Shown one piece after another: positions 1-35,514 of a DNA stretch of 35,514 nt; within the stretch, counting starts at the first letter, position 1; each line of letters starts with the position of its first letter. The notes beneath the pieces are model-generated. The model was not told the DNA's origin. It made no database searches and worked only from the letters and a program-made list of their open reading frames with translations. Source of the DNA: Candidatus Zhuqueibacterota bacterium (GTDB lineage Bacteria > Zhuqueibacterota > Zhuqueibacteria > Residuimicrobiales > Krinioviventaceae); assembly GCA_016929295.1 (NCBI GenBank), contig JAFGJB010000039.1, positions 1 to 35,514 of the forward strand, read 5' to 3'. A program made the position numbers and the translations under genes.

Positions 1-85
1 ACAGGAAAAAAGCTAAAATTAATCCCACCCTGGTGGCCGCTTTTGAAGTGCCCACCCCTGGCCGGTTTTAAAGTGCCCGATGACA
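1..85 (-). mobile_element. Possible end of an IS21-type insertion sequence, rest outside window
   Basis: Two direct repeats of about 25 bp lie at 34-58 and 59-83, each built on TGGCCG-TTTT-AAGTGCCC; a more degenerate third unit may lie before 34. Read on the minus strand the block starts TGTCA at 85 and proceeds as GGGCACTTTAAAACCGG and a second such unit. Tandem transposase-binding repeats of this size just inside a TG-starting end are typical of IS21-family elements, so the element body (istA/istB) would lie left of the window. No transposase gene is visible here, so this is an inference from end structure only. Confidence 0.3.
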
Positions 86-86
86 C

Positions 87-343
87 TTGATTCACCTGAT
101 TTGAGGATTTTCATGATTCCACAATCATGGTCATCCTTTAATCCTTCGCATCAAGGTTCAGACATTATTGTCCGAACCTTGATTCACCTGATTCAAGGAT
201 TTTCATGATTCCCATAATCATGGCCATCCTTTAATCCTTCTCATCAAGGTTCAGACATTTTTGACCATGATTCACCTGATTCAAGGATTTTCATGATTCC
301 ACAATCATGGCCATCCTTTAATCCTTCTCATCAAGGTTCAGAC
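87..343. repeat. Three tandem copies of a ~90-bp repeat
   Basis: Copies start at about 87, 179 and 267, giving periods of 92 and 88 bp; the third copy is partial. Each copy holds TGATTCACCTGATT, then an inverted repeat CATGATT/AATCATG with a 4-nt loop, a larger AAGGAT/ATCCTT pair around it, and ATCAAGGTTCAGAC at the end. The junction of copies 1 and 2 (150-183) forms a 15-bp stem with one mismatch and a 4-nt loop. The copies are adjacent rather than separated by unique spacers, so this is not a CRISPR array. No reading frame runs convincingly through it. Confidence 0.8.
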
Positions 344-595
344 GTATCCCTTCGGTGAACTGAAGAATATAAAAATTATCCTCCGTTGCCGGGAAATCCT
401 GGACAAGAATAAGGTACGAAGACAATGTAGCTTCGGCTTTCATAGCCGGACATTTTGATGTGCCGGATTTCGAAACTTGACGATTTGGTAAAATTCTTTG
501 ACTTGTTCCGGCGGTGTCGAAAACGTCCATTAGTGCAGGTTAGAATTGAGCGCCGAACTAGGAGAAATCTTATTTTTGTCTTTTCTCCCTCCCCC
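344..595. other. Non-coding stretch, no gene seen
   Basis: No frame here has a convincing start, ribosome binding site or recognisable protein. The minus frame from 530 to 318 (70 codons) runs into the tandem repeats and is probably chance. An inverted repeat GGAGAAA/TTTCTCC at 561-567 and 582-588 lies just past the stop of the minus-strand nuclease gene, but it has a 14-nt loop and no T-run, so it is at best a poor terminator. Confidence 0.5.
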
Positions 596-1564
596 CTAAA
601 ACATCGCCCCCTGCCCCGTCTCCCGCAACAGCTCCGCATCATAACCGATGTCGCGCAGATAGCGCGGGAAATCTTCAAAGCCGTGCGTGGTATAGACTTT
701 TTTCGGCTGCACCTGACGGACGAATTCGAGCAGTTCGTTGAAATCGGCGTGATCGCTGAGCGGCACGGTGTGGTCGGCGTTGAAATGGGCGCCGGTCGGA
801 CTGTTGGCCCAGCCGGAGAGAAAGACGGTGCGAAAACGGGGCGGCAAGTTTTTGACCCTGTTGTATTGCAGCGCGTGCGGCGGAATGATGAGGACCTGAT
901 TTTCAGCCACCGTTTCATTTTTCCACGGCGTACAGTTCTCGAACTCGATGCCGAACTGCCGGTAGATTTTGGCCAGCTCCCAGGCGGCGCGGTGAACCCG
1001 AACATCATAGCCGGCACCCCCCAGCATCTTCATGGCCTCCTGCGCCTTGCCAAGCGCATAGGCTAAAATGACGGGCGTGACGCGATCGCGAAAACAGTCC
1101 GCGACAAAACTGACGACCTCTCCCTGCAGGTCATCGGGGGAGTGATCGTAGATATAGTGCGGATCGCCAAAAGTCGATTCCATGATCAGGATGTCCGCGG
1201 GCGGGATTTCAATTTCACCCGCCGTCCAGCTCTTTTTCATCTTGAAATCGCCGCTGTAGAGGAGCGACACGCCGGCCACCTCGATTCGGCTCATGGCTGA
1301 GCCGAGAATGTGTCCCGCCGGAAAGAGCTCAATCGTCAAATCCTCGAATTGATACTTCTCGCCGTAATTCAACGGGATGGCTTTTTTCTGGTGCGCCCGA
1401 AAGGCATGAAACTGAATGGTCGGCGGTGTGGCGAGAATGACATCGTGATTCTTCAGGTGATCCGAATGGCCGTGCGAGACAAAGGAAAATGAAACCTTGC
1501 GATGGGCGTCAAGCCAGAAATCGTGGCCATTTAATTTAATTCCCCGGTGATCATATGAGAACAT
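596..1564 (-). CDS. MBL-fold metallo-hydrolase, RNA-processing exonuclease type
   Basis: A 322-aa protein of the metallo-beta-lactamase superfamily, close to the exonuclease / mRNA 3'-end processing (YSH1-like) branch. The zinc-binding signature HGHSDH is at residues 31-36. Later metal ligands probably sit in AGHILGSAM (about 90), YSGDFKM (about 108), PLSDHADF (about 275) and YTTHGF (near 300). The order of motifs matches hydrolases that act on RNA or DNA phosphodiesters through two zinc ions, but the substrate cannot be told from sequence. It starts with ATG behind a weak purine-rich stretch (GAAAGAAG). It stands alone, separated by repeats from pdxT upstream; no partner gene follows in the window. 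Confidence 0.85.
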   Translation of the reverse strand: MFSYDHRGIKLNGHDFWLDAHRKVSFSFVSHGHSDHLKNHDVILATPPTIQFHAFRAHQKKAIPLNYGEKYQFEDLTIELFPAGHILGSAMSRIEVAGVSLLYSGDFKMKKSWTAGEIEIPPADILIMESTFGDPHYIYDHSPDDLQGEVVSFVADCFRDRVTPVILAYALGKAQEAMKMLGGAGYDVRVHRAAWELAKIYRQFGIEFENCTPWKNETVAENQVLIIPPHALQYNRVKNLPPRFRTVFLSGWANSPTGAHFNADHTVPLSDHADFNELLEFVRQVQPKKVYTTHGFEDFPRYLRDIGYDAELLRETGQGAMF

Positions 1565-1622
1565 ACTACCGTTTCTTCTTTCTACTCAAGTGACTTTACA
1601 ACACATTCATTCACTTAACCGG

Positions 1623-1786
1623 AAAAATTCATTCACACTAAGACACAAAGACTCCAAGATTGATTTTATTACCTTAAATATCAGGCAAAATAAAGTGTGA
1701 AAAACTGTGCAAATATTTCAAATCAGGCCTAAACGTATTTTTCTTTGTGTTTTAGTGTCTTCGTGTGAGGCCTTTGTGAATAAGCC
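1623..1786 (+). repeat. Dispersed repeat element, copy 1 (downstream of pdxT)
   Basis: This 164-bp block has 9-nt-periodic ends that face each other: CACACTAAG-ACACAAAGA on the left and the complement of CACACGAAG-ACACTAAAA on the right. It fills nearly the whole spacer between pdxT and the nuclease gene. An inverted copy lies at 3771-3923. The two copies align along almost their full length and share an identical 23-nt core (1692-1714 here; 3834-3856 in the other). It encodes nothing, so it is best described as a MITE-like or REP-like element. Confidence 0.75.
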
Positions 1787-1797
1787 AGATTAAAATT

Positions 1798-2400
1798 CTA
1801 AATCGAATTTCTACAAATCCCAAACAGGTTCGCTTTAATCTTTCGCAAAAAATATTCATGTACCCGACTGTCTTCTGTCAATTCCGGATGAAAAGTCCCG
1901 ACGAGTATGCAACCTTGCTCCGCCAGAATGACGTCATTGCGGTGCCAGGCGAGCGGCGTCACGTCTTTGCCGATCCGTTTTATCTTGGGCGCGCGAATGA
2001 ATACACCTTCCATTTTATCCATTGTACCGTTCAATTGAATATCGACCGCATCGATGAACGAGTCGACCTGGCGACCATAGGCATTGCGCTGCACGTCAAT
2101 ATCGATCAAGCCGAGTGACTCTTGCTTCGTACCAAGAATCGAGCGGGCGACCACTATACAGCCGGCACAGGTGCCGAAAACAGGCTTTGGCCGGGCAAAA
2201 TCCAGCACCGCATCCCACAGGGCATGCTTTTTCATCAACTTGAGGAGGGTGGTGGATTCGCCTCCCGGGATGATCAGGCCGTCGCACTGCCGCAGCTGCT
2301 CGGCGGTGCGAATCAGAATGGGCCGCTGTCCCAGCTTCTCTATCATCTGCGCGTGTTTGGCAAAATCGCCCTGCAGCGCCAGAATGCCAACAGTGATCAT
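1798..2400 (-). CDS. pdxT: Pyridoxal 5'-phosphate synthase glutaminase subunit
   Basis: PdxT, 200 aa, is the class I glutaminase that releases ammonia from glutamine and passes it to PdxS in the cytosolic DXP-independent vitamin B6 pathway. The opening MITVGILALQGDF is typical of the family. The catalytic triad is visible: Cys78 in GTCAG, His171 and Glu173 in FHPEL. The GGEST loop (47-51) that shapes the oxyanion site is present. The length is normal. The gene starts 5 nt after the stop of pdxS, so the pair is transcribed and probably translated together. Nothing is missing, and the assignment is secure. Confidence 0.97.
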   Translation of the reverse strand: MITVGILALQGDFAKHAQMIEKLGQRPILIRTAEQLRQCDGLIIPGGESTTLLKLMKKHALWDAVLDFARPKPVFGTCAGCIVVARSILGTKQESLGLIDIDVQRNAYGRQVDSFIDAVDIQLNGTMDKMEGVFIRAPKIKRIGKDVTPLAWHRNDVILAEQGCILVGTFHPELTEDSRVHEYFLRKIKANLFGICRNSI

Positions 2401-2405
2401 CCGCT

Positions 2406-3290
<885 letters not shown>

Positions 3291-3339
3291 TTTTTTATGA
3301 CCTCATTGCTAATTTCTAACCTTATTCATTCATGAATTT

Positions 3340-3370
3340 AACCGCCGAGGGCGCCGAGATTCGCAGAGAT
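3340..3370. repeat. 9-nt-periodic repeat in the pdxS leader
   Basis: The block reads as successive 9-mers built on CGCCGAGN, ending in CGCAGAG. It belongs to the same degenerate family as the blocks at 6381-6416, 6543-6583, 8313-8354 and 8704-8744. It lies between the pdxS start and the upstream element at 3389-3444. No facing partner was found nearby. Confidence 0.6.
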
Positions 3371-3388
3371 ATTGACCAATTTCGCTTC

Positions 3389-3444
3389 TTTTCCTCTGTA
3401 TCACAAATCTACAACATTGTGTTTTTTTAGCAAGTTATTTAACT
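3389..3444 (-). promoter_or_regulatory. Upstream element of pdxS shared with purH
   Basis: On the minus strand this reads AACTTGCTAAAAAAAC, an AT-rich middle, then TGTGATA and GAGGAAAA. The block upstream of purH (8220-8276) aligns with it over about 56 positions with almost no gaps. It contains a TTG-A-tract and a TGTGATA sequence that could serve as an extended -10. Spacing between TTG and the -10-like part is too long for a standard sigma70 promoter, so it may be an A-tract-driven promoter or part of a dispersed repeat. Confidence 0.4.
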
Positions 3445-3462
3445 GCGTTATCTCGATCGTTC

Positions 3463-3572
3463 GGCATATCCATGCCCCTCAGGGGATGTGCCGGACGGGC
3501 GATGCAGCGGACATTTGTCCGAGTGGGATAAATATCCCGCTCATTGTCCGCCCAGGATGGATATCCTGGGCG
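3463..3572. repeat. Cluster of four adjacent hairpins
   Basis: Four inverted repeats follow one another: 3463-3492 (GGCATATCC / GGATGTGCC, one G-T pair), 3508-3521 (CGGACA / TGTCCG, 2-nt loop), 3521-3542 (GAGTGGGAT / ATCCCGCTC, one G-T pair) and 3549-3572 (CGCCCAGGAT / ATCCTGGGCG, perfect 10-bp stem, 4-nt loop). Three of them share a GGAT...ATCC core around the loop. No protein is encoded. Whether this acts in RNA or DNA cannot be told. Confidence 0.7.
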
Positions 3573-3597
3573 ATCGTGGACTAGTACTAAAACAATG

Positions 3598-3670
3598 GAA
3601 CGCGGATCGAACGGATTGGAACGGATTTTTTCATCCATTAAAATCCGTCGTTTCCGTTCAATCCATGTTC
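3598..3670. repeat. Long inverted repeat built on AACGGATT
   Basis: The left arm (3598-3630) and right arm (3640-3670) are imperfect reverse complements of about 31 bp with a short loop. Each arm contains GAACGGA and CGGATTTT, and the left arm itself repeats AACGGATT. This looks like a short palindromic dispersed repeat. No gene covers it. Confidence 0.7.
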
Positions 3671-3770
3671 TATTCTAAGCAACGGTGCTATGTGGTGAAT
3701 ATTCCAAACTAATAAAGATAATCAAAATTTTTCCAATTTTCAAGTTCACTGTTACATTCTGATACCATCT

Positions 3771-3923
3771 GGATTATTCGCAAACGTCTCACTCAAAGAC
3801 AGTAAGGCTCAAAGAAACAAAATCTTGGGCTTAATTTGCACAGTTTTTCACACTTTTTTCGCATGACATTTTAAGATAATAAGATCAATCTTAGTCTTTG
3901 TGGCTTTGTGTGAGTGAATTTTT
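3771..3923 (-). repeat. Dispersed repeat element, copy 2 (inverted, upstream of pdxS)
   Basis: The reverse complement of this 153-bp block aligns along its length with the element at 1623-1786, including an identical 23-nt core (3834-3856) and the same 9-nt-periodic ends (CACACAAAG-CCACAAAGA at one end). It lies between the terminator of the penicillin-binding protein gene and pdxS. The two copies therefore bracket pdxS-pdxT in opposite orientation. Confidence 0.75.
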
Positions 3924-3944
3924 CAGGACCACTATTTCGGCAAC

Positions 3945-3972
3945 AAAAAAGGCGAGCCGGAACCGCCTCGCC
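3945..3972 (-). terminator. Rho-independent terminator after the penicillin-binding protein gene
   Basis: On the minus strand, 10 nt beyond the stop codon at 3983, GGCGAGGCGG pairs with CCGGCTCGCC (one mismatch, small loop) and is followed directly by TTTTTT. Position, GC-rich stem and U-run fit an intrinsic terminator for the gene at 3983-6190. Confidence 0.85.
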
Positions 3973-3982
3973 TCGTACTGTT

Positions 3983-6190
3983 TTAGTATCGAATTCGCCT
4001 TTGCGACGTCGGCTGTCTGGATTTCTCTCCGCTATGCATGTCACATTTCTCTTTCGGCACATAGCGAACGTCGCAAATATCTCTGATCACATTCGGACAA
4101 TATTCGGTCGCCAGTTTTTGCGTCTCCATGCAGATTTCGACCTCGACAATGCCCGCCGGCGGATCAAAGGGCGTCGGCGGAATGTGCAGCGTATCGACCG
4201 CCGCCTTCATGAACGGCGCCGTGATCGGCAAGGCGGCAACAGCGCCCGATTGTCGCTCTCCCAGCGACATCTTGGGATCATCGAGTCCCACCCAGACGCC
4301 GGCGACGAGCTCGGGCGTGAAGGTGATGTACCACGCGTCCGTATACTCGTTTGTCGTGCCGGTTTTGCCGCCGGCGGGATGGTAAAACTTGTAGACGGAT
4401 CGCGATGCCGCGCCGGTGCCGGCCGACGCGACGGTCTGTAACATGCTGGCCATGATATAGGCGGTCTCTTCCCGCAACACGCCGCGGCTTTCCGTCGTCG
4501 CCGTTTCAATGACATTGCCATATTTATCCTCGATCTTGAGAATGGCGACGGGTTTGACATAGACGCCTTTATTGGCAAAGACGGCGAACGCCGACACCAG
4601 CTCGATCGGCTTGACGCCAATGGCGCCAAGTGCCAGCGCATCAACGGCTTCCAGCGGCGTCGAGATGCCTAAATTGCGCGCATACTCTATAACCCGCTGC
4701 GACGGCACATCGTCTTTGATCAGACGCACGGAGACGAGGTTCAACGACCGCCGCAGTGCCTCTCGCAGCGGCGTCTCACCGCCGACAGAATGGTCATAAT
4801 TTTGCGGCGTCCAGCGCGTGCCCTGGCCATCCATATCTTCGACCGTCACCGGCTGGTTCAGCTTGGTGTAAAAAGGCATAAAGCCGTTATCAATGGCAGT
4901 GGTATATAAAATAGGTTTGAAAGAAGAGCCCGGCTGACGAATCGCCTGTGTCGCTCGATTGAATTCGCTCTCGGCAAAATTTCGTCCCCCGACCATGGCG
5001 AGGATGTGCCCATTATGCGGGTCAAGCGCGATGAACGCCACCTGCACGCGGCACTTTTCGGCGATCAGAGAGTCGACAAGCGCCTTGTCGCGCATGACTT
5101 GCTCGAGACTTTTGTTCTTCAACAGACTTGGCGGACAGATATAGGCGAAATTTCTCCTGCGGCGAAACGCATTGTTGACGCGTGCCTGCAGTTTAGGCAG
5201 ATGGTTGCGGATAGCCCGGTTTGCCGCGGTTTGCAGGCGTGTGTCCATTGTCGTATAAATTTTCAAGCCGGTTTCATAGATGTCATAGCCATATTTTTCA
5301 TAAAGTATACGGCGAACATGCTCGGTGAAATAGGACGGATCATCAATCGGCGCCTGCTCACTGCGTTCTTTGAGGACAATTTCTTCAACCACGCACGAGT
5401 CATAGTCGGCATGGCTGATATATCCCTCTGCAAGCATTCGCGACAGCACAAAATCGCGGCGCGACCTGGTGCGATCGTAATTTTGATAGGGATTGTAGAT
5501 GCCCGGCCGTTGCGCCGCGCCAGCCAGCAGAGCAGCTTCTGCGAGAGTGACATCCTGAATCGATTTGTCGAACAGATAACGCGCAGCGGATTCGGCGCCA
5601 TAGGTGGCATAGCTGAACTGCATCTGGTTCATGTACATTTCGAGTATTTCATCTTTGGTATAGGCGCGTTCAATCAGGATGGCGGTGAGGATTTCCTTGA
5701 GCTTGCGCGTAACTGTTTGCTCCGGCGTCAGATAGAGTCGTCGCGCCAATTGCTGCGTCAACGTGCTGGCGCCGCCGCCCTCGGTGCTGCCGCCGGAAAG
5801 AAGGTATTTGAAGGTCACCAAAAAAAACCGCGATGGCGATACACCCCAGTGTTTATAAAACTGATGATCCTCGACCGCCAGAACAGCCTCTTTCATGTTC
5901 GTGGGAATCTCGCTCAAAGGCGTATAGAAACGCCGCTGGGTGAAAAACTCGGAGATGAGTTTTCCATCAGCAGAATAGACCTTGGTCGCCAGCTCCGGGG
6001 TGAAATTTTCGAGCTGTTCAAATGAAGGCATGCCGCGACTCAGATACCAGATGCCGGCCACTGTGATGGAAAGACCGACAACGAGCAGCCATATCAGCCA
6101 TTTACACAGCTGCGGCAGCCTGTTATAGTCTTTTTTTGACAGTTTTTTAATGCCCAACACTTTGGCTGTTACAGATCTTTTGAATGTCAT
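3983..6190 (-). CDS. Class A penicillin-binding protein (PBP1A type)
   Basis: A bifunctional peptidoglycan synthase of 735 aa that polymerises lipid II and cross-links the strands at the outer face of the inner membrane. A cytosolic tail is followed by one membrane segment at about 31-49. The glycosyltransferase family 51 domain (about 75-260) has its catalytic Glu in EDHQFYKHWG (107-116). The transpeptidase domain (about 385-680) has the nucleophile Ser422 in SSFK, SLN at 482-484 and KTGTT at 609-613. The C-terminal tail carries four spaced cysteines (about 686-718), common in PBP1 relatives. All catalytic residues are present. The start ATG at 6190 has AGAGGA about 11 nt upstream. The gene is monocistronic, with its own terminator. 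Confidence 0.95.
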   Translation of the reverse strand: MTFKRSVTAKVLGIKKLSKKDYNRLPQLCKWLIWLLVVGLSITVAGIWYLSRGMPSFEQLENFTPELATKVYSADGKLISEFFTQRRFYTPLSEIPTNMKEAVLAVEDHQFYKHWGVSPSRFFLVTFKYLLSGGSTEGGGASTLTQQLARRLYLTPEQTVTRKLKEILTAILIERAYTKDEILEMYMNQMQFSYATYGAESAARYLFDKSIQDVTLAEAALLAGAAQRPGIYNPYQNYDRTRSRRDFVLSRMLAEGYISHADYDSCVVEEIVLKERSEQAPIDDPSYFTEHVRRILYEKYGYDIYETGLKIYTTMDTRLQTAANRAIRNHLPKLQARVNNAFRRRRNFAYICPPSLLKNKSLEQVMRDKALVDSLIAEKCRVQVAFIALDPHNGHILAMVGGRNFAESEFNRATQAIRQPGSSFKPILYTTAIDNGFMPFYTKLNQPVTVEDMDGQGTRWTPQNYDHSVGGETPLREALRRSLNLVSVRLIKDDVPSQRVIEYARNLGISTPLEAVDALALGAIGVKPIELVSAFAVFANKGVYVKPVAILKIEDKYGNVIETATTESRGVLREETAYIMASMLQTVASAGTGAASRSVYKFYHPAGGKTGTTNEYTDAWYITFTPELVAGVWVGLDDPKMSLGERQSGAVAALPITAPFMKAAVDTLHIPPTPFDPPAGIVEVEICMETQKLATEYCPNVIRDICDVRYVPKEKCDMHSGEKSRQPTSQRRIRY

Positions 6191-6273
6191 GATGACATAG
6201 GTCCTCTATTCAATACAAACTTGAAAATGTAATAAAATATTTGTAAAGACGCAATTTGCATTATCGGGACATC

Positions 6274-6644
6274 GTAAAACGTCAGTTTCTGGCAAAAGCG
6301 ATTAAAAAGTAGCATAAGATAAGATGTTAAGCAAAAATATAATTTCACTTTGCATGATACCTCAATTGGATTTTCTGCACTCACGCAAAGACGCAGAGGC
6401 GCAAAGATACGCCAAGTTCTAGAAAGAATCAAGTTTGCATTATATCGTAAGTTTATTATTAACATGTACTATTCGAGCACGACTGGACAATCTGACATGT
6501 GTCATTGTCAGTTCGATTGCCACTAGAAAGATATTATTATTTTTCTTTGCGTATCCTTTGCGGCTTTGCGACTTTGCGTGATTGAAAAAAACTGTTTCAA
6601 TGAAACATTCTTATCTTCGCAGCTACCAGAAACTGACCTTTCAC
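6274..6644. repeat. Spacer bounded by an inverted repeat; no gene
   Basis: The 460-nt space between the penicillin-binding protein gene and purH has no gene. Near its ends, GTaaAAcGTCAGTTTCTGG (6274-6292) recurs inverted at 6626-6644 with 17 of 19 bases matching. The bounded 371-bp segment contains a second, inner pair of facing repeats. Nested inverted ends suggest a non-autonomous element or two insertions, but no target duplication was identified. Confidence 0.45.
6381..6583. repeat. Facing pair of 9-nt-periodic repeats
   Basis: The left block (6381-6416) runs CACGCAAAG-ACGCAGAGG-CGCAAAGAT. The right block (6543-6583) is its approximate reverse complement, reading CACGCAAAG-TCGCAAAGC-CGCAAAGGA on the minus strand. 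About 125 bp of AT-rich unique sequence lies between. The arrangement matches the ends of the elements at 1623-1786 and 3771-3923, but the interior is different. Confidence 0.7.
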
Positions 6645-6650
6645 GGGACA

Positions 6651-8216
6651 TCAGTGGCGGAAATGCCGCCGTCCCGTAAAGACCAAAGCCATATCGTGTT
6701 CATTGGCGGCGGCGATCACTTCCTCATCGCGAACCGAGCCGCCGGGTTCAATGGCGGCTCGCGCACCCGCACCGGCCGCGACATCGATGCCATCGCGAAA
6801 AGGGAAAAACGCGTCAGAAATGACCACCGATCCCGCCAGGCTCAATCCGGCGTCTGCGGCCTTGACAATTGCCAGCCTGGCAGCGTCGACGCGTGACATC
6901 TGACCGGCGCCGATGCCGAGGGTCTTTACCTCGTTGACATAGACCACTGCGTTGCTCTTCACCCACTTGCCGACTTTCCAGCCGAATTTCATCGCCTCCC
7001 ACTCTCGCTCGCTCGGCTGCCGGTTTGACACGACCTTCCAGTCACTATAATTCGTCGGCGCGAGATCCATGTCCTGCAGCAAGAGACCGCCCTCGACCGC
7101 TTTTACCTCAAATCCAGCCGCGGCAAGTTCATTCGCAGGCCACAGAATCAGGCGAACATTTTTCTTCTGTTTGAGGAGCTCGACAGCCGCCGGCGCAAAT
7201 GCCGGCGCCACAACGACTTCGGTGAAAATTCTGGCTATTTTTTCCGCCACCGCCTCTGACACCTCGCGGTTCATCGCCACAATTCCGCCATAGGCTGATG
7301 CCGGATCGGTGCTGAGAGCGGCCTCGTAGGCTGTCGCCACGTCTTCAGCCCAGGCGACACCGCACGGATTGCTATGCTTGATGATCGCCACCGCCGGTTT
7401 TTCGAACTCGAGCGCCAGGTTGATGGCGGCTTGCAAATCCTGTAAATTATTATAGGACAATTCCTTGCCATGCAGCTGCCTGGCGGCGACCATGCCGGCA
7501 GATCCTTTGGCGACATCGGCATAAAAAGCGGCTCGCTGATGCGGATTTTCGCCATAGCGCAGATTTTGAACTTTGCGCAGCTGCAGCGTCAGGCTGTCGG
7601 GCAGTTCCTCATCACTTTGCTTTGCCAATCCCGACAGATAGTGCGAAATCGCCCCGTCATACTGCGATGTGCGTTGAAACGCCGCCAACGCCAGTCGTAG
7701 GCGCAGCTCGCCGGAGACGGCGCCATCATACATCGCCATCTCATCGACAATCTGATCGTAAAAAGCCGGATCAACGACGACAACGACGTCCGGATAATTC
7801 TTCGCGGCGGCGCGAATCATTGTCGGCCCGCCGATATCAATGTTCTCCAAAGCTGCGGACAATGTCACGTCCGGCTGCGCCACCGTTCGCTCAAAAGGAT
7901 AAAGATTGACCACGACCATATCAATTTGATTGATGCCATGTTCGGCTAATTCAGCCAAATGCTCCGGCGTCCGTCGGGCGAGGATGCCGCCATGAATATT
8001 CGGATGCAATGTCTTGACCCGGCCGTCGAGAATTTCCGGGAATTTTGTGATCTCCGAGACTTTGATCACCTCGATGTCACTGTCTCGCAACAGCGTAAAA
8101 GTGCCGCCGGTCGAGCAAATCTCCACGCCATGATCACGCAGTTTTTTGGCAAATTCCACAATGCCGGTTTTGTTGTAGACACTCAGTAATGCACGTTTGA
8201 TTTGAATATTGTTCAC
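6651..8216 (-). CDS. purH: Bifunctional AICAR transformylase / IMP cyclohydrolase
   Basis: PurH, 521 aa, carries out the last two steps of purine synthesis: formylation of AICAR with 10-formyl-THF, then ring closure to IMP. The N-terminal MGS-like cyclohydrolase domain (about 1-195) opens with [10 protein letters not shown] and contains the STGGT and [10 protein letters not shown] motifs. The transformylase domain (about 200-521) has RYGENPHQ and KHSNPCG, whose Lys-His pair is catalytic. Length is normal. The start is GTG at 8216 (bases CAC on the plus strand), supported by AAAGGA 7 nt upstream. It stands alone, away from purF and purN in the long cluster, and has a TATAAT-like box just upstream. 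Confidence 0.97.
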
Positions 8217-8219
8217 TCT

Positions 8220-8276
8220 TTTTCCTTTATATTATAAAACTGCAATATTGTTTTTTTTTAGCAAGTTTTTTGAACT
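8220..8276 (-). promoter_or_regulatory. Upstream element of purH shared with pdxS, with TATAAT box
   Basis: On the minus strand this reads AACTTGCT, a run of nine A, an AT-rich middle, TTTTATAATATAAAGG and the ribosome binding site of purH. TATAAT (8231-8236) would place transcription start very near the ribosome binding site, giving a leader of only a few bases. The block aligns almost without gaps with 3389-3444 upstream of pdxS. Confidence 0.45.
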
Positions 8277-8312
8277 CTCGGCAAATAGGTGCGGAATCAT
8301 ACAATTTTTTTC

Positions 8313-8744
8313 AACGCAAAGCCGCGGAGAACGCAGAGGTTCGCGGAGAAAAAGTAATATTTTTTAATGATTACTCTATTTGTCCAGAAAAACCAATCTC
8401 GTCTTGGAGTATGCCGTCTGCGTCGGCGCTGCGGGCGACTAGCCCGCAATTTAAGCGCCTAAATGCAAAGAATGAGCATCTAAATTGACGGCTTTGCCGT
8501 CAGCGCTCACAGAGAGCGCACTCCAAAATAGTACCCGAAATTAATCGGCCTGTATATATAATGCTGTAAAATATGAGATTATCCTTGGTTTTTTTGATCT
8601 GATGAAGCAATCATTTATTTTTTTTATTGTCCTGCAATTCTCAAGAGTTTATTGATATTTTCATTCATGGATTTTGCTCTGCAAAGCTCTGCGAGCTTTG
8701 CTCTTTTTTTCTCGGCAGTTCTCGGCGATCTCGGTGGTTTCATT
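8313..8744. repeat. Facing pair of 9-nt-periodic repeats around a gene-free spacer
   Basis: The left block (8313-8354) runs CGCAAAGCC-GCGGAGAAC-GCAGAGGTT-CGCGGAGAA. The right block (8704-8744), on the minus strand, runs ACCACCGAG-ATCGCCGAG-AACTGCCGA. They face each other across about 350 bp that hold a multi-hairpin element (8404-8526) and AT-rich sequence but no gene. Together with 8220-8276 this accounts for the 620-nt space between purH and the sulfatase gene. Confidence 0.65.
8404..8526. repeat. Multi-hairpin element with closing outer stem
   Basis: An outer stem TTGGAGT (8404-8410) / ACTCCAA (8520-8526) encloses several perfect inner stems: GGCGCT/AGCGCC (8425-8430, 8454-8459) around TGCGGGC/GCCCGCA (8430-8436, 8442-8448); TGACGGC/GCCGTCA (8486-8492, 8496-8502, loop TTT); and GCGCTC/GAGCGC (8503-8508, 8514-8519). 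CAATTTA/TAAATTG (8447-8453, 8481-8487) offers an alternative pairing. The pattern is that of a branched RNA or a palindromic mobile repeat. No known RNA family was recognised. Confidence 0.65.
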
Positions 8745-8836
8745 CTATCCCTTCTCTTGAATGAAACGATTCCTTTATTTTTTGGCTGCGACCAAAGGCT
8801 GCGCTGCGATTTGTGGTCTTGATGTAGAATATCTTT

Positions 8837-10189
8837 TCACTTTTGTTTGTTTGCTTCTTCCATGTAATTCAACATCTTGCCAACGATTTCCGAATGCGCA
8901 GCAGCCAGATCGTTTTGCTCATCGACATCGCGGCTCACATCATAAAGCTCGATGGGAGCATTGGTTTTGGGCCGTACTGCTTTCCACTGACCTGAGCGAA
9001 CAGCCTCCTGATCGCGGCCCTCGCCGGCAAATTTCCAGTAGAGATAGTCGTGCGACGGCTGCTCCTCCCCAAGGAGCGCGGGCAAAAATGACAGACCGTC
9101 AATGTCGTCCGGTGGTGTGACGCCGGCAATATCGCAGGCAGTCGGCAGATAATCCCAAAAAGCGGCGACATGGTGTGATATGGATCCGGCCTGAACCGCA
9201 CCTGGCCAGCGCACGATCAGCGGAACACGAATGCCGCCGTCGTAGAGGTCGCGCTTGTAGCCGCGCAGTTCGCCATTGGAATCGAAAAATTCGTGCCGGT
9301 GCCCTCCCTCCTCATGCGGCCCGTTATCGGAGGTGAAAAAGATGATCGTCCTGTCGTCTAGAGCCAATTCCCGCAACAACGCGACGATGCGTCCGACATC
9401 GCGATCCATGCGCGACACCATGGCGGCGAAGCCTTTTTCAGGCATCGGCCAATCCATGTTCGCGTACTGGCCATACTCCGGCACTTCCATGCCGTCGCCG
9501 GTGACGCGGCCACCTTCGTTGTTGGCGTGCGGGATCGTCCAGTGTACATGCAGCAAGAATGGCCGGCTGACGTTCGCGTGAATGAAGGCCAGCGCTTCAT
9601 CCGTCAGGACATCGTGCGAATAGGTCTTGCGCTCTCGAGCGACGCGTCCGCGATTGTTATCATCCCGCGCATAGAGCACATTGCCGTCCAGGGGCACCTT
9701 TTCATGATTGCGCCAGAGATAAAGAGGGTAGTAATTGTGCGCTTCGCTTTGATCGAGATAGCCCATCCAAAAATCAAAGCCATTGTCATTCGGATGACCC
9801 TGTCCCTCCGCATCCGCCATGGCCCACTTGCCGACGCCGCCGGTGGCATAGCCGGCCTCTTGCAGCAGTTCGGCGACGGTGACATCCTCTGGCTGAAAAA
9901 CGTATGGCGCGTTTGAAGCAATCGCGGTGTGCCCCGTATGTCTGCCCGTCCATAAAACGAGCCGTGATGGCCGGCAGACCGTGTGGCCGGCGTAAAAATC
10001 GGTGAATCGCATGCCTTCGGTTGCCAACTGATCAATGTTCGGGGTTCGAATAGTCTGTTGGCCATAGCAGCCGAGATCGCCATAACCGAGGTCGTCGCAC
10101 ATGATGAAAATGATATTGGGAGGACGGCCTGGCATTTCACCACATGTGGTTAAAAAACCGACGAGGATGAGCAAAAGGAGGGGCTTCAT
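8837..10189 (-). CDS. Sulfatase, predicted outer-envelope lipoprotein
   Basis: A 450-aa member of the type I (formylglycine) sulfatase family, which hydrolyses sulfate esters. The signal peptide ends in the lipobox LTTC, so Cys16 should be lipidated and the enzyme anchored to a membrane outside the cytosol. Metal-binding Asp32-Asp33 lie in MCDDLGYGD. The modification site is CRPSR (72-76), with Cys72 to be converted to formylglycine. TSDNG (about 290) supplies further metal ligands. No maturase gene is in the window. The start overlaps purN by 4 nt (ATGA), so it is probably the last gene of the long cluster. The substrate is unknown; choline, aryl or polysaccharide sulfates are all possible. 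Confidence 0.9.
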   Translation of the reverse strand: MKPLLLLILVGFLTTCGEMPGRPPNIIFIMCDDLGYGDLGCYGQQTIRTPNIDQLATEGMRFTDFYAGHTVCRPSRLVLWTGRHTGHTAIASNAPYVFQPEDVTVAELLQEAGYATGGVGKWAMADAEGQGHPNDNGFDFWMGYLDQSEAHNYYPLYLWRNHEKVPLDGNVLYARDDNNRGRVARERKTYSHDVLTDEALAFIHANVSRPFLLHVHWTIPHANNEGGRVTGDGMEVPEYGQYANMDWPMPEKGFAAMVSRMDRDVGRIVALLRELALDDRTIIFFTSDNGPHEEGGHRHEFFDSNGELRGYKRDLYDGGIRVPLIVRWPGAVQAGSISHHVAAFWDYLPTACDIAGVTPPDDIDGLSFLPALLGEEQPSHDYLYWKFAGEGRDQEAVRSGQWKAVRPKTNAPIELYDVSRDVDEQNDLAAAHSEIVGKMLNYMEEANKQK

Positions 10190-10833
10190 TTTTCAGTTCC
10201 TGATAAAATTCTCACACTGCGACCGACAATGTGCACTCTCTTTTCCGCAAACAGCTGAATGGCATCGGAATATATTTTATGCTCTTCCTGCAGCACCCGA
10301 CTCGCCAGGGTTTCCGGCGTATCGTCATCGAGCACAGGAACGCAGCGCTGCAGCACCGGTGGGCCAGTATCATATTCCGCATCCACCAGATGAACGGTGA
10401 CGCCCGATACTTTGCAGCCGTAATTGAGCACTGCCTCGTGGACAAAATGGCCATACAGACCTTTGCCGCCAAAAGAGGGCAACAGAGACGGGTGTATATT
10501 CAACATGCGATTTTTAAAAGCTCGAACAACCATTTCGGGCATCTTTTTCATATAGCCGGCGAGGACAACAAGTTCCGTCTTGTGTTCGGTCAGCAGGGCT
10601 AAAAGCCGATTTTCAAATTGCCCGGCAGTGCTGAACTGCCTGACTGACAGATGAAACGCCGGAATGCCGTTGTCGCGGGCGAATTGCAGCGCACCGCAGG
10701 CTGAATTGTTGCTGATGACGGCGACGAGCTCGGCGCTCAGCGCGCCTTTTGCTATATTGCTATAAATGGCGCGGACATTTGAACCGCCGCCGGAGGCAAA
10801 CGCAGCAATGCGAATCGGCTTGATCTCCATCAT
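10186..10833 (-). CDS. purN: Phosphoribosylglycinamide formyltransferase
   Basis: PurN, 215 aa, transfers the formyl group of 10-formyl-THF to GAR, the third step of purine synthesis. The N-terminal SGGGSN loop (14-19) binds the substrate phosphate. The catalytic residues are Asn112 and His114 in NIHPSLLPSF and Asp155 in EYDTGP. The frame is open upstream to 10971, but that extension is the shadow of ldcA. The start at 10833 is chosen because it overlaps the ldcA stop as ATGA, has GGAG five nt upstream and gives the normal family length. The very next codon is also ATG. It overlaps the sulfatase gene downstream by 4 nt. Confidence 0.96.
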   Translation of the reverse strand: MMEIKPIRIAAFASGGGSNVRAIYSNIAKGALSAELVAVISNNSACGALQFARDNGIPAFHLSVRQFSTAGQFENRLLALLTEHKTELVVLAGYMKKMPEMVVRAFKNRMLNIHPSLLPSFGGKGLYGHFVHEAVLNYGCKVSGVTVHLVDAEYDTGPPVLQRCVPVLDDDTPETLASRVLQEEHKIYSDAIQLFAEKRVHIVGRSVRILSGTEK

Positions 10834-11795
10834 CTCACTCCAGGTTCCAAAAGAGTCAGGACGCCGGCATCGGCATCGAGGCGGACATGGCAGCCAATGG
10901 GCAGGGTGTATTTTATCGGGACATGTCCGTACGGGAAATTGCAGATAACCGGAATCCCGAGTGGAGCACAATAATACGCGATTAAATCGTCAAATTCAAC
11001 AGGATTATCATTCGCATCGGGAATGATATCGACAAACTGTCCAATGACCATGCCGGTCACCGCGTCGAGGATGCCGGCATTTTTGAGCTGTGAGAAAAGC
11101 CGATCTATTTTATAAAGATCTTCGCCAATATCTTCGAGCAGGAGGACAGCCCCGGTGAAATCAGGACAATAGGGCGTGCCAATGAGTGTTGTGAGGACAG
11201 ACAGACAGCCTCCCAGCAATACACCTTCTGCCGTGCCAGGTGAAATTTTTTTCCACTCATTATTTTCAATATCAGCTCGCAGTGTCGGCGCCGCACCCGT
11301 CAGCATTCCCCACAATGAATCGGCCGTGAGTTGCGGCATATTGAACAACTCGATTGCCGCCATCGGACCTGAAAACGTCACCAGTCCGGCCTTTTTCCAC
11401 AGAGCCAGAGAGAGAGCTGTCACGTCGCTATAGCCGACGATAATTTTAGGGCGTTCGCGTACGACGCTGTAATCGATCTTGTCCAGGAGCCTCGTACTGC
11501 CATAGCCGCCACGCGAACAAAAGACAGCCTTTACATCTGGATTGTGCAGCATATCGTTCAGATCCCGGGCGCGCTGTTCATCTGCACCGGCAAAATAGCC
11601 GCGCTGTTCGCGAATGAACGCGCCTTCGACGACGACGTAGCCCAGTTGTCTGAGATAGGAGAGGCCCAGATCGAGACGGATGCGGCGGCTTTCATCCAGT
11701 GCGCCGGCCGGAGAGACAATGCCAATGACGTCGCCGGTCGCAAGCGCGGGAGGTTTCAAACGCTGTTCAGTGATGTGCCGAACGCTGGTCCTCAT
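10830..11795 (-). CDS. ldcA: LD-carboxypeptidase, peptidase family S66
   Basis: A 321-aa serine peptidase of family S66, which in most members removes the terminal D-Ala from the muropeptide tetrapeptide during peptidoglycan recycling; some relatives (MccF) cleave microcin C. The Ser-Glu-His triad is visible: Ser123 in GYSD, Glu221 in LEDIGE and His291 in YGHVP. SRGGYGS (94-100) is the usual loop near the active site. No signal peptide is seen, in keeping with a cytosolic recycling enzyme. It overlaps the GWxTD gene upstream and purN downstream by 4 nt each, so translational coupling is likely. The LdcA role is favoured over MccF, but it is not proven by sequence. Confidence 0.9.
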   Translation of the reverse strand: MRTSVRHITEQRLKPPALATGDVIGIVSPAGALDESRRIRLDLGLSYLRQLGYVVVEGAFIREQRGYFAGADEQRARDLNDMLHNPDVKAVFCSRGGYGSTRLLDKIDYSVVRERPKIIVGYSDVTALSLALWKKAGLVTFSGPMAAIELFNMPQLTADSLWGMLTGAAPTLRADIENNEWKKISPGTAEGVLLGGCLSVLTTLIGTPYCPDFTGAVLLLEDIGEDLYKIDRLFSQLKNAGILDAVTGMVIGQFVDIIPDANDNPVEFDDLIAYYCAPLGIPVICNFPYGHVPIKYTLPIGCHVRLDADAGVLTLLEPGVR

Positions 11796-13057
11796 TGCCG
11801 CCCGATAAAGCGCTGCAGTTCCGCAATTGACACAGGATAGACAAACTCATAGTCGCCAAAACCATGGCGATCGAAAAACTCAAACTGGCGATTGATCGAG
11901 TAATACTGCCAGATTTGATACGGCCGTGACCCCGACGGGTAATCATTACGAATCACTTCATCCGGCGGGCCAAGAACAACAAACACGATGCCGCGGTCTG
12001 TTTGCCAACCTTCGCGCCCCATGACGGTAAAAGCCTGATTGGCGGCGTCGATTTTGGCGTAATACGATTCCATGGCTTCGTTTTGCTCGGTGCCCGGACT
12101 CGGATCACGCGTTTTCCAGAATTCAATAAAGGCCTGCAGCTTTTTATCGTCAGATGCTTTTTTGAGCTTTTTCCATTCCTTTGAATTGGCGATGTATTGC
12201 AGTTGTTTGATAGCCATATCCAGATCTTCCGCACTTCTGGGCAGGCCGCCCCAGCGAATATAAAAAGTTTTCTCCAGACGCGCCATTTTCTCATTGGCGA
12301 CGATTTCGACGATCAAATTATAGCGATCGTGCGACAAGGAATCCGTGGGCAGGGGGATGCTGTAGGCGGAACGCTCACCGCTCAAGGCGATGGACGCGGT
12401 TCGGCGGTAGGTAAATTTTGATTTCTCGCCAAGAATTTGATAGCTGATGCGTGCCGAGTCGGCCATTTGCGGATTGTAGATTTCAAAATAGGCAAAAGCC
12501 GGATGGCCGAGGCCTTTATAGGACGTGGTGACCTCCGGAAATATGGTCTTGATGCGGTCACCATCCATTTCGATCTGTCGTACAAAAGTGATCTCGCTGC
12601 CGGAAACAGGGGGCTCTGAATAGTCATCCACTTTTATTTTCTCTTCAAAAGCGTAGCTCTTGCGACTCTCCACATCTTCAAGTCGGAGCTTGACAGTGTA
12701 TTTTCCCGGCTCGAGCTCAAAGGTCTTGTGCGTCAGATCAATATCCCGTCGGCTGTTTGTCTGATCAAAAGTCTCGACCGATACGCTTTCCTTCCATAAA
12801 TCGCCGTCAACCTGTTCATTGCCTTCCAGTATGATGACAGAGATTTCGTATTCGGCATCATAAGACTCGGTGGTCTTGAGGAAGAGCAGGTCATCATAGA
12901 GGACTTCGATAAAGATTTCAATCCGTCCCCTGGACAAATCTTCTTTGGCCGCATGCGCAACGATATCGTATTGAAACAGGGGATACGACGAAACGTTTTC
13001 ATCCGCTCTCGCGATCATGAAAGACAGGAGCAGAATTGCTATTATTTTTAATTTCAT
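11792..13057 (-). CDS. GWxTD domain-containing exported protein
   Basis: A 421-aa exported protein. A short signal peptide (about 1-18, KLKIIAILLLSFMIARA) is followed by beta-rich sequence to about 270 and then the GWxTD domain (about 275-420), with the signature GWQTD at 350-354 and FVVLGPPDEV just after. The domain is widespread in Calditrichota, Ignavibacteria and relatives, and its function is unknown. A 63-nt spacer separates it from rimO. On the minus strand this spacer contains an A-tract and TTTTATAAAGG before the start, so a secondary promoter is possible. It overlaps ldcA by 4 nt. A role in the cell envelope is a guess from export and neighbours. Confidence 0.85.
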   Translation of the reverse strand: MKLKIIAILLLSFMIARADENVSSYPLFQYDIVAHAAKEDLSRGRIEIFIEVLYDDLLFLKTTESYDAEYEISVIILEGNEQVDGDLWKESVSVETFDQTNSRRDIDLTHKTFELEPGKYTVKLRLEDVESRKSYAFEEKIKVDDYSEPPVSGSEITFVRQIEMDGDRIKTIFPEVTTSYKGLGHPAFAYFEIYNPQMADSARISYQILGEKSKFTYRRTASIALSGERSAYSIPLPTDSLSHDRYNLIVEIVANEKMARLEKTFYIRWGGLPRSAEDLDMAIKQLQYIANSKEWKKLKKASDDKKLQAFIEFWKTRDPSPGTEQNEAMESYYAKIDAANQAFTVMGREGWQTDRGIVFVVLGPPDEVIRNDYPSGSRPYQIWQYYSINRQFEFFDRHGFGDYEFVYPVSIAELQRFIGRQ

Positions 13058-13120
13058 CTGTTACCTTTATAAAAGAGTGCCAAATCATTTCTTCAAATTG
13101 CTTTTTTTACAAGACGGCCG

Positions 13121-14398
13121 TCAGAGGACCTCGCCAATCAAATCATACATATTCGCCTCGGTTATGCGCGCCGAATAAAACTCACCCTTTACAACACTGC
13201 CGGACAACAGAATATTGCCATCGATCTCCGGCGCATCCCATTGGCTGCGACCATAGGCGGCCATCTGGTTTTCATCGACCTCATCGACGAGCACGGTGAG
13301 ATGCCGGCCCACGAGAGAGCTGTTTCTTCTTTCTACAATCTCCTCCTGCAGCTGCAGGATGGCGCTTTGCCGCTGCATTTTGACATCATGCGGGACATCA
13401 TCCTTCATCCTGTATGCCCGTGTGTTCTCTTCGCGCGAGTAAGTGAAGACACCGAGGCGTTCGAATTGTATGTCCTGCAGAAAATCGAGCAATTCGGCAA
13501 AGTGTTCATCGGTCTCGCCCGAGAAACCGGTGATGATCGATGTCCGCAATGCTATATCCGGCATTTTCCGACGAATTTTATCGATGAGCTTTTCGATGCC
13601 GGCACGTCTGATTTTGCGTCCCATGCGATCGAGAATGGCATCCGAGATATGTTGAATGGGCATATCGACATAGCGGACAACCTTGCTCAATGATGCCATC
13701 GTGTCGATCAGGCTGTCGCGCCAATGCGCCGGATGCGTGTAGAGCAGCCGTATCCATGCAACTCCTTCGATATCATTCAGTGCGACGAGCAGATCATCGA
13801 GCGATACGGCTTTAGTCAAATCGCTGCCATACAACGTCGTATCCTGGCCAATGAGGATAATTTCTTTGACGCCGCTCTCGACGAGCTGACGGGCTTCATC
13901 GAGGATGAGCGGCAAGGGCCGGCTCGACAACGCCCCCTTGATGAGCGGAATCGCGCAGTAGGCGCATCGATTATCGCAGCCTTCAGCTATGCGGAGATAG
14001 GCATAGTGACGCGGCGACAGCGGATAGCGTTCTTCTTGTCGAAGGGGCTGCTGCAGATAATTCGCCATATCCCGCAGCACACTCTTTGCAGAGACGGCAT
14101 TGAAGAAACGATCGACCTCCGGCATGAGTTCCGCCAACTTTTCTTTGTAACGTTGCGGCAGGCAACCGGTCACCAGCACTTGAAGATTCGGATTCAGCTC
14201 TTTTAATGACACGACATCGAAAATAGAATCAATGGATTCGCGTTTTGCGCTTTCAATGAAGGCGCAGGTATTGATGATCACTGCATCCGCAGAGACGGGA
14301 TCGTCAATAATTGTGGCATTTTGCGCCAGGCCACCCAGGATGGTCTCAAGATCCACCTGATTTTTCGGGCAGCCCAGGTTGAGATAGGCCACTTTCAT
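13121..14398 (-). CDS. rimO: Ribosomal protein S12 methylthiotransferase
   Basis: RimO, 425 aa, adds a methylthio group to the conserved aspartate of ribosomal protein S12. The N-terminal UPF0004 domain binds one [4Fe-4S] cluster through Cys10, Cys45 and Cys79. The radical-SAM cluster is held by Cys141, Cys145 and Cys148 in EGCDNRCAYCAIP. A TRAM domain occupies about the last 65 residues. The sequence is closer to RimO than to MiaB: it begins MKVAYLNLGCPKNQVD, a RimO hallmark. Its start overlaps the ftsY stop by 4 nt (ATGA), so the two are coupled. Confidence 0.95.
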   Translation of the reverse strand: MKVAYLNLGCPKNQVDLETILGGLAQNATIIDDPVSADAVIINTCAFIESAKRESIDSIFDVVSLKELNPNLQVLVTGCLPQRYKEKLAELMPEVDRFFNAVSAKSVLRDMANYLQQPLRQEERYPLSPRHYAYLRIAEGCDNRCAYCAIPLIKGALSSRPLPLILDEARQLVESGVKEIILIGQDTTLYGSDLTKAVSLDDLLVALNDIEGVAWIRLLYTHPAHWRDSLIDTMASLSKVVRYVDMPIQHISDAILDRMGRKIRRAGIEKLIDKIRRKMPDIALRTSIITGFSGETDEHFAELLDFLQDIQFERLGVFTYSREENTRAYRMKDDVPHDVKMQRQSAILQLQEEIVERRNSSLVGRHLTVLVDEVDENQMAAYGRSQWDAPEIDGNILLSGSVVKGEFYSARITEANMYDLIGEVL

Positions 14399-15309
14399 TG
14401 CAGGAGCGCCTCGACAAAGGTTTCGGGATCGAATTCTGCAAGATCATCAATCGCTTCGCCAGTGCCGATATAGCGAACCGGAATTTTGAGCTCTCGGGCG
14501 ATGGCAAAGACAATGCCGCCTTTGGCGGTTCCGTCCAGTTTCGTCAACACCAGACCGGTCACATCCACGGCCTGGACGAACTGTTTTGCCTGGGACAGGC
14601 CATTCTGGCCGGTCGTGGCATCCATGACGAGCAGTACTTCGTGCGGCGCATCCGGCAGCTGCTTTTTCAGCACGCTGTGAATTTTGCTCAATTCAGCCAT
14701 CAAATTTTTTTTGGTATGCAGACGCCCTGCTGTGTCTATGAGAAGGACATCAACCTGGCGTGATATCGCCGCTTTCAAAGCATCATAGGATACGGACGCC
14801 GGATCTGCGCCGGGTTGGCTGTGGATGACATCAACATGACTGCGAGCCGCCCAAACATCCAGTTGATCGATGGCGGCGGCGCGAAATGTATCGGCAGCTC
14901 CGAGCAGCACTTTTTTGCCGTCCGCATACAGTCTGTGCGCCAGTTTGCCGATCGTCGTCGTTTTTCCGGTGCCATTGACGCCGACGACACTGATGACATA
15001 GGGCTTGGTATGAAATGGCGCGGTTTTGTTGCTGTCTATTTCTTGGAAAAGCGATACGAGATCATTTTTCAATATGGCCACAACCTCTTGTTCTGTCACT
15101 GCCCCCGCTTGTCGCGCGCGATCGCCGAGATCGGCCATGATCTGTTCCGTCGTCTCGACGCCGAGATCGCTCAGGATGAGCAATTCTTCGAGTTCTGCCA
15201 AAACAGCCGCATCGATGCGGCGGCCCTTGACAATCGAGGAAATCCCCTCCATCAAGCCGGCCCTGGTTTTGGCCAATCCCTTTGCTAAATGAGAAAATGC
15301 TCTGAGCAC
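14395..15309 (-). CDS. ftsY: Signal recognition particle receptor FtsY
   Basis: FtsY, 304 aa, is the GTPase that docks SRP-ribosome complexes at the membrane. The N-terminal helical domain (about 1-90, LAKGLAKTRAGL) precedes the NG domain with GVNGTGKTTT (G1), the DTFRAAA stretch, DTAGR (G3) and TKLDGTAKGG (G4). The acidic A domain of E. coli FtsY is absent, as in many bacteria. The frame opens at a TTG at 15327, but GTG at 15309 is chosen because AAGGGG lies 5-6 nt upstream and the protein then starts at the usual place; this leaves a 10-nt gap after pgsA. It is followed directly by rimO. Confidence 0.95.
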   Translation of the reverse strand: MLRAFSHLAKGLAKTRAGLMEGISSIVKGRRIDAAVLAELEELLILSDLGVETTEQIMADLGDRARQAGAVTEQEVVAILKNDLVSLFQEIDSNKTAPFHTKPYVISVVGVNGTGKTTTIGKLAHRLYADGKKVLLGAADTFRAAAIDQLDVWAARSHVDVIHSQPGADPASVSYDALKAAISRQVDVLLIDTAGRLHTKKNLMAELSKIHSVLKKQLPDAPHEVLLVMDATTGQNGLSQAKQFVQAVDVTGLVLTKLDGTAKGGIVFAIARELKIPVRYIGTGEAIDDLAEFDPETFVEALLQ

Positions 15310-15319
15310 GCGACCCCTT

Positions 15320-15916
15320 TCAATCAAAGATGTTTTTAAAGAGATTTCTTGTCCTGGGGATATGCAGTCTGTATTTGTAAAGATAGCCGATCAGCGTCGC
15401 CGGCACAAGCAGCGCCGAGAGATACATCAGGGCATGTTTCACATAGGGAACATTGAGCGTGAATGTAATGATGACCAGAGCGAAAATGGATGATGTCCAT
15501 TTGCCCAGCTCATTCGACTCGGCGATGAATCTTTTCCTCGAAATAGCCAAAAGAGCGAGTGTCAGCAGGGTTAAATCGCGTACGATCACAATGGCCACGT
15601 ACCAGTATGGCAATCCTTTGATATGCGCCAGCACGAGCATCGTCGTCCCCACGGACACCTTGTCGATGAGTGGATCGAGCATACGACCCAGTTGCGACTT
15701 TTTGTTCAGCTTGCGAGCAAAATGACCATCAAGATAGTCGGTTGCACAAGCCAGCAACATGAAAAGGAGAGCGCAAAAATCACCTGTACGCGTATTGCGA
15801 TACAAAGAGTAAATGATAAAAGGCAAGAAAAGCAGCCTCAAGACAGTGAGCACATTTGGTAGCGCGTACTTGTTTTCATCCTCACGGATCAAATGACAGA
15901 TGCTGCCATTTTTCAT
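15320..15916 (-). CDS. pgsA: CDP-diacylglycerol-glycerol-3-phosphate 3-phosphatidyltransferase-like
   Basis: A 198-aa integral membrane enzyme of the CDP-alcohol phosphatidyltransferase family, which commits CDP-diacylglycerol to phosphatidylglycerol phosphate. The catalytic signature DYLDGHFAR followed by GRMLDPLID fits D-x2-DG-x2-AR-x8-G-x3-D-x3-D (about residues 61-83). Several hydrophobic segments follow. The N-terminal PNVLTVLRL is the PgsA hallmark. GAGAGG lies 5 nt before the ATG. It sits 9 nt after the reductase gene. Given the isoprenoid-type enzymes next door, a different alcohol acceptor is possible, but glycerol 3-phosphate is the default assignment. Confidence 0.88.
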   Translation of the reverse strand: MKNGSICHLIREDENKYALPNVLTVLRLLFLPFIIYSLYRNTRTGDFCALLFMLLACATDYLDGHFARKLNKKSQLGRMLDPLIDKVSVGTTMLVLAHIKGLPYWYVAIVIVRDLTLLTLALLAISRKRFIAESNELGKWTSSIFALVIITFTLNVPYVKHALMYLSALLVPATLIGYLYKYRLHIPRTRNLFKNIFD

Positions 15917-15925
15917 AACAACCTC

Positions 15926-17098
15926 TCAGGTGAAGACTTTGATAGCGTCGAGGACAAGCGCGGGTTTTTGCACCAGAGCCGCTTTGAACAAGGTGATCAT
16001 CGAGCGCTTTTCCAGCGGCACTTTCAGTCCTGCTTCGGCTATGCCTTCCAATTCTTCATCCGTTAGCCTATTGATATAATTTTTCAGTTTATAAAAAATC
16101 TGATGATTCCGCCCTTCCGCCTTGTGCCAGCGCTTCGGATAGTCCTGCAGCGATTTGGCGCTGACATCGCCATTGTGAATGGCGCGGCCCGCCACCTGGC
16201 CGGCAATTTGTCCGGCGACAAGCGCCGGCACAATGCCGCCGCCGCTGACGGGATTGACCTGGTGTGCGGCATCGCCGACAAGCATCAATCCATCCAGGAC
16301 GATCGTCTTCAGCGTATGGTCGCATGGCACACCACCGGCGACGCTGTTTAATACGGACGCATGGGGAAACCGTTCCGCCATAAATTCATTCAGATAGCAG
16401 ACCGGCGCCTTTTTGGCCGCCGCATCGCCGGAGATGCCAAGGCCGATATTGGCCCGGCCGCCGCCCTTGGGAAAGATCCACAGGTAGCCCTGGGGCGCTA
16501 TTTTGGACGAAAAGAAAAGGTGCAAATGATCACCCGTCAGATTCACATCGTGCACCGTGTATTGCGCGCAGGTTTCCATGTCGCGCATTTTTGTCTGCGT
16601 CTTGATGCCGGCCCATCGTCCGATACGCGACTCGACGCCGTCTGCGCCCACAACAAGCTTTGCCCGGACGCTGAAATTTTTGCCCATGTGGGCAAATTTT
16701 ACGCCGGCAATTTTGTCGTTCTCGCGCACGAGATCATTAACATAAGCTTTTGTCAGCACCTCGACGCCTTCTTTGGCCGCCATCTGCGCCAGGTCGTAAT
16801 CGAATATTTTCCGATTGAGTATATAGCCAATCTGCTTGAATTGCAGCTCGACCATTTTTCCACCTGGCGAATGAAAAAACACATCGCTGATGCGGTTTTC
16901 AATCCAGCGCTCGTCGATGTTTTGCAGAACGGCGCGCAGTCCCGCATCCGACGCCCCTTCAGCGCACCGCACAGGAATGCCGATGTCGCGATCTTTTTCG
17001 AGCATTAGAACAGAGGCGCCCGCGTACGCAGCAAAGCGCGCGGTTGTGGAACCGGCAGGGCCGGCGCCAACGATGACAATGTCGTATTTATCTCTCAT
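15926..17098 (-). CDS. Geranylgeranyl reductase family FAD-dependent oxidoreductase
   Basis: A 390-aa flavoprotein of the geranylgeranyl reductase family, which saturates isoprenoid double bonds in archaeal lipids, chlorophyll side chains or menaquinone tails. The N-terminal Rossmann motif GAGPAGSTTA (11-20) binds FAD. The second FAD motif is GDAAHQVNPVSGGGI (about 276-290). The substrate-side motif PQGYLWIFP (about 203-211) fits the P-x2-Y-x-W-x-FP signature of archaeal-type reductases. The frame extends further upstream, but the start at 17098 has GGAG 7 nt before it and overlaps the ferredoxin gene by only 11 nt. The coupled ferredoxin is a likely electron donor. The true substrate is unknown. 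Confidence 0.88.
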   Translation of the reverse strand: MRDKYDIVIVGAGPAGSTTARFAAYAGASVLMLEKDRDIGIPVRCAEGASDAGLRAVLQNIDERWIENRISDVFFHSPGGKMVELQFKQIGYILNRKIFDYDLAQMAAKEGVEVLTKAYVNDLVRENDKIAGVKFAHMGKNFSVRAKLVVGADGVESRIGRWAGIKTQTKMRDMETCAQYTVHDVNLTGDHLHLFFSSKIAPQGYLWIFPKGGGRANIGLGISGDAAAKKAPVCYLNEFMAERFPHASVLNSVAGGVPCDHTLKTIVLDGLMLVGDAAHQVNPVSGGGIVPALVAGQIAGQVAGRAIHNGDVSAKSLQDYPKRWHKAEGRNHQIFYKLKNYINRLTDEELEGIAEAGLKVPLEKRSMITLFKAALVQKPALVLDAIKVFT

Positions 17099-17285
17099 CG
17101 ATGAACTCCAATGCTCGCAGCGGGCAAACACGAACGCAGTTTTTGCACAGCGTGCAGCGCTCCGTGATAGTAAAGTCGGCTTCAGTCAGTTCTATTGCAT
17201 CCTGCGGACAGACGCCGACGCAGGTGCCGCAAAAATCGCACACCTGCCGATCATAGGCGATTTTATCAAAAAACAGCTGCTTCAT
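17088..17285 (-). CDS. 2[4Fe-4S] ferredoxin
   Basis: A 65-aa dicluster ferredoxin. The two cluster motifs are Cys16-x2-Cys19-x2-Cys22-x3-Cys26-Pro and Cys44-x2-Cys47-x2-Cys50-x3-Cys54-Pro, typical of low-potential 2[4Fe-4S] proteins. The frame is open to 17324, but ATG at 17285 is preferred: AGAGG lies about 10 nt upstream and the prenyltransferase stop is 4 nt away. It overlaps the reductase gene by 11 nt, so the two are translationally linked. In Methanosarcina a ferredoxin encoded next to the reductase is needed for full lipid saturation (established knowledge), so the same partnership is inferred here. Confidence 0.92.
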   Translation of the reverse strand: MKQLFFDKIAYDRQVCDFCGTCVGVCPQDAIELTEADFTITERCTLCKNCVRVCPLRALEFIDER

Positions 17286-17289
17286 GGAA

Positions 17290-18246
17290 CTACTGACCTC
17301 TAAAATTGGGGTAATCGTAATCAAAGCGCCTTTTATAGTAAAAACGGGTGAAAAAAAACAGGCAAGCTAAAAGCACGAAAAAGAGCGGGAATTTCACACA
17401 GATCAACAGCGCAAATGATGCGATGCCTGATTTGATAGCCACGATCGCGGATGCAGTATCGCGTTTGCGGGCAAATCGAATCATAAAGGGCGCTGTCACA
17501 GCACAAACGACAAGCATGAACTCGTTTTTATGCCACATGCCTGCAACCGGCGTCAAAATAAAAAAAAACAGAGATAATAGCGCTGTCGATTTGACGCCAT
17601 ATTTGAGCGGAAACGTCAGCTTGCCGCTCGTCCGGTCTCCTTTCATATCCGGCATTGTCGTCAGCAAATAGAGTGCGGTGTTGAAAAACAGATACGGCAT
17701 GGAATGTGACAACAATCTCGGCGTGGCGGGTTGGCACATCACCCATCCGAGTGCAAATGCCAGCCATCCCATCACCATATTTGCCGCCAATCCCCACAGG
17801 GGTCTGTTTTTAAATGCAAAGGGGGCGAAATTGTACAAATAGGCTGTGACGATGATGAATGCGCAGATCAGGAACAAGAACATCATGTGCAAAAAAAATG
17901 CGCCGACAAGAGCAGCGCCGAGCAGGAGAAAGCTCTCGATATAGCCGGCGCGCGCTGAAATGCAGCCGGTCCCCAGCAAAAAGAGTTTATTATTCATTTC
18001 ATCGCTATGAATATCCTGCAATTGGTTGAGGACAAAACTCCCGGCCATGGCGCAGGAAAATATGAGCAGTCCCGCGACGACGACCGGATTCCACCACTCG
18101 ATATGGATGCCGTGCAAAAAACCGGATAAAAAATCGACGTCGCCCTCTGCTGCCGCATAACCGGCCAAACAGGTCGCCCATCCCGGGAAAAAAAGAATTG
18201 GACGTGTGAGGAACAGGTAGTCAAATAGCTTCAACCGATCACTCAT
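17290..18246 (-). CDS. UbiA-family membrane prenyltransferase
   Basis: A 318-aa polytopic membrane enzyme of the UbiA superfamily, which joins a polyprenyl diphosphate to an acceptor. The first Asp-rich motif NQLQDIHSD (74-82) and the second DMKGD (200-204) coordinate Mg and diphosphate. About eight to nine hydrophobic segments are seen. Candidates are a digeranylgeranylglyceryl phosphate synthase (archaeal ether lipid), MenA or a chlorophyll-synthase-like enzyme; sequence alone does not decide. The start at 18246 overlaps purF by 8 nt; longer in-frame starts lie inside purF. The coupled ferredoxin and reductase downstream suggest that the prenyl chain it attaches is then saturated. Confidence 0.85.
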   Translation of the reverse strand: MSDRLKLFDYLFLTRPILFFPGWATCLAGYAAAEGDVDFLSGFLHGIHIEWWNPVVVAGLLIFSCAMAGSFVLNQLQDIHSDEMNNKLFLLGTGCISARAGYIESFLLLGAALVGAFFLHMMFLFLICAFIIVTAYLYNFAPFAFKNRPLWGLAANMVMGWLAFALGWVMCQPATPRLLSHSMPYLFFNTALYLLTTMPDMKGDRTSGKLTFPLKYGVKSTALLSLFFFILTPVAGMWHKNEFMLVVCAVTAPFMIRFARKRDTASAIVAIKSGIASFALLICVKFPLFFVLLACLFFFTRFYYKRRFDYDYPNFRGQ

Positions 18247-19651
18247 GCTGGTATTTGCCAATTTTTTCTTCAATCTCAATCGGATAGTCGCCGGTGAAGC
18301 AGGCGGTGCAATAGCCGCCGTTTTCATGAGAGACAGAATCGAGGAGTTTTTCTATCGACAGGTAGGCCAGGCTGTCGCAGTCGAGGAATTCGCCAATCTC
18401 TTTGACTGTCTTTTTGCTGGCAATGAGCTCTCCCTTGCTGGGGAAATCCATACCATAATAGCATGGTGAGATGATCGGGGGTGAACTGACCCTGACATGC
18501 ACCTCTTTGGCGCCGGCCTGCCGAATGAGTTTGACGAGCTGTTTCATGGTTGTGCCGCGAACGATCGAGTCCTCCACAACCACAACGCGACGACCATGCA
18601 GGATGCCGCGGACGGCGTTGAATTTGACGCGAACGGCAAAATCACGCATGCGCTGTTGCGGATTGATGAACGTTCGGCCGATATAGTGATTGCGAATGAG
18701 GCCCAACTCGAACTTTAAATCCGAGCGGCGTGAATAGCCGACCGCCGCCGTGTTGCTCGAGTCCGGCACGGAAATGACAATATCTGCATCCGCCGGGCTC
18801 TCCAGCGCCAGATTTTTTCCCAGTTTGCGACGGACCTTATCCACATTCTCATTGAAAATACGACTGTCCGGCCGAGAAAAATAGATGAACTCAAAAATAC
18901 ATTTATGCCCGCTCGTCGCTTCAGCAAACTGGTATCTTTTCAAACCGCGATTGCTGATTTCTATCAGCTCTCCCGGCCGTACGTCGCGAATATAACTGGC
19001 GCGAATGAGATCGAGGGCGCACGTTTCGGACACGACAAAAAAGGCGCCGTCTTTTTTGCCGACGCAAAGTGGACGCACACCATCCGGATCTCGCATGGCG
19101 TAAATCCTGTCTTTCATCATCACGGTGATGGAGTAGGCGCCGCGGATTTGCTGCAGTGCTTCAATGATGCGTCTGTGCATTTCCTTTTTTTGCGAGCGGG
19201 CGATCAAATGGACCAGCACTTCCGTGTCAGTGCTCGTTTGGAAAATGGCACCCCGTTTGACCAGCTCCTTGCGAATGGTGCCCGAGTTGGTAAAGTTGCC
19301 GTTGTGACTGATCGCCAATGATCCACCTTGCATATTGACGACCAGAGGCTGGGCGTTGTGAATCGTGCCACCGCCAGTGGTCGAGTAGCGATTGTGGCCA
19401 ATAGCCATATGTCCCTTCAAACGGCCAAATTTGTGCTGATCGGAAAAAACATCGGCAACAACACCGCGCCCGATGTGCTGAAACATCCTTTCGCCATCAC
19501 CACTGACAATGCCGGCGCTCTCCTGTCCTCGATGCTGCAGCGCATACAGTGCGAGATAGGTTAGATAGGCTGCTTCCGGATGATTGTACGCCGCAACCGT
19601 TCCACAATTGCACTCGGGTTTGTCGATTCTTTGATTCTTACTCGTTTGCAT
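18239..19651 (-). CDS. purF: Amidophosphoribosyltransferase
   Basis: PurF, 470 aa, makes phosphoribosylamine from PRPP and glutamine, the first committed step of purine synthesis. The N-terminal glutaminase nucleophile is probably Cys16 (CGTVAAYNHPEA), which implies removal of a 15-residue propeptide. ALQHRGQESAGI (37-48) is typical. The PRPP-binding motif VVVVEDSIVRGTT lies at about 353-365. Cysteines in GHKCIFEF, SPCYYGMD and YCTACF match the [4Fe-4S] ligands of the Bacillus-type enzyme, so an oxygen-sensitive cluster is expected. The gene starts 8 nt after the YfiM-like gene with AAGG very close to the ATG, and overlaps the prenyltransferase gene. Confidence 0.97.
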   Translation of the reverse strand: MQTSKNQRIDKPECNCGTVAAYNHPEAAYLTYLALYALQHRGQESAGIVSGDGERMFQHIGRGVVADVFSDQHKFGRLKGHMAIGHNRYSTTGGGTIHNAQPLVVNMQGGSLAISHNGNFTNSGTIRKELVKRGAIFQTSTDTEVLVHLIARSQKKEMHRRIIEALQQIRGAYSITVMMKDRIYAMRDPDGVRPLCVGKKDGAFFVVSETCALDLIRASYIRDVRPGELIEISNRGLKRYQFAEATSGHKCIFEFIYFSRPDSRIFNENVDKVRRKLGKNLALESPADADIVISVPDSSNTAAVGYSRRSDLKFELGLIRNHYIGRTFINPQQRMRDFAVRVKFNAVRGILHGRRVVVVEDSIVRGTTMKQLVKLIRQAGAKEVHVRVSSPPIISPCYYGMDFPSKGELIASKKTVKEIGEFLDCDSLAYLSIEKLLDSVSHENGGYCTACFTGDYPIEIEEKIGKYQHE

Positions 19652-19659
19652 AGCCTTTT

Positions 19660-20040
19660 CTATAGAGATGATATGTTCAATATTAAAAAGCCGACAGCAA
19701 TGCCCGCGACATCTGCCACAATATCTTTGAAACTTGGTGTGCCCTTACCGCTCACCCCGTCATAAATTTCTTTGGCTAATCCGATAGTAAATGAGAAACT
19801 CACAGCCGAAAGGGTGGCTGCCTCATGCGTTTGATCAAGCTCCTGTTTCATTACATAGTAGGAAAAACCGGTTAAAAACGCACTGCTCATGAAATGATGT
19901 GCTTTATCCTGACCGAACCACTGGTCATGCACTGGATGATGGAGGGCGCAGGACGAGCTGTCTGCTGCGCCCGGCGAGGATTGCGCCCACGCCGGCGCCG
20001 TCAGTGCCAGCAATAAAACAAAAGGCATCGCCAATTTCAT
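19660..20040 (-). CDS. YfiM / DUF2279-like exported protein
   Basis: A 126-aa protein with a signal peptide (about 1-19, ending TAPAWA). The mature part has QDKAHHFMSSAF, a hydrophobic stretch with TGFSYYVM, then KEIYDGVSGKGTPSFKDI and a final hydrophobic segment VADVAGIAVGFLIL. This KAHHF...KEIYD...S.KD...D..G pattern is that of the YfiM / DUF2279 family, small envelope proteins of unknown function. It starts 1 nt after the HD hydrolase stop, so translation is probably coupled, and lies 8 nt before purF. The function is not known. Confidence 0.75.
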   Translation of the reverse strand: MKLAMPFVLLLALTAPAWAQSSPGAADSSSCALHHPVHDQWFGQDKAHHFMSSAFLTGFSYYVMKQELDQTHEAATLSAVSFSFTIGLAKEIYDGVSGKGTPSFKDIVADVAGIAVGFLILNISSL

Positions 20041-20041
20041 C

Positions 20042-20587
20042 TCAAAGGCCCAACTCGTCGCTGATTCTTTGCATGCCGCGCAATGATAGAGTGGTGAACT
20101 CTAGCAGCGACAATCCAAAAGTTTCGCACGATTTGATCTGCTCCCGATTGGCGCCGCGCGCAAAGGATTTTTCTTTGAAGCGTCGTAAAATAAAGTCACT
20201 GTCGATCGCGGCCAGCTTTTTATCGGGATGCATGAGCGCCGCCGCGACAATCAAACCGGTGATCGGATCAGCCGCATAAAGAGCGCGATCGAGCAGAGTC
20301 TCGTGCGGCACGAGATTGTTGTGACCTTTAATCGCATGGACAATCTGGTCCGCGATATCATAGTCTTGCAGAATTTTTTCTGTGACAAGTGTGTGCTGCT
20401 CAGGCGTGTTCATCGTCTCCTCGTAGTCGAGATCATGCAGCAGACCGGTCAGCCCCCATTCCTCAACGTCTTGCGTAAAAAAGAGAGCCAGTTCGCGCAT
20501 GACCGCTTCGACGGCCAACACGTGCTTGAATAAATTCTTGTTGGAAAAACGAGGTCGGACGAGATTGTAGGCTTGTTCACGCGTCAT
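20042..20587 (-). CDS. HD-domain phosphohydrolase (HDIG type)
   Basis: A 181-aa single-domain HD protein. Metal ligands are visible as His22 (NLFKHVLAVE), His51-Asp52 (LLHDLDYE), His66 (PEQHTLV), a later His in KGHNN and Asp in YAADPITG. This order is that of the metal-dependent phosphohydrolases, which act on nucleotides or similar substrates; the substrate here is unknown. The frame is open to a TTG at 20608 without a ribosome binding site, so ATG at 20587 is preferred. It lies 74 nt after the transporter gene and 1 nt before the YfiM-like gene. Confidence 0.85.
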   Translation of the reverse strand: MTREQAYNLVRPRFSNKNLFKHVLAVEAVMRELALFFTQDVEEWGLTGLLHDLDYEETMNTPEQHTLVTEKILQDYDIADQIVHAIKGHNNLVPHETLLDRALYAADPITGLIVAAALMHPDKKLAAIDSDFILRRFKEKSFARGANREQIKSCETFGLSLLEFTTLSLRGMQRISDELGL

Positions 20588-20661
20588 GGATGCACCCGAA
20601 TATGGCAAAAAAGCTGGTCACTGCTAGAAAAGCAAATGACAAACAGGCCATTGATTTTAGG

Positions 20662-22035
20662 TCAAAAATAGTTTTTGGTGACGACAATATAAACAAAAAT
20701 AGCAAATATTGCAACGGGGCAGATGAAGCGGATGAGGAACGTCCAGATCTTGCGAAAAAAGAAGACGTTGCCGCCTTCTTCGACCTCAGCGCGAACGCCG
20801 GCGATTCCCCATTTATAGCCGACAAAAATTGCAATGAGCAAGGCGCCGAGGGTGAGGGAATAATTGCCCAGGGAAATATTCATCAAATCGAGGAAGCCGA
20901 GACCAATTCGCGGCAGCCTGGAAAGCCATGCAACGCCGCCGAATGACAAGGCGGCCGGGATGCCGAGCACAAATGCCAAAGATGACATAAACAGTGCAGC
21001 GGGCTTGCGTCGCCACTTTTTCTCATCGACCATATACGCGACCGTGACTTCAAGCAGCGAGATCGTTGATGTGAGCGCTGCGACGGCCAATAACAGGAAA
21101 AAGCCGGTGCCAAAGAATGTGCCGAGAGGTATTTCCGGAAAGATCGTCGGCAAGACGATGAAAACGAGCCCGGGGCCGCCGGCCGGATCAAGTCCCATGG
21201 AAAACAGAGCAGGAAAAATTAAAAATCCGGCGATCACGGCGACCAGAGTGTCAAAAAAGCAGACCCACCCGGCGGAGACGATGATATTCTCACGTTTTCC
21301 AAGATAGCTGCCATAGGTGATCATCGCACCCATGCCGAGGCTGAGCGAGAACAACGCCTGACCAAGCGCCATGGCAACGGCGCCGCCATCGATTTTAGAA
21401 AAATCCGGTTTTAAGTAAAATTCAAGGCCTTTGCGTGCTCCCTCCAGCGTGACGGAACGAAGCGTCAGGATGACCAACAGTGCAAGCAGGAGCGGCATCA
21501 ATATCTTGACCCAGCGTTCGATGCCGGAGGAGATGCCTCCCATCACGACGATGGTCGTCAGCAGAAGAAAGACAAAAAGATAGCCGATGCTCATGGCCGG
21601 ATGACTGACAAATCGATTGAAAATCTCGATCGACTCCTCGGGTGTCAGCGTCCGGGAAAATGCACCGAACAAGGTCTTGATAAAATAGCCAAAGGTCCAG
21701 CCGGCGATGACAGAATAATAGGAGAGAATGCCGATGCCGGTGGCGACGCCGAGAAATCCGACGAGATACCATAATCCTTTTGGCGCAATCCTGCGGAATG
21801 CACCGACAGGATTACGCCGGGCGTGACGACCAACGACCACTTCGGCAACCATCACCGGCATGCCAATCAAGAGAACAAACAGGATGTACAACACGACAAA
21901 TGCCGCGCCACCATTTTGACCGGTGACGTAGGGGAATCGCCAGATATTGCCAAGCCCGACAGCTGATCCGGCGGCCGCCAGCACAAATCCGATCCGTGAT
22001 CCCCAGGCATCGCGCTCATGTGAAGCGTGCTGCAA
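20662..22035 (-). CDS. Sodium-dependent transporter, NSS (SNF/LeuT) family
   Basis: A 457-aa polytopic transporter of the neurotransmitter:sodium symporter family, which couples sodium influx to uptake of amino acids or related compounds at the inner membrane. The family hallmark GSAVGLGNIWRFPYV (about 18-32) forms the unwound first helix with the sodium and substrate sites; NGGAAF follows. About eleven to twelve hydrophobic segments are seen, as usual for bacterial members. The start is TTG at 22035: it has AAGGAG six nt upstream and no ATG lies nearby in frame. The substrate cannot be told. It follows the DUF5683 gene by 43 nt. Confidence 0.92.
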   Translation of the reverse strand: MQHASHERDAWGSRIGFVLAAAGSAVGLGNIWRFPYVTGQNGGAAFVVLYILFVLLIGMPVMVAEVVVGRHARRNPVGAFRRIAPKGLWYLVGFLGVATGIGILSYYSVIAGWTFGYFIKTLFGAFSRTLTPEESIEIFNRFVSHPAMSIGYLFVFLLLTTIVVMGGISSGIERWVKILMPLLLALLVILTLRSVTLEGARKGLEFYLKPDFSKIDGGAVAMALGQALFSLSLGMGAMITYGSYLGKRENIIVSAGWVCFFDTLVAVIAGFLIFPALFSMGLDPAGGPGLVFIVLPTIFPEIPLGTFFGTGFFLLLAVAALTSTISLLEVTVAYMVDEKKWRRKPAALFMSSLAFVLGIPAALSFGGVAWLSRLPRIGLGFLDLMNISLGNYSLTLGALLIAIFVGYKWGIAGVRAEVEEGGNVFFFRKIWTFLIRFICPVAIFAIFVYIVVTKNYF

Positions 22036-22078
22036 AACGTTCTCCTTTGAATGAAATGACGCTCTCTGTTGAGTTGAA

Positions 22079-22594
22079 TCACTTTATCTGCAAAGACAAT
22101 CGCACCATCAAAGCCGAAGACTTGATACGAGGGAATAGCTCAGGCTCGTCGGATATAAAAAATGTCAATTCCGGCGATTCATCAAATCCAAACAAATGAG
22201 CGTCCACATACGCATCAACCATGCTGTATAAAATGGTCGCGCCCAACAGCCAAAACGATAAATTTCTGTTATCGATATAATAGAGAAACTCTTCCTCTGT
22301 CGCCGCCTCCTGCGCCCAGCGGTTGAGCACAATCGCATTGGCGACCAGGCCGATTTCAGCGCCGCCTATGATGATGCCCTTGAACCACTTGCCATTATAA
22401 AACTGGCCCCATCCGGGCAGGAAAATCGAGCGCAGCATGGCGCCGGTCGGATTTTTTGCAGCCGAATCAGGCATCGCCGTGACAATCGTCGAATCAGCGG
22501 CGAGCCTCGGAGATTGGTCTGCCTGCACTGCTGCGGCATGTGGCACAACAAAAAATAAACACGCAATAGTGACCGAACAACTCCATCCGTTCAT
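22079..22594 (-). CDS. DUF5683-type membrane protein
   Basis: A 171-aa protein with a signal peptide (about 1-25, ending AAAVQA). The core MLRSIFLPGWGQFYNGKW (about 54-71) followed by hydrophobic KGIIIGGAEIGLVANAIVL and a second hydrophobic stretch LLGATILYSMVDAYVDAH is the DUF5683 pattern, common in FCB bacteria and of unknown function. The ATG at 22594 has AGGTG six nt upstream. It is first after a 150-nt gap, so a promoter may lie in that gap. A role in the envelope is inferred from export only. Confidence 0.8.
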   Translation of the reverse strand: MNGWSCSVTIACLFFVVPHAAAVQADQSPRLAADSTIVTAMPDSAAKNPTGAMLRSIFLPGWGQFYNGKWFKGIIIGGAEIGLVANAIVLNRWAQEAATEEEFLYYIDNRNLSFWLLGATILYSMVDAYVDAHLFGFDESPELTFFISDEPELFPRIKSSALMVRLSLQIK

Positions 22595-22744
22595 CTATTC
22601 ACCTGACATCGTGACGTCCGCGAATTGAGGGCGCAGCCGGCGAGCGCTCGCCTCGGAACTGTTAAAGAGACACTTGTTTAGCATCACATAAAGATGCCGC
22701 CACTCTACAACGAGATGGCATTATGGCGATAGATGACAAAACTG
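22595..22744. other. 150-nt spacer with palindromes, no gene
   Basis: It holds a perfect 14-bp palindrome GGCGAGCGCTCGCC (22639-22652) and a looser stem CATAA-ATGCC / GGCAT-TATG farther right. Neither is followed by a T-run on the minus strand, so I do not call a terminator. No clear sigma70 promoter was found. Confidence 0.5.
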
Positions 22745-24085
22745 TCAAAGCGCGAACGATGAGTGAGGCTGATCATGACCGGACGAATAGTATTTTGTGA
22801 ATACACTCACCAGTTTTTGCTGCTCCGGCGAAGGCGCATGCTCTGCATAAGCAAACATCAAATCGGTCAATGTATAGGACGATAAAAAGGAAAGATCGCC
22901 GGGACGAAGTTTGTCCTTCTGCTCATCTTCTAAAATGAGCAGCAGCCGATCGAGACGGATTTTCTTCAATGCCGCGACAAAAAAATCATCAAAATCAGTG
23001 CTGGCGCCGCGATTGATGATCTTGAGGACTTTGGCAAAATTCATCCGGTCCCGATAAGGCCTTGGCGACGTCAGCGCATCGAAGACATCGCATACGGCGA
23101 GAATTTTCGCCAACTTGGGGATCTCATCACCGCGCAATCCACGTGGATAGCCGCTGCCGTCAAATTTTTCGTGATGCGCACCGGCTATTTCAGGCACGTC
23201 TTTGAGTTTTCCCGAAAAGTTTATCTTTTGTAAAATGAGCCGGGTGAACTCGGGATGGCGCTGGATATGCTCAAACTCCTCCTTTGTGAGACTCCCCTTT
23301 TTTGTCAGCACCGCCTCGCGCACGGCGATTTTGCCATAGTCGTGCAGCAGCGCCGCGGTTCTCAGCACCTCTCGCTCCACGTCGGTCAATTTGACAACCT
23401 GGGCGATCTCGTCAGCATACATGGCAATGCGTTTTGAATGGCCCGCCGTCATGGGATCGCGCGCATCAATCGTGGTTGCCAGCGTCTCTATAAAACTGTC
23501 AAATGTTTTTTTCTGCTCCTCATAGAGCTGGGCATTCTCGATCTGCCCGGCGGCAATGGCGCCAATGGCATCGAGCAACTCTTCGTCATCGCCGGTGAAG
23601 GGACCGCCGAATTTATTGAGCGCCTGAAAAACGCCAATGATGTTGCGCATTTTGTTGCGCATCGGGATTGTCAGCATATTGCGCGTGTGATAGCCGGTCT
23701 GCTTGTCGATGTTGGGATTGAAGCGGTGGTCGGCATACGCATCCGGAATATTCAGCGTTTCGCCGGTTGTTGCGACATAGCCGGCGATGCCGAGATGGCT
23801 CGGAAAACGAATCGCGTCGCCGCCGTGCGCCACTTGCGCCCATAGCTCCTGGTTTTCGTCATCCATGATAAAGACAGAACAGCGATCACAGTTGAGGACA
23901 TTTTTCACTTCATCCATTGTGCGCAACAGCAGGCGATCGATCGTCAGCTCGCGCGTAATGTTGCGCGTGACGTTGAAGAGAAGCCGCAGTCTCTCGTGTT
24001 GCTTGCGGTACTGTTCCAACTCGCGCAGCAGTCTCTTGTAAGACTTTTCATCAACAACCCTATTCAGCATCGCCTGTTCGTTCAT
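22745..24085 (-). CDS. GAF / HD-GYP domain protein, predicted cyclic-di-GMP phosphodiesterase
   Basis: A 446-aa cytosolic signalling protein. A coiled start (about 12-45) leads to a GAF sensor domain (about 45-185), then a helical linker and an HD-GYP domain (about 195-385), which in this family hydrolyses cyclic di-GMP. The metal and signature residues are intact: His216, His248-Asp249 in HDYGKI, His277, His304-His305 and GYP at 312-314, with Asp333 and Asp336 after. A further helical part of about 60 residues ends the protein. Its ligand is unknown. The next gene upstream, the small membrane protein, ends 9 nt before its start. Confidence 0.93.
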   Translation of the reverse strand: MNEQAMLNRVVDEKSYKRLLRELEQYRKQHERLRLLFNVTRNITRELTIDRLLLRTMDEVKNVLNCDRCSVFIMDDENQELWAQVAHGGDAIRFPSHLGIAGYVATTGETLNIPDAYADHRFNPNIDKQTGYHTRNMLTIPMRNKMRNIIGVFQALNKFGGPFTGDDEELLDAIGAIAAGQIENAQLYEEQKKTFDSFIETLATTIDARDPMTAGHSKRIAMYADEIAQVVKLTDVEREVLRTAALLHDYGKIAVREAVLTKKGSLTKEEFEHIQRHPEFTRLILQKINFSGKLKDVPEIAGAHHEKFDGSGYPRGLRGDEIPKLAKILAVCDVFDALTSPRPYRDRMNFAKVLKIINRGASTDFDDFFVAALKKIRLDRLLLILEDEQKDKLRPGDLSFLSSYTLTDLMFAYAEHAPSPEQQKLVSVFTKYYSSGHDQPHSSFAL

Positions 24086-24094
24086 ATCACCGGT

Positions 24095-24265
24095 CTACTT
24101 TATTTCTTTGTAATCGACATCCTCAACATCTTCTTTTGAGAGATCGAGCGATTCCTTTTTCGACTCTCCCTTGATATCAACCGTATGCCTTGGCGATCTG
24201 ATCAGACCACCGATGACGCGCGCCGCAAGATAGAGCGCCATTCCGAGGAACAGTAATCTTAACAT
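24095..24265 (-). CDS. Small membrane-anchored protein of 56 aa
   Basis: ATG at 24265 to TAG at 24095. The first 22 residues are hydrophobic (MLRLLFLGMALYLAARVIGG), followed by RSPRH and then a charged, lysine/glutamate-rich tail ending EDVEDVDYKEIK. This resembles the DUF4834-type small proteins of FCB bacteria: one N-terminal helix and a short acidic tail with a VDY/FKEI-like end. The likely topology is a single membrane anchor with the tail in the cytosol. It lies between the nucleoside kinase (57 nt away) and the HD-GYP gene (9 nt). Only a weak ribosome binding site (GTGGAT) is seen. The function is unknown. Confidence 0.7.
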   Translation of the reverse strand: MLRLLFLGMALYLAARVIGGLIRSPRHTVDIKGESKKESLDLSKEDVEDVDYKEIK

Positions 24266-24322
24266 AAAATATCCACTAACCCTTTCAGAAAGAGTGCATC
24301 TCTCTCAGTGCTGAGCGGTCGA

Positions 24323-24964
24323 TCAAGTGGCGGGCGAATAATATTCGATGCCGGAATGCGACCGCATGATCTGATTGACCAGGTCAAGAAAATCCTGACG
24401 GGAATTGACAAAATCAATTTCTGTGGCGTTGATGACCAGGAGAGGCGTATCATTATAATGGAAGAAAAATCTGTTGTACGCTTCATTCAATGACTTGATA
24501 TAGTCGGCTGAAATGCTTTTTTCATATGAACGACCGCGTTTGCGGATATTTTCCAGCAAACGTCCGTTTGTCGATTGCAGATAAACGACGAGGTCAGGTT
24601 TTGGGACATCTCTTTCAAGAAGGGAGGCCACGCGGTCGTAGAGAAACAGTTCGCGATCTTCAAGATTCAAATGTGCGAAAATTCGATCTTTGGCAAAAAG
24701 ATAATCGGCGATGGTGTACTCGTGAAAAAGATCGGTCTGAAAGCTCTCCTGTTGCTGCCGATAGCGACTGAGCAAGAAAAACAGCTGCGTTTGAAAGGCA
24801 AAACGACGCGGCTCCCGATAAAAATCCTGCAGGAATGGATTCTCTTCCGGCTGTTCGTAAATCATTTGTGCATTGAGGTATTCACCCATCAAAGTCGTCA
24901 GGCTCGTTTTTCCGACGCCAATAACACCTTCAATGCACACATATTTTGGCTCAGCCACGTTCAA
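24323..24964 (-). CDS. Deoxynucleoside kinase family protein
   Basis: A 213-aa enzyme of the deoxynucleoside kinase family (dGK/dAK type), which phosphorylates deoxynucleosides with ATP in salvage. The P-loop is GVIGVGKT (13-20). EQPEENPFLQDFY (about 38-50) carries the family's substrate-binding glutamate and following motif, and DRVASLLERD (about 108-117) matches the DRS-like motif. The lid region may be RKRGRSYEKSIS (about 138-149). The purine or pyrimidine preference is not clear. It starts inside the last 4 nt of folK (ATGA), so the two are coupled. Confidence 0.88.
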   Translation of the reverse strand: MNVAEPKYVCIEGVIGVGKTSLTTLMGEYLNAQMIYEQPEENPFLQDFYREPRRFAFQTQLFFLLSRYRQQQESFQTDLFHEYTIADYLFAKDRIFAHLNLEDRELFLYDRVASLLERDVPKPDLVVYLQSTNGRLLENIRKRGRSYEKSISADYIKSLNEAYNRFFFHYNDTPLLVINATEIDFVNSRQDFLDLVNQIMRSHSGIEYYSPAT

Positions 24965-25488
24965 ACCTCTTTTAATTTCTCTTTAACGTCAGCGGACGTC
25001 ATAAAAAGGTCGACCCTGCTCTTGTCCGTCGTTGCTGCTAATAACTGTCCAATCCGCTTGCCGGTTCCCGGGACATGATCATCTTGAGCAATTTCCGCGA
25101 GCGGTACAAGCACGAAGCGTCTGTTTTGGATCTCGGGATGAGGAATCGTCAATTCGTCGGATACCAGGACAAGATCACCGTACAAAAGAATATCGAGATC
25201 AATGGTGCGGGGTCCCCATCGGATCTCTCGCGTGCGGCCTAATCTCTTCTCGACGGTTTGCAGGCGTCGCAACAATCTCAGCGGACGCAAACGAGTGAAC
25301 ACTGCCACGACGCCGTTGATGAAATCGGCCTGCTCCTCGTATCCGACGGCCTCGGTCTCGTAAAGACTTGAAACACTGCAAATCGACAGTCCGGGAGACG
25401 CTTGCAAGAGAGACAGGGCGCTCAGTACCGTGCGCAATCGCTCGCCAACATTTGATCCAAATCCAATGTATGCGAGCCATTCACTCAC
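24961..25488 (-). CDS. folK: 2-amino-4-hydroxy-6-hydroxymethyldihydropteridine pyrophosphokinase
   Basis: FolK (HPPK), 175 aa, transfers pyrophosphate from ATP to 6-hydroxymethyl-dihydropterin in folate synthesis. Clear signatures are YIGFGSNVG near the start, YETEAVGYEEQADFIN (43-58), and RWGPRTIDLDILLYGD (90-105), with Mg-binding Asp97 and Asp99. IPHPEIQNRRFVLVPL follows. The length is normal. It overlaps folB by 8 nt upstream and the kinase gene by 4 nt downstream. Confidence 0.96.
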   Translation of the reverse strand: MSEWLAYIGFGSNVGERLRTVLSALSLLQASPGLSICSVSSLYETEAVGYEEQADFINGVVAVFTRLRPLRLLRRLQTVEKRLGRTREIRWGPRTIDLDILLYGDLVLVSDELTIPHPEIQNRRFVLVPLAEIAQDDHVPGTGKRIGQLLAATTDKSRVDLFMTSADVKEKLKEV

Positions 25489-25846
25489 GTGCGCGCGTTA
25501 TCTCTATCTGTGTTCCGTTCGCAAGACCACCTAATGGCGCCAGCGGCTTGCGCACTCGAATTGTAACCTGCTCTATATCAAATTTACTCAATAAAACATC
25601 AGCCGCCTTTTGGCTCATCGTCTCAATTAAGTAAAAACGTTGATTGACAACAATTTTCTCTATTTCTCGGTAAACCTGCCGCACATCGACCGTATCGCTC
25701 AAAAGGTCCGATGCCACAGCTTTTGATGTGTCCAGCATCATTTCCACATCCACTTCGAATCGCTGGCCATTGGCAATCTCGTGATCCTCGAGACCGTGAT
25801 GCGCATGAAATGTCATGCCCAAAATTGATAGACGATCCTGAGCCAT
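25481..25846 (-). CDS. folB: Dihydroneopterin aldolase
   Basis: FolB, 121 aa, cleaves dihydroneopterin to hydroxymethyl-dihydropterin and glycolaldehyde, the step before FolK. The N-terminal HAHHGLEDHE (14-23) has the substrate-binding glutamate region, and VRKPLAP (98-104) has the catalytic Lys100. AGGAGG lies about 12 nt before the ATG, a slightly long spacing. It is the first gene of the run and has a sigma70-like promoter upstream. With folK it forms a folate pair, which fits the formyl-folate need of PurN and PurH. Confidence 0.95.
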   Translation of the reverse strand: MAQDRLSILGMTFHAHHGLEDHEIANGQRFEVDVEMMLDTSKAVASDLLSDTVDVRQVYREIEKIVVNQRFYLIETMSQKAADVLLSKFDIEQVTIRVRKPLAPLGGLANGTQIEITRARE

Positions 25847-25878
25847 GCTGACGCCATTCCTCCTGCCAAATTAACGCC

Positions 25879-25907
25879 AATATATTAAAATAACGTACGA
25901 TAGTCAA
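25879..25907 (-). promoter_or_regulatory. Sigma70-like promoter of the folB gene run
   Basis: On the minus strand TTGACT (25902-25907) and TATATT (25879-25884) are separated by exactly 17 nt. Transcription would start near 25872, giving a leader of about 25 nt before folB with AGGAGG in it. The match to the sigma70 consensus is 5/6 in each box. It lies in the 209-nt divergent space shared with the giant plus-strand gene; I found no clear promoter for that gene. Confidence 0.7.
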
Positions 25908-26055
25908 GACAAATTCCCCTCCGTAACAATAGGAAAACCAAGGACAAAAGAGCTGTTCGCCATGAACGATGCCGGTTTGTCGCGCAAATCTTGTCTACGC
26001 ATCAGTTTTTTTATTCAGTATTTTATGAGTGCTGCAAAACAAGCCTTTTTATCGA

Positions 26056-29000
26056 ATGAAGGAACAGCTGGTGATTCATCTACTATCGCGACTCTTGATA
26101 GCGCCCCTGCTTTTTCTGACGATGCTTTTTGCTTCGGAAGAGCCGGTTATATTTGACGCCTACCACAAGCCACAGAGGCCGTACGCGCACGTTCAATATG
26201 CGTCCATATCAGTGAGTGAGATGCACCATACGATTTTCACGCCTCCGGCACCTGTGAATTCCGTCGGCAGCGCGCAGCGTCGAATTCATCGGATCGAGAC
26301 ATCATTTTCGACCCGTCAGCTGGTGGGCCGGGTGCGTCTGACTTTAAAACCAGACATGATCAGCAGCGATTCTTTGCGCATAAAAATCGTGCTGCGGGAC
26401 AAGTTCGAATATCAGGTCGTCGATGCAACAGTGACATCCAATCAGTCAGAGTTTGCTTTTGACGGGACTTTTGCCGAATCGATGGAGGTATCCATTGCCG
26501 GCGCACAAGGCGATCAAAATCCCGTTGAAATGATGTCAATCGACCAGATAGTTCTGGCGGCCAAGAGGCGCATTCTGCTGCTGGGGGATTCGATTACCGA
26601 AGTACATTATGACACCACCGGCCAGGTGACGTGGGGATATCGTCACAGGCTGTATCACAAGCTTGTCAATGAATATCCGGATATTGATTTTGTCGGAACC
26701 AGCGGTGATGATCCATATGAAGCGCACTGCGATGGCGGCACGCGCATCAGTGCCTTTTGTCAAAACGGCTCCATGGATGTTCGCAGCCCCATGAACACCC
26801 ATCGTCCGCACATTGTCGCCATACATCTCGGCACCAACGATATCAACAACTATGAAAAACCGGTCGAAACGGCCGAAAACATGCGAAGATTGATCAACTA
26901 TCTGCTGCAATGGCGATATGATGAGAATGGCGCCGCTCTGGACGAGAACATTCGGTTGCAGCATATAATCGTTTCGCTCGTCATTCCGGCAAAATACCGG
27001 GACGAATTGAGCATCGAGACAAATCGATATCTCGCTCTGGTCGTCGACGATTTTGTCGCTGGACGGGAGACGGGCCGGCCGGAACCGGTTATTATCACGG
27101 ACCATTTCAGTCGTTTTCGAGAATGGCCCACTTTTCATCAATTGATGTGGGACAGGCTTCACCCGAATAATTCCGGTCATGAGGTCATGGCCGCCACATA
27201 TTTTAGAACATTCGCCACAATCTTGTCAGAACAAGCGGATCGCACCTGGTTTACGGATATCAGCTTTCAGGCCAATATCATCGGCACGGATTACAATTAT
27301 ATTGACAACAGCACAACCGAATTTCTCAACCAGGGTGTCGCCGTTGCGGATGTGACGGGTGACGGACAGGATGACATCTATTTCACCCGAACAGATTATG
27401 GAAACAACAAATCCCACGATGAGCTGTACATCTGGCATCCATCATTCCCCTATGTCAACAGAACGGATGATTTCAAGATCATGGATAACGGCGGCAGTCG
27501 CGGTGCAGTTTTTGTCGATATTGATAACGACGGCGACTTTGATCTGTTCAACGGCAACTCTCCGGGGCCGAATGCGCTCTATGAGAATCAAAACGACAAT
27601 GGCTTCATCCGCCTCACCCACGCCGGCATTGAAGAGATAAACGCCCTCACCGTGGGAGTGACCGCTTTTGACGCTGATAATGACGGCGATATGGATCTGC
27701 TGGCGGTCAATTCAAAGAGCGTCAATGAATTTTATCGCAATGACGGCCCGGGTCGATTCACGCCGGTTGAAAGTGAATTGCGCGACCTCGCCGGTGCAAG
27801 CTTTTCCAACTATATGGCGGCGCCCGCCGATTTTGACAACGACGGGGATACCGACATCTTTATGACCTACAGGGACGCAGCCGGCAAATTGTTTGCCAAT
27901 GACGGCGCCGGCAACTTTGTCGATGTCACCTCCCAGGCCGGACTCTATTACAATGGCCGAACCAATGGCGCTTCATGGACCGATCTTGATCTGGATGGTG
28001 ATCTCGATCTCGTGCTCACAGAATCACGGGTGTCAGAAAGCAGCGCCAAATTTCTGCGCTTGTACGAAAACAATGGCGATGGCGCCTTTTCCGATAATAC
28101 ATCTCAATTCAATATACCTGTCGATGGATTTTCCACCATCATCGCAGATTTCAATAACGACGGATTCGATGACATCATCACAGCATTTGAAAAGGAACAG
28201 TGCGAATTCTGGCAAAACCGCGGCAACTGGGCTTTTGAAAAAATATCCGAAACAGGCGCCGATATCCATGGCAGCGATGTCCGCGGCGCCGCTGTTCTGG
28301 ACTATGATGACGACGGCGATGTCGACATTCTGATGGCACGCTCGGATATGCTGAATGTGATGCTGCGCAATAACTATTCCCGCAACGAGCATTATCTCAA
28401 GGCGAAGGCCAATGGTCCCGGCGGAACCAAAGGCGGATTTGGCACCAGAATATGGTTATATGAGACGGGTCATCTCCATGACCCAAACTATCTGGTCGGG
28501 CACCGCGAAATCGTCTCCACCAGCGGCCATATTTCACAGTCGTCGCCAACTCTGCACTTTGGCCTGGGTTTCCATTCGTCCGTCGATGTGCTGGCACGCT
28601 TTACCGATGGATCATTTCTCTCGCAACGCGCCATTCCCGCCAACCGGACGATCATCGTCGAACCGCTCGCAAGTGTCGCAGGAGAGCCGGCGCGCATATC
28701 CTATCACGCCGGCGGCGATCAACAGGCGCCCGTCGGTGAGCTTTTGCCCCATCCCCTTGAAGTGCAGGTCATGGATGAAAACAGTGCGGGCGTCCCTGGC
28801 GTGACTGTGCCATTCAGGGTGACGCAAGGCGCAGCGCAGTTGTTGCTGCCAAACACCACAGCGGATAAAATATCGCTCGAAGCGGAAAATGGACAATTTC
28901 GCGCACCACTTTTCCGCGCGAACGCGGGCGATGCGGCCGGCGGCGCCTATGTTTTTGCCCATGCTTTTGTGCCGGGCGACGGCTCGTCCATCGTATGGCA

Positions 29001-32000
29001 AAAAGAGGTGAATACAACCGCCGATTATTTTCTATGGTTGCGACTTGCCAACAGCAGCGGAACGAGCCAAATAATATCGCTGACCATTGACGGCGTCCTC
29101 CGCAATGCCAGTGCGGCTGCGGATCCCATGTGGCGGTGGCTGAGAGTCAGCAGCGACAATGGCTATAGATTACAGGCCGGCGCCCATGCGTTTGAAATCA
29201 GGGCGAATATCCCCGGCATGCAAATCGACAAGCTTTTGCTCGTACGCGATGGTGACTATGCACCTGTCGGCCTGGAAGAACGCGCCGATGCGCCGGATGT
29301 CACGGACTCGCAGGGCATAGCGCGCCGATCTGTTCAATTGGGAACGCGCGCCGAAGAGATACTTGTCGAAGCATCCCTGCAAGTGGAGGGTCAACCTCTG
29401 CCCGACAGCCCGGTGATCTTTCATCTCAAGGCCGTTCCAGGTCCGGCGGCCAGGCTCGACAAAACATCCGGCGATGAGCAGACGGGCGCCCCGGGCGTCG
29501 AGCTACCACAACCGTTCGTGGTGACCGCTTATGATGTTCTGGACAATCCGGTTCCGCAGACGCTGGTCACATTTTCGTCTTTGTGCGGACGTTTGCAGCC
29601 CTCTTCAAGCATGCTGACGGATGAAATCGGACGCGCAGCGGTACGCTATACGCCGGACGGCTCATCCAGTCGCCAAAAAATCGAAGCAAAAATCGACGGC
29701 ATTTCTCCGGTCAGTTTTACAACCTTTGTGACCGGCGTCGCTGTCAAACTGGAGCTGTTATCGCAAGCTCATGACAGTGGCACGGTCATGCAGCCGCTGA
29801 GCGCCCCCATCCGCGTCAGAGTCATGGTCGATTCGCTGAAAAACGAGCCGGCTATCGGTTACCCCGTCGAATTCACGACGGCAAATAAAGGCGGCCGGCT
29901 GGCCGCCTCGAACGTGAGCAGCTCGGACAGCACGCTCGTCGTCGAGACCGATGAGAATGGCATCGCTCAGGCATACTGGCGACTGGGTGAAAAAAGCGGG
30001 ACGCAAACTCTCATTGTGAATGCGGGGAATATCTCCGGTTCCCCACGCCTGGTGACGGCGCTCGCCCACCCGGCTTCTCCTGCTCTCCTCTTGCTGGTGA
30101 GCGGCAATGAACAGAGCGGCGCCGTTGGCAGCCGTCTCGATAAAGCGTTTCAGGTGCGCGTCACAGATCTCTATCGCAATCCGGTCGCAGACATGCAGGT
30201 CAGATTCACCTCGACGTTTGATGGTACGCTCGAAGGATCGTCATCAACGATGAAAAGGACGAACGTCTTGGGCGAGGCATCGTGCTTTTATACGTTTGGT
30301 TCGACTTCCGGGTATGCCCACGTTGCGAGAGTCGAGGCTTATGACAAGGATCGCCGTATCGGCTCGCCCGTCGATTTTTACGCCACCGCGTTGCCCGGCA
30401 GCGCGGCAACGAGCGCCATCCATGCGGGTGACAAGCAGATCGGAACCGTTGACACCGACGCACCGCATCCGCTGGCGATCATCGTCAAAGATGAATTCGG
30501 CAATCCGGCGGCCGCCAGTGTGACATTCACGGCAATTGACGGCGGCCTGTTTGCAGGCCAGGAGTCGGTCAGCATTCTGACCGAGGCGGACGGCATCGCA
30601 TCCGCGGTCTATCGCATTGGCAAAACGGCCGGGCGGCAGAGAGTGCGAGCGGATTGTCCGGGTCTTTCACCATCGCATCACCTGTTTCTCATTCAAGCGC
30701 TGCCCGCTGATCCGACGAAAATAAGCGACATCTCGGGAAATCATCAAACCGGCAGCAGAAACACCAGATTGCCCACGCCTCTGGTCGTTCGCATCACCGA
30801 TCGTTATGGCAATGGCGTGATTGGTTTTCCCGTCACATTCACCGTCAGCAGTGACAATGGCTCACTTGGCGGCAAGCGCGAAATCGCAGTGTCCACTGAC
30901 TCGTCCGGCTACAGTTCCGCCCAGCTGACACTCGGCGATGAGCTCGGCGAAGACACCAACATTGTTCAGGCTGCCGGCAATTATAATGGCCTGCCTCTCA
31001 GGAACAGCCCGATCATTTTCTATGCGTCCGCGCACGTTGGGCAACCGCATGCCATGTATGTGCTATCGGATACCACTCATCTGTTTGGCGCTGCGAATCA
31101 CGAATTGCCACAACCCATCATGGTGAAAATTGCCGACAAAGATGGTCAGGCCATCGCTGACTTTACCGTTCAATGCCGCATCAGCGACGGCTCCGGCTAT
31201 TTTCAAGAGAATGGCAAAAAATCAATCGACCTGAAAACAGATGCCGATGGCCTGGTGAGCATCCGCTGGGTGCTCGGCGGACTGGGCGAACAGCAGCGCT
31301 TGATCATCATAGCGATAGATGAGGGCAAACACCTGGCAAACTCGCCGTTGACAATCTCGGCGAGCACCGTGTCTTCAACAGCCAAAGAACTCGTCATTAT
31401 CTCCGGAGACAATCAGTCGGGTGCGCGCGGCGAAGCGCTGAAAAATCCGTTCGTCGTCAAAATAGTTGACACTTTTGACGACCCGGTGAGCGGTCATACG
31501 GTCTTTTTTCGTGTCGCAAAAGGCGACGGTTCATTCATCGCTTCGGGCACACCGAGCTATGCCATGAAAACAGACGCACAGGGTACAGCGGCGGCATTTT
31601 TCCGCCTTGGGCAAGCCGCTGGCTACAAGGCGTATGAAATTGTGCTCCGTTCTTTCAGCGAGAGCGGCTTTGAATTATTCAACTCCCCTGACACAATTTA
31701 TGTGCATGGCACAGCTCGCGATTTGCTCATCGTCGCCGGCAATGAGCAGTCGCAGACGGTCAATGGCACGCTGGCGCCATTGCGGGTGCGGCTGGTGGAA
31801 AATAGCCAGGGCATAGCCGGCGAGGCCATCATATTCGAGCTGATGCAAGGCGATGCAGCATTCATCGATTCACCGGATCAAAAGACCGATGCCGACGGAT
31901 ATGCGCAGATCAATGTCAGATTGGGCGCACAAGCCGGAGAGATTAAAATCCGTGCGATGGCGCCCGCCTTTTCTGCAAGCGTCACTTTTACTAGTCGAGG

Positions 32001-33432
32001 GCTGCCGGACAAGCCATCCGCGCTGCGCAAAATCAGCGGCGACGAGCAAACCGGCATCGCGCATCATCCGCTGAATCAAAAGATCGCGGTACAATTGACA
32101 GATCAATATGGAAACGGCATTACGGCTCACGTCGTTCGATTCGAATTGCAGGCGGGGCATGGCGTCATCACGCCGACCAGTCACCTCGAGACCGATGCCA
32201 ACGGCTTTGTCCATGCCGGCTGGCATCTGGGTTCGGTCACACCGCGGCAATCTGTGTTGGTGAAATCGGCAAGCGAGGACGCCACGTTCACAGCGCACGT
32301 CCTGGAGAATCAGTCGCCGGTTATATCCACAGCGGACAGCTTTTTCACTGCTGAAAATGAAAAATTGCAGTTGCTGCTTCCGGTCATGGATGCCGAGCAC
32401 GATTCGCTCGCGATTGTCATGCAGAATGGGCCAAATGGAGCGATCTTTAATCCGGTGACAGCCATGTTTTCCTGGACGCCATCATACGAGCAAGCGGGTC
32501 TGCATTGGGCAACCTTTCAAGCCAGAGACATATTCGGCGCGGCGAGTACAAAGTCAATAAAAATCAGAGTTGAAAACTCGAATCGTCCGCCAACCATTGC
32601 CGCAGAACAATGCCGACCTCTTGGGCGACGACTCGGCAAAATCAAAATTCCAGCAATCGTCGATTTTTACGTGCACGCAACGGATCCGGACGGTGATATC
32701 CTGCACTATATCTGGCAGGTGAATGGCATCGCCAGGAGTGCATCGAAAAACTATCGACTCAGCACGCAGTCGACGGGATCGGGTCCTGTCACAGTAAAGG
32801 CTCTGGTGTTTGATCAGCAGGATACTGTCGCATCATCGTGGACACTGGAAGTTGTGACGGCCGTCGAGCTCAAATCTTTCAGCGCCATACACGCGCCTTA
32901 CACCGGCATCAAGCTGACCTGGGAGTCGCGTTACGAATGGGATAATGCCGGTTTTTACGTTTTGCGCGCTGCACAACAGGGAGATCCATACGAAGCGGTC
33001 AGCTATTTCATTGAATCGCGGGCGAACGGCAAGTACGATTTCATCGACCGGGACATTGAAGCGGGGATCAGCTATTTTTATCGAATACAGGATGTGCAAT
33101 CGAATGGCGCCAGGCACGAAAGTGAGATCATCCAAATAGCCGCGCCATTGCCAAAACAGTTCGCGCTGCACCAAAATTACCCGAATCCGTTCAATCCGGC
33201 GACAAGCCTGCTATTTGATATTGCGGAACCATGCCCTGGCTCGCTGGTCATCTATGATATACTTGGGCGCAAGGTTCGCACATTAATCGAAGGGGATCTT
33301 GCACCGGGATTTCACAAGATTGAATGGGATGGCGCGAACGAGTACGGGAAAACCGTGGCATCCGGTCTGTATCATGCCGTTCTGCATACGGAGAAAGGGC
33401 AGTTTGTGAAAAAGATGGCAATGGTGCGTTAG
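26056..33432 (+). CDS. Giant secreted multidomain protein: SGNH hydrolase, FG-GAP/ASPIC, CBM-like, Ig-like repeats, T9SS tail
   Basis: 2,458 aa, the only plus-strand gene. Signal peptide: about 1-26. An SGNH/GDSL hydrolase domain (about 165-395) has GDSIT with Ser179, GTND at 259-262, and Asp366/His369 in DRLHPN. FG-GAP/VCBS repeats with calcium-loop-like DxDNDGDxD motifs cover about 400-775, followed by an ASPIC/UnbV domain (about 779-869, ending with LHFGLG). About ten Big-1-like Ig repeats (about 882-2082) mostly start SG(D/N)xQxG. A CBM6/35-like domain (about 942-1065) is nested in the first. Then come cadherin-like, PKD-like and fibronectin-like segments and a type A sorting domain with QNYPNPFNP (about 2367-2458). 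Likely exported by type IX secretion. The start could also be GTG at 26029; neither has a good ribosome binding site. Substrate unknown. Confidence 0.9.
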   Translation: MKEQLVIHLLSRLLIAPLLFLTMLFASEEPVIFDAYHKPQRPYAHVQYASISVSEMHHTIFTPPAPVNSVGSAQRRIHRIETSFSTRQLVGRVRLTLKPDMISSDSLRIKIVLRDKFEYQVVDATVTSNQSEFAFDGTFAESMEVSIAGAQGDQNPVEMMSIDQIVLAAKRRILLLGDSITEVHYDTTGQVTWGYRHRLYHKLVNEYPDIDFVGTSGDDPYEAHCDGGTRISAFCQNGSMDVRSPMNTHRPHIVAIHLGTNDINNYEKPVETAENMRRLINYLLQWRYDENGAALDENIRLQHIIVSLVIPAKYRDELSIETNRYLALVVDDFVAGRETGRPEPVIITDHFSRFREWPTFHQLMWDRLHPNNSGHEVMAATYFRTFATILSEQADRTWFTDISFQANIIGTDYNYIDNSTTEFLNQGVAVADVTGDGQDDIYFTRTDYGNNKSHDELYIWHPSFPYVNRTDDFKIMDNGGSRGAVFVDIDNDGDFDLFNGNSPGPNALYENQNDNGFIRLTHAGIEEINALTVGVTAFDADNDGDMDLLAVNSKSVNEFYRNDGPGRFTPVESELRDLAGASFSNYMAAPADFDNDGDTDIFMTYRDAAGKLFANDGAGNFVDVTSQAGLYYNGRTNGASWTDLDLDGDLDLVLTESRVSESSAKFLRLYENNGDGAFSDNTSQFNIPVDGFSTIIADFNNDGFDDIITAFEKEQCEFWQNRGNWAFEKISETGADIHGSDVRGAAVLDYDDDGDVDILMARSDMLNVMLRNNYSRNEHYLKAKANGPGGTKGGFGTRIWLYETGHLHDPNYLVGHREIVSTSGHISQSSPTLHFGLGFHSSVDVLARFTDGSFLSQRAIPANRTIIVEPLASVAGEPARISYHAGGDQQAPVGELLPHPLEVQVMDENSAGVPGVTVPFRVTQGAAQLLLPNTTADKISLEAENGQFRAPLFRANAGDAAGGAYVFAHAFVPGDGSSIVWQKEVNTTADYFLWLRLANSSGTSQIISLTIDGVLRNASAAADPMWRWLRVSSDNGYRLQAGAHAFEIRANIPGMQIDKLLLVRDGDYAPVGLEERADAPDVTDSQGIARRSVQLGTRAEEILVEASLQVEGQPLPDSPVIFHLKAVPGPAARLDKTSGDEQTGAPGVELPQPFVVTAYDVLDNPVPQTLVTFSSLCGRLQPSSSMLTDEIGRAAVRYTPDGSSSRQKIEAKIDGISPVSFTTFVTGVAVKLELLSQAHDSGTVMQPLSAPIRVRVMVDSLKNEPAIGYPVEFTTANKGGRLAASNVSSSDSTLVVETDENGIAQAYWRLGEKSGTQTLIVNAGNISGSPRLVTALAHPASPALLLLVSGNEQSGAVGSRLDKAFQVRVTDLYRNPVADMQVRFTSTFDGTLEGSSSTMKRTNVLGEASCFYTFGSTSGYAHVARVEAYDKDRRIGSPVDFYATALPGSAATSAIHAGDKQIGTVDTDAPHPLAIIVKDEFGNPAAASVTFTAIDGGLFAGQESVSILTEADGIASAVYRIGKTAGRQRVRADCPGLSPSHHLFLIQALPADPTKISDISGNHQTGSRNTRLPTPLVVRITDRYGNGVIGFPVTFTVSSDNGSLGGKREIAVSTDSSGYSSAQLTLGDELGEDTNIVQAAGNYNGLPLRNSPIIFYASAHVGQPHAMYVLSDTTHLFGAANHELPQPIMVKIADKDGQAIADFTVQCRISDGSGYFQENGKKSIDLKTDADGLVSIRWVLGGLGEQQRLIIIAIDEGKHLANSPLTISASTVSSTAKELVIISGDNQSGARGEALKNPFVVKIVDTFDDPVSGHTVFFRVAKGDGSFIASGTPSYAMKTDAQGTAAAFFRLGQAAGYKAYEIVLRSFSESGFELFNSPDTIYVHGTARDLLIVAGNEQSQTVNGTLAPLRVRLVENSQGIAGEAIIFELMQGDAAFIDSPDQKTDADGYAQINVRLGAQAGEIKIRAMAPAFSASVTFTSRGLPDKPSALRKISGDEQTGIAHHPLNQKIAVQLTDQYGNGITAHVVRFELQAGHGVITPTSHLETDANGFVHAGWHLGSVTPRQSVLVKSASEDATFTAHVLENQSPVISTADSFFTAENEKLQLLLPVMDAEHDSLAIVMQNGPNGAIFNPVTAMFSWTPSYEQAGLHWATFQARDIFGAASTKSIKIRVENSNRPPTIAAEQCRPLGRRLGKIKIPAIVDFYVHATDPDGDILHYIWQVNGIARSASKNYRLSTQSTGSGPVTVKALVFDQQDTVASSWTLEVVTAVELKSFSAIHAPYTGIKLTWESRYEWDNAGFYVLRAAQQGDPYEAVSYFIESRANGKYDFIDRDIEAGISYFYRIQDVQSNGARHESEIIQIAAPLPKQFALHQNYPNPFNPATSLLFDIAEPCPGSLVIYDILGRKVRTLIEGDLAPGFHKIEWDGANEYGKTVASGLYHAVLHTEKGQFVKKMAMVR

Positions 33433-33451
33433 GGGTGTCGCTGATCGATCA

Positions 33452-34882
33452 TCACATCTTGCGCAAGCGAAAACTGAATCTCGATCCCACGCCGATCTCA
33501 CTCTCCACGAACACTTGGCTGTGATGCGCTTCAATGATATGTTTGACGATGGCGAGCCCAAGTCCCGTGCCGCCGACAGTGCGTGACCGTTCCTTGTCAA
33601 CCCGGTAAAAGCGTTCGAAAATTCGCGACAGATGTTCCTCCTCAATACCGCGTCCACTATCTGCAACATAAATTTCAACCTTGTTTGAGCGGACGACATA
33701 GCCCACCTCCACCCGGCCATCGATCCTGTTATAGCGGATGGCATTCATCACCAGGTTCAACATCACCTGATTGAGCCTGTCGCGGTCGCCGAGAACCAGG
33801 ACGTTTTCATTGAGATCATTGACCATGCGCAAGTCGACAGAATGCTCGGCCGCGGTTTCCTGCAAATCCAGGACAATTTTACGTAACCAGGCATGCACAT
33901 CGAACGGGCTGAAAGTCATCTGCATTTCGCCGGATTCAATACGCGAAATATCGATGAGATCGGTGAGCAAACTATTCAGTCGCACGGCCTGGCGATAGGC
34001 TTTTTTAATGAATTTTGCTTTTTTTTCGGCCTGCGGATTCTGCATCAACGTCTCCAGATATCCCTGCAGCGAAAAAATCGGCGTTCTTAGCTCATGCGAG
34101 ACATTGCCGAGAAATTGACTCCGCATCTGTTCGAGCTTTTTCATGCGCACTAGGTCATTCTTGATCCTGTCCAGCATATCATTCAAAAGAGTGGCCAGCT
34201 CGCTGATTTCATCATTGCCGGCGACGCTGAAACGCGCATCATAATTGCCGGCTTTGATCTTTTCAGCCACGATCGAAAGCTGATGAAACGGATCGGTGAG
34301 GCGGCTGGCAGTGAGGTAGCTGAGGACAGCGATGAGGATGAGCGCCATTCCGCCGCTCAACATGATCTTCCAGCGCAAAGTGCCGAGGACCGCCGCAATT
34401 TCCTCCAGTGGCAACGCCAGGCGGACAAACCTGACAGTCGAGGTTTCAAGATCGCACAATTTAGCTGCGTAAAACATGGAGTGGTGGAGCGTGGCGCTTG
34501 TGCGCTCATTTTGACCTATTCCTTTTGCCAGGGCCATCTGAACTTCAGCCCTTGTCAGGTGGTTCTCCAAAAAAGGCAGAGAATCCGCGGCCACCTCAGA
34601 ATCAAAAATGACGGCCCCCAGCGAGTCAATCAACGTCAAGCGTAGTCCTGAACGCTGCGCATAGTGGGTCAGGTAGCTGTAATCATCTCGCTGCTGAAAA
34701 TCCAAATTCAGTGTCTCGAGCAGGTATTCGACCTGATTCAGCTGAATGATCATTTGATCGAAAATGCGCTCTTTGTAGTATCTTTGGATCTCCAGGGTGG
34801 AAATGATGCTCGCAGTGAGGGTGGCGAAGAACAGCAACGACAGGACAAGAAGGATTATCTTTTTTCGCAGCGTCATATTCAT
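33452..34882 (-). CDS. Membrane sensor histidine kinase (PhoR/ResE type)
   Basis: A 476-aa sensor kinase. Two membrane segments (about 6-30 and 171-194) flank an extracytoplasmic sensor region of about 140 residues. A HAMP domain (about 193-245) leads to HisKA with the phospho-acceptor His263 in NVSHELRTP. The ATP-binding domain has NAIRYN (N box), DSGRGI (G1), FERFYRVD (F box) and GGTGLGLAIV (G2). All are intact. The frame opens at TTG 34891, but ATG at 34882 is preferred. It starts 9 nt after the regulator gene and converges on the giant gene, with only 19 nt between the two stops. The signal sensed is unknown. Confidence 0.93.
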   Translation of the reverse strand: MNMTLRKKIILLVLSLLFFATLTASIISTLEIQRYYKERIFDQMIIQLNQVEYLLETLNLDFQQRDDYSYLTHYAQRSGLRLTLIDSLGAVIFDSEVAADSLPFLENHLTRAEVQMALAKGIGQNERTSATLHHSMFYAAKLCDLETSTVRFVRLALPLEEIAAVLGTLRWKIMLSGGMALILIAVLSYLTASRLTDPFHQLSIVAEKIKAGNYDARFSVAGNDEISELATLLNDMLDRIKNDLVRMKKLEQMRSQFLGNVSHELRTPIFSLQGYLETLMQNPQAEKKAKFIKKAYRQAVRLNSLLTDLIDISRIESGEMQMTFSPFDVHAWLRKIVLDLQETAAEHSVDLRMVNDLNENVLVLGDRDRLNQVMLNLVMNAIRYNRIDGRVEVGYVVRSNKVEIYVADSGRGIEEEHLSRIFERFYRVDKERSRTVGGTGLGLAIVKHIIEAHHSQVFVESEIGVGSRFSFRLRKM

Positions 34883-34891
34883 TGGCAACAA

Positions 34892-35514
34892 CTAGTCACT
34901 TTTAAATCGGTAACCGACACCTTTGATTGTCTCAATGAATTCCGAATACGCTGGTCCCAGCTTTTCGCGAATTTTGCGAATGTGAACATCAACTGTGCGA
35001 TCGATGACGATGACGTTGTCATCCCACAGCTCATCGAGAAGAATGCGCCGGGTGATCACCCGTCCCGGACGACGCGCCAAGAAGAGAAGAATCTCAAATT
35101 CTTTTTTGGTCAGCATGACCTCCTCCCCATCGACGAGCACCTGATAGCTGCCCGGATCGATGGTCAATGCGCCAAAAGCGAGAGATTCCGTTGTTTCGAT
35201 CATCTGTTGCGGCGCTTTGCGGAATGACTTTCTGACGCGCGCCAGCAGCTTGCGAATAGAAATCGGCTTGACGATATAATCATCCGCTCCCAGTTCGAGA
35301 CCGACTATTTCATCGATCTCACTGTCCTTGGCGGTCAAAAAGATGACCGGAATGTCGGCGGTTTTTCTGTTCGCTCGTAATTCGCGCAGCACCTCAAAGC
35401 CATCCTTTTTCGGCAGCATGATATCGAGCAAAATGAGGTCCGGCTGTTTCTCCGCCGCTTTCTTGAGCGCTTCTTCACCATCGAGAGCTTTATAGGTCTT
35501 GTAACCCTCGGCCT
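34892..35514 (-). CDS. OmpR/PhoB-family response regulator, N-terminus cut by window edge
   Basis: The gene runs off the right edge, so the start is missing; about 207 codons are visible. The receiver domain shows the phospho-acceptor aspartate in LILLDIMLPKKDG and the lysine in FLTAKDSE. The C-terminal winged helix (about the last 100 residues) has LTKKEFEILLFLARRPGRV and VDVHIRKIREKL, typical OmpR/PhoB DNA-binding motifs. It precedes the histidine kinase gene by 9 nt, so the two form a two-component system. The most likely member is PhoB-like, but the target genes are not evident. Confidence 0.93.
   Translation of the reverse strand, partial: AEGYKTYKALDGEEALKKAAEKQPDLILLDIMLPKKDGFEVLRELRANRKTADIPVIFLTAKDSEIDEIVGLELGADDYIVKPISIRKLLARVRKSFRKAPQQMIETTESLAFGALTIDPGSYQVLVDGEEVMLTKKEFEILLFLARRPGRVITRRILLDELWDDNVIVIDRTVDVHIRKIREKLGPAYSEFIETIKGVGYRFKSD

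Follow-up and report, generated by a model that had tools for sequence, protein, structure and literature searches.

A CBM6/35-like domain nested in a split Big_1 unit of a predicted surface hydrolase, and its occurrence in genomes of the uncultured phylum KSB1

The window, that is, the whole stretch of 35,514 nucleotides analysed here, was located on contig C143 of a draft genome (G000; 4.34 Mb, 367 contigs, 96% complete) from an uncultured phylum, for which the name KSB1 is used in our study. The window was found to contain one long intact open frame encoding a protein of 2,458 amino acids, from the ATG at 26056 to the stop at 33432 of the plus strand; an alternative GTG start at 26029 would make the protein 9 amino acids longer. 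The other plus-strand open reading frames of at least 60 amino acids, leaving aside those lying mostly under a longer minus-strand frame, were four of 64-74 amino acids and one of 187 amino acids (34664-35227), which overlapped both the histidine-kinase and the response-regulator genes. As these frames were short or overlapping, 26056-33432 is the only convincing plus-strand gene of the window, as an earlier note on this DNA had claimed. On the minus strand, a sulfatase with an SGSH-type C-terminus was found at 8837-10189.

The domain order proposed in that note, with an SGNH hydrolase, an FG-GAP/ASPIC region, Big_1 repeats, and a type IX sorting tail, was recovered with Pfam and NCBIfam models, the tail being a borderline match (Table 1). 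The whole protein gave 13 Pfam family matches up to E 1, with eight Big_1 stretches; alignment resolved the "about ten" Big_1-like repeats of the note into one interrupted and nine regular units. The N-terminal region was conserved in L053 and weakly in L060. The dN/dS ratio against the same-genus orthologue was about 0.10 in the SGNH domain, 0.12 in the ASPIC domain, 0.14 in the FG-GAP region, 0.21 in the carbohydrate-binding-module (CBM) like insert, 0.26 in the stalk, and 0.36 in the N-terminal region. By this measure, constraint on the gene is strongest in the enzyme head.

Table 1. Features of the 2,458-residue protein and their positions in the window
Feature	Nucleotides	Strand	Basis
Whole gene, 2,458-residue predicted surface protein	26056..33432	+	Single open frame; purifying selection against same-genus orthologue
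Signal-peptide-like N-terminus (residues 1-27)	26056..26136	+	Hydrophobic stretch, judged by eye
N-terminal region without recognisable family (residues 28-165)	26137..26550	+	Best Pfam E 0.059, not significant
SGNH/GDSL hydrolase (residues 173-379)	26572..27192	+	Pfam PF00657 (Lipase_GDSL) and PF13472, both over the cut-off
FG-GAP propeller-like repeats (residues 400-790)	27253..28425	+	Seven FG-GAP_3 stretches (Pfam)
ASPIC/UnbV domain, UnbV_ASPIC (residues 794-866)	28435..28653	+	PF07593 34.0 bits, cut-off 23.4
Split Big_1 unit, front half (residues 878-934)	28687..28857	+	Own-stalk HMM 31.5 bits, model 4-51 of 105
Nested CBM6/35-like domain (residues 935-1078)	28858..29289	+	Profile and predicted-fold matches; invariant residues
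Split Big_1 unit, back half (residues 1079-1130)	29290..29445	+	Own-stalk HMM 16.3 bits, model 61-103
Stalk, nine regular Big_1 units (residues 1132-2084)	29449..32307	+	Aligned units; Big_1 148.1 bits, whole protein
Big_9 Ig-like unit (residues 2085-2170)	32308..32565	+	PF17963 30.1 bits, cut-off 23.6
Type IX type A sorting tail (residues 2375-2454)	33178..33417	+	TIGR04183 24.3 bits, cut-off 23
FlgD_ig, within the sorting tail (residues 2395-2446)		+	Pfam 32.1 bits, cut-off 27

The SGNH domain scored 39.0 bits with PF00657 (cut-off 23.6) and 36.3 bits with PF13472 (cut-off 32.9). The catalytic positions assigned by motif were Ser179 (GDSIT), Asn261 (GTND), and Asp366 and His369 (DRLHP). The Ser, Asn, and His residues did not vary across the 14 orthologues, and the Asp residue was kept in 13 of 14. 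With these motifs present and their residues conserved, the description of the hydrolase as intact is supported, and its triad is apparently complete. The best matches of the SGNH profile to solved structures included 2vpt (lipolytic enzyme, E 4.1e-10), 5b5s (E 1.5e-7), and 5b5l (acetyl esterase, E 9.7e-7). A simple motif search over the 73 SGNH heads described below found block I in 64 and block V in 64; four of the nine heads without block I were cut at the 5' end, and the remaining ones may be degenerate. The region behind the hydrolase resembled the CRTAC1-like FG-GAP/ASPIC proteins, as residues 407-681 matched the structure of cartilage acidic protein 1 (9etn, E 5.4e-14 in phmmer). CRTAC1-like proteins are not known to contain a hydrolase, stalk, or CBM.

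The first Big_1 unit was found to be divided by an interruption of 144 residues (935-1078) into halves at about 878-934 and 1079-1130. Alignment to the protein's own regular units placed the end of the front half and the start of the back half on the two sides of one short loop. The profile used for testing the split was an HMM of length 105 made from the window's nine regular Big_1 units only; with this profile, the window's unit scored 31.5 bits for the front half, 16.3 bits for the back half, and 51.0 bits when rejoined (model 4-103). For the wider test, 108 distinct composite proteins (Big_1 front, CBM-like insert, Big_1 back) were extracted from 100 fetched stretches, the window, and L091. 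Across these proteins, the insert was 139-167 residues long, the fronts ended at a median model position of 51, and the backs started at 61 of 105. The median scores were 37.5 bits for the front alone, 16.1 bits for the back alone, and 57.8 bits for the rejoined unit. With the insert removed, the rejoined unit scored over 5 bits higher than the front alone in 108 of 108 composites, the window included, against 0 of 108 with a shuffled back half and 0 of 108 with an insert piece in place of the back half. The rejoining test thus confirmed the earlier proposal that an inserted domain splits the first Big_1-like unit, with one correction of position: the "TDSQG" of the back half, given there at about 1075, lies at 1083. 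The interruption is a real nested domain. Against Pfam Big_1 (PF02369), the rejoined window unit scored 29.5 bits, below the protein-level cut-off of 34.9 (whole protein, 148.1 bits), and the membership of the joined halves in Big_1 was found with the window's own stalk HMM.

As a single sequence, the insert scored 18.2 bits against Pfam CBM_35 (PF16990; cut-off 28), and among 28 insert relatives searched against Pfam at E 0.01, one matched CBM_35, five GH115_C, and four Golvesin_C. Being below the Pfam cut-off, the insert was rejected as a member of the CBM35 family and was kept at the level of the fold. A profile of the 28 inserts matched the PDB sequences 5x7o (E 1.2e-13), 8zvk (2.3e-9), 3wnl (1.5e-7), 2vzp (4.6e-7), 1uxz (1.1e-6), and 2w1w (2.1e-6); by their entry titles, 2vzp and 2w1w are CBM35 and 1uxz is CBM6, and the chains of 5x7o and 3wnl presumably carry CBM35. 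Four residues were invariant in 108 of 108 inserts, namely the second Glu of LEAE, the Arg of WLR, the second Trp of WxW, and the Asp of IDK, which we take to resemble the metal and sugar sites of CBM6/35.

The fold of the composite was predicted twice with AlphaFold2. The first prediction, from two sequences, had a pLDDT of 49.5, and many of its top Foldseek matches were CBM35/CBM6 entries; the fold of the Big_1 halves was not taken from it. In the second prediction, the regular stalk units of the window and L091 were added as alignment rows (the L091 units 3283-3606 and 3943-4254 were left out, and the CBM-like rows L120 and L152 were dropped as misaligned), and the pLDDT was 79.6 with a pTM of 0.55. 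The block means of pLDDT were mostly 84-97 in the front half and mostly above 90 over the two Big_1 halves, whose predicted fold is not independent because the added rows presuppose such halves; the CBM part had no such help and reached 76-86 over most of its core and 45-57 at the beginning of the insert, over roughly 40 residues (model 61-100). How the CBM and Big_1 domains are placed relative to each other is left unfixed by this model. In the VIA-align comparison of the predicted fold, 3zm8 (GH26-CBM35) came first (Z 11.2, rmsd 1.9, 102 residues), and the CBM35/CBM6 entries gave Z 10-11 with an rmsd of about 2 over about 100 residues. Cry-toxin sandwich domains tied with CBM6 entries close behind 3zm8, so that sugar binding is unproven from the fold alone. 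At rank 19, a 110-residue stretch of a GH2 protein was aligned to the model range 3..252 (95 residues, Z 10.1, rmsd 2.8), which fits both Big_1 halves making one domain. The profile matches to CBM35/CBM6 chains and the predicted fold together uphold the CBM6/35-like domain that had been suggested between the halves, and the insert is, as predicted, a CBM6/CBM35-like beta-sandwich.

When the window composite was used as query, 57 of 60 relatives matched at E 0.001, some over part of the length, and with the 28-row profile 70 of the 82 KSB1 genomes matched at E 1e-20. The full Big_1/CBM/Big_1 composite, taken as a match from model position 10 or lower to at least 222 of 244, was present in 65 of the 82 genomes, counted among the matches listed; for the other five of the 70 matching genomes, the matches listed comprised the CBM part only in three and none in two. 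The window protein had earlier been taken as a single odd case; its architecture stood, and in place of its singularity a phylum-wide family was found. A restriction to the window's genus was ruled out by the matches across relatives and KSB1 genomes. The CBM part alone was also found in other KSB1 proteins. Several adjacent CBM-only matches per frame were seen in G037:C277, G043:C172, and G024:C18, where the domain seemingly also occurs in tandem.

The control set contained 48 genomes reached through other loci, 3 labelled KSB1 and 45 not so labelled, the latter chosen for holding FG-GAP proteins. Matches at E 1e-6 were found in 14 of the 45, and those listed covered the Big_1 front only or the CBM only. 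Among 296 genomes of Bacteroidota (the phylum of Aestuariivivens), three matched at E 1e-20, all over the CBM part alone, in a scan that scored at most nine candidate stretches per genome and could therefore miss a weak composite; one of 40 Calditrichaceae-group genomes matched, again over the CBM part alone. No full composite was present among the matches listed in the 45 controls, the 296 Bacteroidota, and the 40 Calditrichaceae-group genomes, where phyla other than KSB1, Bacteroidota, and the Calditrichaceae group are sampled through the 45 FG-GAP-bearing controls only. As the control matches covered single parts, these occur widely, and only in KSB1 were they seen nested together; the composite as a general feature of bearers of type IX secretion (T9SS) or FG-GAP proteins is unsupported by these control genomes. 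One genome, G093 (Gemmatimonadaceae, record L103), had many frames of 1.6-1.9 thousand amino acids with Big_1 units, with no nested CBM among the matches listed.

Each of the 108 proteins contained exactly one composite, preceded in every case by a recognised head module. The heads were typed with profiles made in our study, after single-linkage clustering of the payloads had given one cluster of 108 and was discarded; "ConA" is a label for a module of 190 residues that Pfam matched weakly and in few members (Laminin_G_3, DUF7257). SGNH was present in 73 of the 108 heads, as SGNH-ConA-fn3-ConA (38), SGNH-fn3-ConA (14), SGNH-FG-GAP (14), SGNH-ConA (4), longer SGNH types (2), and SGNH (1). The heads without SGNH were ConA-fn3-ConA (19), ConA-ConA (4), ConA-ConA-fn3-ConA (3), ConA (2), and fn3-ConA (4, all cut at the 5' end), and three further heads had FG-GAP only, two of them cut at the 5' end and one broken by a frame change. 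ConA-like modules were thus found in most heads. The nested unit was kept in 25 members classed without SGNH, so that the device is independent of the enzyme. Judged from these profiles, head domains are exchangeable on one nested unit, in front of which SGNH apparently stands together with fn3 and ConA-like modules, or ConA-like modules stand by themselves, or, in the window's clade, SGNH is joined to FG-GAP. Among the 83 complete frames, the length behind the composite was 1,324-1,953 residues in 75 and 8-837 residues in eight; a long stalk is therefore usual and not universal.

An unrooted tree of the 108 composites, made by a quick method, placed the 17 FG-GAP members in one group (SH-aLRT 100); all 17 belong to the window's order. 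On this tree, the four head classes required 8 changes against 49.6 in shuffles. The FG-type gene was divergent from the genes for folB, HPPK, and a deoxynucleoside kinase in 11 of the 14 other FG members with enough upstream sequence, against 0 of 51 other SGNH members and 0 of 23 further members (0 of 74), which argues that the window-type gene is old and was mostly kept in place. The FG-type orthologue in G007 (L058:6587-13565) was divided into two overlapping frames inside its FG-GAP part, by a frameshift or an assembly error.

The tail of the window protein was barely above the TIGR04183 cut-off (24.3 against 23 bits, NCBIfam), and the tail model PF18962 gave no match to the window protein up to E 1, nor was this protein among the 150 matches listed for PF18962 in the genome. 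An NPFNP-like tail motif was found in 89 of 94 composite proteins with a complete 3' end; of the five proteins without it, two were tail-like by eye and three end elsewhere. Type IX secretion genes were expected elsewhere in the genome, and SprA (900 bits) and PorU (858 bits) were both found over the cut-off. The PorP family gave a weak match only (20.3 against 90.55 bits). GldM was not found in the window's genome with the models used, which gave no signal in a positive control either, and GldL was not found there either, being over the cut-off in 0 of 9 KSB1 genomes (one weak match) against two positive Bacteroidota genomes. The T9SS motor of KSB1 may be diverged or different. Four further long PorU-like proteins, in frames of 1,319-1,897 amino acids (G000:C272, C166, C315, and C361), scored 237-274 bits with NF033707 over the best stretch.

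From sequence comparison and the predicted fold, we consider it fairly probable that the window protein is a surface-anchored, T9SS-exported esterase stalk, projecting its CBM by means of the split Big_1 unit. The SGNH hydrolase and the FG-GAP/ASPIC region would form the tip, and behind them would lie the opened Big_1 unit with the CBM, the nine Big_1 units, Big_9, and the sorting tail. The T9SS would carry the protein across the outer membrane, and PorU would cut the tail and fix the C-terminus to the surface, so that the N-terminus would be the far end. The split Big_1 unit would make the CBM project sideways beside the enzyme. The CBM, probably calcium-dependent and with the conserved W-x-W face, would hold an acidic or acetylated polysaccharide, from which the SGNH domain would remove ester groups; the substrate class is a guess from the esterase-type neighbours of the SGNH domain (one of them named an acetyl esterase) and from CBM35 domains solved with uronic acids, according to the entry titles. 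The earlier note had also read the protein as a stalk presenting an esterase to a polysaccharide; this reading agrees with the CBM fold, the triad, and the type IX genes that were found, and is weakened by the borderline tail and by GldL and GldM, which were not found with the models used.

A different purpose is possible, if clearly less probable: the protein could be an adhesin first, whose stalk, with the CBM and ConA-like or FG-GAP heads, would attach to particles, biofilm, or cells, the SGNH domain being accessory or trimming the ligand for release. The members that keep the nested CBM and are classed without SGNH are consistent with attachment, as are the ConA-like modules in most heads and the closest mechanistic precedent, a split Ig unit with a CBM, which is an adhesin device; against it, SGNH is present in 73 of 108 heads, has the lowest dN/dS among the regions of the window gene (about 0.10), and keeps its catalytic residues in the window's orthologues. 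It is improbable that the protein acts on the envelope or capsule of its own cell, where it would de-acetylate or cross-link the cell's own exopolysaccharide and keep that layer distant from the cell. The presence of the full composite in 65 of 82 KSB1 genomes, among the matches listed, and, within the window's order, the usual location next to folate genes (11 of 14) would suit a household part more than a diet gene, but the genes directly around it are of the folate, nucleotide, and two-component kinds, and no capsule gene was found among the neighbours scanned. We give an equally low chance to the insert being a structural spacer or a protein-protein domain, CBM-like in fold but lacking a sugar site. 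Its scores below the Pfam CBM cut-offs and the equal scores of non-CBM sandwiches in the fold comparison would be expected of a spacer, but conservation is concentrated on a handful of polar and aromatic residues (E, R, W, and D in 108 of 108), as a metal or ligand site would show, and sugar-binding CBM35/CBM6 domains are present in the chains that the profile matches. Mis-assembly or chance alignment as the cause of the split, to which a fragmented draft of 367 contigs might give rise, can be dismissed, given the rejoining in 108 of 108, the recurrence of the insert at one and the same point in 108 distinct proteins of many genomes, and the purifying selection that acts on the insert as well as on the two halves.

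The esterase stalk preferred here was compared with known systems. In intimin/invasin-type proteins, tandem Big_1 units form a rigid surface stalk with an N-terminal barrel anchor and a C-terminal tip, whereas the predicted anchor of the window protein is its C-terminus. The "lipolytic enzyme, G-D-S-L" of Clostridium thermocellum (2w1w, 2w47) is by name a GDSL hydrolase with a CBM35-type domain, as here, and 2w47 was solved with an anhydrogalacturonic acid ligand, according to its entry title. The modules of the Clostridium protein stand in ordinary tandem order, unlike those of the window protein, where an Ig-like unit on a long stalk encloses the CBM. The closest likeness is with the RTX adhesins: in the available parts of two articles, Ig-like split domains are described as projecting a CBM away from the axis (PMC12077191), and FrhA as having a split Ig fold with a sugar-binding domain (PMC10865825). 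As in AhLap of Aeromonas hydrophila and FrhA of Vibrio cholerae, the CBM would bud from an interrupted Ig-like domain near an Ig-like extender stalk (PMC12077191, PMC10865825, same parts). Unlike the RTX adhesins, which have a type I secretion signal, the window protein has a type IX tail, Big_1 units, and an SGNH head, and belongs to another phylum; common descent is not claimed. No RTX-type family was present among its 13 Pfam matches up to E 1, so that it works like an RTX adhesin and is not one.

Our literature search retrieved no paper on KSB1 together with type IX secretion, on a split domain with type IX secretion, or on an SGNH hydrolase with type IX or Big_1, and gave unrelated titles only for pairs of UnbV, GDSL, FG-GAP, and Big_1, where the word "Big_1" is poorly indexed. 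Two KSB1 papers (PMC9012183, PMC11683472) tabulate CAZymes and, in their available parts, make no mention of such proteins. The principle of a split Ig unit with a CBM is already known; what is new is its distribution and setting. It suggests that the split-domain projection of a CBM, known from RTX adhesins, is also used with a different secretion system and in combination with an enzyme. The composite marks most of an uncultured phylum at the sequence level and offers a handle on how KSB1 members may touch polysaccharides; with its 250 residues, it is suited to direct expression and glycan-array screening.

For the family as a whole, we see about an even chance that the composite is a phylum-defining KSB1 chassis, made of the split-Big_1 CBM with usually a stalk of 1.3-1.95 thousand amino acids and a type IX tail. 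This chassis would be one invention, made before the phylum radiated (as its spread suggests) and kept in most lineages with exchange of the heads, independent of the split-Ig projector of the RTX adhesins and built to hold enzyme and substrate at the far end. The nested unit would thus be an old device of the phylum on which head domains were exchanged, and in the window's order ConA-like modules would have been replaced once by FG-GAP/ASPIC. CBM-only relatives were seen outside KSB1 in G308:C1, G307:C1 and C4, G311:C6, and G426:C229, one of them as a tandem pair, and are possible sources of the insert. Two to three composite proteins were found close together on one contig in G041:C43, G057:C2, G026:C45, and G036:C158, which suggests local duplication.
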